Shown piece by piece: positions 1 to 64,000 of a stretch of DNA of 64,000 bases (the stretch's first letter is position 1; each line of letters starts with the position of its first letter). The notes below the pieces were generated by a model that saw nothing but the letters and a program-made list of their open reading frames with translations, did not search any database and had not been told where the DNA came from. The translations under genes were made by a program, and so were the position numbers. Origin of the DNA: an uncultured Lachnospiraceae bacterium (GTDB taxonomy: Bacteria; Bacillota; Clostridia; Lachnospirales; Lachnospiraceae); assembly GCA_944383265.1 (NCBI GenBank), contig CALWOX010000001.1:421983-485982 (forward strand), written 5' to 3'.

Positions 1-2
1 AA

Positions 3-341
3 AATTCAATCACAAAAACAAATTTTAATAAAAGAAATAGAGACTTAATTGATGCAATTGAGTTTGTTTATGATGATGCAGTAAATAGTGGGATTATGTC
101 TGAACACTTAAAAGTCGGTTATCTTGGATATTATTTATCATATATTCAAAAAGGGTTTTCTGCCAAATTTGACGTGGATGCTGAATATAAAATTCTAAAG
201 GAAATGTCAAGAGAAAACATAATTTCTTTGATCAGAGGGAAAAATATATCAATAAAAAAGAGAATGCAGCTTATTTTTATTGGAATTTTACCAAATATAT
301 ATAAATGGATTTGTAGAAATACAAAATTGATAAGAAAGTGA
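3..341 (+). CDS. Glycosyltransferase C-terminal part (5' end outside window)
   Basis: The reading frame is open from the first bases of the window and ends at 341, so only about the last 112 residues are present. The visible part is helical and basic. A hydrophobic amphipathic stretch near the end (QLIFIGILPNIYKW) followed by a basic tail resembles the membrane-associating C-terminus of family 2 glycosyltransferases in polysaccharide loci. No catalytic motif is in view. Its stop overlaps the GTG start of the radical SAM gene, which suggests translational coupling in one glycan operon. An ATG at 96 is internal and is probably not the start. The family call rests on context and general character. 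Confidence 0.5.
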   Translation, partial: NSITKTNFNKRNRDLIDAIEFVYDDAVNSGIMSEHLKVGYLGYYLSYIQKGFSAKFDVDAEYKILKEMSRENIISLIRGKNISIKKRMQLIFIGILPNIYKWICRNTKLIRK

Positions 342-1465
342 TAGAAAGAAATATGGACAAGATTAAGAGATTTATTACATGTTTGATTCCGGTATATACA
401 TGTAATTTTAGATGTGTATATTGCTATCTGGGGCATCATAATAACAGTAAAGCCTATACTGGAGGAATTAAACCTTTTGCAACATCTCCACAAAAATTCG
501 TTGAGTTTTTTTCAAAAGAAAGATTAGGTGGACCATGTTATTTTAATTTATGTGCTGCAGGAGAAACAATGTTGCATCCTGAACTAATTGATTTAGTGTT
601 CGAACTAACAAAAGAGGGGCATTATGCTGACATCGTGACTAATGGAACACTTGAAAAAAAATTTGATGAGCTGATAGAAAAATTAGATGATGAGCAAAAA
701 AAACATTTGTTTATAAAATTTTCTTTTCATTATTTGGAACTAAAAAAAAGAAATAAGATGGATGAATTTGTTGGAAATGTCAATAAGATAAAGATTTCTG
801 GAATCTCCTATAGTATAGAGATAACCCCACATGATGAGTTGGTACCTTTTATTAATGAGGTTAAAGAGTTCTCTATTCGTCAATTTGGTGCTCTACCACA
901 CATAACAGTCGCACGTAATGAAGGAACAGATGAAATTTCTCTTTTAACAAGCTACAATAGAGAAGAATATAACAATATTTGGTCACAATTTAATTCAGAG
1001 CTTTTTAGATTTAAATTAAGTATATTTAATCAGAGTAGAAAATGCGATTTTTGTTATGCGGGGTTGTGGAGTTTAGCTGTTGATTTGGAATCTGGGCTTT
1101 ATAGTCAGTGCTATGGCGGAGATGTATTAGGCAATTTTAAAAATTTGGATAAGCCTATTAATTTTAGGGCAATAGGCAAGTGTAGACTACCTCATTGCTT
1201 TAATGGACATGCATTTTTGGCTTGTGGAGATATTCCTGAGTTGACGACTCCTTTTTATTATGAGGAACGAGATCGGGAAATGATAACGGGAGAACATTGG
1301 TTTAAACCAGAAATTAGAAAGTTTTTTTCATCAAAATTATATGAATCAAATAAAGTATATGATGAATTTCAAAAGAAAAAAGTCATGAGACTAAATAATA
1401 TAATGCACATTGTCTGTATTGGAGGCAGAATAAAAAGGCATATAGTGAGCCTATGCAAAAGATAA
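338..1465 (+). CDS. Radical SAM protein of the polysaccharide locus
   Basis: A 375-residue protein with the radical SAM cluster motif CNFRCVYC near residue 23, which binds the [4Fe-4S] cluster that cleaves S-adenosylmethionine. More cysteines follow in the C-terminal half (CDFC, SQCYGG, GKCRLPHC, LACGD), arranged like SPASM-type auxiliary iron-sulfur sites. The GTG at 338 overlaps the preceding stop; an ATG at 353 is the alternative start. Its place between a glycosyltransferase and a flippase suggests action on a sugar, lipid carrier or glycan-linked substrate. The substrate cannot be told from sequence. Confidence 0.8.
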   Translation: MIERNMDKIKRFITCLIPVYTCNFRCVYCYLGHHNNSKAYTGGIKPFATSPQKFVEFFSKERLGGPCYFNLCAAGETMLHPELIDLVFELTKEGHYADIVTNGTLEKKFDELIEKLDDEQKKHLFIKFSFHYLELKKRNKMDEFVGNVNKIKISGISYSIEITPHDELVPFINEVKEFSIRQFGALPHITVARNEGTDEISLLTSYNREEYNNIWSQFNSELFRFKLSIFNQSRKCDFCYAGLWSLAVDLESGLYSQCYGGDVLGNFKNLDKPINFRAIGKCRLPHCFNGHAFLACGDIPELTTPFYYEERDREMITGEHWFKPEIRKFFSSKLYESNKVYDEFQKKKVMRLNNIMHIVCIGGRIKRHIVSLCKR

Positions 1466-1490
1466 TTGAGAGTAGAAGGAGATACATCAA

Positions 1491-2921
1491 GTGAAACAAG
1501 TTAAAAGCTACAATTATCTTGCTAAAAATATTGCGCTTTTGACGCTTAGTAATTTTGCAACAAAAATACTTAGTTTTTTTTTGATTCCATTATATACAAG
1601 CATACTATCCACAGAGGACTATGGCGTATTTGACTTATTTAACACTACAATTTTGCTGCTTGTTCCAATTATTACATTTAACATATCAGAAGCTGTATTG
1701 CGCTTTTCAATTGATGATTCCTTTAATAGGGATGCAATAGCTACCGTTTCGTTTAAATTTTTTTTGTCAAGCACAATAGTAGTATTATTCTTACTGTTGA
1801 TAAATAGATATCTTGGATTTTCTGAAAAGGTAAATGAGCATGCTTTATTCTTTCTAATAATATATATTACACAAGCGCTAAATGGCATTGTCACTTGTTA
1901 TGCCAGAGGTACTGATCACATACTGGACTTATCTATTTCAAGCGTTGTATCATCAGCTATTATGATATTTTCAAATATTTTCTTTTTGGTTGTACTTAAT
2001 TTGGGTTTGTCTGGATATTTTTTAGCAAATATAATAGGACCATTTATTCAGACTATATATTTAGCCATAAAGCTAAATTACATTTCAAAAATCAATCTAA
2101 AAAGAAAATATAATATAGAAAAAGAAAAAATGCTCCAATATTCTGTTCCACTAATTGCTAATGTTGTTGGTTTTTGGATTAATAGTGCTTCCGATAAATA
2201 TGTTATTATCTGGACCATTGGTTTTTCGGCAAGTGGAATTTATTCTGTTGCCTCTAAAATCCCTTCAATTCTTAATGTTTTTCAGACTATTTTTGCTCAG
2301 GCATGGACATTGTCTGTTGTAAAAGATTATGACCCTGAGGATAAAGATGGATTTTTTAAATATACTTATAATATATATAACTGCGCTATGGTAATAATAT
2401 GCTCTATTATTATAATTTTTGATAAATTTTTAGCTGCTTTTATGTATTCTAAAGGTTTTTACGAAGCATGGAGATATGTGCCTTTTTTGACTATAGCAAT
2501 AGTCTTCAGTTCAATGTCAGGGTATATAGGAGGCTTCTTTTCGGCGGCAAAAGATTCAAAAATATTTGCACAATCTACAATGATAGGTGCAATATTAAAT
2601 TTAATATTAAATATTATATTTACTCCTGTGATTGGAGCGATAGGTGCCGCTATAGCAACTACAATATCTTTTGCTGTTGTATGGATAATAAGACTGTTTA
2701 CATCTCGTAAGTATGTAGAGCTTAGAATAAATTTTTCTCGGGATGTGTTTTCATATTTAATTTTAATGGTACAAGGAGTTATTTTGAATTCAGTTAATAA
2801 AGATATTCTCTTGTATATAATTGAGAGCATACTATTTGTTGTGATTATTTTGTTATATCAAGAAGAAATCAAAAAAATAATACATAGTTGTGTTGGAAGA
2901 ATTACATTATTAAAAGTATGA
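1491..2921 (+). CDS. Oligosaccharide flippase (Wzx/MATE-like)
   Basis: A 476-residue, almost wholly hydrophobic protein with about 12 to 14 transmembrane helices and the opening pattern NIALLTLSNFATKILSFFLIPLYT, typical of the MOP-superfamily polysaccharide flippases. Proteins of this family move undecaprenyl-linked repeat units across the cytoplasmic membrane. The GTG start at 1491 follows an AGAAGGAGA ribosome binding site. Neighbours (radical SAM, pyruvyl transferase, acyltransferase) fit a surface-glycan assembly operon. The substrate is unknown. Confidence 0.88.
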   Translation: MKQVKSYNYLAKNIALLTLSNFATKILSFFLIPLYTSILSTEDYGVFDLFNTTILLLVPIITFNISEAVLRFSIDDSFNRDAIATVSFKFFLSSTIVVLFLLLINRYLGFSEKVNEHALFFLIIYITQALNGIVTCYARGTDHILDLSISSVVSSAIMIFSNIFFLVVLNLGLSGYFLANIIGPFIQTIYLAIKLNYISKINLKRKYNIEKEKMLQYSVPLIANVVGFWINSASDKYVIIWTIGFSASGIYSVASKIPSILNVFQTIFAQAWTLSVVKDYDPEDKDGFFKYTYNIYNCAMVIICSIIIIFDKFLAAFMYSKGFYEAWRYVPFLTIAIVFSSMSGYIGGFFSAAKDSKIFAQSTMIGAILNLILNIIFTPVIGAIGAAIATTISFAVVWIIRLFTSRKYVELRINFSRDVFSYLILMVQGVILNSVNKDILLYIIESILFVVIILLYQEEIKKIIHSCVGRITLLKV

Positions 2922-2958
2922 GTGAGCATAAAACATATAAGAAAGAAGATAGTTAAAA

Positions 2959-4029
2959 ATGCAGGTAAATTATTTAATAAAAAAAATCATACATAGACTG
3001 TCATTATATGATTTGTATTACTACTTTGCACAAAGTAAGAATAAATATACATATAGAAATAAAGATACAAAGATTGTTTATATATTGATTGAACCAGAAT
3101 ATGGAAATTTGGGAGACCAAGCAATTGCATTAGCAACAAAACTGTTTATAAGAGATAATTTTCCAGAATATAAAATAGTTGAAGTTTCCATTGAAGATAC
3201 CTTTAAATATTTAAGAGGAATTGTAGAAAGTAGCAATAAAAATGATTTGTTTTTACTTCAAGGTGGAGGAAACATGGGGAATCTTTATCCTGATATTGAA
3301 GCATCACGTCGTTTTTGTATTAAGCATATAAAAAATCGTCGTATAATATCTATGCCTACTACGATTACATACACAGATGATAAAAAGGGAAGGAAGTCTC
3401 TTATCAGTAGCCGAAAAATATATTCATCAAATCCAAATTTGATATTAATTGCTAGAGAAAAATTTAGCTATGATATTATGAGAAAAGAGTATCCGTGCAA
3501 CAAAATTTTTTTGTTACCAGATATAGCGTTTTATTTATCAACCAGAATTAAAAATATAAAAACAGAACGGCGAGAGAATATAATTTGTCTAAGAAGGGAA
3601 AAGGAAAGCAATTTAAGCTATGAAGAGAAAACCATGCTAATTGATAATTTTTGTAACAACTATCCTAATGCTTTTATATTTGATACTACTGTAAGTAGGA
3701 CTGTAACAGCAAAATTAAGAAAGCATGAGGTTTTTTCATTGCTACATGAATTTCAAAGGGCTAAGGTAGTATTAACAGACCGTATGCATGGACTGATTTT
3801 TTGCAGTATTACTGGAACACCATGTGTAGTTATGAAATCTTTAGATAATAAAATTCTTGGAACATATGATTGGGTAAAGGAACAAAAATTTATTGTACTT
3901 AAAGAGACAATGGATATAATAGAGTTATTGGAAAGCTGTGAGAAAGTTCAACTTGAAAAGTATTCGGAACTATCAATTGATATGAAAGAATATTCAAAAA
4001 GATTGAAAGAAATAATAAAAGTTCAATAA
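2959..4029 (+). CDS. Polysaccharide pyruvyl transferase family protein
   Basis: A 356-residue protein with hallmarks of the polysaccharide pyruvyl transferase family: YGNLGDQAIALAT near residue 50, LLQGGGNMGNLYP near residue 100, and the C-terminal DRMHGLIFCSITGTPCVVM block. These enzymes transfer pyruvate from phosphoenolpyruvate to a sugar to make a ketal, though the family also includes glycosyltransferase-like members. It lies 37 bases after the flippase gene in the same direction and probably decorates the glycan made by this locus. Confidence 0.85.
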   Translation: MQVNYLIKKIIHRLSLYDLYYYFAQSKNKYTYRNKDTKIVYILIEPEYGNLGDQAIALATKLFIRDNFPEYKIVEVSIEDTFKYLRGIVESSNKNDLFLLQGGGNMGNLYPDIEASRRFCIKHIKNRRIISMPTTITYTDDKKGRKSLISSRKIYSSNPNLILIAREKFSYDIMRKEYPCNKIFLLPDIAFYLSTRIKNIKTERRENIICLRREKESNLSYEEKTMLIDNFCNNYPNAFIFDTTVSRTVTAKLRKHEVFSLLHEFQRAKVVLTDRMHGLIFCSITGTPCVVMKSLDNKILGTYDWVKEQKFIVLKETMDIIELLESCEKVQLEKYSELSIDMKEYSKRLKEIIKVQ

Positions 4030-4055
4030 ATATAATGCTAAAAAGGTGAATTTTT

Positions 4056-4919
4056 ATGAGAAAAGAATCATTTGGGAGAATTATATCTGTATCACTGATA
4101 AATATATTTATTGCTATAGGGGGGGGCATAATCCTTTTGTGTATGTTTGCAAAAATTAGGATGTTTTTTCTGAATTCCATAGATTCATCTCAAACACTGC
4201 AACCGGTTGAAATGAAATTTCTTGAAGATTTGAAAATTGAAAATTTTACGGCTACAGGATTAACATATGATTCTTTAACAAACACATATTGGATAGCTGA
4301 TCACGGAACAAATTTATTGGATCCAGTACGACTAATACAGATAGATTGTGATATGGATACAATTCTGAGTATTATACAGATTGGGAATTATGTATACAGT
4401 AGTGATGTTAATGTTCAAGGATTGGCATATGATTGTACTAATGATTCTTTTTTGGTTGCATGTGGACCTTGTGTGACTAGAGTGAATCGAGATGGGGAAA
4501 TTTTGGAAGAATTTTCAAATCAGATTTTCAAAGATTACAAAGCAAACGGGGTTTGTATTGATCCATCGGATAATTCGGTCTGGATTTTATGTTATAGTAA
4601 TTATTTACTGCATTTTGATTATAAAATGAATTTAATCGAAAAATATAATATGAGTTTTCCGGACCAAGACATGATATTTGCAGATAAGGATAATATTTAT
4701 ATTACTGCTGGGGCTGACTATAAAGGCGAAGACAACTATTTGTTAATATTTAGTAAAAAATTATATAAAATATTATCCTCTTATAGATTGTTTGAATCAT
4801 ATGCTGTAGAAGGTCTTTGTATGCAGGATAAATATTTATATGTAATTAATGATGGCTTATATCATGATGCAAAAATTCCCAAAACCTATGTGACTAAATA
4901 CTTATTAGCTGATTTATAG
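4056..4919 (+). CDS. Membrane-anchored beta-propeller-like protein
   Basis: A 287-residue protein with one N-terminal membrane segment (about residues 10-32) and an extracytoplasmic region of repeated short blades, such as ATGLTYDSLTNTYWIADHG, VQGLAYDCTNDSFLVA, ANGVCIDPSDNSVWIL and VEGLCMQDKYLYVI. The pattern resembles SdiA-regulated/YjiK-like or NHL-type propellers. Its role in the glycan locus is unknown; binding of sugar or wall material is only inferred. An eight-G run lies inside the membrane segment codons (4119-4126), so a one-base slip would switch the protein off. Confidence 0.55.
   Translation: MRKESFGRIISVSLINIFIAIGGGIILLCMFAKIRMFFLNSIDSSQTLQPVEMKFLEDLKIENFTATGLTYDSLTNTYWIADHGTNLLDPVRLIQIDCDMDTILSIIQIGNYVYSSDVNVQGLAYDCTNDSFLVACGPCVTRVNRDGEILEEFSNQIFKDYKANGVCIDPSDNSVWILCYSNYLLHFDYKMNLIEKYNMSFPDQDMIFADKDNIYITAGADYKGEDNYLLIFSKKLYKILSSYRLFESYAVEGLCMQDKYLYVINDGLYHDAKIPKTYVTKYLLADL
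4119..4126 (+). repeat. G8 homopolymer tract in the propeller gene
   Basis: Eight consecutive G residues lie in otherwise AT-rich DNA, within codons 22-24 of the propeller gene. The current length keeps the frame open. Mononucleotide G tracts of this length are common slippage sites in contingency loci. Confidence 0.85.
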
Positions 4920-5021
4920 ATATATTTGATTTTGAAGTAAGCTATAATTTCACTTTTAAAAATATGAGACATAGACTTTAGAATAGGAGTGGGAAAGTAA
5001 ACGGAGAGCTATATGGGTGGT

Positions 5022-5031
5022 AAAAAAAAAA
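5022..5031 (+). repeat. A10 homopolymer tract at the acyltransferase start
   Basis: Ten consecutive A residues follow the first three codons (Met-Gly-Gly) of the acyltransferase. With ten A the ATG frame stops after 11 codons; eight or eleven A would join it to the conserved NIDIELMRILA sequence. Poly-A runs of this length also allow transcriptional slippage, which could give some full-length product without any DNA change. Confidence 0.85.
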
Positions 5032-5889
5032 TATTGATATTGAATTGATGAGAATATTGGCCTGTTTTTTTGTTATTTTTAATCATACTGGTACAAGAGG
5101 CTTTTTTTTATTCTCTTTATATGAGAAAAGTAGTATACAATTTTGGGTTTATTTAATAATTTCGATTTTTTGCAAATTTTCTGTTCCTTTATTTTTCATG
5201 ATTTCGGGAGCGCTGATGTTGAACCGGCCTCCCGAACCCTTGAGAAAATTGTGGTACAAGAGAATTTTAAGGATATTTTTAGTTTTGCTATTTTGGTCTT
5301 TTTTTTATTATATTGTACAGTTATACCAGGAAAAATGGGATTTTGATATTAAGACATTTATATTAAAGCTATATGATTCAAACTGGAATGGTTCGTTTTG
5401 GTATTTATATGCATATATTCCAATGCTAATGACACTTCCATTTCTGCAAAAATTTGCCAAGAGCATGGATAAACAAGATTTTATTTACTTAATAATTCTT
5501 GTGTTTGGTTTTTCATCCTTGCTTCCTATAATGCAATATGTTTTATGGCAAGGCCGGCATAATTTGAATGGTAATTTTAGAATTGCTTGGCTCTGTTCAA
5601 ATATATTTTTGTATCCGTGCACAGGATATTTTTTGGAAAATGATCTTAAGAATTTTTGGAGCAAAAAAAGAATATTAATATTATGGTTATTTAACATTGT
5701 AACGATTTCTCTGTCAGCATATATGACATATTTGAAATCTAATGTAACTGGCGTGTTGGATGAAAGTAATTCTCAAGATTTTTATAATACATTTGTACTG
5801 ATAAATAGTATTGCCATATTTGTTACATGCAAATGGCTTGTAGAGAAGTGCAAAATTCCTAGATGGTTAGAACGAGTAATTGTTTCTAT

Positions 5890-5898
5890 GGGGGGGGG
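5890..5898 (+). repeat. G9 homopolymer tract disrupting the acyltransferase
   Basis: Nine consecutive G residues at the codons before the conserved ATFGIYLLH motif. With nine G the frame reads GGGDLWNLL and diverges from the family; with eight it reads GGATFGIYLLH and continues to 6089. The single-base difference pinpoints the slip. Confidence 0.88.
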
Positions 5899-6170
5899 CG
5901 ACCTTTGGAATTTACTTGTTACATATTTTTATAATGGATACAATAAGAGGCTTATGGGAGCTTTTTTGCGATAGATGGGAGCTTAATTATATGCTTAGTG
6001 CATTTCTATTTTGTAGTATAGTATTTATAATAGGATATATGATTACTATTTTATTGAAGCATGTATCTATTATAAAAAGGCTTTTATAATGGAGATTTTA
6101 TAATAATTTTAGTGTAATTAAAATACAATATTTATTGTGGTGCTGAGATACCTGCGAACTTGAGAGTTAA

Positions 6171-6704
6171 TATCAGCACAAGGAGATTGGTTACAACTAC
6201 AGGATGAGCAATATCTGCGCAGGCATAGGCCGCGGCCAGATGAAGGTCATTGGTGACCGTATTGCAAAGAAACAGTATATTTACAACAAATACAAGGAGG
6301 CCTTTGCCGATATTCCCGAGATCGGCATGAACCCTATGAACAAGGACGGAGTGGCCAACAATTGGCTCTCCTGCATTATCCTCTCCGAGGACAGCCCTGT
6401 TATGCCTGTTGTGATAATGGATGCTCTGGCGGCGGAAAATATCGAGACCAGGCCCATCCAGAAGCCCATGAATCTTCAGCCTGTCTATAAGAACTGCGAC
6501 TTCATTCATGTGGATAGAGTGGAGACCGGCTTTGCGGATTATACGAAGCTCATGGACGGAGCTGGAGACCATTTCGCAAAGAGAAGCGTATCTGTAGGTG
6601 AGGACATATTTAACCGAGGGATTTGCATGCCCGGCGACACTAAGATGACTGATGCAGAGCAGGAGAGAGTTATCGAGGTAGTGAGAAGGGTGATGAGGAG
6701 GTAA
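6171..6704 (+). pseudogene. 3' fragment of a DegT/DnrJ/EryC1/StrS sugar aminotransferase
   Basis: From codon 6171 the frame reads YQHKEIGYNYRMSNICAGIGRGQM, the conserved block of pyridoxal-phosphate-dependent sugar aminotransferases of the DegT/PglE group, and runs to a normal C-terminus at 6704. The N-terminal two thirds, including the cofactor lysine, are absent; an in-frame TAA (6168) and unrelated AT-rich DNA lie upstream. Base composition is clearly higher in GC than the flanks. It is a leftover of an older glycan gene. A shorter decayed copy of the same 3' end lies at 16232-16410. Confidence 0.8.
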
Positions 6705-6771
6705 GGATAATTATTTAAGCAAACAGTTTTGAGTTGAAATTCTATAAAATGTAGATAGGTTTTGGAGTGAG

Positions 6772-6801
6772 CAGGTGTCAAAGATATGGCATCTGTTTTT
6801 T
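6772..6801 (+). terminator. Terminator after the aminotransferase fragment
   Basis: CAGGTGTC and GGCATCTG pair with two G-U pairs around an 8-base loop and are followed by a T run. The equivalent site after the second copy (16480) is a perfect hairpin, so this one is a drifted form of the same terminator. Confidence 0.6.
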
Positions 6802-6962
6802 ATAGTTAATATTTCATACTATTAAAATATATGAGTTTTCAAATAAAAATTAGCAAGTCGTACAAAGATATTGTAATAAACCAGTGTACAAAATGTAAGT
6901 TGCAGTGGAACGTAATATGACAAAGCACTATAATAAATAAAAAGATTATCAGATTTGTAAGA

Positions 6963-6983
6963 TTCGAGAGATAGCTACTCGAA
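6963..6983. promoter_or_regulatory. Small inverted repeat upstream of the Lamassu operon
   Basis: TTCGAG and CTCGAA flank a 9-base centre, 17 bases before the first start codon and just ahead of its AGGAGA ribosome binding site. A TATAAT box lies upstream at 6929-6934. The repeat could be an operator or a leader hairpin; no regulator gene is adjacent. Confidence 0.35.
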
Positions 6984-6999
6984 AAATGCAAGGAGAAAA

Positions 7000-8280
7000 A
7001 TGAGCAAAGGAAATGACGCAACACCTACATGGAGCGGATTTAATTATCAAGGGAAGATGATGATACTTCATGTATTAAAATTAATTAATGAGATACCAAA
7101 ATGCCATGATATTGGCAAATATTCTGTAGAAATAGAAAAAACAGAGGATTTCAGTATTATTTGTGACTCAAAATACGTGTCTTTTCATCAAGTCAAAGCT
7201 TGGTTATCGTCATCAAAATGGGAAAGATATAAGGAAGCAATGGATAAATTGTTGGAGCACAGGAATGAATCATCTAATCCAAAAGGAAAATGTTATCTTA
7301 TGGTAGCACGAGAGATAGTAGATTGGGATGACCATACTAATAAATATCAATCTGCGATAGAACTATATAAGTATGACTCTAAGATCATAGGTGTATCTGA
7401 TGTTAGAAATGCAATTATCCAGGAAGTGAAAAAATATTTAAAGGCACAAAAACACAATGAAAAAAATGCGGACGTTGTATATGGTGAATTATGCCTATTT
7501 TTAGATGAGGCTATTGCGCGAATGCATAAAAAAAGTGCAAAAGAACGAGAGTATGAGATTCTATTTTCTGATTTTGTTGATGTGATGGAAGAAGCGATAA
7601 AAAAAGAAGGAAATAGAGAAGAATATTATTTAAAAGAGAAAATTTATGATTATCTTGCAGATAATCTGAAAAAAGCTTTTGAAGGAGTTTGTCAGGATGT
7701 ATGTGGAAAGACTGCTTCAGAATGTAACGCAATATGTGCAGCTAAAACTGTAAATGATAAAATAATGGAAATATCAGACTATACTTTGTTTTGCAAAGTC
7801 TTAAATCCGAGTAAAATAGAAGGATGGGATAATAGCTTGTCTTTGGTTGAAAACTTTCCCACAGATAGATTGCAAGATCAAGTATATGAATTGATGTATT
7901 ATAGTAAAACCCCTGAAAAAATTATAAGTGATGGTAGGAGTATATATTTAAAATCGAAGTTTTCAGGCGCGGTAAAAGGACAGATTATTCCAACTCTTTT
8001 AGACCTAAAAAAAGGGTGTGGAGGACGAACTGAAGCTTTACAAAGAATTTTTCAAAATATAGTGAATAATACAGATATCATAGATATATTAGAAGGAAAC
8101 AGTATAACTGTTCTTCCAGGCAATACTTATAAAAAAACATTATCCCAAGAACAGATAACATCAAGTTGGAAAGATAGTAATCCTGATAAGAAAATAAGTT
8201 CTTACTATAAGGACATAGAACTTATTTCATCAAAAGAACTATTCAATAGATTTGAGGAAAACGGAGGAAATAATGATTAA
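7000..8280 (+). CDS. lmuA: Lamassu/ABC-3C effector with Cap4-like (DUF4297) nuclease domain
   Basis: A 426-residue protein. Its N-terminus has the signature of the Cap4/DUF4297 dsDNA endonuclease domain: WSGFNYQGKMMILHVLKL at residues 11-28, acidic residues E44, E46 and D50, and the QVK motif at 64-66 (VSFHQVKAW). This is the restriction-endonuclease-fold layout found in LmuA of Lamassu and DdmA of DdmABC. The C-terminal part is helical and would hold the region contacting the partner subunits. ATG 7000 follows AGGAGA. It overlaps the next gene by 8 bases and heads a three-gene operon. The effector is expected to cut DNA when the SMC-like partner senses invading DNA. The domain call is by motif only. 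Confidence 0.75.
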   Translation: MSKGNDATPTWSGFNYQGKMMILHVLKLINEIPKCHDIGKYSVEIEKTEDFSIICDSKYVSFHQVKAWLSSSKWERYKEAMDKLLEHRNESSNPKGKCYLMVAREIVDWDDHTNKYQSAIELYKYDSKIIGVSDVRNAIIQEVKKYLKAQKHNEKNADVVYGELCLFLDEAIARMHKKSAKEREYEILFSDFVDVMEEAIKKEGNREEYYLKEKIYDYLADNLKKAFEGVCQDVCGKTASECNAICAAKTVNDKIMEISDYTLFCKVLNPSKIEGWDNSLSLVENFPTDRLQDQVYELMYYSKTPEKIISDGRSIYLKSKFSGAVKGQIIPTLLDLKKGCGGRTEALQRIFQNIVNNTDIIDILEGNSITVLPGNTYKKTLSQEQITSSWKDSNPDKKISSYYKDIELISSKELFNRFEENGGNND

Positions 8281-8998
8281 TCCTATAATAGAAATAATTA
8301 GAACATTTAATGAAGGTTCTGTTATTCCGCTTCAGAAAGATGAGATAACTAAGGTAGATTTACATAGTGAAAATGTGGAGCTTTATGCTGATCCATCGGG
8401 AACAAAGAACAAATTTTTTTACTTCGCAGAATTGAAAATGAATGATGAGAATAAGGACAATTTAGATCAGATAGAATTAGAACTATCAGATAATCAGGCT
8501 TTTTCAGTAATAGAAGAACCTGAACCTGGAGATTCATATATGATTTTGCTATGGAAAGTGGAAGAAATAAAGGATAGCATTTATCCATATATAATCAATA
8601 TTGAAGAAAATGAGTTTTTTTATAAAAAGTATGTTTTATATTACACTCAAAAGGAACTTGAAAGCTTTCAAAAATGGTATGGAAAATTATTAAAAAATGG
8701 AAAAGGAAGTTTAAATAATACTTTACTGGCTTTACGAGAGTTAAACGAAGAATCAAATGAGGTAGCATTCCTAATACGATTATTAACAAAAGTACCGTTT
8801 TTAAATCCAATATTTCCCAAAGCGGTTATGGCAGATTTTGATAATATGGTAGAAAAAAAGATTGAGAGTATACGAAATAAAGAAAAATTGGATGAAGTGA
8901 AGACTGTAAATAGCATTTTTACTGATATGTTCGTGACTGATAATTATGACGAAGAAAAGTTATCGTATTTTATTTATCAAAAATTTGTGGAGGATTGA
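8273..8998 (+). CDS. lmuC: Lamassu middle component (LmuC/DdmB-like)
   Basis: A 241-residue acidic, soluble protein with no recognised catalytic motif, lying between the nuclease and the SMC-like ATPase. ATG 8273 overlaps the preceding stop and has GGAGG eight bases upstream; a TTG at 8252 is much less likely. Its size and place match the middle component that bridges effector and ATPase in ABC-3C/Lamassu systems. The assignment rests on gene order rather than on sequence motifs. Confidence 0.6.
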   Translation: MINPIIEIIRTFNEGSVIPLQKDEITKVDLHSENVELYADPSGTKNKFFYFAELKMNDENKDNLDQIELELSDNQAFSVIEEPEPGDSYMILLWKVEEIKDSIYPYIINIEENEFFYKKYVLYYTQKELESFQKWYGKLLKNGKGSLNNTLLALRELNEESNEVAFLIRLLTKVPFLNPIFPKAVMADFDNMVEKKIESIRNKEKLDEVKTVNSIFTDMFVTDNYDEEKLSYFIYQKFVED

Positions 8999-9002
8999 AC
9001 GG

Positions 9003-11306
9003 ATGGGATATACATTCATAAGTTTATTTATTCGTAATTTTAAATATATTACTTATGAGAAACCTTTAAAACTTGATTTTAGAAATAGAAATATTGTTAT
9101 TCTGGATGGACAAAATGGATATGGCAAGACAACATTGTTTGATGCAATAGAAATTCTGTTGACTGGAAATATAAAGCATTTTAATCAAGGTTTACAGAAC
9201 CGTGGAAAAGAAACACTAGGATCATTGGCTAATAATAAAGATAAGGATATTATTATTTTTGCAGTTTTAGCAAACGAAAATACCAACGTAACGATAGAAA
9301 GAAAACTTTTATGTAAAGATGAATTTAAAAGTATAATTTTGTTTGATAATCAAGAAATTCAACAAGAGGAATTATGTCAGAAATTGGAATATAGTTTAAA
9401 TATGTTTAATATTGGTATTTATATTTCTCAAAGCCAATCTTTAGACTTTTTGCAAAATAAATATAAGGAGCGAAAAGCACAGGTTTCCTCTTTAGTGGAT
9501 AATTTGGAAATAAATGATAAGCTTACTTCTTTGAGAAGTATAGAAGATTTACTTCATAAAAGAGTAGATTCTGAAATAAAAGAAAAAGAGCGTGAAATAA
9601 AAGAGATTGAAGGAAATATTATTTATTTAAGGAAACAGGTTGAAAATATTTCTTTTAATTGGGAATCACCAGCAGAAAATATAAAATTGTTCGAGAACAA
9701 GTCTTATCCTTTTGATGACTTGAAAATTGATGATAAATCTTCATTCGAAACAATTATTACGCCCCTTAGGCAGATTGAAAAATTTATTGAAAATTTTGAT
9801 GAGTATCTTAAATATTTAAATAATTCTTTAATTACAGAGGTACAAGGAATTTCTAAAAAGACATATATGGCATTATTTTTTAAAAAAGAAATTTCATTAC
9901 TTATTGATAAAGCAGATTTCATAGAACAATTAATAAAATGTAGAGCATTATTGACTGATTATAATGAGAGCAAATGGACTATAGACGAACTAATATTCGA
10001 AGAGACTGGGGTTAACAAATCTGCCGCTATAAAAGCTAAAGAACTTTTATTACTTAAGAAGATTGAGATAGATCAATTAGATGCATCTGGCAAAGTTATT
10101 GCCCGAATGGAAAAAGCCAGACACGAGCTTATCAATCAATATAAAGCTGCGGTTGAGGTGGGGAAATTTAAAGAAAATAAGTGCCCATTCTGTGGAACAA
10201 ATATAAAAGATATTGACAGGGCTATTAAAGATACAACTGCTTTTATAAGGAACATTCATATAGATAATGTGGCAAAGTTAGAAAATATTGAGAAAGAAAC
10301 CAATTCTGTTTTTGTGGAAATGATAATTCCTTGTTTAAAACAATTCCTCGAAGAAAATAAGTATTATATTGAGATTAATGATTCGTTATGTGAATGTAAA
10401 GCGCTTGATACAAATAAGCTGGAACAATTGCTTAATAGATTAGGAATAGGTGAGTTTAAATCACATGAAGAAGGAGAATTTGATATTCAAGAATTTTCAG
10501 ATATGTATGATACACTGCAAGAAACCATTAAGGATAAAATTACTCCTATTAAAGTTGATTTGAGTGGTGAAGAAATTGCATTGTTTAAAATAATACATCA
10601 AGAATATTATCATAATGAAAGGCCTAAGCATACTGTTAATGATATACAAAAAAAAGAACAATACATTTCAAGAGTATTTACTGATAAATTGTCTCGTAAA
10701 CTTATTCAAAACAAAGAAAAATTGAAAGAATTAAAAGAAAAGTATGAAAAGTATAATAATAAAACAAATAGGATGAAAGCGGCTGTCGGTGGTTTGATAA
10801 ACAAATATCAAGAGGCAAACAAAGATTATCAGACACAGATTGCCGATGCAATAAAAATTCCTTTGATGGTATATAGCGGAAGAATTATACAAAACTATCC
10901 TTTGGGTTTAGGAATCAGAGCTGTGGTGAAAACTAATCAGTTAGTATTTGAAACTATGTCAAAAAGTGGCAATGATGTTTATAATATCTTAAGTACAGGA
11001 CAATTGAATGGTCTTTCCATTGCAGTTCTTTTATCAATTAAGAATGTTTATGGCTCCGCTAATGGATTAGACATATTGTTAATTGATGATCCACTTCAAA
11101 CGATAGATGATATAAGTGCTATATCATTGGCCGATTTATTGACACAGCTGGGTATTGGGCAAATTATTTTATCAACACATGAAGATGCAAAAGCAAATTT
11201 ATTAAGATATAAATTCAGACAGGCAGGCTTAAGCGTGTTGGAGAAAAATATGCAGCAATTATACATGGAATATAGTAATGAATTAGAAATAAGAGACCAA
11301 AGTTAA
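9003..11306 (+). CDS. lmuB: Lamassu SMC/Rad50-like ATPase (LmuB/DdmC-like)
   Basis: A 767-residue ABC ATPase of the SMC/Rad50 kind. In order: Walker A DGQNGYGKTT (K42), a first coiled coil, a zinc-hook-like CPFC at residues 394-397, a second coiled coil, the ABC signature LSTGQLNGLS near 664, and Walker B DILLIDDP near 690. Such proteins dimerise through the hook and sense DNA ends or structures, then activate the nuclease. ATG 9003 lies five bases after the upstream stop with TGGAGGA ahead of it. The gene order nuclease, middle protein, ATPase is the DdmA-B-C order. No disruption is seen in the operon. Confidence 0.82.
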   Translation: MGYTFISLFIRNFKYITYEKPLKLDFRNRNIVILDGQNGYGKTTLFDAIEILLTGNIKHFNQGLQNRGKETLGSLANNKDKDIIIFAVLANENTNVTIERKLLCKDEFKSIILFDNQEIQQEELCQKLEYSLNMFNIGIYISQSQSLDFLQNKYKERKAQVSSLVDNLEINDKLTSLRSIEDLLHKRVDSEIKEKEREIKEIEGNIIYLRKQVENISFNWESPAENIKLFENKSYPFDDLKIDDKSSFETIITPLRQIEKFIENFDEYLKYLNNSLITEVQGISKKTYMALFFKKEISLLIDKADFIEQLIKCRALLTDYNESKWTIDELIFEETGVNKSAAIKAKELLLLKKIEIDQLDASGKVIARMEKARHELINQYKAAVEVGKFKENKCPFCGTNIKDIDRAIKDTTAFIRNIHIDNVAKLENIEKETNSVFVEMIIPCLKQFLEENKYYIEINDSLCECKALDTNKLEQLLNRLGIGEFKSHEEGEFDIQEFSDMYDTLQETIKDKITPIKVDLSGEEIALFKIIHQEYYHNERPKHTVNDIQKKEQYISRVFTDKLSRKLIQNKEKLKELKEKYEKYNNKTNRMKAAVGGLINKYQEANKDYQTQIADAIKIPLMVYSGRIIQNYPLGLGIRAVVKTNQLVFETMSKSGNDVYNILSTGQLNGLSIAVLLSIKNVYGSANGLDILLIDDPLQTIDDISAISLADLLTQLGIGQIILSTHEDAKANLLRYKFRQAGLSVLEKNMQQLYMEYSNELEIRDQS

Positions 11307-11421
11307 ATTTGTAAGGAAACTATGTCAGAAAGATAAAGTATGCAATAGAATCAAATCATATTTTAGAAAAAATATGATTCAGACTGAAGACAAACTGGGT
11401 TTAGGAGAGAGTACCTAAGGA

Positions 11422-12466
11422 GTGTATGAAACTCTTTCTGTAAATTAAATAAAAAGGTCAAATAGGGTCTCCTGTGGTAGAATAAAACACAGGAGGCCTT
11501 TACTATGGCAGAAAGAAGAAAAAAAGAAATACACCGAGTTCAGATGACTGAGGGGAAAAGGAACATCATCCGACAGCTTTTGGAGGAGTATGATATCCAA
11601 AGCGCTGAAGATATCCAGGACGCTTTGAAGGATCTGTTAGGCGGCACCATCAAGGAGATGATGGAAGCAGAGATGGATGATCATCTCGGATATGAAAGAT
11701 CAGAACGGTCAGAAAACCCTGACTATCGGAATGGCTATAAGGAAAAAACGGTAAATTCCAGCTATGGGAGCATGAAGATAGAGGTGCCGCAGGACCGTGA
11801 CTCAAGCTTTGAGCCAAAGGTGGTAAAGAAAAGACAAAAGGACATTTCAGGTATCGATCGAAAGATCATATCGATGTACGCAAAGGGGATGACCACCAGG
11901 CAGATCTCAGATACGCTAAAGGATATATACGGATTTGAAGCCTCGGAGGGGTTCATATCGGATGTAACGGATAAGATCCTTCCACAGATAGAGGAATGGC
12001 AGCAAAGGCCATTAGACGAAGTATATCCAGTGATCTTCATAGACGCTATACACTATTCCGTAAGGGAAGACGGTATCATAAGGAAGCTTGCAGCATATGT
12101 GGTATTGGGGATCAATTCCGAGGGGAAGAAAGAGGTCATCACTATAGAGGTCGGGGAGAATGAAAGCTCAAAGTACTGGCTAAGCGTCCTTAACAGCCTC
12201 AAGAACCGAGGGGTAAAGGACATACTTATCATCTGTGCAGACGGACTTACAGGTATCAGGGAGGCCATAGCTGCGGCTTATCCAAAGACCGAATACCGGA
12301 GATGCATAGTCCATCAGGTAAGGAATACTCTTAAATACGTATCGGATAAAGACAAGAAATCCTTTGCCAGGGATCTAAAGACCATATATAACGCCCCTGA
12401 CGAGAAGAAAGGACTTGAGGCAAGGGATAAGGTAAGTGCCAAATGGGGAGAGAAATATCCGAATGC
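11422..12466 (+). mobile_element. Truncated IS256-family insertion sequence
   Basis: The left part of an IS256-family element: a candidate left end (GTGTATGAAACTCTTTCTG, from 11422), a short leader with an inverted repeat CTCCTGTG/CACAGGAG ahead of the gene, and the transposase gene. The right part is missing because an IS21-family element begins at 12467, and no right end was found beyond it. The left boundary is inferred, since no matching right end is present. Confidence 0.7.
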
Positions 12467-12512
12467 TGTTAGAGCCCGTCGAAAACGACCACTGAGAGCT
12501 CATCGGAAATAG
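11505..12512 (+). pseudogene. IS256-family (mutator-type) transposase, 3' truncated
   Basis: The protein matches the start and catalytic core of mutator-type DDE transposases: LLGGTIKEMMEAEMDDHLGYE, NYRNGYKEKT-like DYRNGYKEKT, the first acidic residue in PVIFIDAIHYSVRE, and CADGLTGIREAIAAAYPKTEYRRCIVHQVRNT with the second. About the last 70 residues of a normal 400-residue enzyme are missing. Coding ends at 12466, where the IS21 terminal repeat begins; the final basic residues to 12512 are read from IS21 DNA. It is expected to be inactive because the last catalytic acidic residue is lost. Confidence 0.85.
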
Positions 12513-12599
12513 CCAAAGTCCAGCTCATAGAAAAAGCCATTGCGTATCTTTAAAAGGATCCTATACTGATGATAAGCCAATGCATCAGAAGGAGGATCC

Positions 12600-13913
12600 A
12601 TGAATGAAGAACGCAATGACTTACAAAAGATGATAACACAAGCCCTTGAGGAAATCAAAGAGGCTGAAGGAGAAAAATTTGATCTCGATAAGATAAATCT
12701 CGCACTGGTATCCAGGAAGACCGGCCTCAGCAGATCAAGGCTCCGCCGGATCAAGGCAAATGGGTTCATAGTACCTGAGCACGGACTGAAGGGGAAAGCT
12801 TCAGACCTTGGAGTGCTAAGTGGATATACGGGGATCATCGATGATCTCTTAAGAAAAGGCATAACTAATTCCGTAGTCAGCTTCGACAGGCTCAGGGAGG
12901 CAGGCTATGGAGGGAGTCTCAGCACCATAAAGAGATATATAGCAAAACATAAAGATCTCGTACCGGCCAAGAGACACCTGGTGGAGCCTCAGGGTAACAG
13001 AGGAAGGCGATATAGTACCGGCCCTGGAGAAACTTACCAGATGGACTGGGGCTTTGTAAATGTAGAAACCGGGATGGGAGCTACTTATAGAGCTGCATGT
13101 TTTGCAATGATCTGTCATCACTGTGGAGAGAGATACGTGGAGTTCTTTCCCAATGCCAAGCAGGAGAACCTGTTCATCGGTATGATCCATGCTTTTCTGT
13201 ACATGGGAGTACCAAAGTACATCCTTACGGACAACATGAAGAGCGTAGTCATAAGGAGAGACCATGAGGGGCATCCCATATGGCATAGAGAATACCTGGG
13301 ATTTATGAATGCCATAGGCTTCGATACAAAACTCTGTAAGCCCAGACACCCATTCACAAAAGGGAAGGTCGAGAGGCTTATAAGATTCGTTAAGGAGAAC
13401 TTTATGGCAGGGAGGATCTTCAGCAACGTTACCGAGCTCAACCATGAAGCTTTAAGATGGTGTGAAAGGCAAAATGGCATCTACCAGAAAGCCGTGGACT
13501 GCATCCCGGAAAGGGAACATGGAGAAAGCTGCCTTTCAAACTGCCATGAACTAAGGAAAGATTCCGGGCTGGTAGGCTATCTTTGTCCGGAACGTAAGAT
13601 ATCCTTTGACGGGTTCGTTACTTACGAAGGGAGAAGATTCGGGGTTCCGTACTGGTATACCGAAAAGTCCTGCAGGGTAATGAGGGAGAGGTACAGACTC
13701 CATATATACTCTTCCGACATGAAAAAGGAACTGACTGTACATGACATCACCTGGTCAAGGAGAGACAGCTACTGTGAGGATCAGTTCGTTACGGAACAGC
13801 CGGAAGAATTCCCTACCGCTCCGGTAAAGACCACGATGTTCCATACGCCGCCCAAAGCTTTAGGATCCGGATTTGAAAAATTCAACTTTGAGGAGGGCTT
13901 ATGGGATGAATGA
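12600..13913 (+). CDS. istA: IS21 transposase IstA
   Basis: A 437-residue transposase with an N-terminal helix-turn-helix region (LALVSRKTGLSRSRLRRIKANG) and an integrase-type DDE core. Core landmarks are GETYQMDWGFV with the first aspartate, YILTDNMKSVV with the second, and HPFTKGKVERLIRFVKENF with the glutamate. ATG 12600 follows GGAGGATCC. The gene overlaps istB by 8 bases, the usual coupled arrangement. It appears intact. Confidence 0.93.
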   Translation: MNEERNDLQKMITQALEEIKEAEGEKFDLDKINLALVSRKTGLSRSRLRRIKANGFIVPEHGLKGKASDLGVLSGYTGIIDDLLRKGITNSVVSFDRLREAGYGGSLSTIKRYIAKHKDLVPAKRHLVEPQGNRGRRYSTGPGETYQMDWGFVNVETGMGATYRAACFAMICHHCGERYVEFFPNAKQENLFIGMIHAFLYMGVPKYILTDNMKSVVIRRDHEGHPIWHREYLGFMNAIGFDTKLCKPRHPFTKGKVERLIRFVKENFMAGRIFSNVTELNHEALRWCERQNGIYQKAVDCIPEREHGESCLSNCHELRKDSGLVGYLCPERKISFDGFVTYEGRRFGVPYWYTEKSCRVMRERYRLHIYSSDMKKELTVHDITWSRRDSYCEDQFVTEQPEEFPTAPVKTTMFHTPPKALGSGFEKFNFEEGLWDE

Positions 13914-14709
13914 TGTGATGATAGAACGCATAAGCCAAAGTGCCAAAGCCCTTTCCCTTGATCTTTATGCCAGGGAACTTGCCGGATACATAGATGATCG
14001 TGACTTGTCCGAAAAAGAACTAAAGGCAGTCTGCGATGTATTCGAATACCTGGAGAAGAAAAAATACGAATCCATGGTGTATACGATGTTGAAGCTCAGC
14101 AAGCTTCCGATGACAGAACCAAAGACCTTTGAAAAGTTTGATTTCACGAGGCTGCACGGGAAACATGTGGAAGTGCTTAAAAGCCTTCCTATGCTGGCAC
14201 CGCTCTATGCGAGGAAGAATCTTGCCTTCATAGGACCGCAGGGTGTAGGAAAAACGCATCTTGCCATGGCATTCGGGAGAGAATGCTGCCTGAAAGGTTT
14301 TAAGACCTACTTCCTGAAAGCCAGTGAGTTGAATCTGAAGTTTACCGATGCAAGGAAGAACGGACGTGAAGCAACGGTCATAAACGGGCTCGTAAAACCA
14401 TCCTGCCTGATCATAGATGAGGTAGGAAGGTGTGTGTTTGATAAAGCCAACACCCGCCTGTTCTTTGACATGATAGACCGCAGATACAATAAGGACGGCC
14501 CTTGTACGATGATCTTTACAAGCAACAAGTCACCTGCCCGGTGGAGAGAATTCTTCAGTGAGGATGACACCCTGCTATGTTCCCTTGACCGCATCTTTGA
14601 TGATGCAACGGTCTTCATGATGAAGGGAGACAGCTACAGAGGGAAAAAACTTGAAACACTGGGGATAGAAGCAGGCATTGCAAAACATACTGAATACAAG
14701 AACACCTGA
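13906..14709 (+). CDS. istB: IS21 helper ATPase IstB
   Basis: A 267-residue AAA+ ATPase related to DnaC. Walker A is GPQGVGKTHLAMAFG and Walker B is CLIIDEVGR. IstB assembles on DNA and directs IstA to the target. ATG 13906 lies within the end of istA and has GAGGAGG upstream; a TTG at 13873 would be too early. The reading frame is complete. Confidence 0.92.
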   Translation: MNDVMIERISQSAKALSLDLYARELAGYIDDRDLSEKELKAVCDVFEYLEKKKYESMVYTMLKLSKLPMTEPKTFEKFDFTRLHGKHVEVLKSLPMLAPLYARKNLAFIGPQGVGKTHLAMAFGRECCLKGFKTYFLKASELNLKFTDARKNGREATVINGLVKPSCLIIDEVGRCVFDKANTRLFFDMIDRRYNKDGPCTMIFTSNKSPARWREFFSEDDTLLCSLDRIFDDATVFMMKGDSYRGKKLETLGIEAGIAKHTEYKNT

Positions 14710-14860
14710 TGAAATGAATCAGATGGTGCATTGGCTTTTTTCTATGAGCTCAGGAGTGGTCGTTTCCGATGAGCTCTGAATGGCTAAATTTGATTGGCTC
14801 TAACACTTTTATCGCCAGAGAGAAAGGAATGAATAATGCAGAAATATTTTACGATGGAAG

Positions 14861-15324
14861 GCGGTACAGTACCGGCCCTGGAGAAGCTTATCAGATGGAC
14901 TGGGGTTTCGTAAATGTAGAAACAGTGTTAGAGCTGCATGTTTTGCAATGATCTGTCATCACTATGGAAAGAGATACGTGGAGTTTTTCCCAATGTCAAG
15001 CAGGAGAACCTGTCCATCGGTATGATCCATGCTTTTCTGTACATGGGAATACCAAAGTACATCCTTATAGACAACATGAAGGGCGTAGTCATAAGGAGAG
15101 TACAGAGAGGATGACACCTTGCTACATTTTCTTGACCGCATCTTTGAGGATGCTACGGTCTTCATGATGAAGGTAGACAGCTATAGAGGAAAAAAGCTTG
15201 AAACACTGGGATAGAAGCAGGTATTGCAAAACACTAAATATAAGAACACCTGATCAAATGAATCAGATTATACATTGGATGTTTTCTATGAGCTCTCAGC
15301 GGCTAAATTCGATTGGCTCTAACA
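14861..15324 (+). mobile_element. Decayed internal-deletion remnant of the same IS21 family
   Basis: This stretch repeats parts of the intact element: 14861-15100 matches istA around 13000-13260, then the sequence jumps to match the end of istB (GAGGATGACACC, as at 14560) and ends with the same GGCTCTAACA end at 15315-15324. Many point differences and short deletions break all frames. It has no left end. It sits about 55 bases from the right end of the intact copy and probably explains the missing target duplication and the lost IS256 3' end. Confidence 0.8.
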
Positions 15325-15358
15325 CCGCTTATGATGCTTTTTAAACTTGTCAATACGT

Positions 15359-16126
15359 TTATTGAATAACAAACTTGTTGATATGTTCAAAAAGATTATC
15401 ATATGAGCTCAGATGTTTGATAGTGTTATAGTTTTGATATCGTTTAGAATTGATGCAATCAACTACTTGCTTGATGTAGTTGTCAGAATGTAATTTCCAA
15501 TCATGCAAGGATATAATATCTGCCTTGGAATTTATATTTACAGGACACAAAACATGTATACCGGGGAGTAGTTTACCACGCTCCCCCCGGCCCCTTGACA
15601 CAGTATTATATAATCCGCGTTCAGTACATTGATAGGACCATAAACGGTAAATTTCTTCATTATAGCGCAGAAGAATATCTGTGTGACCGATGACATCTTC
15701 GTCCGGACTTCTGTAAGAGGTCGCACCGGGAAGGAGCTCAAGTACTTTTTCTTCCAAATCCAATTCTCTGATAAAAGAAGGCAATGCCCTTAAGCCACGG
15801 CCGACAATACCACAAATATAGTCGGTATCGAGTTGCTTTGAAAGACATTCATCTACAATTTTAGCTATATATAAAGCGGGGCTGATATAATCTTTCATGG
15901 ATGAGAATATATCAGAAAAGACTATATCAATTTTATTTTCGTTTACGATTAATTCTTGAGAAGACTTCCCATTCATTTTTTTAGATATGAGCTTTTGCTT
16001 TTCCAGAATAGCGAGAGTTGCCTTTTTTGTTTCATCAGAAAGCTGATAACAATATTTAAGACCCTCTTCGTATGTATATCTGTCCCAGGTTGTCATATAT
16101 TCTCTAATGTTTTTTATGTTTGCCAT
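15359..16126 (-). CDS. Hypothetical protein, possible nuclease-like fold
   Basis: A 255-residue soluble protein I do not recognise. ATG 16126 follows AGAGGTG and is preferred to an upstream start that would add a short hydrophobic stretch. The middle reads GIVGRGLRALPSFIREL, then DEDVIGHTDILLRYNEEIYRLWSYQ, then RGRGERGKLLPGIHVLCPVN. An acidic residue followed by a beta hairpin ending in WSYQ recalls PD-(D/E)xK-type cores, but the match is weak. It stands alone between an IS remnant and an aminotransferase remnant, so a defence role is possible but only inferred. Confidence 0.6.
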   Translation of the reverse strand: MANIKNIREYMTTWDRYTYEEGLKYCYQLSDETKKATLAILEKQKLISKKMNGKSSQELIVNENKIDIVFSDIFSSMKDYISPALYIAKIVDECLSKQLDTDYICGIVGRGLRALPSFIRELDLEEKVLELLPGATSYRSPDEDVIGHTDILLRYNEEIYRLWSYQCTERGLYNTVSRGRGERGKLLPGIHVLCPVNINSKADIISLHDWKLHSDNYIKQVVDCINSKRYQNYNTIKHLSSYDNLFEHINKFVIQ

Positions 16127-16231
16127 ATCCACACCTCTTCTGTAATAATAGCCGGTACAATATAATAATAAGATGATGAGATAAAGTGTCAAGATGAATA
16201 ATTCATTATATGTCATAGAAAACTTTTTCCA

Positions 16232-16410
16232 AGAAGATCAGCATGAACCCTATGAGCAAGGGCGGAGCTGCAGGCCATTTCACAAAGAGAAGTGTATCTG
16301 TAGGAGAGGACATATTTAACCGAGAAATATGCCTGCCTGGAGATGCCCGGATGAATGATGCAGAGTAGGAGAGAGTTATTGAGGGCGCGAGAAGAATGAC
16401 GGGGAGGTAA
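16232..16410 (+). pseudogene. Second, decayed copy of the aminotransferase 3' end
   Basis: This matches the fragment at 6326-6704 but has lost 210 bp. The missing piece lies between two GACGGAG repeats of the longer copy (6345 and 6555), so deletion between short direct repeats is the likely cause. It also carries a stop (CAG to TAG in GATGCAGAGTAGGAG). Similarity continues past the stop codon into the terminator at 16480. The two copies bracket the Lamassu and IS segment in the same orientation. Confidence 0.78.
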
Positions 16411-16479
16411 GGATAAGCACTTAGCTGAATGGGCTTGAGCTGTGGTGGTGGAAAAATTGCAGAGAGTCGTTGCGTTGAG

Positions 16480-16503
16480 CAGGTGCGGAAGGCACCTGTT
16501 TTT
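16480..16503 (+). terminator. Terminator after the second aminotransferase remnant
   Basis: Perfect 7-bp stem CAGGTGC/GCACCTG with a 5-base loop, followed by five T. It is the cleaner version of the hairpin at 6772. Confidence 0.85.
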
Positions 16504-16510
16504 GTATAAT

Positions 16511-16797
16511 CGATCTTTTATGCTATTCAAATGAGAGTAGAAACTATTTAATTTACATAAAAATTCATACTTTCTACTGCCGCGCTGCCAAGTCTAAACC
16601 CATCAATAAAAGATGATACGCCTTAAAGACTATTTACAGGCAACTATTCGTTAACACAAGAGATTTTCCGTAAGAGAGCGAACATACACTGACAAGAAAA
16701 TTTGACAGCGCATAATTAATCTGACCAAAAAATATCATATGATAATACCAATCCGCTGATGGCTGATCTTAAGCGTACAAGTCTGAATATGCACCCT
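16511..16797. other. Non-coding stretch
   Basis: About 290 bp without a convincing gene on either strand. No repeat, hairpin or RNA signature stands out; it probably holds worn remnants at the junction of the glycan remnant and the accessory genes. Confidence 0.5.
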
Positions 16798-17583
16798 CTA
16801 ACTGTAAGCTTTATTATGCTGTTCACTTTCTAATATCGCACATACTATATCTGTTTTATTATCAAAAAAACTGTGAGGGTTAAATCTATAATAATTGTAA
16901 TATCTTATATCCACCCAATTATCTATATATTTTATCAAATCCTGCTTTATGGCATCAAGGGATCTCCAGAGACCATCATTTGTATTATGGTTTTTTTCCA
17001 ATATTAATTTTGCTGCAGAAAATTCAAATCTATAATCTGTAAGGATTACTTTTATGTTTTCGTCATATAGTCCGTTAATGTTTAAAATATAATGCTGACT
17101 ATCTATCTGTTTGATTATTTTTTCAATTCCTTCTATGCTGGTCATAAGTTCCTTGCTAAATAAGTCTATTAATTCCATTTGGCGGTTGGAATCACATTCA
17201 GCAAATTTATTTTTTGTTATTTCATACCATTCGATCCAAGTATGCTTTTCTTGATAATAATCTTTGTCTTTATAAGCAGTACAGCACAGGCGTGCCCAAG
17301 TCTTCAGATACCACAATATTTCATCTTTTAAATCAATATATACTGCATCATATATACTATTTGCTCTTTCGTTTTTTTCTTTAATGTTTCCAAATTCAAC
17401 CAACGAAGCGACCACTGTAGATGCCACGCATCCAAATCCTAAATTCTTGAATATGTCTGAAATAATACTACCGGTTATATCATTCCAAATAACTGCAGTA
17501 ACCATTACTAACAGAGATATACCTCCGATTAAACTGTACATTTTCCAATTCATTTTGTAAGGATTATTGATATGCCTTTTCAA
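16798..17583 (-). CDS. Hypothetical membrane protein
   Basis: A 261-residue protein not recognised. It has two predicted membrane helices near the N-terminus (about residues 15-32 and 42-62), then a long cytoplasmic helical domain rich in aromatic and charged residues, including WYLKTWARLCC and KHTWIEWYEITKNKFAE. ATG 17583 has AGGAAAT upstream. It is a single gene transcribed away from the TIR-like gene. The two-helix anchor plus cytoplasmic domain is a common layout for membrane-acting accessory proteins, but no function can be assigned. Confidence 0.65.
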   Translation of the reverse strand: MKRHINNPYKMNWKMYSLIGGISLLVMVTAVIWNDITGSIISDIFKNLGFGCVASTVVASLVEFGNIKEKNERANSIYDAVYIDLKDEILWYLKTWARLCCTAYKDKDYYQEKHTWIEWYEITKNKFAECDSNRQMELIDLFSKELMTSIEGIEKIIKQIDSQHYILNINGLYDENIKVILTDYRFEFSAAKLILEKNHNTNDGLWRSLDAIKQDLIKYIDNWVDIRYYNYYRFNPHSFFDNKTDIVCAILESEQHNKAYS

Positions 17584-18213
17584 ATTTTATTTCCTTTCTA
17601 CTAAATTAATTATATGTTTTGTCCATATATTACTTTTCAATTAACCTCACCACAAAACAAACAACTTATATATTTTTTATTATATACCAATCAACTTCAT
17701 TATATAGCAAAAAGCAATACATTTCATCTATACCATGGATATTGTTGTGACGTCGGAGACAGATGGATCCAGATATGGAGCAGTGCAACTTAGTTATCTT
17801 TGATATAGTGCAGCAAAAATTTTTATAAAGGTACCTTGAAATATCTTTGAAGAATCCTCTTTCATTAATAATGTTGTATCTGCATATTATCGGATTCTGG
17901 GGGATAGGATTATTGAGTCAGACGCAAAGAACCCCTTGTTTATTTGAAAATATGGGGCTTGGTTGCTGACTGAAGGGAAATTAATGATTTTTTATTTTAT
18001 AAAAACAATCGACAAAAAAGATAATTTAAGAACAAAAAAGATAATTTCTTTACAACCTTCTAAAAATAAGATATAATATTAAAAAATATTCTAGTAAAAC
18101 TCGACAATAGAACCTATAACATTCATTAATTAGAACATTTATTAATTATAACATTCATTAAAAAAATATTGCGATTTAAAACAAATCAATCGCAGAAATG
18201 AGAGGCAATAGAT
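17584..18213. other. Divergent AT-rich intergenic region
   Basis: About 630 bp between divergent genes. It holds a short 21-codon open frame at 17763 with no ribosome binding site (probably a remnant), two copies of ACAAAAAAGATAATTT around 18013 and 18032, a TATAAT-like box near 18073, and three tandem 16-bp repeats (18118-18165). No gene is supported. Confidence 0.55.
18118..18165 (+). repeat. Three tandem 16-bp repeats upstream of the wHTH/TIR-like gene
   Basis: Three head-to-tail 16-base units beginning AACATTCATTAATTAG, AACATTTATTAATTAT and AACATTCATTAAAAAA, decaying at the last end. They end 48 bases before the start codon. The regular spacing and position suggest binding sites for a repressor, perhaps the winged-helix part of the downstream protein itself. 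Confidence 0.6.
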
Positions 18214-19002
18214 ATGAAGAGTTCAGAGATCAGAAATGGGTTGATGGAATTATTTTTGACTGAGAAAGACAAAAAAGGATTGGATTACATTGGGTGGAAC
18301 GATATGGAACAATATTTATCGGAACATGGTATGAAGGGCTATACTCCGGGGCAGCTAAACGGTGTAGTCTACAGGTTAAAAACCTCAGGTGTAATAAAAA
18401 GTATCGGTAAAGGCAAATATGTTTTGACGGAAAATAACGTACCGACAGAAAACGCAAGAAGAATATCGAATAAAAAATGCCTTTTTATTTATAATCTACA
18501 CGATAAAGACAATGAAGTCAATAAGGACACTGAGCTTTTATATAAGTATATTGTGAAACCTATCTGCGAGGAATACGGATACACGCTGACACGCATTGAT
18601 GAGGTGAGCAAATCCGGGAATATAGGCCCTGAGATATTAGATACTCTGAGAGATACCGACTTGGTTATAGCTGATGTGTCAGATATTGATATAAATATTT
18701 CTTTTATGTTGGGGTATAGATCACATATGGGAGAGCAGAATATTTATCTTTATCAGAAGAAACACGAATTTGCTGTGGATAAGAGAGTAATAAGCGCGTA
18801 TAGCTACGATGTTACTGACTTGGAGAATGTGGAAGAGACAAAAAAGAGATTGATAAAGAATTTGAAGGCTGTAAACACTTATATTGAAAGTGATTGTAAC
18901 AGTACGAAAAAGGGCGAAAGCAAATATGAAAGCGATATTCTTTCAACGATTTTTTCTTTAAAGGATGATATCTCCAAGCTTATTGAGTTGAACCGAAAAT
19001 AA
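18214..19002 (+). CDS. Winged-helix protein with deoxyribosyltransferase/TIR-like domain
   Basis: A 262-residue protein. Residues 1-75 look like a winged helix (GWNDMEQYLSEHGMKGYTPGQLNGVVYRLKTSGVIKSIGKGKYVL). Residues about 88-190 carry the pattern of the nucleoside 2-deoxyribosyltransferase/TIR-like fold: KCLFIYNLHDKD, then DTDLVIADVSDIDINISFMLGYRSHMGEQNIYLYQKK, where an acidic residue after a beta strand and the GYR segment are typical of predicted nucleotide-binding effectors. The C-terminus is a charged helix. ATG 18214 follows GAGAGGC. It is probably a stress or defence effector with built-in DNA binding; this is inference. Confidence 0.6.
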   Translation: MKSSEIRNGLMELFLTEKDKKGLDYIGWNDMEQYLSEHGMKGYTPGQLNGVVYRLKTSGVIKSIGKGKYVLTENNVPTENARRISNKKCLFIYNLHDKDNEVNKDTELLYKYIVKPICEEYGYTLTRIDEVSKSGNIGPEILDTLRDTDLVIADVSDIDINISFMLGYRSHMGEQNIYLYQKKHEFAVDKRVISAYSYDVTDLENVEETKKRLIKNLKAVNTYIESDCNSTKKGESKYESDILSTIFSLKDDISKLIELNRK

Positions 19003-19101
19003 CTGACATTATTCATAGGTAATACAAGGACCCTTATTCCGATATAATGTGAAGAAACTGTTGATAGAATCCTAAGATATGGCGGTAATTAAGTTTGAAC
19101 T

Positions 19102-19389
19102 ATGTTTATGAGAAGAAAAACAAGGGATTTCAAAACAATAAATAATAAAATAGAAGCCCCCATTGCAAATAAGGATGACTTGGATAATAAAGAACTTTTA
19201 CAGATAGAAATGATTAAGCTTGCTGAAAGAAGAGAAACAAGGGCTTACTTGTCAATGATATTTATTTTTTCTGTAACAAGCATGATCATTGCCGCTTGCA
19301 TTCTTAGAAATTCACCGGAGATAGTGGGGTGCGTTGCTACGGCAATTGGCGGCACAAACTGTATTTTTATAAGGTGCTTATCAAAGTGA
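19102..19389 (+). CDS. Small membrane protein
   Basis: A 95-residue protein with a charged N-terminal half (KLAERRETRAYL) and two adjacent hydrophobic segments (SMIFIFSVTSMIIAACIL and IVGCVATAIGGTNCIFI). No family was recognised. It lies 99 bases after the winged-helix/TIR-like gene in the same direction and may be its partner. No strong ribosome binding site is visible, so the start is uncertain. Confidence 0.45.
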   Translation: MFMRRKTRDFKTINNKIEAPIANKDDLDNKELLQIEMIKLAERRETRAYLSMIFIFSVTSMIIAACILRNSPEIVGCVATAIGGTNCIFIRCLSK

Positions 19390-19710
19390 TATACTGCTGA
19401 AAGTTACATCACAATGTCATATGAATATAATTCGGATACAGTCTCCTTTACCGGGAATTATGTAGACATAGTCTTTGCCCTCCTAAAATGAAAAGATTGG
19501 TTGTCTAATTTTAAATCATATGAGAAATGATTCTGCGTAATTACTATAATATTAAAAATATGGTGGTTCAACAACCGGTATGAGAGAAGACGAGGCGTAT
19601 GAAAAGTTCCTGGAGACTTACAGAAAGGCAGAGGAGATAATTTCGAGGACGAAAAAGTGATTTACACTGACATAGAAATACAACAGACATTGTAACGGAG
19701 AACATTGCTT
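19390..19710. other. Intergenic stretch with a 26-codon open frame
   Basis: About 320 bp. The only coding-like piece is 19580-19660, which would encode 26 residues (MREDEAYEKFLETYRKAEE...) with heptad-like character but no clear ribosome binding site; it resembles the tail of a lost gene. The remainder shows no clear structure. Confidence 0.4.
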
Positions 19711-20601
19711 ATGACAGAGATAAGATCTCTTTCAGATTATATTAATTATTTGGATACCTTGCAGTCCACATATCCTATGCAACGGTACATAGTTCCCTCG
19801 ACATTTTTCCGAGGCCAAGCTGACAAAGATTGGAAGCTCTCGCCAAAGCTTTACCGTGAGGGTCTTATAAAAATGGAAGGAGCCATGATCAAAGAAGTAA
19901 TGCATTTGTCCCCTGAGGAATTTGAGATGGGCCGATTTGATGTTTTGGCAAAGCTGCAGCACTATGGATTTCCGACGAGATTGTTGGATGCCACATCTAA
20001 TCCTTTGGTGGCGTTGTATTTTGCTTGCACAGGGGAAAATGAGTCAGAAAAAGACGGGGCAGTATATGTGTTTCCAAACCTGCCTGCTTCATGGTCGGAT
20101 GATGCTCTTGTGGAACTTATAATGGACTATGTTTTTGAATATACTCCTGACAACCTGTGTTTGGAGGATTTTTTGCAGAATGTAAAGCTGAAATATAAGT
20201 CTGCAGCAGGCAGAGCGATGCCTGAATCAATTGATTTGCTGATGTACTATTTAAAGATCCCTGCCTTGGCGGTCGTACCAAAAAGAAGCAATGCGCGCCT
20301 TGCAGCTCAAGATGGAGCTTTCTTTCTGTTCGGCATGAAACTGCTGGCCAAAAAGGTCAGTGATAATCCGGGAACCTATGGCAAGGAATACTATTCTTTC
20401 GGACCTGTCGAGATCGAAAACCACAGGGATATGTGGCATTTGAGCGACAAGCTTATTGTGCCTTCGGATTGTAAGGAAAAGATACTCGAGCAGCTTGACA
20501 CTCTTGGAGTAAATGAGCAGAGGCTTTTCCCTGATATAGAGCATCAGTTGAAGTATGTTTGGGAGAAATATGCGGTTACTCTGCAGGACAAAGGAGTTTA
20601 A
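19711..20601 (+). CDS. FRG domain-containing protein
   Basis: A 296-residue protein with the FRG domain. The defining STFFRGQADKDWKLSPKLYREG lies near residue 30, followed by LAKLQHYGFPTRLLDATSNPLVALYFAC near residue 75. FRG proteins are widespread in accessory and defence regions and resemble ADP-ribosyltransferase-type folds; their substrate is generally not known. ATG 19711 has CGGAGA ten bases upstream and is preferred to a TTG at 19705. It precedes a toxin-antitoxin pair in the same direction. Confidence 0.82.
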   Translation: MTEIRSLSDYINYLDTLQSTYPMQRYIVPSTFFRGQADKDWKLSPKLYREGLIKMEGAMIKEVMHLSPEEFEMGRFDVLAKLQHYGFPTRLLDATSNPLVALYFACTGENESEKDGAVYVFPNLPASWSDDALVELIMDYVFEYTPDNLCLEDFLQNVKLKYKSAAGRAMPESIDLLMYYLKIPALAVVPKRSNARLAAQDGAFFLFGMKLLAKKVSDNPGTYGKEYYSFGPVEIENHRDMWHLSDKLIVPSDCKEKILEQLDTLGVNEQRLFPDIEHQLKYVWEKYAVTLQDKGV

Positions 20602-20656
20602 TTGACGTATATTCATTCTTGTAGTACAATGTATTACAAGAATAGGAGGTTATGCC

Positions 20657-20878
20657 ATGTCATTTTCAATAAGATTAACTGACGAGGAAAAAGCTCTTGC
20701 TGACAGCTACGCAAAGCTTCACTCCATTTCTCTCGCCGAGGCATTTAAAAGGGCGTTGTTTGAACGAATTGAGGATGAATATGATATTACTGTGGGAGAA
20801 GACGCTTATAATGATTATGTGAAAAGCGGCAAAAAGAGCAGGCCCGCTTCCGAGCTGTGGAAGGAACTCGACTTATGA
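20657..20878 (+). CDS. RelB-like/DUF6290 antitoxin
   Basis: A 73-residue ribbon-helix-helix-type protein beginning MSFSIRLTDEEKALADSYAKLHSISLAEAFKRALFERIEDEYD, the pattern of DUF6290-family antitoxins. The N-terminal strand pairs to bind the operator and the C-terminal part (SRPASELWKELDL) would wrap the toxin. ATG 20657 follows AGGAGG. Its stop overlaps the toxin start by four bases (ATGA), the usual coupling. A short inverted sequence (CTTGTAGTACAATGTATTACAAG) just upstream is a candidate autoregulatory operator. Confidence 0.85.
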   Translation: MSFSIRLTDEEKALADSYAKLHSISLAEAFKRALFERIEDEYDITVGEDAYNDYVKSGKKSRPASELWKELDL

Positions 20879-21144
20879 TATATAGTGTTGAAACTACAGA
20901 AAGGTTTGATAAAGAGTTCAAGAAACTTGACAGATATACACAGCGGATGACAAAAGCTTGGATAGAGAAGAACCTTGAGGGATGCGAGGAGCCGAGACGG
21001 CAAGGGAAAGCACTTACGGCAAATCGTAAGGGACAATGGAGATACAGGATTGGAGATTATAGGCTTATATGTTTGATAGAGGACAATAAGCTGATAATAC
21101 TCGCACTTTCTGTAGGACACAGAAGGGAGATTTACAACGGATAA
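20875..21144 (+). CDS. RelE/ParE-family toxin
   Basis: An 89-residue protein of the RelE/ParE superfamily: VETTERFDKEFKKLDRYTQRMTKAWIEKNL, then the strands GQWRYRIGDYRLICLIEDNKLIILALSVGHRREIY. Basic and aromatic residues in the last block are those used by RelE for ribosome-dependent mRNA cleavage. ATG 20875 overlaps the antitoxin stop. A strong terminator follows directly, so the pair forms its own unit, 126 bp before cas3. Confidence 0.85.
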   Translation: MIYSVETTERFDKEFKKLDRYTQRMTKAWIEKNLEGCEEPRRQGKALTANRKGQWRYRIGDYRLICLIEDNKLIILALSVGHRREIYNG

Positions 21145-21147
21145 AGG

Positions 21148-21170
21148 AGAAGCCTTTGGGCTTCTTTTTT
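21148..21170 (+). terminator. Terminator of the toxin-antitoxin unit
   Basis: GAAGCC and GGCTTC pair around a 4-base loop and are followed by six T, a standard rho-independent terminator. It separates the toxin-antitoxin transcript from cas3. Confidence 0.88.
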
Positions 21171-21270
21171 CCAATTCACTAAAAGGCAAATATAAGGTTA
21201 AAGTGCTTAGAACTTATGTGATATATGGTTTTATATTATCGATACATTATTTTATTTGGAGATAATCAGT

Positions 21271-23412
21271 ATGGCGTATTTGGCGCATCTTACCGAAGAC
21301 AGGGAGCAGACTGTTAAAGAGCACCTTATGGGAACCGCAAAACTGGCAGCAGAGTTTGCAGGACAGTTCGGATGCAGTGATTGGGGTTACTGCTGCGGGA
21401 TGCTTCATGATATAGGGAAGTATTCCGAGGCCTTTCAGTCCCATCTTAGAAATAAAGACAATAAAAAAGTGGACCATTCCACTGCCGGAGCTCAGGTCTG
21501 CGAAGAGATAGGCGGAGCTTATCGATATATGGAGGCCTGCATTGCAGGACATCATGCAGGTTTGCCTGATTATGGCGGAACGGGAAGTATGTCCGACGAA
21601 GCTTCTCTACATGGCAGACTACTCAAACATATAGAGGATTTCAGCCCATATAAATCTGAGATAGAGATCCCTAAAGTGGAAACCGCTCCCTTTGATCCCT
21701 GCTGTGTAAAAGATTCGGGTTTTTCCTTAAGCGTTTTCATTCGCATGATTTTTTCATGTCTTGTGGATGCGGATTACCTTGATACCGAAAAGTTTATGAC
21801 TGCCGGACAGGTTGACCGTGACAGTGGAGAAAGTATAGATTTGCTTTATGATAAGCTTATGGATCATATCTCCGGTTGGCTTTCGTGCTATGATGATAAA
21901 ACCATAAATGGGAGAAGGTCAGAGATACTTAGGAGTTGTCTTGACAAGGCTAACACACAAAGAGGGCTTTTCAGGCTGACGGTACCTACCGGAGGAGGGA
22001 AGACTATGGCATCACTTTCTTTTGCGCTGAGACATGCAAAGGAAAATCATATGAACAGAGTCATATATGTTATTCCCTATACCGGTATCATTGAACAAAA
22101 CGCAAAGGTATTCAAGGAAAAACTGGGAGAGGAAAATGTCCTTGAGGACCATTATAATGCGGATTATAAGACTTCAGAGGAGCTGACTTCGATGTACAGA
22201 GCTTCGGAAAACTGGGACAAGCCTGTAGTGGTCACAACAAATGTTCAGTTTTTCGAATCCTTATTTTCAAATAAGCCTTCAAAATGCAGGAAATTACATA
22301 ATATAGCAAACAGTGTAATTGTTTTTGATGAGGCCCAGATGCTTCCGACAGATTATCTGAAACCCTGCATATATATGATGGAGGAGCTTATCAGAACCTA
22401 TCGTGCGAGCATTGTGTTATGTACGGCTACTCAACCGGCACTGCAGCAGTTTTTTTCTCCGGATATGGAAGCGGTCGAGCTCTGCCCGAGAATGGAAGAC
22501 CAATTTGATTTTTTCAAAAGAACAGAGTTTGATGATGATGGCTTTATAACAGAGGAAGAGCTTGTCACGAGATTAAACAAAGAAAATCAGGCTCTGTGTA
22601 TAGTAAATACCAGGAAAAGAGCCCAGTCCTTATATAATAAGGTCGATTCTGACGGATCATATCACCTTTCTACCTGTATGTATCCTGAACATCGCAGGAG
22701 GGCGCTTGATGAGATCAGAATGAGACTCAAGGAAGGTAAACGCTGTGTGGTCATATCTACAAGCCTGGTGGAGGCAGGAGTAGATCTGGATTTTGAAACA
22801 GTTTACAGACAGCTTGCGGGAGTAGATTCCATACTTCAAGCTGCCGGAAGATGTAACAGGGAGGGGAAGCGAGCTTTAGCAGACAGCAGGGTCCGGATAT
22901 TCAGATTTAGAGATGATGAACGCATTCCGGGACAGATGCAGCAGATTGAAACAACATCGGTTCTTCTTAAAGAAGGAATTGATATATCTTTGCAGGAAGG
23001 CGTAAAAGATTACTTTACAAGGTTATATAAGCTTATAGACAGAACTCTTGATAAAAAGGAAATATTGGATAAATTTCATAAGTATCCTTATTTTGAGTTT
23101 TCTTCTGCTGCGGGAGATTTCAAGCTTATAGAACAAAATACGTACACTGTTTTTGTGGCAAAAACGGAAGAAGCCAAGTCACTGCTGTGCAGAATGAAAA
23201 ATCAGGAGTTTTCTAAAAGCCTTATGAGAAAAGCGGGACAGTACTGTGTACAGGTCCATGAGAATATTCTGAACCAATTATACAATTCAGGGAAAGCAGA
23301 ACAGCTTTCTGCAGAAATTCAAGATTTATATGTATTACTCGATGAAACGTGGTATACGGAAAAGGTTGGACTAAAAATGGACGATATCTCAGGAATTCCT
23401 GTATTTTTATGA
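21271..23412 (+). CDS. cas3: Type I-C CRISPR helicase-nuclease Cas3
   Basis: A 713-residue Cas3. The N-terminal HD nuclease has LHDIGKYSEAF (H46, D47) and the later GHHAG motif. The superfamily 2 helicase has Walker A GGGKT at 241-245, the DEAQ box at 353-356, the CTATQ motif, and VISTSLVEAGVDLDFETVYRQ with QAAGRCNREG. Cas3 is recruited by target-bound Cascade and degrades the non-target strand. ATG 21271 has GGAGA eight bases upstream; TTG 21256 is less likely. Unusually, a strong terminator and 315 bp separate it from cas5c, so it is transcribed apart from the Cascade genes. Confidence 0.95.
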   Translation: MAYLAHLTEDREQTVKEHLMGTAKLAAEFAGQFGCSDWGYCCGMLHDIGKYSEAFQSHLRNKDNKKVDHSTAGAQVCEEIGGAYRYMEACIAGHHAGLPDYGGTGSMSDEASLHGRLLKHIEDFSPYKSEIEIPKVETAPFDPCCVKDSGFSLSVFIRMIFSCLVDADYLDTEKFMTAGQVDRDSGESIDLLYDKLMDHISGWLSCYDDKTINGRRSEILRSCLDKANTQRGLFRLTVPTGGGKTMASLSFALRHAKENHMNRVIYVIPYTGIIEQNAKVFKEKLGEENVLEDHYNADYKTSEELTSMYRASENWDKPVVVTTNVQFFESLFSNKPSKCRKLHNIANSVIVFDEAQMLPTDYLKPCIYMMEELIRTYRASIVLCTATQPALQQFFSPDMEAVELCPRMEDQFDFFKRTEFDDDGFITEEELVTRLNKENQALCIVNTRKRAQSLYNKVDSDGSYHLSTCMYPEHRRRALDEIRMRLKEGKRCVVISTSLVEAGVDLDFETVYRQLAGVDSILQAAGRCNREGKRALADSRVRIFRFRDDERIPGQMQQIETTSVLLKEGIDISLQEGVKDYFTRLYKLIDRTLDKKEILDKFHKYPYFEFSSAAGDFKLIEQNTYTVFVAKTEEAKSLLCRMKNQEFSKSLMRKAGQYCVQVHENILNQLYNSGKAEQLSAEIQDLYVLLDETWYTEKVGLKMDDISGIPVFL

Positions 23413-23425
23413 TAACAAAAGCAAT

Positions 23426-23520
23426 ATACGAAAAAGGCGGGAGCAAATAAGAAGCTTCTGCCTTTTTCGTACTTTTTGCCAATATAAACTTACGTATTTC
23501 AACCCACAGCATTTGCTGAC
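23426..23520 (-). ncRNA. Candidate CreR-type Cas-regulating RNA (degenerate repeat plus guide)
   Basis: Read on the minus strand from 23520: GTCAGC, forming a stem CAGC/GCTG with loop AAAT, then TGGGTTGAAAT (23506-23496). This handle differs at one base from the array repeat end TGGATTGAAAT, which Cas5c/Cas5d leaves as the 11-base 5' handle after cutting at the stem base. The guide follows from 23495 (ACGTAAGTTTATATTGGC...), about 25 bases, and the RNA would stop at the hairpin 23470-23428. A perfect TATAAT (23533-23528) places the start at about 23520. Guide positions 1-11 and 13-16 match plus-strand DNA from 23582, next to TTC. Family knowledge: CreR and CreA RNAs use repeat-like handles and short seed matches to guide Cascade to promoters without cutting. 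Expression is not shown. Confidence 0.72.
23428..23470. terminator. Bidirectional terminator between cas3 and the cas5c promoter region
   Basis: An 11-bp perfect stem (ACGAAAAAGGC/GCCTTTTTCGT) with a partly paired loop; the T-rich arm serves the plus strand and the A-rich arm gives a U-rich arm for minus-strand transcripts. It ends cas3 transcription and would also end the minus-strand CreR-like RNA. Confidence 0.85.
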
Positions 23521-23527
23521 AATTTGC

Positions 23528-23533
23528 ATTATA
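23528..23533 (-). promoter_or_regulatory. Minus-strand -10 box for the CreR-like RNA
   Basis: A perfect TATAAT on the minus strand, seven bases before the first base of the degenerate repeat, so the predicted RNA begins exactly at the repeat. The -35 region is weak (TACCTT at 17-base spacing). Confidence 0.6.
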
Positions 23534-23542
23534 CATGAAATT

Positions 23543-23572
23543 TTGATATAAAGGTATAAAAATTATTACAAT
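23543..23572 (+). promoter_or_regulatory. Predicted promoter of the cas5c-cas2 operon
   Basis: TTGATA (23543-23548), an 18-base spacer and TACAAT (23567-23572), each one or two bases from consensus. The predicted start near 23579 falls on the PAM of the CreR-like target. The cas5c start codon is about 150 bases further on. AT-richness makes other promoter placements possible. Confidence 0.55.
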
Positions 23573-23578
23573 ATTAAA

Positions 23579-23597
23579 TTCACGTAAGTTTAAATTG
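23579..23597 (+). promoter_or_regulatory. Predicted Cascade binding site matching the CreR-like guide
   Basis: TTC (23579-23581) is the usual type I-C PAM. The following bases ACGTAAGTTTA match guide positions 1-11, position 12 differs, and ATTG matches 13-16; pairing then ends. Position 12 belongs to the every-sixth flipped-out set in type I Cascade. Bound Cascade would cover the predicted transcription start, and the short match should block Cas3 recruitment or cutting. Confidence 0.7.
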
Positions 23598-23727
23598 AAT
23601 TAAATAGAAAAAACTATTGTTTTTTTACAAAAATTATAGTATATATAGTTATATAGCACAATAAACAGCAAAGCTTTGTTAAAAAATTATAAAAATCTAA
23701 TAAAAAATGAAGAAAGGAGACGAATAT

Positions 23728-24390
23728 ATGAGCAAAGGAATAAAAATCAGGCTTTGGGGCGATTATGCGCTTTTCAGTCGGCCTGAAGCTAAGGTTGAGC
23801 GATATACATATGACGTGATCACCCCCTCTGCAGCGAGGGGGATCATGGACAGCATTTTCTGGCACCCGGGACTCCGGTGGGAAGTGACTAAGATCCATGT
23901 TATGAAACCAATCAAATTTACGAGCGTAAGAAGAAATGAAGTAAAAAGCAAAATTCTTGCGGGAAATGTACTGCAGGAATATAACGGCTCAAACAAGGAT
24001 TTTTATATAAGTACAAAGGCTGATATCGTGCAGAGGGCATCGGTCATACTCTGTGATGTGGAATATGTGATAGAACTCCATTTTTCAATGACGGATAAAG
24101 CAAACTCTACTGACAACCCGGCAAAGTTCAAGGATATGGCGTTAAGAAGATTGAAAAACGGAGCCTGCTTCTCGACACCATACTTTGGATGCAGAGAGTT
24201 TCCCGCAAATTTTGAACTCTATGAAAAAGACGAGATAAAGACGGCATATGAGGATGTCCCGGAAAAGGATCTCGGATTTATGCTTTATGACATGGATTAT
24301 ACGACCGGTAGCACGCCTCAGCCTATGTTTTTCAGGGCAATAATGAAACGAGGTACCTTGGACCTTAGAAATTGCGAGGTGATAAGATGA
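23728..24390 (+). CDS. cas5c: Type I-C Cas5c (Cas5d), crRNA-processing Cascade subunit
   Basis: A 220-residue Cas5 with the I-C opening IKIRLWGDYALFSRPEAKVERYTYDVITPSAARGIMDSIFWHPG. In type I-C this subunit replaces Cas6: it cuts the pre-crRNA at the repeat stem base and stays bound to the 5' handle. ATG 23728 follows AAAGGAG. It is the first gene of the cas5c-8c-7c-4-1-2 operon, and its stop overlaps the cas8c start by ATGA. It would also be the enzyme that recognises the CreR-like repeat. Confidence 0.94.
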   Translation: MSKGIKIRLWGDYALFSRPEAKVERYTYDVITPSAARGIMDSIFWHPGLRWEVTKIHVMKPIKFTSVRRNEVKSKILAGNVLQEYNGSNKDFYISTKADIVQRASVILCDVEYVIELHFSMTDKANSTDNPAKFKDMALRRLKNGACFSTPYFGCREFPANFELYEKDEIKTAYEDVPEKDLGFMLYDMDYTTGSTPQPMFFRAIMKRGTLDLRNCEVIR

Positions 24391-26117
24391 TTTTAAGAGA
24401 GCTCCTAATTCTTTATGAGAATCTTCTGAAAAGGAATGAGGCCGCCGCAAGAGGATGGTGTCATGCTAAGGTTTCATATGAGATAGCTCTTTCTCCTGAA
24501 GGGAGGATTCTTGGAGTTTTTTCTTTGAAAACTGAAGAGACAAGAGGAAAGAAAACTGTATTTCTGCCCCAAAGTATTGTTGTTCCTGAAATGGTCACAA
24601 GATCCTCCGGAGTTTCCGCCAATTTTTTGTGTGACAATTCCAAATATATGCTGGGAATAGACAGAAACGGTACTGACCAAAGAACAGTGGAATGTTTCAA
24701 AGCAGCAAAAGAGAAGCATATGGCGGTTTTAAGCGGGAGCGAAGGAGAAATACCCTGTGCTGTTCGTAGCTTTTTTGAAAATTGGGATCCTGAAAATGTG
24801 GAAAGCTGTGCTGAAGTCATGAGAGTCCGTGATGACATTACGGACGGAGGAAATATCATATTTTCTGTAAAGGGAGTCCGTGCACAGGAGGACTCTCGGG
24901 TAAGAGATGCTTGGAATAAGTATTATTTGGAAAATGAAGACGGAGAGAGTGCCGTGTGCCTTGTAACCGGAGAACACTGTCGGATATCCCGGCTTCACAA
25001 GGCCATAAAAGGAGTTGCGGGCGCACAGTCAAGCGGAGCACCGCTGGTATCATTTAATGCACCTGCCTTCGAGTCCTATGGCAAGGAACAAAGCTATAAC
25101 GCTCCGGTTGGAAGATATGCAGAGTTTGCGTACACTACAGCTCTTAATTATCTGCTTGATCAAAAAAAATATGTTTTTCGCATCGCAGATGCAACGGTGG
25201 TCTTCTGGGCGGAGAGTGCAGAACCTGTATATCAGGATTTTTTCTCCATGGCGATTGATCCTCCCGATAATCAGGAAGAGATCAGGAACTTTTTTGAAAG
25301 GATCACGAGCCATAAGGCGGTAAATATTGACAATTTTAAACTGAATCCTGATCAGAGCTTTTGCATTTTGGGATTATCACCGAATGCTGCGAGGCTTTCT
25401 ATAAGATTTTTTTACAAGGATACTTTTGGAAACATAATTAAAAATATTTCAAGACATTATGACAGGATGAGGATCGTAAAGCCTGCTTGGGAAAATCGGG
25501 AATATCTTGGAGTATGGGCCATGTTGGCGGAGACAAGGAATAAGAATTCAAGTGATAGCTCTCAGATTTCCAATATGGCGGCAGCAGTGCTAAAAGCCAT
25601 TTTATCTGACAGCAGATACCCTGCAAGCTTATATTCAGATACTCTTATCAGGATACGTGCGGAACAGGGAAAAATAACCTGGGGACGGGCTTCGATCATT
25701 AAGGCATATTTGATCAAAAATTATGCGATGGATTTGAAAGGAGAAAAATATATGGGATTAGATACGGATAATAAGGACAGGGCATATTTGCTTGGACGAT
25801 TATTTTCTGTTTTGGAGGCTATACAGAAAGAGGCTAATCCGAATATCAATGCCACCATAACCGACAGATATTTTAATTCGGCATGTTCAACGCCTGCATC
25901 GACTTTTCCGATATTGGTCAGGCTTAAAAACAGTCATATGAAGAAAATAGAAAGAGATAAACCAACAGCAAAGATTTATTATGAAAAACTTCTTTCGGAA
26001 ATTATGGGTAAGCTGGAGTGTTTCCCGCATAGATTATCGCTGGAAGAGCAGGGAATGTTCATACTCGGATATTATCATCAGACACAGAAACGCTATGAGA
26101 AGAAGGAGGATAAGTAA
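24387..26117 (+). CDS. cas8c: Type I-C Cas8c (Csd1), Cascade large subunit
   Basis: A 576-residue protein matching Csd1/Cas8c in size and position, beginning MILRELLILYENLLKRNE, a common opening of the family. Later segments include SFNAPAFESYGKEQSYNAPVGRYAEFAYTTALNYLL and FCILGLSPNAARLSIRFFY. Cas8c reads the PAM, and in many I-C systems an internal translation product (Cas11c) comes from its 3' end. A possible internal start is ATG 25752 (MGLDTDNKDRAYLLGRLFSVLEAIQKEANP), preceded by AGGAGA, which would give about 121 residues, the size expected of Cas11c. Confidence 0.92.
   Translation: MILRELLILYENLLKRNEAAARGWCHAKVSYEIALSPEGRILGVFSLKTEETRGKKTVFLPQSIVVPEMVTRSSGVSANFLCDNSKYMLGIDRNGTDQRTVECFKAAKEKHMAVLSGSEGEIPCAVRSFFENWDPENVESCAEVMRVRDDITDGGNIIFSVKGVRAQEDSRVRDAWNKYYLENEDGESAVCLVTGEHCRISRLHKAIKGVAGAQSSGAPLVSFNAPAFESYGKEQSYNAPVGRYAEFAYTTALNYLLDQKKYVFRIADATVVFWAESAEPVYQDFFSMAIDPPDNQEEIRNFFERITSHKAVNIDNFKLNPDQSFCILGLSPNAARLSIRFFYKDTFGNIIKNISRHYDRMRIVKPAWENREYLGVWAMLAETRNKNSSDSSQISNMAAAVLKAILSDSRYPASLYSDTLIRIRAEQGKITWGRASIIKAYLIKNYAMDLKGEKYMGLDTDNKDRAYLLGRLFSVLEAIQKEANPNINATITDRYFNSACSTPASTFPILVRLKNSHMKKIERDKPTAKIYYEKLLSEIMGKLECFPHRLSLEEQGMFILGYYHQTQKRYEKKEDK
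25752..26117 (+). CDS. cas11c: Likely internal translation product Cas11c within cas8c
   Basis: An in-frame ATG at 25752 lies six bases after AAAGGAGA inside cas8c. The product would be 121 residues, starting MGLDTDNKDRAYLLGRLFSVLEAIQ and running to the cas8c stop. Known biology: type I-C Cascades contain a small subunit made by internal initiation in cas8c. The position, length and ribosome binding site here fit well. Confidence 0.72.
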   Translation: MGLDTDNKDRAYLLGRLFSVLEAIQKEANPNINATITDRYFNSACSTPASTFPILVRLKNSHMKKIERDKPTAKIYYEKLLSEIMGKLECFPHRLSLEEQGMFILGYYHQTQKRYEKKEDK

Positions 26118-27029
26118 ATGAGTGAGGCTATTAAAAACAGATATGAATTTGTGATACTTTTTGATGTGGAAAACGGTAATCCTAATGGGGATCCGGATGC
26201 AGGAAACATGCCGAGGATAGATCCTGAAAGCGGGCTTGGTATTGTGACAGATGTGTGCATTAAACGTAAGATCCGTAATTATGTGGAGACTGTAAAAGAA
26301 GGCTGTAAGGGATATAAGATATATATAAGAGAAGATGTGCCGCTAAACAGAAGTGACAGGGAAGCCTGTGCAGATATCGGAGTTAATGAGACGGATGATA
26401 AGAAAGTTACAGAAACGTTGAAGACGCTTAAGAAGAATGATCCTAACGTGGATATCAAGCTGAGGGACTATATGTGTGAAAATTATTTTGATATCAGGAC
26501 TTTTGGGGCTGTTATGACCACCTTTGTCAAAGCTTCTTTGAACTGTGGTCAGGTAAGAGGACCTGTTCAGCTGGGCTTTGCGAGAAGCATAGACCCAATC
26601 CTGAGCCAGGAGGTTACAATTACTCGTGTGGCAATAACAACGGAAAAGGATGCGGAAAATAAGAGTACAGAAATGGGAAGAAAGAATATCGTGCCTTATG
26701 GTCTTTACAGGATGGAAGGCTATATCTCTGCCAATCTTGCAAGGAGGGTTACCGGTTTTAATGAAGAAGATCTTGAGCTTTTATGGGAAGCCATAATCAA
26801 TATGTTTGAAAATGACCGGTCTGCTGCAAGGGGCAAGATGGCGGTCAGAGATTTGATCGTATTCAAACACAGTAGAGAGTTGGGAGATTGCCCTGCTTAT
26901 AAACTGTTTGATGCTGTGGAGATCAAGAAGGATGATACTGTGGAATATCCCAGAAGGTATCAGGACTATAGTGTGACGATCAATAAAAAGGCTATTCCGG
27001 AGTCTGTAGAGGTCATGAGGATGGTGTAA
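26118..27029 (+). CDS. cas7c: Type I-C Cas7c (Csd2), Cascade backbone
   Basis: A 303-residue Cas7 with the Csd2 opening RYEFVILFDVENGNPNGDPDAGNMPRIDPESG and the later DIRTFGAVM and GQVRGPVQLGFARSIDP blocks. Several copies line the crRNA guide and impose the six-base periodicity in target pairing. The ATG at 26118 follows the cas8c stop directly, with AAGGAGG upstream. Confidence 0.95.
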   Translation: MSEAIKNRYEFVILFDVENGNPNGDPDAGNMPRIDPESGLGIVTDVCIKRKIRNYVETVKEGCKGYKIYIREDVPLNRSDREACADIGVNETDDKKVTETLKTLKKNDPNVDIKLRDYMCENYFDIRTFGAVMTTFVKASLNCGQVRGPVQLGFARSIDPILSQEVTITRVAITTEKDAENKSTEMGRKNIVPYGLYRMEGYISANLARRVTGFNEEDLELLWEAIINMFENDRSAARGKMAVRDLIVFKHSRELGDCPAYKLFDAVEIKKDDTVEYPRRYQDYSVTINKKAIPESVEVMRMV

Positions 27030-27694
27030 TGGAATATTCAGAAGATGATTACCTGATGATTTCAGGTATTCAGCATTTTAAATTCTGCCGAAGACAGTGG
27101 GCGCTGATACACATAGAGCAGCAGTGGAATGAAAATGAACATACAGTTATCGGCGAATTAATGCATAAAAGGGCTCACGACAGGTATATAACGGAAAAAC
27201 GAAAGGACCTGTTAACAGTAAGGGCACTCCCTGTCTCTTCAAGGAGACTTGGTATAAGCGGAGAGTGTGACATAGTTGAATTCCATAAAGTAGAGGATGG
27301 AATAAAACTACATGGACACAGGGGACAATATAAAATATATCCGGTTGAGTATAAAAAAGGAAGGCCCAAACTCACGAGTGAGGATAAGCTTCAACTGACT
27401 GCCCAGGCGCTATGCCTGGAGGAAATGTTTTCTACGAGTATTACTGAAGGAGCAATTTACTATGGAGAGACTAAAAGGAGAGAGACGGTGATACTTGATG
27501 AAAGTCTGCGAAGAGAAACCGAGGATATTATAAAAGAAATGCATGAGTATTTTCAGCGCAGATATACACCCAAGGTCAGAGCGGGTAAAGCCTGTAATTC
27601 TTGCTCGCTAAAGGATATCTGTCTTCCGAGACTGAATAAGACAACCACTGTAAAAAAATATATTGATGATGCTCTTCAGGAGGACCTGAGATGA
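27029..27694 (+). CDS. cas4: Cas4 PAM-processing exonuclease
   Basis: A 221-residue Cas4 with C20 near the N-terminus (HFKFCRRQW) and three more cysteines at 189, 192 and 198 (CNSCSLKDIC) for a [4Fe-4S] cluster. The RecB nuclease core is ECDIVEFHK and YPVEYKKGRPK. Cas4 trims prespacers and selects those with a PAM. It overlaps cas7c by one base and cas1 by four. Confidence 0.95.
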   Translation: MEYSEDDYLMISGIQHFKFCRRQWALIHIEQQWNENEHTVIGELMHKRAHDRYITEKRKDLLTVRALPVSSRRLGISGECDIVEFHKVEDGIKLHGHRGQYKIYPVEYKKGRPKLTSEDKLQLTAQALCLEEMFSTSITEGAIYYGETKRRETVILDESLRRETEDIIKEMHEYFQRRYTPKVRAGKACNSCSLKDICLPRLNKTTTVKKYIDDALQEDLR

Positions 27695-28722
27695 AGAAGT
27701 TACTTAACACTCTTTATATTATGTCGGAGAACAGCTACCTTTCTTTGGATGGGGAAAATGTAGTCATCATAGATGATAAGGAGGAGGTCGGAAGGCTACC
27801 CCTGCATAATCTGGAAGGAATAGTTTCTTTCGGATATAGAGGAACAAGCCCTGCTCTTATGGGAGCATGTGCTGAAAGAAACATTTCTTTATGTTATTTG
27901 AATCCACAGGGGAAATTTTTGGCAAGAGTGACAGGAAAAGTCAGAGGAAATGTTATCCTTAGAAAGCAGCAGTGTTTGAGCAGTCAGAATGAAAAGATCA
28001 GCCTTGAAATAGCAAAAAATTGTATACTGGGAAAAGTACACAATTCAAGGTGGGTCTTGGAAAGGGCTATAAGAGACCATAGTATGCAGATAGATACCGA
28101 AAAAGTCAAAAATGCATCTGATCAATTAAAATTATATATCGGGCTAATACGGAATGCGGAGAGTATGGATAGCCTTCGCGGATATGAGGGTAAAGCTGCA
28201 AATGAATATTTTGGGGTGTTTGACCAACTTATACTTCAGCAGAAAAAGGATTTTTATTTTTCCGGAAGAAATAAAAGGCCGCCGATGGACCGGGTAAATG
28301 CCCTTTTATCATTTACATATACTCTTTTGACAAACACCATTACCTCTGCCTTGGAAACCGTGGGTTTGGATCCCTATATCGGCTATTTGCATACGGACAG
28401 ACCGGGAAGGGTATCCTTGTCTCTGGACATGATTGAAGAACTGAGGTCGGTACTGGCGGACAGGTTTGTACTGTCGTTGATAAACAAGCGAATGATAAGC
28501 GGAAGGGATTTTACTGTTAAAGAAAATGGCGCTGTACTTATGAGCGATGATCTAAGGAAAAGGGTTCTCGTGGAATGGCAAAATAGGAAGAAAGAAGTAA
28601 TTACACATCCATATCTGAACGAAAAGGTTGAATGGGGTATAGTACCTTTTGTGCAGGCCATGTTGTTGGCTCGTTACCTCAGAGGAGATTTGGATGAGTA
28701 TCCGGTATTTTTATGGAAATGA
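27691..28722 (+). CDS. cas1: Type I-C Cas1 integrase
   Basis: A 343-residue Cas1 beginning MKKLLNTLYIMSENSYLSLDGENVVI. The metal-binding glutamate lies in the YEGKAANEYFGVFDQ region, with the histidine and acidic residue in LHTDRPGRVSLSLDMIEEL. Cas1 with Cas2 inserts spacers at the leader end. It overlaps cas4 by ATGA. Confidence 0.96.
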   Translation: MKKLLNTLYIMSENSYLSLDGENVVIIDDKEEVGRLPLHNLEGIVSFGYRGTSPALMGACAERNISLCYLNPQGKFLARVTGKVRGNVILRKQQCLSSQNEKISLEIAKNCILGKVHNSRWVLERAIRDHSMQIDTEKVKNASDQLKLYIGLIRNAESMDSLRGYEGKAANEYFGVFDQLILQQKKDFYFSGRNKRPPMDRVNALLSFTYTLLTNTITSALETVGLDPYIGYLHTDRPGRVSLSLDMIEELRSVLADRFVLSLINKRMISGRDFTVKENGAVLMSDDLRKRVLVEWQNRKKEVITHPYLNEKVEWGIVPFVQAMLLARYLRGDLDEYPVFLWK

Positions 28723-28726
28723 GGCG

Positions 28727-29023
28727 ATGATATTGTTGGTGTTGATTACTTATGATGTTAATACGGAAACTGCGGCTGGAAAAAAGAGACTTCGACAGGT
28801 TGCCAAACAATGCGTCAATTATGGAAGGAGAGTACAGAATTCGGTATTTGAATGCATATTGGATAATGCTCAATGTATTATGCTGAAATCAATGCTAACG
28901 GATATAATTGATGAAGAAACAGACAGTCTGCGTTTTTATTATCTTGGCAATAAGTATCAGACAAAAGTGGATCATGTTGGAGTGGAACGAGGAATTTCCG
29001 CAGATCAGCCATTGATATTTTAG
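28727..29023 (+). CDS. cas2: Cas2 adaptation protein
   Basis: A 98-residue Cas2 starting MILLVLITYDVNTETAAGKKRLRQVAKQCVNYGRRVQNSVFEC, with the conserved aspartate after the first strand. It bridges two Cas1 dimers. ATG 28727 lies four bases after the cas1 stop; longer in-frame starts would overlap cas1 deeply. It is the last gene before the leader. Confidence 0.95.
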   Translation: MILLVLITYDVNTETAAGKKRLRQVAKQCVNYGRRVQNSVFECILDNAQCIMLKSMLTDIIDEETDSLRFYYLGNKYQTKVDHVGVERGISADQPLIF

Positions 29024-29195
29024 ACTTGTGCGAATCAAAAGCTCTCATAAATTTCGCAGGGGATTCGCACTAAAAAAATAGAATTTTTGAATTTTATCAT
29101 CTGATAATAATTTATAAAAATAAGCTAATTTTAAGATGATTAAAGAAATGCACAAACTTTGCCAATATAAAAGCTAATTTTTGTCAAAGTTTGCT
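29024..29195 (+). promoter_or_regulatory. CRISPR leader
   Basis: 172 bp of AT-rich DNA between cas2 and the first repeat. It contains a 9-bp inverted repeat (GTGCGAATC/GATTCGCAC, 29028-29070). At its array end is TTTGCCAATATAAA (from 29159) and, at the repeat junction, TTTGCTGAC. Both of these short sequences also occur, in the same order, in the cas3-cas5c intergenic region. Confidence 0.75.
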
Positions 29196-29830
29196 GACGC
29201 TCCCCTCGCGGGAGCGTGGATTGAAATATCCGTCAAACTCTCCACTATACTTGGAATAACCTGACGCTCCCCTCGCGGGAGCGTGGATTGAAATATATGT
29301 TAATAGCCTGCTATTATATATTGGCAGTGGACGCTCCCCTCGCGGGAGCGTGGATTGAAATACGTCAGAGGCGGCAGCTGTAATAACGTCAAGGGACGCT
29401 CCCCTCGCGGGAGCGTGGATTGAAATGCCCTCCTTTTAGTTGTTTTCCTAAATTTTTATTGACGCTCCCCTCGCGGGAGCGTGGATTGAAATTACAATGC
29501 CCACGCCCAATGTAGGAGAGCTCTGCGACGCTCCCCTCGCGGGAGCGTGGATTGAAATCGTAAACGTGGGGCTACAGATACAGTAATGCCACGACGCTCC
29601 CCTCGCGGGAGCGTGGATTGAAATATCCGTCAGACCGTCTCTCGCCCACCCCTCCAATGACGCTCCCCTCGCGGGAGCGTGGATTGAAATCATAAAATTT
29701 GTCACGAAATTTGTCACGGAAATTGACGCTCCCCTCGCGGGAGCGTGGATTGAAATCCAGAGGTGCGGAACAATGCACAAAATAGCCCTCAGACGCTCCC
29801 CTCCTCCCCTAGTGGGAGCTTAAATTAAAG
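29196..29830 (+). CRISPR. Type I-C CRISPR array, nine identical repeats plus a degenerate last one
   Basis: Nine identical 32-bp repeats (GACGCTCCCC...GTGGATTGAAAT) start at 29196, 29263, 29330, 29395, 29461, 29527, 29593, 29659 and 29725. They separate nine spacers of 35, 35, 33, 34, 34, 34, 34, 34 and 35 bp. The tenth unit at 29792 is degenerate: its first 12 bases match, then it carries an insertion (CTCCCCTAGT region) and a changed end, TTAAATTAAAG in place of TGGATTGAAAT. The repeat forms the stem CGCTCCC/GGGAGCG and has the I-C 3' end. Orientation is fixed by cas2, the leader and the decayed distal repeat. Confidence 0.97.
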
Positions 29831-30271
29831 CAAAATATGGCTATAGAGGATATCATGGAATTAGACAACATAAGCCACGATGAGCTTGATGTTGAAAAAA
29901 ATACCCTCACAGAAGTATAATACAAACAGATAAGTCTGCCTTCGGATACGGGAATTGCGGAACAAACCGGTATATTAGTGTGCACTATTCAGTTGTATGA
30001 ACAAAGACAAAAATCTTTAACAAATTATAAGGGAATTATCTTGTGTTGCTTGCAAAAGTACTTTATTGCAATGAGGAGGAATCGATAAAGAAAGTACAAT
30101 GATTTATGGAAAATATTCCGATCCAAGCTTAGAAAAAATAAAAATGGACTTTATTCCATTGCCATTAAATTAACTTATAATTTTTTTCCTGAAAATCAAT
30201 TATGCCGGAATTATCAAGCTCTATGTTTAAAAACGGCTCATGGATTGAGAAACAAATGAGGAGGTCAAATC
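29831..30271. other. Intergenic stretch with remains of a small gene
   Basis: About 440 bp. A frame from ATG 29837 (MAIEDIMELDNISHDELDVEKN...) stops at 29920. Past that stop the same frame continues with SLPSDTGIAEQTGILVCTIQLYEQRQKS, which faintly resembles a helix-turn-helix of small XRE-like proteins. No ribosome binding site or intact gene is seen. Probably a decayed regulator. Confidence 0.4.
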
Positions 30272-31402
30272 ATGCCCAAAACAGCCAACAAGGGAGAATG
30301 GAGTGAAATATATGCGGCTCTCCGAATCCTCGGAGAGGGAAAGCTCTATATGGCTGATGCCGACGGTAATAAGACTCCGGATGAATGGATGGACGTACAG
30401 GAGCTCATCAGGCATGAATCCGCAAACAGGAGGGTCACCTACAGAATAGATAAAGAAACTTCTTATATTGATATAGCTGTAAATAATATGTATAAAACCT
30501 CTGTTTCCATATCCGAGTTTTCCATCATGGCTGACAGGCTGAGAGAGGAGATAATGAGCGGAAGGGGGCGGGCCTTTACGATTTCGCCTGAAACTGAGGA
30601 ATTTCTTTCAAAAGTGGAGATAGAAAATGTTAAGGCAAAAAGTATAGACAAGAGTGATATCTTTCTTTCCGCGCGGGATCCCAGATCCTCCATAATAAGG
30701 AAGAATATCGGCTTTTCCGTAAAGTCCGAATTCGGGCATGATCCCACACTCTTTAACACTGCAAAGGCATCCGCAGTTGTCTATAAGGTCCATGGAATGA
30801 ATGATGAGCTTATGGAAAAGATAAACAACCTCTATGATTCCAAAAATCATGTGGCTGTGTCGGATCGCTGTGATGCACTAAAAAGAGCGGGATGTATCCT
30901 TGAATTTGTGGGCTTTCCTGTAGTCCTGCGGTCAAAGGAAAAGGTGGCGGCCTTTGAAGAAAATCTTGACATGATAAATCCGAGGCTTCCGAGAGTGATA
31001 GAGTGCATGCTTTGGAATCACTTTTTTGAGTTTGAGTCAAAGACTGACCTTGATGTAGTCACAAAGCTGGTGGCTGAGATAAACCCATGTAATATATCCC
31101 GCCCTGAAGAAAAATATGAGTATATGATAAAGGCTTTTATATATGCCGCATACTGTGGGATGACTGCTTCGAAGCTCTGGGACGGAAACAGTAAGGTAAA
31201 CGGAGGCTTCATAAAGATAAGCGGAGACGGAGAGGTAACTGCTCATTATGCATTGGAATCCGATGCCTTTAAATCATATCTTTTCAAGAATTGCTATCTT
31301 GAGTTTCCCTCTACTGACGAGGCACATGGAAATTACGCAAAAGTATACAAAGAGGGGGATGAGTATTACTTTCGATTAAATTTTCAGATAAGGTATAAGT
31401 AA
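30272..31402 (+). CDS. HpaII-family type II restriction endonuclease
   Basis: A 376-residue protein matching the HpaII endonuclease family, whose members open with NKGEWSE-Y-ALL-LGEGKLY; here it is NKGEWSEIYAALRILGEGKLYMADADGN. A nuclease-like core is visible in DIFLSARDPRSSIIRKNIGFSVKSEFGHDPTLFNTAKAS, with SVK as the candidate catalytic strand. HpaII cuts CCGG. ATG 30272 follows GAGGAGG. No C5-cytosine methyltransferase flanks it, although CCGG occurs often in this window, so the protecting enzyme must be elsewhere or the endonuclease must be inactive. No damage is seen in the frame. Confidence 0.82.
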   Translation: MPKTANKGEWSEIYAALRILGEGKLYMADADGNKTPDEWMDVQELIRHESANRRVTYRIDKETSYIDIAVNNMYKTSVSISEFSIMADRLREEIMSGRGRAFTISPETEEFLSKVEIENVKAKSIDKSDIFLSARDPRSSIIRKNIGFSVKSEFGHDPTLFNTAKASAVVYKVHGMNDELMEKINNLYDSKNHVAVSDRCDALKRAGCILEFVGFPVVLRSKEKVAAFEENLDMINPRLPRVIECMLWNHFFEFESKTDLDVVTKLVAEINPCNISRPEEKYEYMIKAFIYAAYCGMTASKLWDGNSKVNGGFIKISGDGEVTAHYALESDAFKSYLFKNCYLEFPSTDEAHGNYAKVYKEGDEYYFRLNFQIRYK

Positions 31403-31539
31403 AATCCAATTTACGACCTAATGTTAGTTAGCCAATAGTAGCTGTATAAGTTTTGTTTTTGAGGTGACAAAGAAATGACTGAAATAAGTCTATTCTATAG
31501 ATAAGAACAACAATGTAAAAATATCGGGAGGATAAAACC

Positions 31540-32580
31540 ATGTTAGCCTACACATACATAAAGAAAGGCGAATTCAAGCTCACAGAAAAGCCTGAGCCTG
31601 TTATAAAAGATCCCAAGGACGCTATAGTGAGGGTCACACTTGCGAGCATATGCACAAGCGACCTTCATATAAAGCATGGCTCTGTGCCGAGGGCTGTTCC
31701 GGGAATCACAGTGGGACATGAGATGGTAGGGGTAGTGGAGTCTGTGGGCAGCGAGGTAAAGAAGGTAAAGCCCGGGGACAGGGTTGCGGTAAATGTGGAG
31801 ACATTTTGTGGAGAATGCTTCTTTTGCAGGCATGGCTTTGTCAATAACTGTACCGATGAAAACGGAGGCTGGGCTCTCGGCTGCAGGATAGACGGAGGGC
31901 AGACAAAGTATGTGCGTGTGCCCTATGCGGACACAGGACTTAATATTATCCCTGATGCCGTAAGCGACAGGCAGGCTTTATTTACGGGAGATATCCTTGC
32001 CACAGGCTATTGGGCGGCAAAGATAGGCGATATAGGAAATGATGACACGGTACTTATAATTGGCGCGGGGCCTACAGGAATATGCACGCTTCTTTGCGTA
32101 ATGTTGAAGTCCCCTAAGCGCATAATCGTGAGCGAGACTGACCCCTTGCGCTGTGATTTTGTGAGAGAGCATTATCCTGATGTGGAGGTGGTAAACCCTC
32201 TTGAGACAGATGTTGAAGCTTTTGTGAAGGAGCACAGTGACCATGGCGGGGCGGATGTCGTTATAGAGGTGGCGGGCTCGGAAAAAAGCTTCGAGTCCGC
32301 TTGGAAATGTGCAAGGCCCAATGCTACTGTGGTTATCGTGGCGCTTTATGACAGGCCGCAGGTGCTTCCTCTGCCTGACATGTACGGAAAAAACCTGACC
32401 TTTAAGACAGGCGGTGTGGACGGCTGCGACTGCGATGAGATATTGAGGCTTATAAATGATGGGAAAATAGATACTACAGCGCTTATCACTCACACCTTCT
32501 CGCTGTCCGAGATAGAAAGGGCATATGAGCTTTTTGAGAATAAGGAGGACGGAGTGATAAAGGTGGCTGTTGAGGTGTAA
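31540..32580 (+). CDS. Zinc-dependent alcohol dehydrogenase family protein
   Basis: A 346-residue medium-chain dehydrogenase. Catalytic zinc ligands are C38 (ASICTSDLH) and H60-E61 (GHE); the structural zinc site is C90, C93, C96 and C104. The Rossmann fold starts at VLIIGAGPTGICTLLCV. The family oxidises alcohols or polyols with NAD(P); the substrate is not evident. ATG 31540 follows GGGAGGA. It is a single gene, closed by a hairpin at 32610. Confidence 0.88.
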   Translation: MLAYTYIKKGEFKLTEKPEPVIKDPKDAIVRVTLASICTSDLHIKHGSVPRAVPGITVGHEMVGVVESVGSEVKKVKPGDRVAVNVETFCGECFFCRHGFVNNCTDENGGWALGCRIDGGQTKYVRVPYADTGLNIIPDAVSDRQALFTGDILATGYWAAKIGDIGNDDTVLIIGAGPTGICTLLCVMLKSPKRIIVSETDPLRCDFVREHYPDVEVVNPLETDVEAFVKEHSDHGGADVVIEVAGSEKSFESAWKCARPNATVVIVALYDRPQVLPLPDMYGKNLTFKTGGVDGCDCDEILRLINDGKIDTTALITHTFSLSEIERAYELFENKEDGVIKVAVEV

Positions 32581-32609
32581 AGCGGGAGACGTATGTGAAA
32601 ATTTCTTTA

Positions 32610-32682
32610 AAGGATAAAACTGCGCGCAGACCTTTTCTGCAAAGTTTTAGTACAGATATAAGATCCGCGCGCGCTTATCCTT
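32610..32682. terminator. Bidirectional terminator between convergent genes
   Basis: AAGGATAA and TTATCCTT close a hairpin whose inner part pairs GCGCGC with GCGCGC. It lies between the alcohol dehydrogenase and the convergent YHYH-domain gene. Confidence 0.65.
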
Positions 32683-32691
32683 ATTTTGAAT

Positions 32692-33261
32692 CTACCTGTG
32701 ACAGGTCCTGTTTTCTGAATGTCCGCAGTTTATATAGTGAAGATAATATGATTTGAGATCATTGCCGTAGGCTGCCGACAGGTCGGAATTGTTTTCCTTA
32801 TACACGTTTACATCGAAGGACTCACAGCCGCGTCTTCCTTCTGCCATACCGTTATTTATAAAGTGGTTTAAGAGAGCTGCGGCATCGTTTCCGCAGGCGG
32901 CCGCGACATCGGCATTATGCTGTGCATAGTAGTCTGCGTCAAACACAAAGGAGTAGTCGATCTCAGGCTCTGTTGATGCGGTGGGAGCAGAAGACTGCGG
33001 GCTTCCCTGATTTGAACTTTGCGGTGAATAGGGACATATGCCATTGGGATGCAGATGAGCCGAGTATCCGTGATGATAATGGTAGGATCCCAATCCGCTT
33101 TTGTTTTTGTAGTCATGATGTCCGCCGCTTGAATCAGTTCTTCCCGAATGCGCCTCGGCCACTATGGTGTTGAATGACGAAACGACCTCAGGCAGAGGAA
33201 GAAGGCTTACATTTGCCGCCAGAAGTACGGCTGCAACTATCCTTTTACTTCTTAATTTCAT
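32692..33261 (-). CDS. Secreted YHYH-domain protein
   Basis: A 189-residue protein with a signal peptide (KRIVAAVLLAANVSLLPLPEVVSS). It has a short histidine-rich YHYH segment (HSGRTDSSGGHHDYKNKSGLGSY, then HYHHG), a proline/serine linker, and two repeats of about 40 residues. The first repeat begins FDADYYAQHNADVAAACGND and the second FDVNVYKENNSDLSAAYGND. The repeats resemble surface modules of clostridial secreted proteins. ATG 33261 follows GGAGGG. The histidine cluster suggests metal or zinc binding; this is inferred. Confidence 0.75.
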   Translation of the reverse strand: MKLRSKRIVAAVLLAANVSLLPLPEVVSSFNTIVAEAHSGRTDSSGGHHDYKNKSGLGSYHYHHGYSAHLHPNGICPYSPQSSNQGSPQSSAPTASTEPEIDYSFVFDADYYAQHNADVAAACGNDAAALLNHFINNGMAEGRRGCESFDVNVYKENNSDLSAAYGNDLKSYYLHYINCGHSENRTCHR

Positions 33262-33436
33262 AAAATACCCTCCGGACTTTTAAATAATTTGCTTGTCAGC
33301 TTCGGCCAAATGATGTTAAGAAAATTATAGCACAAAATAATAAAAAGCTATGACACAAATCAGCTTAAATCATATAATTTATAATAAGTTTTAAATATAT
33401 TTAATTATAAAAATAATTTTTTTCGGGAGCTTCCTT

Positions 33437-34930
33437 ATGGAATGGAAAAATCTTCTTTGCTCTGACAGAGCATACATGAAAAAACCACATGATTCCAAAG
33501 CACAAATGCAAGGTGACGGTGTGCGGCCCATCACTGATCTCAGAAATGAGTTTGAGAAGGATTACCACAGAATAATAGGCAGCGCCTCCTTCAGGCGCCT
33601 GCAGGATAAGACCCAGGTATTTCCACTTGACAGATCGGATTTTGTAAGGACAAGACTTACCCACAGCCTTGAGGTCTCCTCACTTGCAAACTCACTTGGC
33701 CAGAGCATATCAAGGAGCATAAGGGAAAACATAAAGGATCCTGACTTTAAGGAGGAATATAAGGCATATGTAAGCAATATACTTCTCTGTGCAGGGCTTC
33801 TTCATGATATAGGAAATCCTCCCTTCGGGCATTTCGGTGAGACTGCCATAAGGAACTGGTTCATAAAAAATCTGCCTGAGCTGAAATTTTTTGAAAGGCC
33901 GGTGGCGGAGCTTTTTACTGAGGAGATGAAGCAGGATTTTTATCATTTTGAAGGAAATGCGCAGGCCTTAAGGCTTGTGACAAAGCTCCATTTTTTGATT
34001 GGAACGAACGGAATGAACCTTACGAAGGCTCTCCTTGGCACTATAATAAAGTATCCTGTGGCCTCCCATGAGACAGGAGAGAAGAGCGGATATAAAAAAC
34101 CGGGATATTTTTATGCCGATAAGGACATCTTTGACGATATAGAGGAAAGCCTGGGTCTCAACGGCAGCAGACATCCCCTTACCTTTATCCTTGAGGCGGC
34201 TGACGATATCGCCTACAGGACTGCTGATATTGAGGATGCGGTAAAGAAGGGCTGTATTTCATATCCGGAGCTTTTGAGAGAGCTCAGAGGCTTCGGGGAA
34301 GAAAAGGCAGCGGGAAATGAAAAATACAGGGAACAGACGGACAGGCTTGAAAAGCTTTATGAGGACGCTGTAAGAGGAAATATATCAAGACCCGATCTTT
34401 ACGCTGTGCAAAACTGGATAGTAAATACTCAGGGTAAGCTGATTTCCTGCGCTATTTACGGCTTTACTTCTAATTATAATAGGATAATGGAGGGAACATA
34501 CAAGAAAGACCTTTTTGCGGGTACGGATATGGAGCCTCTTGTGAAGGCTCTCGGAGATATAGCCTACAGGTATGTCTTTACCTCAAAGCCCATATATAAA
34601 CTTGAAATTGCGGCTGAGGTGATAATCAGCAATCTGCTTGACAAATTTGTAAATGCCATACTTTATTTTGATACTGATTCTGAGACAGAATGTGCTTACC
34701 GGGACCGGGACTATAAAGGAAATCCGAAGAAATACAGTATGACCGAGGTCGATGAAAAGCTTGTTTCTCTTATATCCGAAAATTATATGAATGTATATAA
34801 AAGATGCTCCGAAGGAAAGAGCGAGGAGGAAAAGCTCTATTTAAGGTTCATGCTTGTGACAGATTATATCTGCGGCATGACGGACAGCTTCGCTAAATCC
34901 CTCTATCAGGAGCTGAACGCAATAAGTTGA
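33437..34930 (+). CDS. dgt: Deoxyguanosinetriphosphate triphosphohydrolase (dGTPase)
   Basis: A 497-residue HD-domain enzyme. Motifs are FRRLQDKTQVFPLDRSDFVRTRLTHSLEVSSLANSLG, LLHDIGNPPFGHFGE and EAADDIAYRTADIEDAVK. It hydrolyses dGTP (and other dNTPs in some members) to the nucleoside and triphosphate, affecting dNTP pools and sometimes phage resistance. ATG 33437 follows GGGAGC. It is monocistronic and convergent with the desulfoferrodoxin gene. Confidence 0.93.
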   Translation: MEWKNLLCSDRAYMKKPHDSKAQMQGDGVRPITDLRNEFEKDYHRIIGSASFRRLQDKTQVFPLDRSDFVRTRLTHSLEVSSLANSLGQSISRSIRENIKDPDFKEEYKAYVSNILLCAGLLHDIGNPPFGHFGETAIRNWFIKNLPELKFFERPVAELFTEEMKQDFYHFEGNAQALRLVTKLHFLIGTNGMNLTKALLGTIIKYPVASHETGEKSGYKKPGYFYADKDIFDDIEESLGLNGSRHPLTFILEAADDIAYRTADIEDAVKKGCISYPELLRELRGFGEEKAAGNEKYREQTDRLEKLYEDAVRGNISRPDLYAVQNWIVNTQGKLISCAIYGFTSNYNRIMEGTYKKDLFAGTDMEPLVKALGDIAYRYVFTSKPIYKLEIAAEVIISNLLDKFVNAILYFDTDSETECAYRDRDYKGNPKKYSMTEVDEKLVSLISENYMNVYKRCSEGKSEEEKLYLRFMLVTDYICGMTDSFAKSLYQELNAIS

Positions 34931-34953
34931 ATTTAAACAGCAAAAAAACAAAT

Positions 34954-35043
34954 AAAAAAGCCCCTTCACCGATTGATATGTGTCCTCTTACAGGCAATTA
35001 CCCGGATGAATATTACACATATCAATGGCTACAGGGGCTTTTA
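34954..35043. terminator. Long bidirectional terminator hairpin
   Basis: AAAAGCCCC pairs with GGGGCTTTT and, further in, ATTGATATGTGT pairs perfectly with ACACATATCAAT, giving an imperfect stem of about 27 bp. T runs lie on both strands. It serves the convergent dgt and desulfoferrodoxin genes; its length is greater than a terminator needs. Confidence 0.85.
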
Positions 35044-35079
35044 CTTTAATAAATTGCAGCCCGAGAAGGCTTTTGCTTT

Positions 35080-35460
35080 TTATGCTGTTATCTCGGCCTT
35101 CCAGAGTCCGTGGAGATTACAGTACTCATAGACCTCCACATTTCCGTGATATCCGTTTAAGCAGAACTCGGCTTCGGGCTTATCCTCGGGTGTGAGCTCT
35201 CTTCTCATGACAGTCTCTCCCGCCTTTGCAATTATGAAGGCGATGTAATGCTCCTTTGTCATGGGATGCTCAACGCTTCCAACCTTGACTGTAAGCCTTC
35301 CGTCCTTTACCTCGCATACAGGCACATGCTTCTCCATTGCCGCATCCGTAACACCTGCCTTAAGCTCCTCCATGGGCTTTCCGCAGCATACCACAGGCAC
35401 TGATGAGTCATAAAGCTTTTCGATAACATTTCCACATACAGGACATTTGTAAATTTTCAT
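35080..35460 (-). CDS. dfx: Desulfoferrodoxin (superoxide reductase)
   Basis: A 126-residue protein with an N-terminal desulforedoxin domain, cysteines C6, C9, C25 and C26. The superoxide reductase domain has EKHVPV, VEHPMTKEHYIAF and CNLHGLW supplying the histidine and cysteine ligands of the catalytic iron. It reduces superoxide to hydrogen peroxide in anaerobes without releasing oxygen. It lies next to ferritin in the same direction, forming an oxidative stress and iron handling pair. Confidence 0.93.
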   Translation of the reverse strand: MKIYKCPVCGNVIEKLYDSSVPVVCCGKPMEELKAGVTDAAMEKHVPVCEVKDGRLTVKVGSVEHPMTKEHYIAFIIAKAGETVMRRELTPEDKPEAEFCLNGYHGNVEVYEYCNLHGLWKAEITA

Positions 35461-35554
35461 AAGTAAATACCTCCGTTTTCTTTTTATTATATAAGAAGTA
35501 TCATATAAAGTCCGTTGTTCCTACAACGCTTTTATCAGTCCGGTATTGTCGGCT

Positions 35555-36076
35555 TTAACCGATAGTAAGAGAAGGAGCTGTGTATGTCCTTGCCTGCATC
35601 TCCTGATCCAGCATGTAGAGGGCCTTTGAGTCACCTCCGAAGAGCTCCATCTTCTGTATGTTGGTGCGGGCGTTGTCCTCCTCCTCGGCCTGCTCCTTTA
35701 TGAACCAATCCAAAAACTGCATGCAGCGGAAATCCCTTTCCTCTGAGGCTGCTCCGTAGAGATTATGGATGAGGGAGGTCACATATTTTTCATGTGCAAG
35801 GCTTTCCTTAAGGGGATCGATGAGCTCCTTAAGCTTTTTGTCCGGCTTATCAATAGCCTCAAGCGTAACCTTCATATCATTCTGCTGCATATACTGAATG
35901 AAAAGTATAGCGTGGTCCCTTTCCTCCTGCGCCTGAATGTTGAACCAGTTGGCAAAGCCCTTGAGACCCTTGTCCTCGTAGAAATTTGCGAAATCAAGAT
36001 AGAGATATGCCGAATAAAATTCTTTATTTACCTGCTCGTTTAAGAGCTTCGCGATTTTTGATTTTTCTGATGCCAT
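35555..36076 (-). CDS. ftnA: Ferritin
   Basis: A 173-residue ferritin of the prokaryotic FtnA type. Ferroxidase residues lie in EQVNKEFYSAYLYL, QAQEERDHAILF and FIKEQAEEEDN. It assembles a 24-mer iron store in the cytoplasm. ATG 36076 follows GGAGG. It lies 94 bp upstream of dfx on the minus strand and diverges from the ZIP transporter. Confidence 0.95.
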   Translation of the reverse strand: MASEKSKIAKLLNEQVNKEFYSAYLYLDFANFYEDKGLKGFANWFNIQAQEERDHAILFIQYMQQNDMKVTLEAIDKPDKKLKELIDPLKESLAHEKYVTSLIHNLYGAASEERDFRCMQFLDWFIKEQAEEEDNARTNIQKMELFGGDSKALYMLDQEMQARTYTAPSLTIG

Positions 36077-36199
36077 TTTAATTACCTCCGTCTGATATTT
36101 ATTTTTTGAGGTTTTGCTAAACTAACCTCTTTGTAATCATATTAGCATTAAATAGAAATAAGTAAAGACCCTAAAAGAAAAAATACAATGTAAATCATA

Positions 36200-36228
36200 C
36201 TGACAAAAAGGTATTTAAAGGATATAAT
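36200..36228 (+). promoter_or_regulatory. Promoter of the ZIP transporter gene
   Basis: CTGACA, a 17-base spacer and a perfect TATAAT. The transcript has a leader of about 65 bases that includes a CGGGC/GCCCG hairpin overlapping the region just before the start codon. Confidence 0.7.
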
Positions 36229-36301
36229 TATTTATCCGAAAAATAAATCCGTGAAAGGAGAACTCGGGCGAAGCTGAGCGCTGCAGCCCGGAAATGATAA
36301 A

Positions 36302-37093
36302 ATGATCAACATAAATACTCTGATCGGTATAACAGTTCCGCTTTTGGGAACGACGCTTGGCTCTGCCATGGTGTTTTTCTTAAAGGATCAGTTGAATGAG
36401 CTTTTAAGGAAGGCTCTCTTGGGCTTTGCCGCGGGAGTCATGATGGCTGCCTCTGTTTGGTCTCTTTTGGTTCCTGCCATGAATATGAGTGAGGAGGCGG
36501 GAATGGGAAAGCTGTCCTTTATCCCTGCCGTTGTGGGGCTTGCGGCAGGTATAGGCTTTCTTCTATTTATGGACAGGCATATCCCTCATCTTCATCTGGA
36601 TACGGAAAGTCCTGAGGGCCCCAAGTCATCTCTCGGAAAGACTGCCATGATGCTTCTTGCCGTCGTAATACACAACATTCCTGAGGGAATGGCTGTGGGA
36701 GTGGTGTTTGCGGGACTCGGCGAGGCTGATACTTTGACTTTGGCCTCAGCCTTTGCCCTTTCTGTGGGAATTGCCATACAAAACTTCCCTGAGGGAGCCA
36801 TAATCTCCATGCCTCTTAAGGCGGATGCAGGCATGAATAAGGGAAGAGCCTTTGTATACGGAATGCTCTCGGGAGTCGTGGAGCCTGTAGGAGCCCTTAT
36901 AACGATACTTATATCAGGCATAATGATACCGCTTTTGCCGTATCTTTTGAGCTTTGCGGCAGGTGCGATGATCTATGTCATAGTTGAGGAGCTGATCCCC
37001 GAGTCTGCCGAGGGGGAACATTCAAACATCGGAACCATAGGCTTTGCATTGGGCTTTGCCGTAATGATGATACTTGACGTGGCCCTCGGGTAA
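36302..37093 (+). CDS. ZIP family metal transporter
   Basis: A 263-residue membrane protein with about eight helices and the ZIP metal-site motifs HNIPEGMAVGV and NFPEGAIISMPL, plus VVEPVGA. A histidine-rich loop (RHIPHLHLD) separates the third and fourth helices, as in other ZIP proteins. It imports zinc or iron-type divalent metals. The divergent position next to ferritin and superoxide reductase fits metal homeostasis. Confidence 0.92.
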   Translation: MININTLIGITVPLLGTTLGSAMVFFLKDQLNELLRKALLGFAAGVMMAASVWSLLVPAMNMSEEAGMGKLSFIPAVVGLAAGIGFLLFMDRHIPHLHLDTESPEGPKSSLGKTAMMLLAVVIHNIPEGMAVGVVFAGLGEADTLTLASAFALSVGIAIQNFPEGAIISMPLKADAGMNKGRAFVYGMLSGVVEPVGALITILISGIMIPLLPYLLSFAAGAMIYVIVEELIPESAEGEHSNIGTIGFALGFAVMMILDVALG

Positions 37094-37214
37094 ATATAAA
37101 AAACGCTTTCGGACATATCGGACAAATTTTAAGAAAACCGTCATTGTTTAAAAGCCCGCCGTATGGTAACATTAAAAAAATAATAATCATTTATTTTATG
37201 AGGTAAAAAGATAT

Positions 37215-38204
37215 ATGGAACAGGAAAACATTTATGAGGATGAGATAGACTTAAAGGAGCTTCTCTATGTTATTTTTAAAAAATGGAGGGGGCTTATAGT
37301 ATGCGCTTTGGTGTTTGCGGTACTTGCAGGGGGATATAAATTCATATCCTTTTCAAGGAGCGATGCGGAGGCTGACGCGAGGGAGACATATGAAAAAACT
37401 GTCGAAGATTACGACAGACAGAAAAACGACCTCGAGACTCAGATAAGCTCGGATGAGATGATACTTGAAATAATAGAAGAGTATATATCCAATGTAAACA
37501 CGAGCAGGGTTTCAGCCGAGGATCTTGCTCTTATATCCGACAATATGCTCTCTGTCCAAAACAGGATAAAGTCAAATACTCAGGCATTAAACGACCTTTT
37601 GGATCAGGATGAGCCGGAGCTTACGGTCCCTTCATCGGGGGCTGTAAAGTATACGGTTCTGGGCTTTGTCCTTGGAGGCTTTTTGGGAGTGTTTGCGGTA
37701 TGTGTGGCTTACCTTATGAGCGATAAGGTAAGAGGCATGAAGGAGCTTCAGAGAAGATTTAAGCTCAAGCCTCTCGGAACCTTTGACAGTAAAAAGAGGA
37801 GCAACTTCCCGATAGACAGGCTCATCGATCATATGTTCGGAGTGAAAAAGAGCCCCGAATACGAGGAGACCTGCGGTGTTGTGGCGGCGAATGTGGCAAA
37901 CTATCTTGACAGGGATTCAAGGCGTGTACTTGTCACGGGAAGTGCTTCGTCCGATGATATTAAGAAGGCTTCGGAGATACTTATCGGGCAGTCTTCAGGC
38001 GACGGCTTCTTAAACACACAGCATAAGCCTGATTTTGTGGTAGGAGGGCCTATATCAGATCCCCACACCATAAAGGCTGTATCCGGCTGCGATGAGGTGA
38101 TCCTTGTGGAGAGAATCGGATCCACCTCTATGACTGATGTGGAGGATGAACTCAATCTCCTTAAAAATCTTAACAAGAGAGTTACAGGAGTTATCCTGTT
38201 CTAG
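37215..38204 (+). CDS. Wzz-like chain-length protein with degenerate BY-kinase domain
   Basis: A 329-residue protein. Residues 1-50 are a Wzz domain (IDLKELLYVIFKKWRGLIVC with membrane helix 1), followed by a short coiled coil and membrane helix 2 (about 143-165). The rest resembles a CpsD/BY-kinase domain, with the core pattern ETCGVVAANVANYL, RRVLVTGSASSDDIKKAS and KPDFVVGGPISDPHTIKAVSGCDEVILVERIGSTSMTDVEDELNLLKNLNKRVTGVIL split across it. The Walker A motif is replaced by GSASSDDIKKA, so it cannot bind ATP normally, and there is no C-terminal tyrosine cluster. It probably regulates polysaccharide export. ATG 37215 follows GAGGT. Confidence 0.78.
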   Translation: MEQENIYEDEIDLKELLYVIFKKWRGLIVCALVFAVLAGGYKFISFSRSDAEADARETYEKTVEDYDRQKNDLETQISSDEMILEIIEEYISNVNTSRVSAEDLALISDNMLSVQNRIKSNTQALNDLLDQDEPELTVPSSGAVKYTVLGFVLGGFLGVFAVCVAYLMSDKVRGMKELQRRFKLKPLGTFDSKKRSNFPIDRLIDHMFGVKKSPEYEETCGVVAANVANYLDRDSRRVLVTGSASSDDIKKASEILIGQSSGDGFLNTQHKPDFVVGGPISDPHTIKAVSGCDEVILVERIGSTSMTDVEDELNLLKNLNKRVTGVILF

Positions 38205-38211
38205 ATGCTTT

Positions 38212-38263
38212 CAGGCTGTTGCAAAAAGTATCCGATTAAAGGAGCTTTTGCGACAGCCTGTTT
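38212..38263 (+). terminator. Terminator after the Wzz-like gene
   Basis: CAGGCTGT with GCAAAAAG pairs to CTTTTGC with ACAGCCTG, an interrupted 15-bp stem, followed by a short T run. Confidence 0.75.
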
Positions 38264-38345
38264 AAAAGGTTGAAACAAGCACATTTACATTAATTACAGA
38301 TATACATTATTTGCAGATATTTTTATTGAAAGGAAAAAATGATTT

Positions 38346-39644
38346 ATGAAGGCGGTTATAATGGCAGGAGGCAAGGGCACAAGGATAAGAGAGGTTGCCT
38401 GCGATGTTCCGAAGCCAATGATAAGGATAAACGGAAAGCCTGTGCTGGAATACCAGCTTGAAAACCTTAAGGAATGCGGAATACGGGATATCATACTTGT
38501 GGTGGGATATCTTTCGGATCAGATAAAGGATTATTTTAAGGACGGAAGTGCTCTCGGATTAAACATCAGCTATATAAACGAGGATGAGCCCCTCGGAACG
38601 GCAGGAGCTCTGTTCTTCCTTAAGGAAGATATGAATGAGGATTTCCTTCTTTTAATGGGAGACCTCATTACAGGAGTCGACTTTAACAGATTTATGGAGT
38701 TTCACAAAAAAAGAGGGAAGACTGCAACACTCTTTGTCCATCCCAACAGCCATCCCTATGACAGCGACCTTATCGTAACAGACGGAGACGGCAATGTGAC
38801 AGCAGTGCTTCCGAAAAACGAAGAGAGAAGCTCATATTACAGAAATCAGGTAAATGCAGGGATATACGCCTTTTCAAATAAGGTGCTTGATCTTATTCCC
38901 GAGAAGAAAAAGACCGATCTTGATAAGGAGATAATAAAGCCTCTCATTTCAAAGGGAGAGGTGGAGGCATATCGCTCCGGAGAATATGTAAAGGATATGG
39001 GGACTCCGGACAGATATGAGGCCGTTGCAGCTGATATAAAAAATGGAATAATATCAGCTCGTAATCTTAAAAACAAACAAAAATGTATCTTTTTAGATAG
39101 AGACGGAACAATTAACGAATATTGCGGCTTTGTGAGAAGACCTGAGGAGCTGAAGCTCATGGAGGGCACGGCAGAGGCCATAAGGCGGATAAATTCCTCC
39201 GAATACCTTTGCATAGTTGTCACAAATCAGCCTGTTATCGCAAGAGGAGAGTGCAGCTTTGAGGATGTTGAGGAGATAAACGCAAAGCTTGAGACGGAAC
39301 TCGGCAAAAAGGGAGCATATATCGACGATATATTCTATTGTCCTCATCATCCCGATAAGGGATTTGAGGGAGAGGTACCCGAGCTTAAGACAGACTGCGA
39401 CTGCAGAAAACCAAAGACAGGTCTTCTTAAGAGGGCCGCGGAGAGATATAACATAGACCTTAATGCCTCCTATATGATAGGAGATATGACCATGGACATT
39501 CAGTGCGGGAAAAACGGAGGCCTTGCCACCGTGCTTGTGGAAACGGGGGTAGCGGGAAAGGACGGAAAGTATGATGTCATTCCGGACCTTAAGGCCCGGG
39601 ACCTTTCGGAGGCGGTAGAGCTTATATTTATGCGTCTTGCATGA
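38346..39644 (+). CDS. Fused heptose-1-phosphate guanylyltransferase (HddC) and heptose bisphosphatase (GmhB)
   Basis: A 432-residue fusion. Residues 1-235 are a nucleotidyltransferase (MKAVIMAGGKGTRIREV, then VPKPMIRINGKPVLEYQLE, then LLMGDLITGVDF). Residues 246-432 are a HAD-IIIA phosphatase (FLDRDGTIN with D251 and D253; VVTNQPVIARGE; YCPHHPDKG; DCDCRKPKTGLL with zinc-type cysteines; YMIGDMTMDI). Together these resemble HddC and GmhB, two steps of GDP-D-glycero-D-manno-heptose synthesis, though the first domain could act on another sugar-1-phosphate. GmhA and HddA partners are not in the window. Confidence 0.83.
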   Translation: MKAVIMAGGKGTRIREVACDVPKPMIRINGKPVLEYQLENLKECGIRDIILVVGYLSDQIKDYFKDGSALGLNISYINEDEPLGTAGALFFLKEDMNEDFLLLMGDLITGVDFNRFMEFHKKRGKTATLFVHPNSHPYDSDLIVTDGDGNVTAVLPKNEERSSYYRNQVNAGIYAFSNKVLDLIPEKKKTDLDKEIIKPLISKGEVEAYRSGEYVKDMGTPDRYEAVAADIKNGIISARNLKNKQKCIFLDRDGTINEYCGFVRRPEELKLMEGTAEAIRRINSSEYLCIVVTNQPVIARGECSFEDVEEINAKLETELGKKGAYIDDIFYCPHHPDKGFEGEVPELKTDCDCRKPKTGLLKRAAERYNIDLNASYMIGDMTMDIQCGKNGGLATVLVETGVAGKDGKYDVIPDLKARDLSEAVELIFMRLA

Positions 39645-39704
39645 TATAGGGATATGTGATAATATTAGCGAAAATACATTTTTTTACAGGAGGATCATTT
39701 TATT

Positions 39705-41057
39705 ATGGACGGCGACCCACAGGCGGGTAATATTATTTTTCAGTTGGCGGTGCTTGTAATACTTACTGCCATAAACGCGTTTTTCTCAGGCTCTGAGATG
39801 GCGGTTGTCTCGGTAAACAAAATAAAGATACGCAATCTCGCGGAGAGCGGCAACAGGAAGGCGAAGATGGTAGAGTCTTTGACGGAGGACTCCACGAAAT
39901 TCCTTTCAACCATACAGGTTGCCATAACTCTCGCAGGCTTTGCTTCATCGGCCTTTGCCGCAAACAGTATCTCTCAGGTACTGGGAGCCAAGCTTTCGGA
40001 GCTGGGAATACCCTACAGCCTTTCTATATCAAACGTCATCATTACTATCATCCTTGCTTACTTTAACCTCGTGTTCGGTGAGCTTGTTCCGAAGAGGATA
40101 GCTCTGCAGTTCAGCGAGGCCTTTTCGCTCCTTTGCGTAAGCCCCATATGGACTCTGAGTAAGATACTCTCACCCTTTATAAAGCTTTTGTCGGTCTCAA
40201 CTAACGGATTCTTAAAGCTTATAGGTCTGCACCATGACAGGCTTGAGCAGGACGTATCCGAGGAGGAGATAAAGTCCATGCTCGAGACAGGAACAGAGAC
40301 AGGGGTATTTAACGATATTGAAAAGGAAATGATAACAAGTATCTTTTCCTTTGATGACAAGAAGGTCAGAGAGGTCATGGTGACCAGACAGGACATGGTT
40401 GCCGTTGATATAAACGAGCCTGTGAATGATTATATAGACGAGATCCTTGAGTCACATCACAACAGGATCCCGGTATATGAGGAAAATATAGACAACATAG
40501 TAGGAATACTTTGCATGAAGGACTATGTCATAGCAGCAAAGAGCGCGGGCTCCTTCTACAAGGTGGACATAAGAAAGCTTCTCAAAAAGCCCTTTATAGC
40601 TACAGAGATGCAAAAGACCGACGCTGTGTTCAAGGAGATGCAGGAGAGCGGAGAGAAGCTTGCTATTGTAGTAGATGAGTACGGCGGAGTCAGCGGAATG
40701 CTCACTATGGAGGACCTTGTTGAGGAGATCGTCGGAGATATCCGCGATGAATATGACGAGGAGGAGCAGGATATCAAAAAGCTCTCCGAGGACGTTTATG
40801 AGCTTGAGGGCGGAACCCTTATATCGGATATAAATGAAGAACTTCACATGCATATAACCAGTGAGTGCGATACTCTTTCAGGCTATATGATAGAACTCCT
40901 TGACTATATACCAAAGAGCAAGAACCTTCCCATAAACGTTTCGGATAAGGAAGCGGATTATGTTATCTGCGCTATGGAGGACAGGGTCATAAGCAAGGTA
41001 AAGCTTACCAAAAAGCCCGAGGAGCCGGAGCCTGATAATGATGAGGAGCTGCTATGA
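39705..41057 (+). CDS. Hemolysin family (CNNM/CBS/CorC-HlyC) membrane protein
   Basis: A 450-residue protein with a CNNM membrane domain of about four helices (residues 5-185, including AINAFFSGSEMAVVSVNKIK), a pair of CBS domains (VMVTRQDMVAVDINEPVNDYIDEILESHHNRIPVYEE onward; EYGGVSGMLTMEDLVEEIVGDIRDEYDEE), and the C-terminal CorC_HlyC domain. Members take part in magnesium or cobalt efflux and resistance; haemolysis itself is rarely their role. ATG 39705 follows AGGAGG. It overlaps the next gene by ATGA. Confidence 0.92.
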   Translation: MDGDPQAGNIIFQLAVLVILTAINAFFSGSEMAVVSVNKIKIRNLAESGNRKAKMVESLTEDSTKFLSTIQVAITLAGFASSAFAANSISQVLGAKLSELGIPYSLSISNVIITIILAYFNLVFGELVPKRIALQFSEAFSLLCVSPIWTLSKILSPFIKLLSVSTNGFLKLIGLHHDRLEQDVSEEEIKSMLETGTETGVFNDIEKEMITSIFSFDDKKVREVMVTRQDMVAVDINEPVNDYIDEILESHHNRIPVYEENIDNIVGILCMKDYVIAAKSAGSFYKVDIRKLLKKPFIATEMQKTDAVFKEMQESGEKLAIVVDEYGGVSGMLTMEDLVEEIVGDIRDEYDEEEQDIKKLSEDVYELEGGTLISDINEELHMHITSECDTLSGYMIELLDYIPKSKNLPINVSDKEADYVICAMEDRVISKVKLTKKPEEPEPDNDEELL

Positions 41058-41728
41058 GACTTTACATAATGAGACACGGAGAGACTGACAGCAACAGGGA
41101 AAAACGACTTCAGGGAAGGGTTGACAATCCCTTAAATGAAAACGGAATAAAGCTTGCCCGAGAGGTTGGAAGAGAGCTTAAGGACATAAGATTTTCTCTG
41201 TGGATAACGAGCCCCTTAAAGAGAGCGGTTCAGACAGGAGAAGCGGTCTTATCGGAAAATAAAGTCTCCGGGAATGTTCCTATGGAAAAGGATGAGGGGA
41301 TCATAGAGATATCCTTCGGCTCATGGGAGGGACTCGGATGCGGAAAAGACAATTTTGAGATAGACTGTGACAACTTTTCGGATTTTTACAAAAATCCCGA
41401 GCTCGTAAGTTTTCCGAAGGATGCGGAAAAGCCTTCGGATGTAAAGAAAAGGACTCTTGAGTTTTTAAAGAGGACCGTGGCGAGGGAGGAGCTTAAGACA
41501 AAGCCCGGAGAGCCCGAAAAAAATGTGCTCGTAACCACCCACGGCTTTGCCATGAGAGCGCTTTTAAACAGCCTTTACGAGGACCCTTCGGATTTTTGGC
41601 AGGGCAGAGTTCCCGCAAATTGTGCCGTAAATATAGTGGAGGCTGACAACAGCGGAAACATAAGGCTTTTGGAGCGAGACGTAATATATTATGATAAAAA
41701 TGAGATCAAGGACTACTTCCGACCTTAG
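41054..41728 (+). CDS. Histidine phosphatase family protein
   Basis: A 224-residue phosphoglycerate mutase-like phosphatase. The RHG motif is LYIMRHGETDSNREKRLQG at residues 4-20, with further catalytic residues in SPLKRAVQTGEA and VTTHGFAMRALL. The substrate is not predictable. It is translationally coupled to the CorC/HlyC gene. Confidence 0.9.
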   Translation: MRLYIMRHGETDSNREKRLQGRVDNPLNENGIKLAREVGRELKDIRFSLWITSPLKRAVQTGEAVLSENKVSGNVPMEKDEGIIEISFGSWEGLGCGKDNFEIDCDNFSDFYKNPELVSFPKDAEKPSDVKKRTLEFLKRTVAREELKTKPGEPEKNVLVTTHGFAMRALLNSLYEDPSDFWQGRVPANCAVNIVEADNSGNIRLLERDVIYYDKNEIKDYFRP

Positions 41729-41777
41729 GAAGCAGTCCTTAATTTTATGAAGCAGATATTCGCAGGTATGATTTGTC

Positions 41778-42572
41778 TTATTTGTCCGAAGAGATATTCC
41801 GGATATCTTTTTTAAACACATTATAAAAGCTCAGGGAATCCTTTACTGAAAAGCCGCATTTTTTATAAAGCTTTACGGCGGGTATGTTTTCTGAAGATAC
41901 CTGAAGTATTATCCTTTTAAAACCGTGGAGGCCTGTCTTGCCCGTCTCTATAAGCCTTATTAACTCGGACAGAAATTCAAAGCCGTGCCCCTTACCCTGA
42001 AATCTTGCATAGGTGAGCATTCCGTAAAGATACAGACAGTCCTTTGAATATTTCATTATGCAGCACTCGCAAAACCGGGAGGAGAAAAAGATCTCGTCTT
42101 CGGAGGCCTCCTCATATTTGATATTCTCAGTACCTGACATCTCCATGCTCCCGGCAGTCTCAATATTTTCTGTGAGCTCTCTTTCCATAAAGTATTCATC
42201 ATAGTCCTTTTTTGCCTTAAGGCGATCAAGGATCTCGAGAAGTCCCGGGTTAAGCTTATATACAGGAAAGACAAGAGCGTCCCTAAGCACAGGCATGAGA
42301 AATGAGAGCACAGAATAAAAACATCCTTTTTTTCTGAATTCAGGGAGAGTGAAGGCGTATATCTCATCTGTCTCCATCTCGTCCTTTCGCCCGCCCATGT
42401 GATAGGCGCATATTGCACAGATAAGCTTCCCTTCATCTTTCATAAGCCCATATATATCAGCGTCATAAGGAACGGAAAAGCAGGTTCCGTCATTGAGATT
42501 GCAGGCATTGCAAAGCTTCTGCAGTTCCTCTTTTTCATTATCTGAAAGCATATCTCTGAAAAATATATCCAA
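41778..42572 (-). CDS. GNAT family N-acetyltransferase
   Basis: A 264-residue protein whose C-terminal half has the GNAT acetyl-CoA site (LTYARFQGKGHGFEFLSELIRLIE) and the end block ILQVSSENIPAVKLYKKCGFSVKDSLSFYNVF. The N-terminal half resembles a second, weaker GNAT fold (CAYHMGGRKDEMETDEIYAFTLPEFRKKGCFYSVLSFL). It acetylates an unknown amine. It is transcribed against its neighbours. Confidence 0.87.
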   Translation of the reverse strand: MDIFFRDMLSDNEKEELQKLCNACNLNDGTCFSVPYDADIYGLMKDEGKLICAICAYHMGGRKDEMETDEIYAFTLPEFRKKGCFYSVLSFLMPVLRDALVFPVYKLNPGLLEILDRLKAKKDYDEYFMERELTENIETAGSMEMSGTENIKYEEASEDEIFFSSRFCECCIMKYSKDCLYLYGMLTYARFQGKGHGFEFLSELIRLIETGKTGLHGFKRIILQVSSENIPAVKLYKKCGFSVKDSLSFYNVFKKDIRNISSDK

Positions 42573-42696
42573 AAGAAGTCCCTCCTTTTAAGCTTCTTAA
42601 GTATTTTTTAAAGAATATCACATATATCTTAAAATATCATCAAAAGAGGACACAAATCTTTACCCCTGTGATTATCTATGCTAAAATAATCCGGAT

Positions 42697-43173
42697 ATGA
42701 TCAGGAATACCACCAAAAATCAAAAGCTCTGCTGGCTTATTTTTATTTTTTACCTGATAGGCCTTATGTACTTCATGTTTTTTGCGGAGAGCCTTGGCAG
42801 AGGGAGCACAGCTGAAGGAGAGATATTGAAATCCTACAATCTGGTTCCCTTTCTTGAGATAAAAAGATTTATAGTTTACAGAGAAATACTGGGGATGAGG
42901 GCTGTGATTCTCAACATTTTCGGGAATATAGTGGCCTTTATTCCCTGCGGCTTTTTGCTGCCGGTCATAAGCAGGAGATGCAAGATCATGGCAAACAGCA
43001 TACTGGTCGGCTTTTTTATAAGCCTTCTGATAGAAATGACTCAGCTTGCCTTTAATGTCGGAAGCTTTGATGTCGATGACCTTATACTGAATACTCTTGG
43101 AGCTGTCACAGGAGCCGTACTTTATACGGCGGTGCAGAGCTATCGCATAAAAAAGAAAAAGAGATATCTATGA
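42697..43173 (+). CDS. VanZ family protein
   Basis: A 158-residue membrane protein with four to five helices and the VanZ pattern: YNLVPFLEIKRFI, then NIFGNIVAFIPCGFLLPV, then EMTQLAFNVGSFDVDDLILNTLGAVTGAVLY. VanZ proteins affect sensitivity to teicoplanin and related envelope stress, but most homologues have no assigned job. It overlaps the next gene by four bases. Confidence 0.9.
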   Translation: MIRNTTKNQKLCWLIFIFYLIGLMYFMFFAESLGRGSTAEGEILKSYNLVPFLEIKRFIVYREILGMRAVILNIFGNIVAFIPCGFLLPVISRRCKIMANSILVGFFISLLIEMTQLAFNVGSFDVDDLILNTLGAVTGAVLYTAVQSYRIKKKKRYL

Positions 43174-43529
43174 AAATATCCATGAAAAAAAGACAGATAA
43201 AAACTACAGGCAATGAAAAAAAGAAATACTCCTATATCAAGAAGAAATTTGCGGTAAACGGATTTTACTCTCTGGGGGTTTCGGTTTTGTCCCTCCTTCT
43301 TTTTGCGGGAGCCATGCTTACCGGGGTGAGTACTGCCGGAAACGGGGGAATTGTGCTTGGAGCTTTAGGATTATCAAGCTTTCTGATGGCGCTTATGTCT
43401 TTACGGTTTGCCTTTCTTTCAATAAGAGAGGAGGGAAGAAACAGGATATTTGCCATAGGAAGCGGAGTTTTTGACCTCATTATGATCCTTGTGTGGACAG
43501 CTCTTACAGTCTTGGGACTTAATGTTTAG
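43170..43529 (+). CDS. Small membrane protein (DUF6142-like)
   Basis: A 119-residue protein with a basic N-terminus and three predicted helices (SLGVSVLSLLLFAGAML, GGIVLGALGLSSFLMALMSL and IFAIGSGVFDLIMILVWTALTVLG). It resembles the DUF6142 proteins of Lachnospiraceae. Function unknown. It is coupled to VanZ by ATGA overlap. Confidence 0.75.
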   Translation: MKISMKKRQIKTTGNEKKKYSYIKKKFAVNGFYSLGVSVLSLLLFAGAMLTGVSTAGNGGIVLGALGLSSFLMALMSLRFAFLSIREEGRNRIFAIGSGVFDLIMILVWTALTVLGLNV

Positions 43530-43536
43530 GAGAAAA

Positions 43537-45561
43537 ATGGAAGAAAGATTTTTTTGTGCTAAGGAAAGGATAGAAAATATGTCCGAGGACCGAGATGTCC
43601 TCCCTGACTACAGAGATTACTTCGATGTCCTTTCCGGATTTATTCTTAAGGCAATAGACGGATTTTCAGGAGACAGGAGCCTTTTTGAACTGAAGAAGGC
43701 GAACCGCGAGCTGTTTTCAGATATATCCGAAGAAAATTATAAAAGCTCATATGCAGATCCCGATTTTGCCGCAGAGCGCCTCGGGCCTTGTTATGGGCCT
43801 CTTTTAAGTATGTTTTATGTGGAGCTTTTGGGGATTGCGGGCTTTTGCAGAGAAGGCAATACGGAAGCTGTGACCATACTTATGGAGACATTCATCCAGC
43901 TTTATAATCTCTTTGAAGAGGAGGAGCCTCCGAAGGAGAGGGAGGTAAGAGATGTTTTGTATTCCTACATATATGATTATTGTGGGGATTTTGTGCTTGA
44001 GGATGTGACGGCAAATCTCGGAGGAGGATCTGAGCTTGCAAAAAAAACAGTTATGAGCGCGGACCTTTCGGATCCTGACTACCTTTATCTTTTCGGAGAG
44101 AACATAAGTCACTCGGAGTATGCCACGGCGGAATATATGGCAGGTCTTCCCTTTGAAAAGATAAAGCTTATGGCAGATACCTTCACAGCCGGGTATTTGA
44201 GAGGCTTTGAGGTGACCGGGAGAGACATAAGAAAAAAGAGCTCGGTAAGGCTCACGATGCCTCTGGGATATGAGAGGATGTTCAAAGAGGCCATAAAAAA
44301 CTTTGAGAAGGCTGGGCTTTCATCAATAATCACGAGAAGGCCTTCAAGGCTCATAAACAAGAGATTTTCAGGAAACTCTCGTCAGGGCTTTTACGGACAT
44401 ATAAATGCTCAGCTTGAATATGACCACAGGAACGATCTCGCCTTTTTCTGGGGAGACCGCCTTATGGAGAGAAAGCTTGAGGCCATGAGAAACGCCTATG
44501 AGGAGAATCGCGAGAGAGCAGAGCGATTTTCGGGCCCCGCTCTGGTGGAGACCTTCGGAGAGGAGGGTATTACTCCCGAGATAAAAAAACATGCTCCTCT
44601 GTTCACGGAGTATCAGGAGAGCCTTAAGGAAAGATATCAGTCAGAGGCTTCAAATATAATTCAAAAATATATACCTGAGGACGAGACGAGCTTTACAATC
44701 ATAGCATGGCCAAGACCTGAGACAGGTGAGAACTTCGGTGAGATATTTGATGAGATCATAAAAATAAATACACTTCCGGAGGAAAAATACAGAAGGATAC
44801 AGCAGAGGCTTACAGACGCTCTTGACGAAGCGGATTATATCCTTATTGAGGGAGCGGGAAAAAACAGTACAAAGCTTAAGGTGATGCTCCACCGTCTTTC
44901 CGACAGGGAAAAGGAGACCAATTTTGAAAACTGTCTTGCGGATGTGAATATTCCCTTGGGAGAGGTCTTTACCTCACCTGTACTTAAGGGTACCGAGGGG
45001 AGGCTTAATGTCAGCAGTGTATATATAGGAGATACGCTTTTTAAGGATCTGAAGCTGGATTTTAAGGACGGAAGAGTCACAGACTACAGCTGCGGAAATT
45101 TCCCTGATAATGCTGATTTGGGAAGACGGCTTGTGGAGGATATCATATTTAAAAACAAAAAGTCTCTGCCCATAGGTGAATTTGCTGTAGGTACGAACAC
45201 AACAGCCTATGAGGCCGGAAGGAGACTCGGCATAATAAAAAAGCTTCCTATACTTATAGCCGAAAAGATGGGTCCCCATTTTGCTGTAGGAGATACCTGT
45301 TATTCTCATGCCGAGGAACTGAAGGTATTTAATCCTGACGGGAAAGAAATAATCGCCCGTTCAAATGAGTGCGCGGATCTTAGAAATGAGAGACCGGAGG
45401 ACGCATATTTTAACGTGCACTGTGACATTACCATACCTTATGACGAGGTAGGGCTTATAGCTGCTGTTAAGGAAGATGGCGAGATGATTGAAATCATCAG
45501 AGACGGATATTTTGTTCTGTCGGGGACAGAGGAGCTTAATGAGCCCTTGAAAAAGATTTGA
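43537..45561 (+). CDS. M29-like aminopeptidase
   Basis: A 674-residue protein whose C-terminal half matches the thermophilic aminopeptidase (M29) family. Segments include FTIIAWPRPETGENFGEIFDEIIKINTL, FKDGRVTDYSCGNFPDNADLGRRLVED, IGEFAVGTNTTAYEAGRRLGI and AEKMGPHFAVGDTCYSHAEE, which hold the candidate metal ligands. The N-terminal 300 residues are an additional helical region, so the protein is longer than the 410-residue founder enzymes. ATG 43537 follows AGGAG; ATG 43522 overlaps the previous gene and is less likely. A cytoplasmic peptidase role is inferred. Confidence 0.8.
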   Translation: MEERFFCAKERIENMSEDRDVLPDYRDYFDVLSGFILKAIDGFSGDRSLFELKKANRELFSDISEENYKSSYADPDFAAERLGPCYGPLLSMFYVELLGIAGFCREGNTEAVTILMETFIQLYNLFEEEEPPKEREVRDVLYSYIYDYCGDFVLEDVTANLGGGSELAKKTVMSADLSDPDYLYLFGENISHSEYATAEYMAGLPFEKIKLMADTFTAGYLRGFEVTGRDIRKKSSVRLTMPLGYERMFKEAIKNFEKAGLSSIITRRPSRLINKRFSGNSRQGFYGHINAQLEYDHRNDLAFFWGDRLMERKLEAMRNAYEENRERAERFSGPALVETFGEEGITPEIKKHAPLFTEYQESLKERYQSEASNIIQKYIPEDETSFTIIAWPRPETGENFGEIFDEIIKINTLPEEKYRRIQQRLTDALDEADYILIEGAGKNSTKLKVMLHRLSDREKETNFENCLADVNIPLGEVFTSPVLKGTEGRLNVSSVYIGDTLFKDLKLDFKDGRVTDYSCGNFPDNADLGRRLVEDIIFKNKKSLPIGEFAVGTNTTAYEAGRRLGIIKKLPILIAEKMGPHFAVGDTCYSHAEELKVFNPDGKEIIARSNECADLRNERPEDAYFNVHCDITIPYDEVGLIAAVKEDGEMIEIIRDGYFVLSGTEELNEPLKKI

Positions 45562-45583
45562 TATACGGAGAATTTGGAGATAT

Positions 45584-46261
45584 ATGAGATACATAGATAA
45601 ATTAAGCCTTATGGCTGCTGCGCTTTCAGCCGCTGTTTTTCTGTCCGCCTGCGGAGGTCATAAGGAAGGTGTACAGGGAAGCTCTGCAGATATAAGCACT
45701 TCTGAGGAAATCAGCGAGGCTGCTGCCGTCACTGCCGCGCCGGAGCTTTCGGAGACATATCCGGGAACTGTTGCGGCTACAGACGGGACAGGGGCCTTCA
45801 GCTCCGACTTCGGCATAATGCACGCCACTGTTTTGGGAATACAGCCTGATAAGGAAACAGGCATAAACATATATAATCTTCAGGATAAGACAGATACGGA
45901 AAATACTTGGTCCATACCTGCAAATCAGATAGGCTCCATAGAGGCCGAGATGACACCCGGCGGCGAGGTGGCGGTGGCTTTTTCAGGAGATATGATAAAT
46001 GATTATGAAAATGTGCAGTTCATAGCAGTGATCCCCGAGGGAAATTATCTGATATCATCGGTCACAGGGACTACTCTTGTGAATGTTATGAGTACCTTTT
46101 CCGTAAAAACGGACAACGGTGAGGAAATGACCTTCCTTAAGGACAACTGTAAAATAGAGGAAGGCGCCATGACAGGAGACAGCGGAGAGCGCATAAGCGT
46201 GTATTATGCACAGTCTGCCGACGGCACGAATTATCCCCTTGCGGTATACAAGGCTGAATAA
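45584..46261 (+). CDS. Lipoprotein of unknown function
   Basis: A 225-residue protein with a lipoprotein signal (SLMAAALSAAVFLSACGG) whose cysteine would be lipidated. An acidic, alanine-rich linker is followed by a compact domain containing DFGIMHATVLGIQPDKETGINIYN and GEVAVAFSGDMINDYENVQFIAVIPEG. I do not recognise the family. It lies in a run of same-strand envelope and repair genes. Confidence 0.75.
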   Translation: MRYIDKLSLMAAALSAAVFLSACGGHKEGVQGSSADISTSEEISEAAAVTAAPELSETYPGTVAATDGTGAFSSDFGIMHATVLGIQPDKETGINIYNLQDKTDTENTWSIPANQIGSIEAEMTPGGEVAVAFSGDMINDYENVQFIAVIPEGNYLISSVTGTTLVNVMSTFSVKTDNGEEMTFLKDNCKIEEGAMTGDSGERISVYYAQSADGTNYPLAVYKAE

Positions 46262-46277
46262 AGAGGTATATAGAAAT

Positions 46278-47099
46278 ATGGAAGGTTTTTTGCTGAGAAA
46301 TGACGATTTCAGCCCCTCGGCCATAGCCGAGAGCGGACAATGTTTCAGGATGAATGTCGTATCCGAGGGAGTTACAGAGCTTGTCGCTATGGGGGAGTGT
46401 CTTAGGATAACGGAAAATCCGGACGGAAGTTTTCTTTTTTCGTGCGATGAGGAAAGCTTCGAAAAAAAATGGAAGCATTATTTTGACCTTGACAATGACT
46501 ATGAAAAATACAGGAGCATAGCCCTTCCTGACGATGAGTACTTAAATACCGCGGTGGCCTTCGGAAAGGGTATAAGGATACTTAATCAGGACAGCTGGGA
46601 GATGCTTATAAGCTTTATAATATCTCAGCGCAAGTCCGTGCCGGCCATAAGGACGGCTGTGGAGAGGCTTTCGGAGCGCTTCGGGAGGCCTGTTGAGACT
46701 GAATTCGGAATAAGATATGCATTCCCTTCTCCCGAGGCCCTCTTTAAAGCTTCGACGGAGGAGCTTTCCGCCTGCAGTCTCGGCTACAGAGTAAGCTATG
46801 TCCACGAGGCCGCCGGAGACGTCGTGGAGGGAAGACTTGATCTTTCGGAGCTTAATGAGCTTCCCACAGACAAGCTTATTGAAAGGCTTCTTGAGGAGAA
46901 GGGCGTGGGAATAAAGGTGGCAAGCTGCGTGGCGCTTTTCGGCTACCACAGACTTGATGTCATTCCTGTAGATGTTTGGATGAAAAGAGTTATAGATACT
47001 GTATACAATGGAGAGCTTCCCAAGGAATATAAGAGCTATGCGGGAGTTATACAGCAGTATCTCTTTAATTATGCCAGATTAAAAGGATTGAACCGGTAA
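46278..47099 (+). CDS. ogg: 8-oxoguanine DNA glycosylase (OGG1-type)
   Basis: A 273-residue glycosylase. The N-terminal domain has SPSAIAESGQCFRMN. The helix-hairpin-helix core has QDSWEMLISFIISQRKSVPAIRTAVERLSERFG and the active site GVGIKVASCVALFGYHRLDVIPVDVWMKRV, with the catalytic lysine (GIK) and aspartate (PVD). It removes 8-oxoguanine and cuts the strand. ATG 46278 is 16 bases after the lipoprotein gene. Confidence 0.92.
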   Translation: MEGFLLRNDDFSPSAIAESGQCFRMNVVSEGVTELVAMGECLRITENPDGSFLFSCDEESFEKKWKHYFDLDNDYEKYRSIALPDDEYLNTAVAFGKGIRILNQDSWEMLISFIISQRKSVPAIRTAVERLSERFGRPVETEFGIRYAFPSPEALFKASTEELSACSLGYRVSYVHEAAGDVVEGRLDLSELNELPTDKLIERLLEEKGVGIKVASCVALFGYHRLDVIPVDVWMKRVIDTVYNGELPKEYKSYAGVIQQYLFNYARLKGLNR

Positions 47100-47104
47100 C
47101 AGAT

Positions 47105-48595
47105 ATGAGAGCTTTCTTTAGTCTGAAAAAAACAACGGCAAGGATACTTCTTGCGTTTTATATTTTCTCGGCTCTGTTTTTCTCATTTTCTGCAGGGAGT
47201 CTGTGCTCTTTCGGAGCTGTGGCCTGGCCCACACTTACCCAATCGGTAAACGCCGGGGCAGCCGTATGCATAGATGCCGACACGGGAGCTGTGCTTTACG
47301 GAAAAAATATGAATGAGCAGAAATTCCCGGCCAGTATAACAAAGGTGATGACGGCAATAATCGTTCTTGAGAACTGTGATCTCGACGAGGAAGTGGTCTT
47401 TTCCGAGACTGCCTTGAATAATCTCGAGCCGGGAGCGGTAACAGCAAGGACCTCTGTGGGCGATGTGCTCACTGTCAGAGATTGCCTGTACGCACTGCTT
47501 TACCGCTCGGCAAATGAAGTTGCAAATGCTCTTGCGGAGCATGTTGCGGGAAGCATCCCCGCATTTGTGGATATGATGAATGAAAAGGCGAAGGAGCTTG
47601 GATGTATCAACACTCATTTTGAAAATCCCTCGGGACTTAACGATGAGAACCATTACACTACAGCCTATGACATGGCGCTTATCGGAAGGGAGGCAATGGA
47701 TAATCCTACCTTTCTTGACATTGAGGATGATGAGAGCTACAGGATTGGTGCTACAGCCGAGGTGCCTCAGGGTATGGTGGTTACTATAGGCCATAAGATG
47801 CTGAGATCCACAGGGGATTACACCGACAGCAGAGTGGTAGGCGGAAAGACGGGCTACACCTCTCTTGCGGGAAATACATTGATCACCATGGCTGAGGATA
47901 ACGGAAGAAGACTCGTTGCCGTAGTGCTTGAGGACAGGAATCCCTATCATTATACAGATACCGAGGCCATGCTTGATCTGGGCTTTGATTCCTTTACAAA
48001 CGTGGATGCGTCGGGGCTTATGGATACTGCGGGGCTTGAGGAAAGGCTTGTCACAGACGGCATAATCCCGGAGGGGGCAAATAACCTGAAATCAGACAGG
48101 GCACTTTATCTGACCCTGCCTTACGGAGCCGACGCCTCCGAGGTCACTGCGGATTATGAGTACAATCTTTCGGGAAACGCTCCTCGGGATGCGGTGGCGA
48201 AGGTGGATTTCCTTTACGGAGATCACACAGCGGGCTCTTACTTTATATTAAATGAGAGAGAATCAACTCTTTCAATACTTGAGGATGTTCCCACAGGAAC
48301 AAAGGTCGCAGTGCTTTCTGTAAGCCTTGCAACGATAGCGGGAATCGCCGCCTTTGTCCTCCTTGGAGGCGGAACAGCCTACCATGCCCATAATGTCAGC
48401 GTTGAGAAAAAGCAGCTCAAGAAGCTTAAGGAAAAACGCAGAAGAAGACTCGAGTCAATGGGCGTGAGCGAGGAAGAATTCAGAAGGCTTGTGGAAAACA
48501 GAAAGAAAGCTCAGGAGCAAAACCGCAGCCAAAGGAAAGCGGAAAACCTGAGCATAAGGAACAGATACAAGGGCAGGCCGAGGAACAAAGGATAG
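47105..48595 (+). CDS. dacA: D-alanyl-D-alanine carboxypeptidase with cytoplasmic basic tail
   Basis: A 496-residue PBP5-type enzyme with a signal sequence, then SITK (S77 to K80), SAN (YRSANEVANAL) and KTG (GGKTGYTSLAG) motifs of the serine penicillin-recognising fold. It trims D-alanine from peptidoglycan. After a membrane helix (VAVLSVSLATIAGIAAFVLLGG) it has a strongly basic tail of about 80 residues, which class members usually lack: they end in a short amphipathic anchor. The orientation puts the tail in the cytoplasm. Confidence 0.92.
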   Translation: MRAFFSLKKTTARILLAFYIFSALFFSFSAGSLCSFGAVAWPTLTQSVNAGAAVCIDADTGAVLYGKNMNEQKFPASITKVMTAIIVLENCDLDEEVVFSETALNNLEPGAVTARTSVGDVLTVRDCLYALLYRSANEVANALAEHVAGSIPAFVDMMNEKAKELGCINTHFENPSGLNDENHYTTAYDMALIGREAMDNPTFLDIEDDESYRIGATAEVPQGMVVTIGHKMLRSTGDYTDSRVVGGKTGYTSLAGNTLITMAEDNGRRLVAVVLEDRNPYHYTDTEAMLDLGFDSFTNVDASGLMDTAGLEERLVTDGIIPEGANNLKSDRALYLTLPYGADASEVTADYEYNLSGNAPRDAVAKVDFLYGDHTAGSYFILNERESTLSILEDVPTGTKVAVLSVSLATIAGIAAFVLLGGGTAYHAHNVSVEKKQLKKLKEKRRRRLESMGVSEEEFRRLVENRKKAQEQNRSQRKAENLSIRNRYKGRPRNKG

Positions 48596-48597
48596 AT

Positions 48598-49038
48598 ATG
48601 ACGATTATTGAGAGGATCAAGGGGCTTATATTAAACAGAGAGCTTGTGAGCTATGTTGTGGTGGGAGTGCTTACCACCCTTGTAAACTTTGTGTTTTTTA
48701 CATGGGTGAACGAATATGTGAAGGGGCTTGGATTCGGAGTGAGCTTTGCCTCGAAGGCAGCCTATGTAACAGCCTTTGTTGCGGCAGTAATTTTTGCCTA
48801 CTGGGCCAACAAGCTCGTTGTCTTTAAAAATTTTAAGATGAGCCCGGGCTATCTCCTTAAGGAATTTGCGGGATTTATGTCCGCAAGGATAATCAGTGGA
48901 GTCATAACCTTCATACTTATGGCGGTCTGCGTTGACATAATAAAGATGAATGAGTACCTTGCATGGCTTTTGACCTCAGCCTTCAATCTGATCTTTAACT
49001 ATGTGGCGAGTAAGTTTTACATATTTAAAAAGAGCTGA
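48598..49038 (+). CDS. GtrA family membrane protein
   Basis: A 146-residue protein with four helices and the GtrA pattern LVSYVVVGVLTTLVNFVFFTWVNEY and AYWANKLVVFKNF, ending FNLIFNYVASKFYIFKKS. GtrA-like proteins help move lipid-linked sugars for cell-surface glycosylation. It begins two bases after dacA and precedes a YfhO-family protein, a frequent pairing. Confidence 0.9.
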   Translation: MTIIERIKGLILNRELVSYVVVGVLTTLVNFVFFTWVNEYVKGLGFGVSFASKAAYVTAFVAAVIFAYWANKLVVFKNFKMSPGYLLKEFAGFMSARIISGVITFILMAVCVDIIKMNEYLAWLLTSAFNLIFNYVASKFYIFKKS

Positions 49039-49072
49039 GGCGGATCTCCGTTACGGGAGGACTTGTTGAAAT

Positions 49073-52057
49073 ATGGAAAGAGTGAAAGAAAACATAAAGA
49101 TCGGCAGATCACAAAAGAGCCCTCTTTGGGCTCAAAATATGTATAAGGCCGCGTTCCTTATACCTGTGATGATAATGATAATAATATTCATAGCAAGGGG
49201 CATATTTCCCTTTGGCGAGGAGACCTTTCTGAGAACGGATATGTACCACCAGTACGCTCCGTTCTTTTCCGAGTTTCAATATAAGCTTCAGAACGGAGGC
49301 AGTCTCCTCTACAGCTGGGATATAGGCCTTGGCGTGAACTTTGCGGCGCTATATGCTTACTATCTTGCAAGCCCTTTAAACTGGCTCATTATACTTGTGC
49401 CGAAGGCCTATATACTTGAATTTATGACCTACATGATAGTACTGAAGACAGGGCTGAGTTCCGTCGCGATGGCCTGGTATCTGAGGAACAGGATGGGGAC
49501 CTATGATTTCGGAGCAGCAATGTTCGGGATCTTCTACGGGCTTTCAGGATATATGGCGGCTTATTCCTGGAATATAATGTGGCTTGACTGCGTCCTTCTT
49601 TTCCCACTTGTGGTCTATGGGCTTGAAAAGCTCGTGAGAGACGGGAAGGGCCTTATGTACAGCCTCACTCTGGGCCTTTGCATACTGTCAAATTATTATA
49701 TTTCTTTTATGATATGTATCTTCATGGTCATATACTTTGTGGCTCTTCAGGTATTATTTAATCCCGAGAGAGCATCGGTATTTTTCATAAGATGTCTTAA
49801 ATTCGCATTTTTTTCACTGCTTGCGGGAGGCTTTGCCGCAGTTACTCTGCTTCCCGAAGCCGCGGCCCTTCAGTCTACAGCCTCGGCTTCTGTGAATTTT
49901 CCGCAGACCTTTACCAGATACTTTACCATAATAGACATGTTTGCAAGACATATGGTAAATGTCGAAACGGAGCAGGGGCTTGATCACTGGCCCAATATAT
50001 ACTGTGGTGTGGCTGTCATTATGCTCTTTGTAATATATGTTTTCACAAAGAGGATCAGCATAAAGGAGAAGTCCATATACTGCACGCTGCTTTTTATATT
50101 CTTTATAAGCTTTGCGGTAAATGCCCTGAACTTCATATGGCACGGCTTCCACTATCCCAACAGTCTTCCCTGCAGGCAATCCTTCATATATATATTCCTT
50201 ATGCTTTTCATGTGTTACAGAGTATATATGAATCTTGCAAATATTCCGCTGAAGCACATAGGTATAGGCTACGGAGCGGCAGTGGCCTTCATTTTGCTTT
50301 GTGAAAAGACCGTGACGGCAAAGCATTTCCATTTTTCTGTATTTTATGTGTCGATAATATTTATCAGTATCTATGCACTGCTGATATACCTTTGGAAAAC
50401 GCGTAAGATCAGAGTAAATATTGCAATACTTTCAGTTATAACCGTTATAGCCTTGGAAAATACAATAAATACGGCTGTGACCAGTATAACAACCACATCG
50501 AGAACTTCCTACATTAAGGACAATGCCGAAGTCATTGAGCTTGTGGAGAGTCTGACTCCCACTGCCGAATTCTTCAGAGTGGCAAAGGAGCCTGTCAAGA
50601 CAAAAAATGACGGAGCGTGGATGAACTATCCTTCCGTGTCGCTGTTTTCATCTGTGGCAAACGCCGACATAACGGCATTTTTCAAGGCTATTGGCTGTGA
50701 GGGCTCCACAAACGCCTATGCGGACACCGGCTCAACACCTCTTGCAGACATGCTTTTCGGTGTAAAATATAAGCTCTTTGATTCGGCTCAAAATGACGGA
50801 GAAGGCAAGAAATTTGTGGAGAGCATAGGCGATACATACTTATATGAGAATAATTATTCTCTATCTGTGGGCTTTATGATGCCTCAGGGTATGAGCGGCT
50901 GGGCGCTTGATTTTGATGATCCCGCTTTGGTTCAGGATGATCTGTGCAGAGCCCTCGGGACCGACGCGGTGCTTGTGCCGAACGAGACTCTCGGGGATGA
51001 AAACGGAGGGACCTATACCATAACTATAGGCGATGCCGGCGAATATTATACATACATAAAAAATCCGAGCGTAAAGGATGTGACTGTTGAGAAAGACGGC
51101 GTTATTACGGACGTCGAAAATGTGGACAGAGGATTTTTCGTTGAGCTCGGAGAGTGCAGACAGGGTGAGGTCATAACCATAAGGTCAAAGACTGACGGAC
51201 AGGACATTATGGCTGAAACCTACAGATTCGACTACGACGCATTAAAGCAGGTCTATTCGAAATTGTCTCAAAACGAGCTGATACTCAGCTCGTGGACTGA
51301 CAGCGGACTGAAGGGAAATATAGATGCGGGAGTAGGAGGTGTAATGTTTACCTCCATACCCTATGATGAAGGCTGGAGTATAAAGGTTGACGGAAAGACC
51401 GTGCTTGCACAGAAGCTTTTTGACAGCTTTATGGGAATTCCCCTTACGGCGGGCGAGCATTATATAGAACTCAGCTACATGCCTGTGGGTCTTAAGGCGG
51501 GAGCCGCCATAAGCCTTGGTTCCATACTTATCATGGCTGTGATCGCCTTCATAGGAAGAAGGCTCGGAAAGAGGCATCCTGACGAGGGCGATGACGATTA
51601 TTATCTTGATTCTGACTACGAGGACAAAGAAAACGAGACTTATGAAAGCGAGTCATACGACGACTTGCCATATGAGGACAGCGATGCTGATGAAAAGAAT
51701 GCTTCCTCTGAAGAGAAAGCCGAAAAAAAAAGTATTTTGGATGAGCTTTCAGAGGAACTGAGCTTTGACTTTTCAAAGGCAAAAAATGATCTTTTGGATC
51801 AGCTTTCCGCAATGGAGGATATTGAGGAGGGAGAAAATTCCTCTGATGCTTCTTTTGAGAAAGGCAATGGGACGGATATTCACGAAAAGAATGGCAGAAT
51901 AAATGAATCCGTAAAAAAGCAAAGGGACACAAACGAGCTTATAGAGAGCTTTCAAAGAGAAAAAAGCATGCTCACAAAGGAGCTTATGCCGAAGGAAAAA
52001 AAGCCTGATGAGATGAGCGAGCTGACAGGAAAGCTCTCATCAGGAAGAAGGAGTTGA
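49073..52057 (+). CDS. YfhO family membrane protein with acidic tail
   Basis: A 994-residue GT-C-like membrane protein: about 12 helices over residues 20-480, beginning with PFGEETFLRTDMYHQYAPFFSEF, then a large extracytoplasmic domain (to about 815) and a last helix (GAAISLGSILIMAVIAFIG). It is related to YfhO, which glycosylates lipoteichoic acid in Bacillus and Listeria. The last 160 residues form an acidic, low-complexity cytoplasmic tail (DDDYYLDSDYEDKENETYESE) and end in a mixed-charge helix. It overlaps the next gene. Confidence 0.9.
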   Translation: MERVKENIKIGRSQKSPLWAQNMYKAAFLIPVMIMIIIFIARGIFPFGEETFLRTDMYHQYAPFFSEFQYKLQNGGSLLYSWDIGLGVNFAALYAYYLASPLNWLIILVPKAYILEFMTYMIVLKTGLSSVAMAWYLRNRMGTYDFGAAMFGIFYGLSGYMAAYSWNIMWLDCVLLFPLVVYGLEKLVRDGKGLMYSLTLGLCILSNYYISFMICIFMVIYFVALQVLFNPERASVFFIRCLKFAFFSLLAGGFAAVTLLPEAAALQSTASASVNFPQTFTRYFTIIDMFARHMVNVETEQGLDHWPNIYCGVAVIMLFVIYVFTKRISIKEKSIYCTLLFIFFISFAVNALNFIWHGFHYPNSLPCRQSFIYIFLMLFMCYRVYMNLANIPLKHIGIGYGAAVAFILLCEKTVTAKHFHFSVFYVSIIFISIYALLIYLWKTRKIRVNIAILSVITVIALENTINTAVTSITTTSRTSYIKDNAEVIELVESLTPTAEFFRVAKEPVKTKNDGAWMNYPSVSLFSSVANADITAFFKAIGCEGSTNAYADTGSTPLADMLFGVKYKLFDSAQNDGEGKKFVESIGDTYLYENNYSLSVGFMMPQGMSGWALDFDDPALVQDDLCRALGTDAVLVPNETLGDENGGTYTITIGDAGEYYTYIKNPSVKDVTVEKDGVITDVENVDRGFFVELGECRQGEVITIRSKTDGQDIMAETYRFDYDALKQVYSKLSQNELILSSWTDSGLKGNIDAGVGGVMFTSIPYDEGWSIKVDGKTVLAQKLFDSFMGIPLTAGEHYIELSYMPVGLKAGAAISLGSILIMAVIAFIGRRLGKRHPDEGDDDYYLDSDYEDKENETYESESYDDLPYEDSDADEKNASSEEKAEKKSILDELSEELSFDFSKAKNDLLDQLSAMEDIEEGENSSDASFEKGNGTDIHEKNGRINESVKKQRDTNELIESFQREKSMLTKELMPKEKKPDEMSELTGKLSSGRRS

Positions 52058-52062
52058 GGAAA

Positions 52063-52725
52063 ATGGATATAGGCAGCATGAGTATAGATGAATTTACAGG
52101 CTCTCTGGCATCATCAGCGCCGGTTCCCGGAGGAGGCGCCACCTCCTCCCTTGCGGGAGCCATGGGTGTATCTCTTGGGCTTATGGTAGCTCACCTTACA
52201 GAAGGAAAGAAAAAATATGCGGAATTTGAGGAAAGAGTGCAGGAGATAATACCTGAGCTTGAGGCGGCAAAGAAGGAATTCCTCAGGCTTTCAGAGGAGG
52301 ACGAGATAAATTTTCTTCCGCTTTCAAGGGCATACAAGCTTCCGAGAAATACGGAGGAGGAGAGAAGGATAAGAGATGAAGTCATGGAATCAGGGCTGAG
52401 GCTTGCCTGCGACGCACCCTTAAAAAGCCTTGAGCTTGCTTTGAAGACATCAAAGCTTCTGGGGGAGCTGTGCCGTAGAGGCTCAAGGCTTGCCATAAGC
52501 GATACGGGAGCGGGGGTAAAGCTTTTGGAGGCGGCCTTAAGCGCATCACTATTAAATGTGCTTATAAATACTGATATGATGAAGGACAGGGAATTTGCGG
52601 AGGAACTCAATAAAAAAGCCATAGGACTTTTTAATGAGGGGAGAGCCGAAAGCACAAGGGTATACGAGGAGATACTTGAAAGGCTATACAGGGGATCCGT
52701 AAATCAGAGAAAAGAGAAGGAGTGA
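52063..52725 (+). CDS. fchA: Cyclodeaminase/cyclohydrolase family protein (FchA-like)
   Basis: A 220-residue protein of the formiminotransferase-cyclodeaminase C-terminal family: SIDEFTGSLASSAPVPGGGATSSLAGAMGVSL at the N-terminus, and helical thereafter. In clostridia FchA is methenyltetrahydrofolate cyclohydrolase. ATG 52063 follows GAAGGAGTTGAGG; a TTG at 52054 is the alternative. It lies directly before folD, so the two probably work in one-carbon metabolism. Confidence 0.9.
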   Translation: MDIGSMSIDEFTGSLASSAPVPGGGATSSLAGAMGVSLGLMVAHLTEGKKKYAEFEERVQEIIPELEAAKKEFLRLSEEDEINFLPLSRAYKLPRNTEEERRIRDEVMESGLRLACDAPLKSLELALKTSKLLGELCRRGSRLAISDTGAGVKLLEAALSASLLNVLINTDMMKDREFAEELNKKAIGLFNEGRAESTRVYEEILERLYRGSVNQRKEKE

Positions 52726-52729
52726 TGTA

Positions 52730-53587
52730 ATGAGAGAACTCAGGGGTAAGGCGGTATCGGACTGTATAAAGGAAGAAATTGAAAAGAAGCTTCCGGAGCT
52801 GATAAAAAGGCTCGGCAGAAAACCGAGGCTTGAGATCATAAGGGTGGGGGACAACGAGGCTGACGGCTCCTATGCAAGGTCAGCCATGAAAAAAACAGCT
52901 GATTTCGGTATGGAGGCGGAGCTTAAATGCTTTCCGAAAGACATACCGGAGGCGGAATTTGCATCCTATGTCAAAGAAAAAAGCGACGATAGCGATACAG
53001 ACGGTATACTTATATTAAGGCCTCTTCCCGAGGGACTTGAGGAAGCGTCAAAAGCGGTACTGAAGCCTGAAAAGGATCTTGACGGAATGACAGAAAAGAA
53101 TCAGGCTCTCGTTTTTTCGGGTGATCCCTCAGGCTTTGCCCCCTGTACAGCGGCTGCGGTCATAAGACTTTTAAAGCATTACGGAGTCGAGGTTTCCGGA
53201 AAGCATGTGGCTGTTGCGGGACGAAGCAATGTGGTGGGAAAGCCTCTTTCCATGCTGCTCTTATCGGAAAACGCCACAGTGACACTATGCCATTCAAGGA
53301 CTCCTGATGAACTCTTGAAAAAGCAGCTCGCAAATGCCGACATAATATGTACAGCCGTAGGAAAGGCAGGCTTTTTGAAGTCGGATTCTGTTAAAGTAGG
53401 AGCGGCAGTTGTGGATGCGGGGATAAATGTGAACGAGGAAGGAAGGCTCTGCGGAGATGCCGACTATGATGCGATAAAGGACAAATGCTCTTTTATAAGC
53501 CCTGTTCCGGGAGGCCTCGGGGCGGTCACAACGGCAGTGCTCTGCGAAAATCTTTTTAAAGCGGCCTTAAGGCACAGCCTCAGGTGA
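52730..53587 (+). CDS. folD: Bifunctional methylene-THF dehydrogenase/methenyl-THF cyclohydrolase
   Basis: A 285-residue FolD: LEIIRVGDNEADGSYARSAMKKTADFGMEAE holds the catalytic tyrosine and lysine (YARSAMKK, where YVRNKEKA is typical). PLPEGL, GFAPCTAAAVIRLL and VAVAGRSNVVGKPLSMLLL follow, with the nucleotide site. It interconverts one-carbon units on tetrahydrofolate with NADP. It lies four bases after fchA. Confidence 0.95.
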   Translation: MRELRGKAVSDCIKEEIEKKLPELIKRLGRKPRLEIIRVGDNEADGSYARSAMKKTADFGMEAELKCFPKDIPEAEFASYVKEKSDDSDTDGILILRPLPEGLEEASKAVLKPEKDLDGMTEKNQALVFSGDPSGFAPCTAAAVIRLLKHYGVEVSGKHVAVAGRSNVVGKPLSMLLLSENATVTLCHSRTPDELLKKQLANADIICTAVGKAGFLKSDSVKVGAAVVDAGINVNEEGRLCGDADYDAIKDKCSFISPVPGGLGAVTTAVLCENLFKAALRHSLR

Positions 53588-53698
53588 TTTTTATCTTGCC
53601 CGCGGTCCCCGCATTTGATATACTGTATAGGATTTTCATTCATATTGTTATTACACAAAATTATAAAAGTTATATAAGTTGTATAAGGAGAAAGAAAA

Positions 53699-54211
53699 AT
53701 GACTTTACTTGAAAATTGGAGAGAAAAAGCATACGGAGAGGGCATGGACAGAAAGGCCCAGGAAAAGCTCTGGACAGATTACTTCATGGTTGAGAAGGGA
53801 ATATATGAGAAGCTTCTTTCGGAGCCTGAGACTGTAGTAGAGGGAAGTGTTAAGGAGCTTGCCGAAAAGTACGGAACAGATATTCAGACCATGACAGGCT
53901 TCCTTGATGGCATCAATGAGTCCTTAAAGGGCTATGAGAACCCCATCGAGACCATGGATGAGAACACAGTTGTAAAGATTGAGATAGATCCCGAGAAGCT
54001 TTACTACAACATGGTGGATGCAAAGGCAAACTGGCTCTATGAGCTTCCCCAGTGGAAGAGCATCCTTTCAGATGAAAAGAGAGAGGAGCTTTACAAGAAG
54101 TGTAAGGCTTCAGGAACAGTAAAGAGAGTCGGAAAGAAAGTATATCCCAACGATCCCTGTCCCTGCGGAAGCGGAAAAAAGTACAAGAAGTGCTGCGGAA
54201 AGAATGCATAA
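53699..54211 (+). CDS. SEC-C motif protein
   Basis: A 170-residue protein with a helical body and a C-terminal SEC-C zinc motif ([20 protein letters not shown]). The motif occurs in SecA and many small proteins. The body ([32 protein letters not shown]) is common in Clostridia without known function. It overlaps or abuts hslO. Confidence 0.88.
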
Positions 54212-54224
54212 GCAGGTAGAAGGC

Positions 54225-55118
54225 ATGCCTAATACAGAAAAAGATTACATTGTAAGGGCTACTGCGGCAGACGGCGAGATAAGGGCCTTTGCGGTGACAG
54301 CCGAAGATACTGTGGAGGAGGCAAGGCGTATACATAATACATCGCCTGTAGCCACTGCGGCGCTCGGAAGGCTTATGATGGGCGCTCTTATGATGGGTAT
54401 CGATATGAAGGGTGAGGATGACCTCATAACCCTTAAGATAAATTGTGACGGCCCCATAGGAGGACTTCTTGCCACTGCCGACTCAAAGGGAAGAGTTAAG
54501 GGCTACGTCAATTCTCCTGAGGTGATGCTTCCCGCAAATGAGTTCGGAAAGCTTGATGTGGGAGGAGCTCTGGGAAAGGGTGTACTCAACGTCATAAAGG
54601 ATATCGGACTTAAGGAGCCTTATGTGGGTCAGACCATGCTTACCACGGGAGAGATAGCGGAGGATCTTACATATTATTTTGCGGCCTCCGAGCAGATACC
54701 CTCGGCGGTTGCTCTCGGAGTACTGATGAACAGGGAAAACACCGTAAGGCGTGCGGGCGGATTCATTATCCAGCTCATGCCCGGAGCCTCGGATGAGATC
54801 GTAAATAAGCTTGAGGAGAGGCTCAAAGGACTTTCACCTATAACCTCCATGCTTGATGAAGGAATGAGCCCCGAGGATATACTTAAGCTTGTGCTTAAGG
54901 ATTTTTCACCGGAGCTTACCTCCCGGACAGGATGCGGGTATTACTGCAACTGCTCGAAGGAGCGGGTGGAGAAGGCGCTCATAAGTATAGGAAAAAATGA
55001 CATAAGCGATATGATATCCGACGGAAAGCCCATAGAGGTCTGCTGTCATTTCTGCAATAAAAAATACAGCTTTGATATCGATGAACTAAAGGATATACTC
55101 GATAAAGCCGGCAGATAA
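54225..55118 (+). CDS. hslO: Redox-regulated chaperone Hsp33
   Basis: A 297-residue Hsp33 beginning KDYIVRATAADGEIRAFAVTAEDTVEEARR, with GRLMMGALMMG, the conserved middle MLTTGEIAEDLTYYFAASEQIPSAV, and the C-terminal zinc switch CNC and CHFC. Oxidation releases zinc and turns on holdase activity. ATG 54225 best matches family N-termini; ATG 54204 overlaps the previous gene and would add seven residues. Confidence 0.93.
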   Translation: MPNTEKDYIVRATAADGEIRAFAVTAEDTVEEARRIHNTSPVATAALGRLMMGALMMGIDMKGEDDLITLKINCDGPIGGLLATADSKGRVKGYVNSPEVMLPANEFGKLDVGGALGKGVLNVIKDIGLKEPYVGQTMLTTGEIAEDLTYYFAASEQIPSAVALGVLMNRENTVRRAGGFIIQLMPGASDEIVNKLEERLKGLSPITSMLDEGMSPEDILKLVLKDFSPELTSRTGCGYYCNCSKERVEKALISIGKNDISDMISDGKPIEVCCHFCNKKYSFDIDELKDILDKAGR

Positions 55119-55178
55119 ATTTATCAGAATGATACATAAAAACTCGCAAAGCGTCTTGATATTTGTTTAACAAGGCAC

Positions 55179-55207
55179 TTGAAAAAATACAAAATTGAAT
55201 GTAAGAT
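55179..55207 (+). promoter_or_regulatory. Promoter of gap
   Basis: TTGAAA, a 17-base spacer and TAAGAT, about 50 bases ahead of the gap start codon and its GAGGAGG ribosome binding site. Confidence 0.6.
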
Positions 55208-55257
55208 ATTAACTGACTGTAAACGAAAATTTTTATTCCATAGAGGAGGAAATAATA

Positions 55258-56292
55258 ATGGCAGTTAAAGTTGCAATTAACGGATTCGGACGTATCGGAC
55301 GTCTTGCATTTCGTCAGATGTTCGAGGCTGAGGGAACAGAGATCGTAGCTATCAACGACCTCACAGATCCTAAGATGCTCGCAAACTTACTTAAGTATGA
55401 TTCATCACAGGGAAGATATGCTCTTTGCGATAAGGTTTCAGCAGGAGAGGACAGCATCACTGTTGATGGAAAGACAATAAAGATATATAAGGAGCCCGAT
55501 GCTTCAAAGCTTCCTTGGGGAGAGCTCGGAGTTGACGTTGTTCTTGAGTGTACAGGATTCTACTGCTCAAAGGCAAAGGCTCAGGCACATATCGATGCCG
55601 GAGCTAAGAAGGTAGTTATCTCCGCACCTGCTGGAAATGACCTTCCCACTATAGTTTACAATGTAAACCATGAGACTCTTACAGCTGAGGACAACATTAT
55701 CTCAGCAGCATCATGCACAACCAACTGTCTTGCTCCCATGGCTAAGGCACTTAATGATTTCGCTCCTATCCAGTCAGGAATCATGGCTACTATCCATGCT
55801 TACACAGGAGATCAGATGGTTCTCGACGGACCTCACAGAAAGGGCGATTTAAGAAGAGCAAGAGCTGCCGCTGTAAATATCGTTCCCAACTCTACAGGAG
55901 CTGCAAAGGCTATCGGACTTGTTATTCCCGAGCTTGCAGGAAAGCTTATCGGAGCTGCACAGAGAGTACCCGTTCCCACAGGTTCAACAACACTTCTCTT
56001 CGCAGTAGTTAAGGGAAATGGCAAGGAGATCACAGTTGACTCTGTAAACGCTGCTATGAAGGCTGCTTCAGAGAAGATCCCCGAGACCTACGGCTACAAC
56101 GAGGATATGATCGTTTCTTCAGACGTTATCGGAATGACCTACGGATCACTTTTCGATGCTACTCAGACCATGGTTGCAAAGGTTGACGATGACCTTTACG
56201 AGGTTCAGGTAGTTTCATGGTACGACAATGAGAACTCTTACACATCACAGATGGTAAGAACTATCAAGTACTTCGAGAAGTTCGTTAAGTAA
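55258..56292 (+). CDS. gap: Glyceraldehyde-3-phosphate dehydrogenase
   Basis: A 344-residue enzyme with the NAD site [16 protein letters not shown], the catalytic cysteine C153 in [12 protein letters not shown], and [15 protein letters not shown] near the end. It converts glyceraldehyde-3-phosphate to 1,3-bisphosphoglycerate. Codon use is very uniform (many CTT, GGA, AAG), consistent with high expression. It is the first of three glycolytic genes in order. Confidence 0.97.
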
Positions 56293-56325
56293 TTATAATA
56301 TATAATACGAAATACGAGTTTATTA

Positions 56326-56359
56326 AGGGCTCGGTGCCTTCGGGCTCCGGGCCCTTTTT
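56326..56359 (+). terminator. Intrinsic terminator between gap and pgk
   Basis: AGGGCTCGG pairs with CCGGGCCCT (one G-U pair) and is followed by TTTTT. The pgk ribosome binding site AAAAGGAG comes directly after. Partial read-through would set pgk and tpi below gap. Confidence 0.8.
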
Positions 56360-56377
56360 CAAAAGGAGAAAATAAAA

Positions 56378-57589
56378 ATGGCTAAGTTAAACAAGAAATC
56401 AGTTGATGATCTTAATGTAAAGGGAAAAAGAGTCCTTGTAAGATGTGACTTCAACGTGCCCTTAAAGGATGGAAAGATAACAGATGAGAACCGTATAGTT
56501 GCGGCTCTTCCCACAATAAAGAAGCTTATAAATGATGGCGGAAAGGTTATCCTCTGCTCACATCTCGGAAAGCCTAAGGGAGAGGCAAAGCCCGAGCTTT
56601 CACTTGCTCCCGTTGCAGTAAGACTTTCAGAGCTTCTCGGAAAGGAAGTTAAGTTTGCGGCTGACCCCGAGGTCGTAGGACCCAATGCAAAGGCGGCTGT
56701 AGCGGCTATGAATGACGGAGATGTTGTTCTCCTTGAGAATACACGTTACAGAAAAGAAGAGACAAAGAATGAGGACAACTTCTCTGAGGAACTGGCTTCA
56801 CTTTGTGATGTATATGTTGACGATGCATTCGGAACAGCACACAGAGCTCACTGCTCAAATGTGGGAGTTACAAAGTTTGTAAAGGAGTCTGCTGTGGGCT
56901 ATCTTATGCAGAAGGAAATAGAGTTCCTCGGAAATGCTGTGGAGAATCCCGAGAGACCCTTCGTTGCTATTCTCGGAGGCGCTAAGGTTGCCGACAAGCT
57001 CAATGTTATATCAAACCTTCTTGAGAAGTGTGACACACTTATCATTGGAGGCGGAATGGCATTTACCTTCCTTAAGGCTAAGGGCTACAATGTGGGAACC
57101 TCGCTTGTGGACGACACAAAGATCGATTACTGCAAGGAGATGATGGAGAAGGCTGAGAAGCTCGGAAAGAAGCTCCTTCTTCCTGTAGATGCAGTAGTTG
57201 CAAAGGCATTCCCCGATCCTATCGATGCGGCTATAGAGACTGCTGTATATGCGGCTGACAAGATGCCCGAGGGAGAGATGGGACTTGATATCGGACCTGA
57301 GACCATGAAGCTCTATGCGGATGCTGTAAAGAGCGCAAAGACAGTAGTATGGAACGGACCTATGGGAGTATTTGAGAATCCCGAGCTTGCAAAGGGAACC
57401 ATAGCGGTTGCAAAGGCTCTTGCAGAGACAGACGCTACCACCATTATCGGAGGCGGAGACTCAGCCGCAGCTGTAAATACACTTGGCTTTGGAGACAAGA
57501 TGACTCATATCTCCACAGGCGGAGGAGCATCTCTTGAGTTCCTTGAGGGTAAGGAGATGCCGGGTGTTGCTGCTGTAAACGATAAATAA
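56378..57589 (+). CDS. pgk: Phosphoglycerate kinase
   Basis: A 403-residue kinase: [60 protein letters not shown] and the C-terminal [12 protein letters not shown] and [15 protein letters not shown]. It makes ATP from 1,3-bisphosphoglycerate. ATG 56378 follows AAAAGGAG. Confidence 0.97.
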
Positions 57590-57633
57590 TTTTATTATAA
57601 TGATATACTCATAAAATTATCAGGAGAGAAAAG

Positions 57634-58380
57634 ATGAGAAAGAAGATTATTGCGGGAAACTGGAAGATGAATATGACTCCCTCAGAGGCTGTAAAGCTTG
57701 TGGAGGAGCTCAAGCCTCTTGTAAAGAATGAGGAGGCTGATGTAGTATTCTGTGTTCCTGCTATAGACATAGTACCTGTAGTTGAGGCCTGCAAGGGCTC
57801 CAACATAGAAGTAGGCGCCGAGAACATGTATTTTGAGGAGAAGGGCGCTTACACAGGAGAGATATCTCCTGCTATGCTTGTGGATGCAGGCGTAAAGTAC
57901 GTTATCCTCGGACATTCCGAGAGGAGAGAGTACTTCAAGGAGACCGATGAGGACATAAATAAGAAGATGAAGAAGGCCTTCGAGCATGGCCTTACACCTA
58001 TTATGTGCTGCGGAGAGAGCCTTACTCAGAGGGAGCAGGGCATCACTATCGATTGGATAAGACAGCAGGTAAAGATCGGATTTCAGGGAATCCCTGCAGC
58101 TGACGCCGCAAAGGCTGTTATAGCTTATGAGCCTATCTGGGCTATAGGAACAGGAAAGACCGCTACTACAGAGCAGGCTGAGGAGGTCTGCAAGGCTATC
58201 CGTGAGTGCATAGCTGAGATTTATGATGAGGCCACAGCCGAGGCTATCCGCATCCAGTATGGCGGTTCCGTAAATGCCGGAAATGCTGCAGAGCTCTTTG
58301 CTCAGCCCGATATTGACGGAGGACTTGTGGGAGGAGCTTCCCTTAAGCCTGACTTCGGAAAGGTCGTTTGCTATAAGTAA
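57634..58380 (+). CDS. tpiA: Triosephosphate isomerase
   Basis: A 248-residue isomerase: [16 protein letters not shown] with the active-site lysine, ILGHSERR with the histidine, and [14 protein letters not shown] with the catalytic glutamate and flexible loop. [12 protein letters not shown] binds phosphate. It follows pgk by 44 bases with AGGAGAG upstream. Confidence 0.97.
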
Positions 58381-58459
58381 TTAAGGTTACATAACATAAA
58401 TACTTTATTATAATCAATAATATTACAATAATTATTTATTGATAAAAATTACGACATAT

Positions 58460-58526
58460 AAAGAGCATATCCCATAGCATATACGGCAATGATTCAAGCC
58501 GATAATGCATAAGGGATATGCTCTTT
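58460..58526. terminator. Bidirectional terminator between tpiA and the MATE gene
   Basis: AAAGAGCATATCCC pairs perfectly with GGGATATGCTCTTT (14 bp), with an inner CGGC/GCCG pair and a T run after it on both strands. Confidence 0.88.
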
Positions 58527-58556
58527 TATATTTTTCTTTTTATTTATCTTTTTACT

Positions 58557-59912
58557 TTATGACTTCTGACCGGCACTCGGATGAAGGTATTTCCTTGATC
58601 TCTTATAGTTTATCGTCACAAATATCACCGCGAAGGTCCAGCCTATTCCTGTGGCAAGGGCAACTCCCGCAAGCTGCATTGATGAGACTAGTATGTACGA
58701 GAATATTACTCTGAGGCTGACCTGTCCGAAGGTGAGATAAAAGGCCCAGTCCATCTTGCCTATTCCCCTGAAGTAGCCTGACATTATGCAACCTATATAG
58801 TCGAAGATATAAAAGGGAGCAAGCCATATGAGGTAGGAACAGCCCTCCCTTATGGTATCAGGCACGGCTCCCGGTATCATTAAAAGGATCATAGGCTTTG
58901 CAAAGAACACCATGCATGGAAGCAGTACAAAGCCCAAGATTATATACATGAGATTTCCGGTACGGGCGGCCTTTCTTACTCTGTCATACTTTCCTGCACC
59001 GTAGTTTTGCGCGACAAAAATAGATTCGGCCTGAGTACCGCTTACTCCGAGGGAATTCACATAGCCCTCTATCCTCGTGGTTGCGGTATAGGCGCTTATG
59101 GCATTTAAGCCCAGTCCGTTTACGCAGCTCTGAACAAGTATCTTTCCTATGTGGAGGCTTGACTGCTGCAAGGCGGATATGGAGCCGTAATTAAAGGTGG
59201 CCTTTAAAAGACCGAGGTCAAAGCGCATGTCTTCTCTTGTGAATATCAGCTCGGGAGATGTGGACCTTATATATATGAAGCACAGCGCCGCCGATATAAG
59301 CTGTGACATGACTGTGGCAAGAGCCGCCCCATGCATGCCCATCTCAAAGACCGCCACAAACAGAAGGTCAAGAAATATGTTTGACACTATACCCGCAAAG
59401 AGAAAGTAAAGCGTCGCCTTCGTATTTCCCGCAGCGCGGAGCACAGCGGAGAGCATGTTGTAGAGATAGGTCGCTATGAGCCCCGAAAATATCACCATAA
59501 GGTAAGAGCGGGCATGGGAAAAGGTCTCATAAGGGGTGGACATGAGCCTTAGTATAACAGGCAAAAGCAGTATCCCGAGTATACTTATAAATATGGTAAA
59601 AAGGCCGCCGCAGCTTAGGGCGATAAAAAATTCCTGACGGAATTTTCCTCGGTCTCCCTCGCCGTAAAAACGTGCAAATAAGACAGACATTCCTATGCAG
59701 CATCCGCTTATTATGAATATAAAAAGATTCATGAGAGTTCCGGATATACCTACAGCGGCAAATGCCGCCTCTCCCACAAATCTTCCTATTATCACCGCAT
59801 CTACGGTATTGTAAAATTGCTGGAGTATGTCCCCCAAAAGAAGGGGAAGAGCCAAGATAATGAGCTGAGTTTTAATATTTCCTTCAGTAAGTCCTTTTGT
59901 ATTTGTCTTCAT
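58557..59912 (-). CDS. MATE family efflux transporter
   Basis: A 451-residue transporter with 12 helices, opening NIKTQLIILALPLLLGDILQQFYNTVDAVIIGRFVGEAAFAAVGISG, the standard DinF/MATE N-terminus. It exports drugs or metabolites using sodium or proton gradients. It is convergent with tpiA and lies downstream of the GntR regulator on the same strand, 92 bp away. Confidence 0.94.
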   Translation of the reverse strand: MKTNTKGLTEGNIKTQLIILALPLLLGDILQQFYNTVDAVIIGRFVGEAAFAAVGISGTLMNLFIFIISGCCIGMSVLFARFYGEGDRGKFRQEFFIALSCGGLFTIFISILGILLLPVILRLMSTPYETFSHARSYLMVIFSGLIATYLYNMLSAVLRAAGNTKATLYFLFAGIVSNIFLDLLFVAVFEMGMHGAALATVMSQLISAALCFIYIRSTSPELIFTREDMRFDLGLLKATFNYGSISALQQSSLHIGKILVQSCVNGLGLNAISAYTATTRIEGYVNSLGVSGTQAESIFVAQNYGAGKYDRVRKAARTGNLMYIILGFVLLPCMVFFAKPMILLMIPGAVPDTIREGCSYLIWLAPFYIFDYIGCIMSGYFRGIGKMDWAFYLTFGQVSLRVIFSYILVSSMQLAGVALATGIGWTFAVIFVTINYKRSRKYLHPSAGQKS

Positions 59913-60004
59913 AAGTAAAAATTCCTGTAAGTATTTTAGGCCTGAGCAAGCTTTATATCAGAGTAAGGCATCGCTTTAGGGCTGTTTTAAATCGGAGTTT
60001 AAAT

Positions 60005-60748
60005 CTAAGCCAAGCTGAAGCTGATGAAGGGACCTGAGAGCATCTGCCTTGTCACTGTGGAGGTGAAGGCTATAAGCGCGCCGTCATCATCGTATATATC
60101 AGTATCCCAACAAAAAAGAGTGTTCGGAATATTTTCTCCGAGGTAAGAAAGATCGATATAGTCATATATCGGAGTATTAAGGTATATCTGCACCTTGGCA
60201 GGCTTTGCGGAGCCGTATTTTTTAAGATAATCATGTATATACGTATCCGAAAGCTTGGAACTTATTACAGATTCCTCCTTCATGTACATTGAGGGAATAT
60301 AGGTATAGTCAACATATTTGGGCTTGTTGTAATGCCTTACAACTCGGATTATCTCAAAAACCGATTCATCAGGAGATATCTGAAATTTCTCGGCGACCTC
60401 CTTGGGGGCCTTGAAGAGCCTTATACTTGCCACCTCGTGATTTTTTATAACAGACTCCGCCGTATTTATCTTTACATTGTTTGAAAAGACATTGGTTGCG
60501 GTAGGAGTGTGCATGGTGCTGTTTACGAAGGAGCCCTTGCCTTTGATCCTGTCTATGACTCCCATAGTGACAAGCTCCTTTATAGCAGTATTGGCCGTTA
60601 TACGGCTTACTGAAAACATATGTGAGATCTCATTTTCGGAGGGGATCTTGTCACCCTCCCTGAGCTCTCCCGAATTTATTTTTGAAAGGATATAATTTTG
60701 AATTTTAACATATTGGGGAACATAATCGGAATTGTTGGTGTTTAACAT
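60005..60748 (-). CDS. GntR/HutC-family regulator with UTRA domain
   Basis: A 247-residue regulator: winged helix (VPQYVKIQNYILSKINSGELREGDKIPSENEISHMFSVSRITANTAIKELVTMGVIDRIKGKGSFV) then a UTRA effector domain (RLFKAPKEVAEKFQISPDESVFEIIRVVRHYNKPKYVDYTYIPS). ATG 60748 (MLNTNNSDYVPQY) is preferred over an upstream TTG at 60814 that adds 22 residues. It is divergent from the UroD-like operon and probably controls it in response to a small metabolite. Confidence 0.88.
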   Translation of the reverse strand: MLNTNNSDYVPQYVKIQNYILSKINSGELREGDKIPSENEISHMFSVSRITANTAIKELVTMGVIDRIKGKGSFVNSTMHTPTATNVFSNNVKINTAESVIKNHEVASIRLFKAPKEVAEKFQISPDESVFEIIRVVRHYNKPKYVDYTYIPSMYMKEESVISSKLSDTYIHDYLKKYGSAKPAKVQIYLNTPIYDYIDLSYLGENIPNTLFCWDTDIYDDDGALIAFTSTVTRQMLSGPFISFSLA

Positions 60749-61199
60749 AGTTTCATACTCACTTTTTAAATATTCTTTAGGCAGAGACCTTAAGTTGTAT
60801 ATACAAGATGACAACTTTTAAGATATTCCACTGAAATTATGCGATGTAAAAGGCTGTTTTAAGCCATTTTAGGCTTAAAACAAAACAAATGAAGTGTACG
60901 GGAATCTTTAAATGTAGGCAAATTATAATACATCTTTTACAAAATATAATAATACAAATATGTGGAAATATCAATATAATTAATAAATTAAAAAGTAGCG
61001 AATGGTAAAAAGCTACAAAAATATATTAAAATTTTATAAACTTTCAATGTTGACTTTAATTTACAAATTTCGTATATTAAGTTACAAAGATATATAGACA
61101 ACTTTACAAAAAGTCAATTCCCTTAACGAGCCGCATTGCGGCAGCTTTTGGTAGAGCTTGTCGAAATATAGCTTTATTACAATTACAGGAGGAAAAAAT
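60749..61199. other. Divergent regulatory region
   Basis: About 450 bp of AT-rich DNA between the GntR-type regulator and the UroD-like gene. TTACAAA-like words recur (near 60935, 61041, 61062, 61083 and 61104). A small GCCGC/GCGGC hairpin lies at 61130-61142 ahead of the UroD-like ribosome binding site. No gene is seen; operators for the regulator are likely here. Confidence 0.5.
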
Positions 61200-62210
61200 A
61201 TGACAAGAGAGGAAAGAATCAAGGCTGCTCTTGCGGGAAAGGATGTGGATCGTGTTCCCTGCTCTGTGTGGATGCATTTTTCCGAGTACGATCAGGATCC
61301 CAGATCTCTTGCTGAGCATCAGGCTGCTTTCACTGAAGAGTATGATTACGACTTCATAAAGATGATGCCCTTCGGAGCCTACAGCACTCAGGACTGGGGA
61401 ACAAAGATTGCTATCTATTGTGACAAGTTCAAAGAGCCTGTTATCACAGCTCCGGCTATAGCCGAGGTAGAGGACTATTACAAGATAGAGCCCCTTTCAG
61501 CAGAGCACGGAACCTACGGAAAGACCCTTGAGTTCGCTCATCACCTCGCAAAGGCTGTTGCACCCCACACACCTTTTATTCAGACTGTATTCAGCCCTGC
61601 GACAACATTAAAGAAAATGACTTCGAACCGCCTCATCCAAGACATGGTTGAGACACCCGAGGCTGTTCATGCCGCTCTTGCAGCAATCACCGAGACTACC
61701 ATCAATTTTGTAAAAGCTAATATTGAGGCAGGCGTAAGCGGTTTCTTCTTTGCTACACAGTGCGCTACCTATGACTTCATGACAGACGCACTTTTCGCAG
61801 AGTTCTGCAAGCCCTATGACCTTCAGGTAATAAACAGCTACAAGGATAAGACATGGTTCAACGTAGTTCATGTTCACGGATCAAACATCATGTTTGACAC
61901 TGTAAGCAAGTATCCCTGCAACTGCCTTAACTGGCACGACAGAGACACAGAGCCTTCAATGGAGACAGCGAGAAAGACTGTATCAAAGGCCTTCCTCGGC
62001 GGAATACATGAGGTTCCCACTATTATCGACGGAAAGCTTGCTTACGGCAGCGTAATGGCTACAAGCACATCGGAGGAGATCTACAATCACGTTAAGGAAG
62101 CCATAAAGATGGTGGACGGAAAGGGCCTTATCATCGGTCCCGGATGCGTATGTGATCCCCACACATCATCCGAAAATCTCCATGCCGTAAGAAAGGCTTG
62201 CGAATTATAA
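61200..62210 (+). CDS. Uroporphyrinogen decarboxylase-family protein (MtaA/CmuA-like)
   Basis: A 336-residue TIM-barrel protein of the UroD family, beginning MTREERIKAALAGKDVDRVPCSVWMHFSEYDQDP. Its C-terminal GPGCVCDPHTSSENLHAVRKA corresponds to the cysteine block of the methyltransferase branch (MtaA, CmuA, MtbA) rather than haem synthesis; a histidine block reads FNVVHVHGSNIMFDTVSKYPCNCLNWHDRD. It probably transfers a methyl group or acts on a related small molecule; no corrinoid protein is in the window. ATG 61200 follows AGGAGG. Confidence 0.85.
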   Translation: MTREERIKAALAGKDVDRVPCSVWMHFSEYDQDPRSLAEHQAAFTEEYDYDFIKMMPFGAYSTQDWGTKIAIYCDKFKEPVITAPAIAEVEDYYKIEPLSAEHGTYGKTLEFAHHLAKAVAPHTPFIQTVFSPATTLKKMTSNRLIQDMVETPEAVHAALAAITETTINFVKANIEAGVSGFFFATQCATYDFMTDALFAEFCKPYDLQVINSYKDKTWFNVVHVHGSNIMFDTVSKYPCNCLNWHDRDTEPSMETARKTVSKAFLGGIHEVPTIIDGKLAYGSVMATSTSEEIYNHVKEAIKMVDGKGLIIGPGCVCDPHTSSENLHAVRKACEL

Positions 62211-62277
62211 TTTTTGCAGGGGCTTTTTATAACGAAACCGACAACAAGGCAAAAACTTAAAGAAAAGGAAAAAGAGT

Positions 62278-63708
62278 ATGAGTAATTTGAAAAAAGGCGA
62301 AGCCGCTGAAGCTAAGGCGGAAGCAAAGGAATTCCCCAGCGGATTAGTCATTATCTGCGGAATCATCCTTATAGCGGCTATTCTTACATACATAATCCCC
62401 GGAGGAGAGTATGTCCGTACAGAAATTGACGGAAGACAGGTTGTTGACCCTAATTCATTCCAATATGTTGCAAGCCATCCCGCTTCAATATATGACATTT
62501 TCACAGCTGTTCCTCAGGGATTCATACAGACAGGTTGGATCTGCTTCCTTATCCTTATCGTTGGAGGATCCTTCAGCGTTATATCAGGAACAGGAGCTAT
62601 CCAGGCAGGTCTTAACTCACTTGTAGGAAGAAGCAAGGGAAAGAACGTTTACTTCATCCCCGTTATCGTTCTTCTCTTCTCAATCGTTCCCACACTTATG
62701 GGAACCCTTGAGGCTTACCTTGCATTTGTTCCCCTCGGAATCATGGTTGCAAGATCAATGGGACTTGACGCTCTCGTAGGTATCGCCATCACAGTATGTG
62801 CGGGTGGTGCGGGACTTGCATCAGGTATCACAAACCCCTTCAACTACGGCGTAGGACAGGGACTTGTAGGGCTTCCCGCTTTCTCCGCAATGTGGATCCG
62901 TATCTGTGCGTTCATAGGATTTAACTGCTCTGTTTCATTCTGGACAATGAAGTATGCTCTTATGGTTCAGAAGGACCCCACAAAGAGCTGGTGCTATGAA
63001 GTTGAGCAGAAGGCAAAGCTTGCGGACAAGGATGATGATCTTCCCGCTACAGGAAAGTTCACAGGAAAGCATGCACTTATAATACTTACAATGATCGTAG
63101 GTATAGCTTACATACTTTACATGGCTCTCACAGGCGGCGATTATCAGAACGGTATCCCCGCAACCTTCCTTATGATGCTCGTAGTAGTAGGAATCATCAT
63201 GCGCTACTCACCCAACGAGCTTATGGCTAAGTTCGGAAAGGGAGCTCAGGGAGTTGTAAGCGGAGTTCTCGTAGTAGGATTCGCTAAGGCTATCGCTATC
63301 GTTCTCGACAATTCAGGAACTATAGACACTATCATCCACGCTTCAGTTCAGATGCTTAACGGAGTATCAGGCGTGCTTACAGCTGAGATCATGTACCTCA
63401 TCGGACATATAGGAAACTTCTTCATCATCTCCGATGCGGGACTTGCTACAGTGCTTGTGCCTATCCTTTCCCCTATAGGACAGATGTCAGGCATCACTCA
63501 GCAGACAGTAGTTCATGCGGCTATCCTCGGTGGTGCGTTAGGAAACATGATAATGCCTACTTCACCCCTTACATCAGGAGCTATAGCTATTGCTGAGATA
63601 GACTACCGTATCTATATCAAGTTTACAATAAGGATCTTCCTTACAAACTCGGTTATCGCGGCTATTTTGGTTGCGATAGCGGCTATAACACAGGTGGGAC
63701 CTTTCTAA
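62278..63708 (+). CDS. YfcC/DcuC-family carrier
   Basis: A 476-residue membrane protein with about 12 helices: FPSGLVIICGIILIAAILTYIIPGGEYVR, TLMGTLEAYLAFVPLGIMVARSMG, AGGAGLASGITNPFNYGVGQGL and SDAGLATVLVPILSPIGQMSGITQQTVVHAAILGGALGNMIMPTS. The family takes up dicarboxylates, amino acids or arginine-like substrates. Codons are as uniform as in gap, suggesting high expression. It follows the UroD-like gene by 67 bases. Confidence 0.9.
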   Translation: MSNLKKGEAAEAKAEAKEFPSGLVIICGIILIAAILTYIIPGGEYVRTEIDGRQVVDPNSFQYVASHPASIYDIFTAVPQGFIQTGWICFLILIVGGSFSVISGTGAIQAGLNSLVGRSKGKNVYFIPVIVLLFSIVPTLMGTLEAYLAFVPLGIMVARSMGLDALVGIAITVCAGGAGLASGITNPFNYGVGQGLVGLPAFSAMWIRICAFIGFNCSVSFWTMKYALMVQKDPTKSWCYEVEQKAKLADKDDDLPATGKFTGKHALIILTMIVGIAYILYMALTGGDYQNGIPATFLMMLVVVGIIMRYSPNELMAKFGKGAQGVVSGVLVVGFAKAIAIVLDNSGTIDTIIHASVQMLNGVSGVLTAEIMYLIGHIGNFFIISDAGLATVLVPILSPIGQMSGITQQTVVHAAILGGALGNMIMPTSPLTSGAIAIAEIDYRIYIKFTIRIFLTNSVIAAILVAIAAITQVGPF

Positions 63709-63750
63709 AGACAATTTAATAATCGGATTATGTAAGAATAACTGAAATGA

Positions 63751-63784
63751 TTTATGGAAGACAGGTACGCCTGTCTTCCATAAA
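63751..63784. terminator. Perfect 15-bp hairpin after the YfcC gene
   Basis: TTTATGGAAGACAGG and CCTGTCTTCCATAAA pair around a 4-base loop. There is no T run, so it may terminate weakly or protect the transcript end before the next gene. Confidence 0.6.
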
Positions 63785-63925
63785 TGCTTAAAGGGAAGAT
63801 GTAAGAGAAAAAGCAGGCAGGTTCATCGGAGCATACAGACTCGTAAAGGCTGTGCTGCATGCTGCGATGAGTCTGATTTCAACAAGGATTCTGATATAAA
63901 AAATATTAAAGAAGAGGAGAGAAAA

Positions 63926-64000
63926 ATGGAAAGAAACAGTGAACTTTACAAAAAGTATGTGGACATAATGGAGAAGGAGCTTCTTCCCGCAATGGGATGC
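63926..64000 (+). CDS. cyuA: L-cysteine desulfidase family protein (3' end outside window)
   Basis: Only 25 codons are visible: MERNSELYKKYVDIMEKELLPAMGC. The pattern YVxIMEKELLPAxGC is the N-terminus of the CyuA/CdsB and UPF0597 family, where the cysteine begins the iron-sulfur ligand set. These enzymes break L-cysteine to pyruvate, ammonia and sulfide. ATG 63926 follows GAGGAGAG. A leader of about 140 bases with a CAGACTC/GAGTCTG hairpin precedes it. Confidence 0.7.
   Translation, partial: MERNSELYKKYVDIMEKELLPAMGC

What the first reader, a model, noticed from the sequence alone, without database searches (positions are those of the whole stretch)
23426..23597. A CreR-type RNA that may let type I-C Cascade repress its own operon
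Seen in sequence: the minus strand carries TATAAT, seven bases, then a degenerate CRISPR repeat (stem CAGC/GCTG, handle TGGGTTGAAAT, against TGGATTGAAAT in the array), a guide of about 25 bases and a terminator hairpin. The guide matches plus-strand DNA at 23582: positions 1-11 and 13-16, next to a TTC PAM. The only mismatch in the first 16 is position 12, which type I Cascade flips out. The target lies on the predicted start of the cas5c-cas2 transcript. Established: CreR and CreA RNAs guide Cascade to promoters through short seed matches. Inference: Cascade loaded with this RNA represses cas5c-8c-7c-4-1-2, giving autoregulation that is relieved when crRNA is abundant or an anti-CRISPR removes Cascade. 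Cas5c itself would process the RNA.
Basis: partly seen in the sequence, partly recalled or inferred. Interest (0 to 1): 0.95.

Follow-up and report, generated by a model that had tools for sequence, protein, structure and literature searches.

The report
Type I-C CRISPR self-silencing guide RNA
Beside its CRISPR genes this bacterium carries a short guide-RNA-like sequence that matches DNA just upstream of those same genes, and the same kind of matched pair recurs in 30 other bacterial loci, so the CRISPR complex likely uses the RNA to turn down its own production.

Summary
Minus strand 23520-23426 holds, behind a TATAAT, a 25-nt shrunken type I-C repeat, a guide and a hairpin. The guide matches a TTC-flanked site 146 nt upstream of cas5c at 15 of its first 16 positions; the miss is position 12.

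Of 165 de-duplicated Cas5c loci, 31 (window included) hold a handle plus a guide matching a nearby TTC site at 13 or more of 15 scored positions; guides swapped between loci do so in 7 of 37,431 trials. In pairs chosen by total matches, mismatches pile up at positions 6 and 12 (23 of 34 each), which type I Cascade does not read. The element sits where a 200-699 nt gap precedes cas5c (20 of 29 loci; 24 with weaker forms), rarely where the gap is under 100 nt (2 of 105).

This is a type I-C form of CreR. Guided targeting is strongly supported; transcription, Cascade loading and repression are inferred. In one Lachnospiraceae branch the element faces a predicted ADP-ribosyltransferase-like two-gene cassette (PADLOC PDC-M10) ahead of cas5c.

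The parts
23528..23533 (-). -10 box (TATAAT) of the predicted CreR promoter
   Evidence: sequence; in 16 of the 29 elements examined a >=5/6 TATAAT starts 14-16 nt before the mini-repeat stem, background 1.9% per position
23496..23520 (-). 25-nt degenerate type I-C repeat (GTC, 4-bp stem CAGC/GCTG, 11-nt handle TGGGTTGAAAT)
   Evidence: sequence against array repeat
23473..23495 (-). CreR guide; first 16 nt match the target except position 12
23426..23472 (.). 13-bp inverted repeat, likely terminator hairpin of CreR and perhaps of cas3
   Evidence: not called by the consensus scan
23579..23581 (+). PAM TTC
   Evidence: TTC is the commonest PAM in the PAM-free scans of relatives
23582..23616 (+). 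CreR target: matched part 23582-23597, full predicted R-loop to 23616
23543..23572 (+). best predicted cas5c operon promoter TTGATA-18-TACAAT
   Evidence: prediction only
21256..23412 (+). cas3 (HD and helicase), upstream of the element
23728..24390 (+). cas5c, first gene behind the target
   Evidence: TIGR01876
24387..26117 (+). cas8c
   Evidence: TIGR01863
26118..27029 (+). cas7c
   Evidence: TIGR02589
27029..29023 (+). cas4, cas1, cas2
29196..29823 (+). CRISPR array (nine full repeats listed plus the start of a tenth; end approximate)

Best explanation
A shrunken CRISPR repeat and guide on the minus strand at 23520-23473 match a TTC-flanked site upstream of cas5c, and the RNA predicted from them would be loaded into type I-C Cascade and likely repress the cas5c-8c-7c-4-1-2 operon. 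Shown: the anatomy; the match; recurrence in 31 of 165 Cas5c loci with guides that differ but match their own target; free drift at guide positions 6 and 12; and overlap of the target with the best predicted promoter footprint in 25 of 31. Inferred: transcription from TATAAT starting at about the first base of the repeat; trimming by Cas5c to an 11-nt handle; use of the hairpin in place of a second repeat; binding of Cascade through about 16 bp, expected to be too short a match to trigger Cas3 cutting; and blocking of RNA polymerase. Abundant crRNA, or an anti-CRISPR that disables Cascade, would then relieve repression and raise Cascade and adaptation proteins without touching cas3.
For:: repeat, handle, guide, PAM and target in place; only exact site in the held genome; 31 of 242 handle sites with >=13/15 TTC-flanked matches against 7 of 37,431 swapped trials (24 against 0 at >=14); pairs chosen by total matches (>=12 of 17; 34 pairs) mismatch at position 6 in 23, at 12 in 23, at each other position of 1-16 in 0-6, at 17 in 13; of 449,404 guide starts tested with no handle asked, 43 reach >=14/15; 22 follow a handle with at most one mismatch, a motif present at 72 of the 449,404 starts; 15 of the rest are in L011 (they look like CRISPR repeats), 6 are other; between L017 and L057 guide changes at positions 2 and 14 are mirrored in the target, the one at position 12 is not; gap before cas5c 200-699 nt, 20 of 29 strict; gap <100, 2 of 105; 25 of 31 overlap promoter -40..+20, expected 11.2 (sd 2.65). 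(PMC8501985, passages): in a type I-B CreA, positions 1-5 and 7-11 are needed and 6 and 12 are not, and a one-repeat form ends in a terminator.
Against: No RNA or expression data. 134 of 165 loci lack a strict element (some because too little upstream DNA is held). The mini-repeat stem is absent from the minimum-energy fold. The window's cas5c promoter is a modest prediction, and a fixed-offset promoter profile gave no clear spacing. The nearest other Cas5c seen is 72% identical, so guide and target could not be followed in near relatives of this strain. Some relatives are weaker: L007 has a run of 9, L055 matches 7 of 7 seed positions but 9 of 15 overall.
Confidence: 0.88

Rival explanations
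1. The guide and target are two arms of an inverted repeat that a protein regulator binds; the handle resemblance is incidental.
For: In the window the two copies form an inverted repeat 86 nt apart, and the region is AT-rich.
Against: In 18 of the 31 strict loci guide and target lie on the same strand, so the copies are direct, not inverted. By the search terms one copy stands next to TTC and the other behind a handle, far more often than chance allows, and every sixth position drifts. No protein operator predicts this.
Confidence: 0.03
2. It is a CreA-type antitoxin: the target promoter makes a small toxic RNA (CreT) between 23600 and 23727, and Cascade represses it to make the system addictive.
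For: Same anatomy as CreA. About 110 nt of sequence without a listed gene lie between the R-loop and cas5c, enough for a small RNA.
Against: No plus-strand ORF of 80 aa or more between target and cas5c (shorter ORFs were not listed). In 12 of the 31 strict loci the target begins only 19-60 nt from the cas5c start, leaving little room for a separate toxin gene.
Confidence: 0.06
3. The RNA mainly titrates Cascade, as a decoy like a phage Racr, and the match to the cas promoter is secondary.
For: It is a solitary repeat unit behind a promoter-like box, as Racrs are (PMC10651486 passages).
Against: A decoy needs no guide, PAM or target, yet these are matched in far more loci than chance allows. 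It lies in the host cas locus.
Confidence: 0.04
4. It is a decayed leftover of an old array or of a self-targeting spacer, with no present role.
For: The repeat is degenerate and single.
Against: Guides and targets differ between loci but stay matched, with mirrored changes in a related pair and free drift mainly at positions 6 and 12; decay would not keep this.
Confidence: 0.02

Closest known systems
CreR, cas-regulating RNAs (2023 paper 'Widespread RNA-based cas regulation ...', year recalled; seen only through citing reviews; original not held). One review names types I-B, I-E and V-A, another says type I and type V-A
   Same: crRNA-like RNA beside the cas operon; partial, seed-type complementarity to the cas promoter; no toxin gene found at the target in the window
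   Different: Type I-C, where Cas5 processes crRNA. One shrunken repeat plus a hairpin; the published form is called a mini-CRISPR, and that it has two repeats is my recollection. Tied to a split layout in which cas3 lies outside the regulated unit
CreA of CreTA (type I-B, haloarchaea; PMC8501985 and PMC9458426, passages)
   Same: One-repeat form ending in a terminator; TTC PAM; positions 1-5 and 7-11 matched, 6 and 12 not required
   Different: CreA represses a toxin RNA gene; here the next gene is cas5c
CrePA (review section)
   Same: Cascade plus a crRNA-like RNA represses a promoter, relieved by anti-CRISPRs
   Different: CreP is described as a protein toxin, typically with a KilA-N domain; no such gene stands at the window's target. 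The PDC-M10 cassette in Lachnospiraceae relatives is a possible analogue with an unrelated protein
Racr, phage RNA anti-CRISPRs (PMC10651486, passages)
   Same: Solitary repeat unit behind a promoter; a type I-C example exists
   Different: Racrs are encoded by viruses or plasmids and inhibit; this one is in the host cas locus and has a guide with a PAM-flanked target

Membership tests
CreR | crRNA-like unit (degenerate repeat plus guide) beside the cas operon | tested here: met
CreR | PAM-flanked seed match to the upstream/promoter region of its own cas operon | tested here: met
   the promoter itself is predicted
CreR | Pairing pattern of type I Cascade (1-5, 7-11; 6 and 12 free) | tested here: met
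   mismatches at 6 and 12 in 23 of 34 pairs each, other positions of 1-16 in 0-6
CreR | Guide and target co-vary across relatives | tested here: met
CreR | RNA is made, processed and bound by Cascade | not testable with these tools
   needs small-RNA sequencing and pull-down
CreR | Cascade-dependent repression of cas genes, relieved by crRNA or anti-CRISPR | not testable with these tools
   needs a reporter
CreTA (CreA) | Target promoter drives a toxic RNA or peptide | tested here: inconclusive
   no plus-strand ORF of 80 aa or more between target and cas5c; a small RNA or short peptide toxin cannot be excluded
CrePA | Target promoter drives a protein toxin (typically KilA-N) | tested here: not met
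   first gene behind the window's target is cas5c
Racr | Repeat unit encoded by a mobile element, acting without a DNA target | tested here: not met
   lies between cas3 and cas5c and has a matched target

The most novel reading that the evidence does not exclude
Type I-C systems with a split cas3 carry a built-in Cascade thermostat, and in one Lachnospiraceae branch it doubles as a dead-man's switch: the same CreR holds down a two-gene cassette (ADP-ribosyltransferase-like DUF3990 protein plus partner, PADLOC PDC-M10) placed ahead of cas5c, so that a phage anti-CRISPR which disarms Cascade would release both fresh Cascade and a back-up toxin-type defence from one promoter.
Probability: 0.35. 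Interest if true: 0.85.

Novelty: new variant of a known kind. Interest (0 to 1): 0.68.

Why it matters
One review read here names types I-B, I-E and V-A for CreR autoregulation. The evidence here puts the same logic in type I-C, in 31 loci whose named records bear seven phylum-level labels, in a minimal form: one short repeat, a guide and a hairpin. It gives a simple comparative rule (handle, TTC target, free sixth positions), separates control of Cascade from control of cas3, and bears on anti-CRISPR studies and on endogenous I-C editing, since disabling or flooding Cascade would be expected to change its own expression. The PDC-M10 association makes a testable link between Cascade sensing and a back-up defence.

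Tried and rejected
Inverted-repeat operator, decayed array, Racr-like decoy and CreA antitoxin were weighed and ranked lower (rivals). Rfam had no hit above gathering score in 23300-23800 (two hits far below it, E 0.19 and 0.22). A second exact target of the same guide, in the window or genome, was sought and not found. CreR upstream of cas3 in one-operon loci: 1 strict hit (L071) in 34 testable loci, plus one weak (L048, 11 of 15). An average promoter profile at a fixed offset from the target gave peaks barely above the null and no clear spacing. In six Lachnospiraceae relatives (L002, L005, L008, L087, L092, L093) the freely chosen best promoter puts the R-loop at about -70 to -33; a window site that would give a like geometry (TTTTTA-16-TATAGT) scores lower than TTGATA-18-TACAAT, so I did not adopt it. 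The original CreR paper is not held, so I cannot say whether its supplements list type I-C. Paper searches for a type I-C CreR listed none by title or shown abstract; most listed papers were not opened.

Error found and corrected: loci from the genome search on the minus strand are not re-oriented, so read the wrong side for those; redo the counts and are the ones used. The 29 elements lay in rightly oriented DNA but are a slightly different set from the 31 strict loci (they include L007, L025, L026, L027, L040 and lack L053, L075, L087, L090, L093, L100, L150). Seven of 172 regions were dropped as near-duplicates before counting. 'cas3' in the gap classes is any long upstream ORF (400 aa or more, or 150 or more if cut off by the end of the held DNA), not checked by profile. 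The hairpin search has no control.

Full report
What is there. The window holds a complete type I-C system: cas3 (21256-23412), then cas5c, cas8c, cas7c, cas4, cas1, cas2 (23728-29023), identified with NCBIfam models, and an array with repeat GACGCTCCCCTCGCGGGAGCGTGGATTGAAAT. Between cas3 and cas5c lie 315 nt. On their minus strand are TATAAT (23533-23528), seven bases, a 25-nt shrunken repeat GTCAGC-AAAT-GCTG-TGGGTTGAAAT (23520-23496), a guide (from 23495) and a 47-nt inverted repeat with a 13-bp stem (23472-23426). On the plus strand TTC (23579-23581) is followed by a site that matches the guide at positions 1-11 and 13-16. The site is the only exact match in the held 2.3-Mb genome when positions 6 and 12 are left free. 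TTC is a PAM reported for a type I-C system (PMC8406640, start of abstract in the listing).

Comparison set. The last three searches gave at most 30 loci each, of 61, 48 and 99 genomes with a match. With the window this made 172 regions; after orientation and removal of 7 near-duplicates 165 remained. The window's family is Lachnospiraceae by inference: two same-family genomes gave regions near-identical to those of Enterocloster hominis and Faecalicatena faecalis.

Is it more than chance? I asked for a handle within two mismatches of TGGATTGAAA (GAAA kept), and a TTC-flanked site within 500 nt matching the guide at 13 or more of the 15 positions 1-17 without 6 and 12. 31 of 242 handle sites pass, in 31 of 165 loci; when each guide is tried on the other loci at the same relative place, 7 of 37,431 pass. 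At 14 or more the figures are 24 and 0. Asked the other way round, with no handle required, 43 of 449,404 guide starts reach 14 or more: 22 follow a handle with at most one mismatch (such handles stand at 72 of the 449,404 starts), 15 are in L011 and look like CRISPR repeats, and 6 are other. In the scan that did not ask for a PAM, TTC is the PAM of the best pair in 33 of 76 loci with any pair; those 76 include many chance matches.

Why Cascade. Pairs chosen by total matches (12 or more of 17, TTC-flanked; 34 pairs in 34 loci) mismatch at position 6 in 23, at position 12 in 23, at 17 in 13, and at each other position from 1 to 16 in 0 to 6. In a type I-B CreA, the 6th and 12th bases, which do not take part in base pairing, can be changed, and changes at any of 1-5 and 7-11 cannot (PMC8501985, passages). 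No protein operator or plain antisense RNA predicts this pattern. Between two Selenomonas-labelled loci, L017 and L057, guide changes at positions 2 and 14 are mirrored in the target and the change at position 12 is not.

Architecture across relatives. In the 29 elements examined, a stem of 3 bp or more precedes the handle (3 bp only in L041, L056 and L067; no control), GTC stands 10-27 nt before the handle in 26, a TATAAT-like box (>=5/6) starts 14-16 nt before the stem in 16 (background 1.9% per position), and a stem of at least 8 pairs follows the guide in 28 (6 pairs in L047; no control). This suggests that transcription starts at about the first base of the repeat and ends in a hairpin that stands in for a second repeat.

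Where it occurs. With a gap of 200-699 nt between the long upstream ORF (taken as cas3) and cas5c, 20 of 29 loci are strict hits; four more are weaker (L025, L040) or have TTT as PAM (L026, L027), making 24 of 29. With a gap under 100 nt, 2 of 105 are hits (L071, L075), both more than 2.3 kb upstream of cas5c; among 34 such loci with enough DNA held upstream of cas3, one strict element is found there (L071). For many other one-operon loci the DNA upstream of cas3 is not held, so absence there is not shown. The element thus goes with a cas5c that has its own upstream gap. Strict hits include records labelled Lachnospiraceae and relatives, Selenomonas, Parafannyhessea, Treponema, Glaesserella, Accumulibacter, Lentisphaeraceae, Phycisphaeraceae and Bacteroidales (titles; several are MAGs, whose labels may be wrong; the phylum count of seven is mine).

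Target and promoter. Taking the single best sigma-70-like promoter near each target, the 35-nt R-loop overlaps -40..+20 in 25 of 31 strict loci; random placement gives 11.2 (sd 2.65). With a narrower footprint, about the -10 box to +20, it is 15 of 31 against 8.0, and 11 of these 15 are among the 16 minus-strand targets. In six Lachnospiraceae loci with plus-strand targets the R-loop abuts the predicted -35 box. A fixed-offset profile gave no clear spacing. In the window the best prediction puts the R-loop at about +3 to +37.

How it likely works. The RNA would be trimmed by Cas5c (type I-C uses Cas5 for crRNA processing; PMC10651486 passages), held by Cascade, and brought to the cas5c promoter by about 16 bp of pairing, short of what is usually needed for Cas3 cutting (general knowledge, not tested here). 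More crRNA, or anti-CRISPRs, would draw off or disable the repressor, as a review describes for CreR. cas3 would stay outside the loop. All of this is inference from anatomy and precedent.

A side finding that may matter more. In L004, L005, L008, L087, L092 and L093 (strict) and L007 and L055 (short matches), the element faces not cas5c but a two-gene cassette placed ahead of it. The first gene is DUF3990 (PF13151; three of the loci scanned), a family of the Pfam ADP-ribosyltransferase clan (PMC7955679 passage). Its model (pLDDT 81) has RES toxin, PARP and exotoxin A entries as its first 13 Foldseek matches, folds that I know as ADP-ribosyltransferase-like, but with TM-scores of about 0.40-0.46 and none at E below 0.001. 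The second is a helical protein with weak DUF3791 similarity in 5 of 11 members and no convincing fold match. PADLOC models place the L005 pair in candidate defence system PDC-M10. L089 carries the pair with the first seven residues of DUF3990 unmatched and has no detectable element; L003 starts too close to the cassette to tell; L136 has the partner without a DUF3990 hit and a weaker element.

Verdict. A CreR of a type I-C system, in a minimal one-repeat form. Membership by anatomy, pairing and co-variation is met; membership by activity is untested. A review names I-B, I-E and V-A; I could not read the original and so do not claim that type I-C has never been listed.

Noticed in passing
L005:5108-5999; also L003, L004, L007, L008, L055, L087, L089, L092, L093: A two-gene cassette (DUF3990 ADP-ribosyltransferase-like protein plus a 150-aa partner; PADLOC PDC-M10A/B) sits ahead of cas5c in one Lachnospiraceae branch, in eight loci behind a CreR target, so the CreR-targeted promoter would drive it together with cas5c.
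   Followed up: partly
L089:300-869: The DUF3990 gene of this locus does not align over its first seven residues and the upstream gap has no detectable CreR; element and cassette may have decayed together.
   Followed up: no
L071 and L075, about 2.3-2.4 kb upstream of cas5c: In two loci with little gap before cas5c the CreR-like pair lies far upstream, in L071 near the start of the cas3-like ORF, so the whole operon may be the regulated unit.
   Followed up: partly
window 23614-23641: A near-perfect AT-rich palindrome (ACTATTGTTTTT...AAAAATTATAGT) lies between the CreR target and cas5c; it could be an operator or a leader hairpin.
   Followed up: no
window 30272-31402: HpaII-type restriction endonuclease gene (PF09561) downstream of the CRISPR array.
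   Followed up: no
window 19705-21144: FRG-domain protein (PF08867) and a RelE/StbE-family toxin gene just upstream of cas3.
   Followed up: no
L026 and L027: Two otherwise typical elements have TTT instead of TTC before the target (14 and 15 of 15 positions matched), which may show a relaxed PAM for binding.
   Followed up: no
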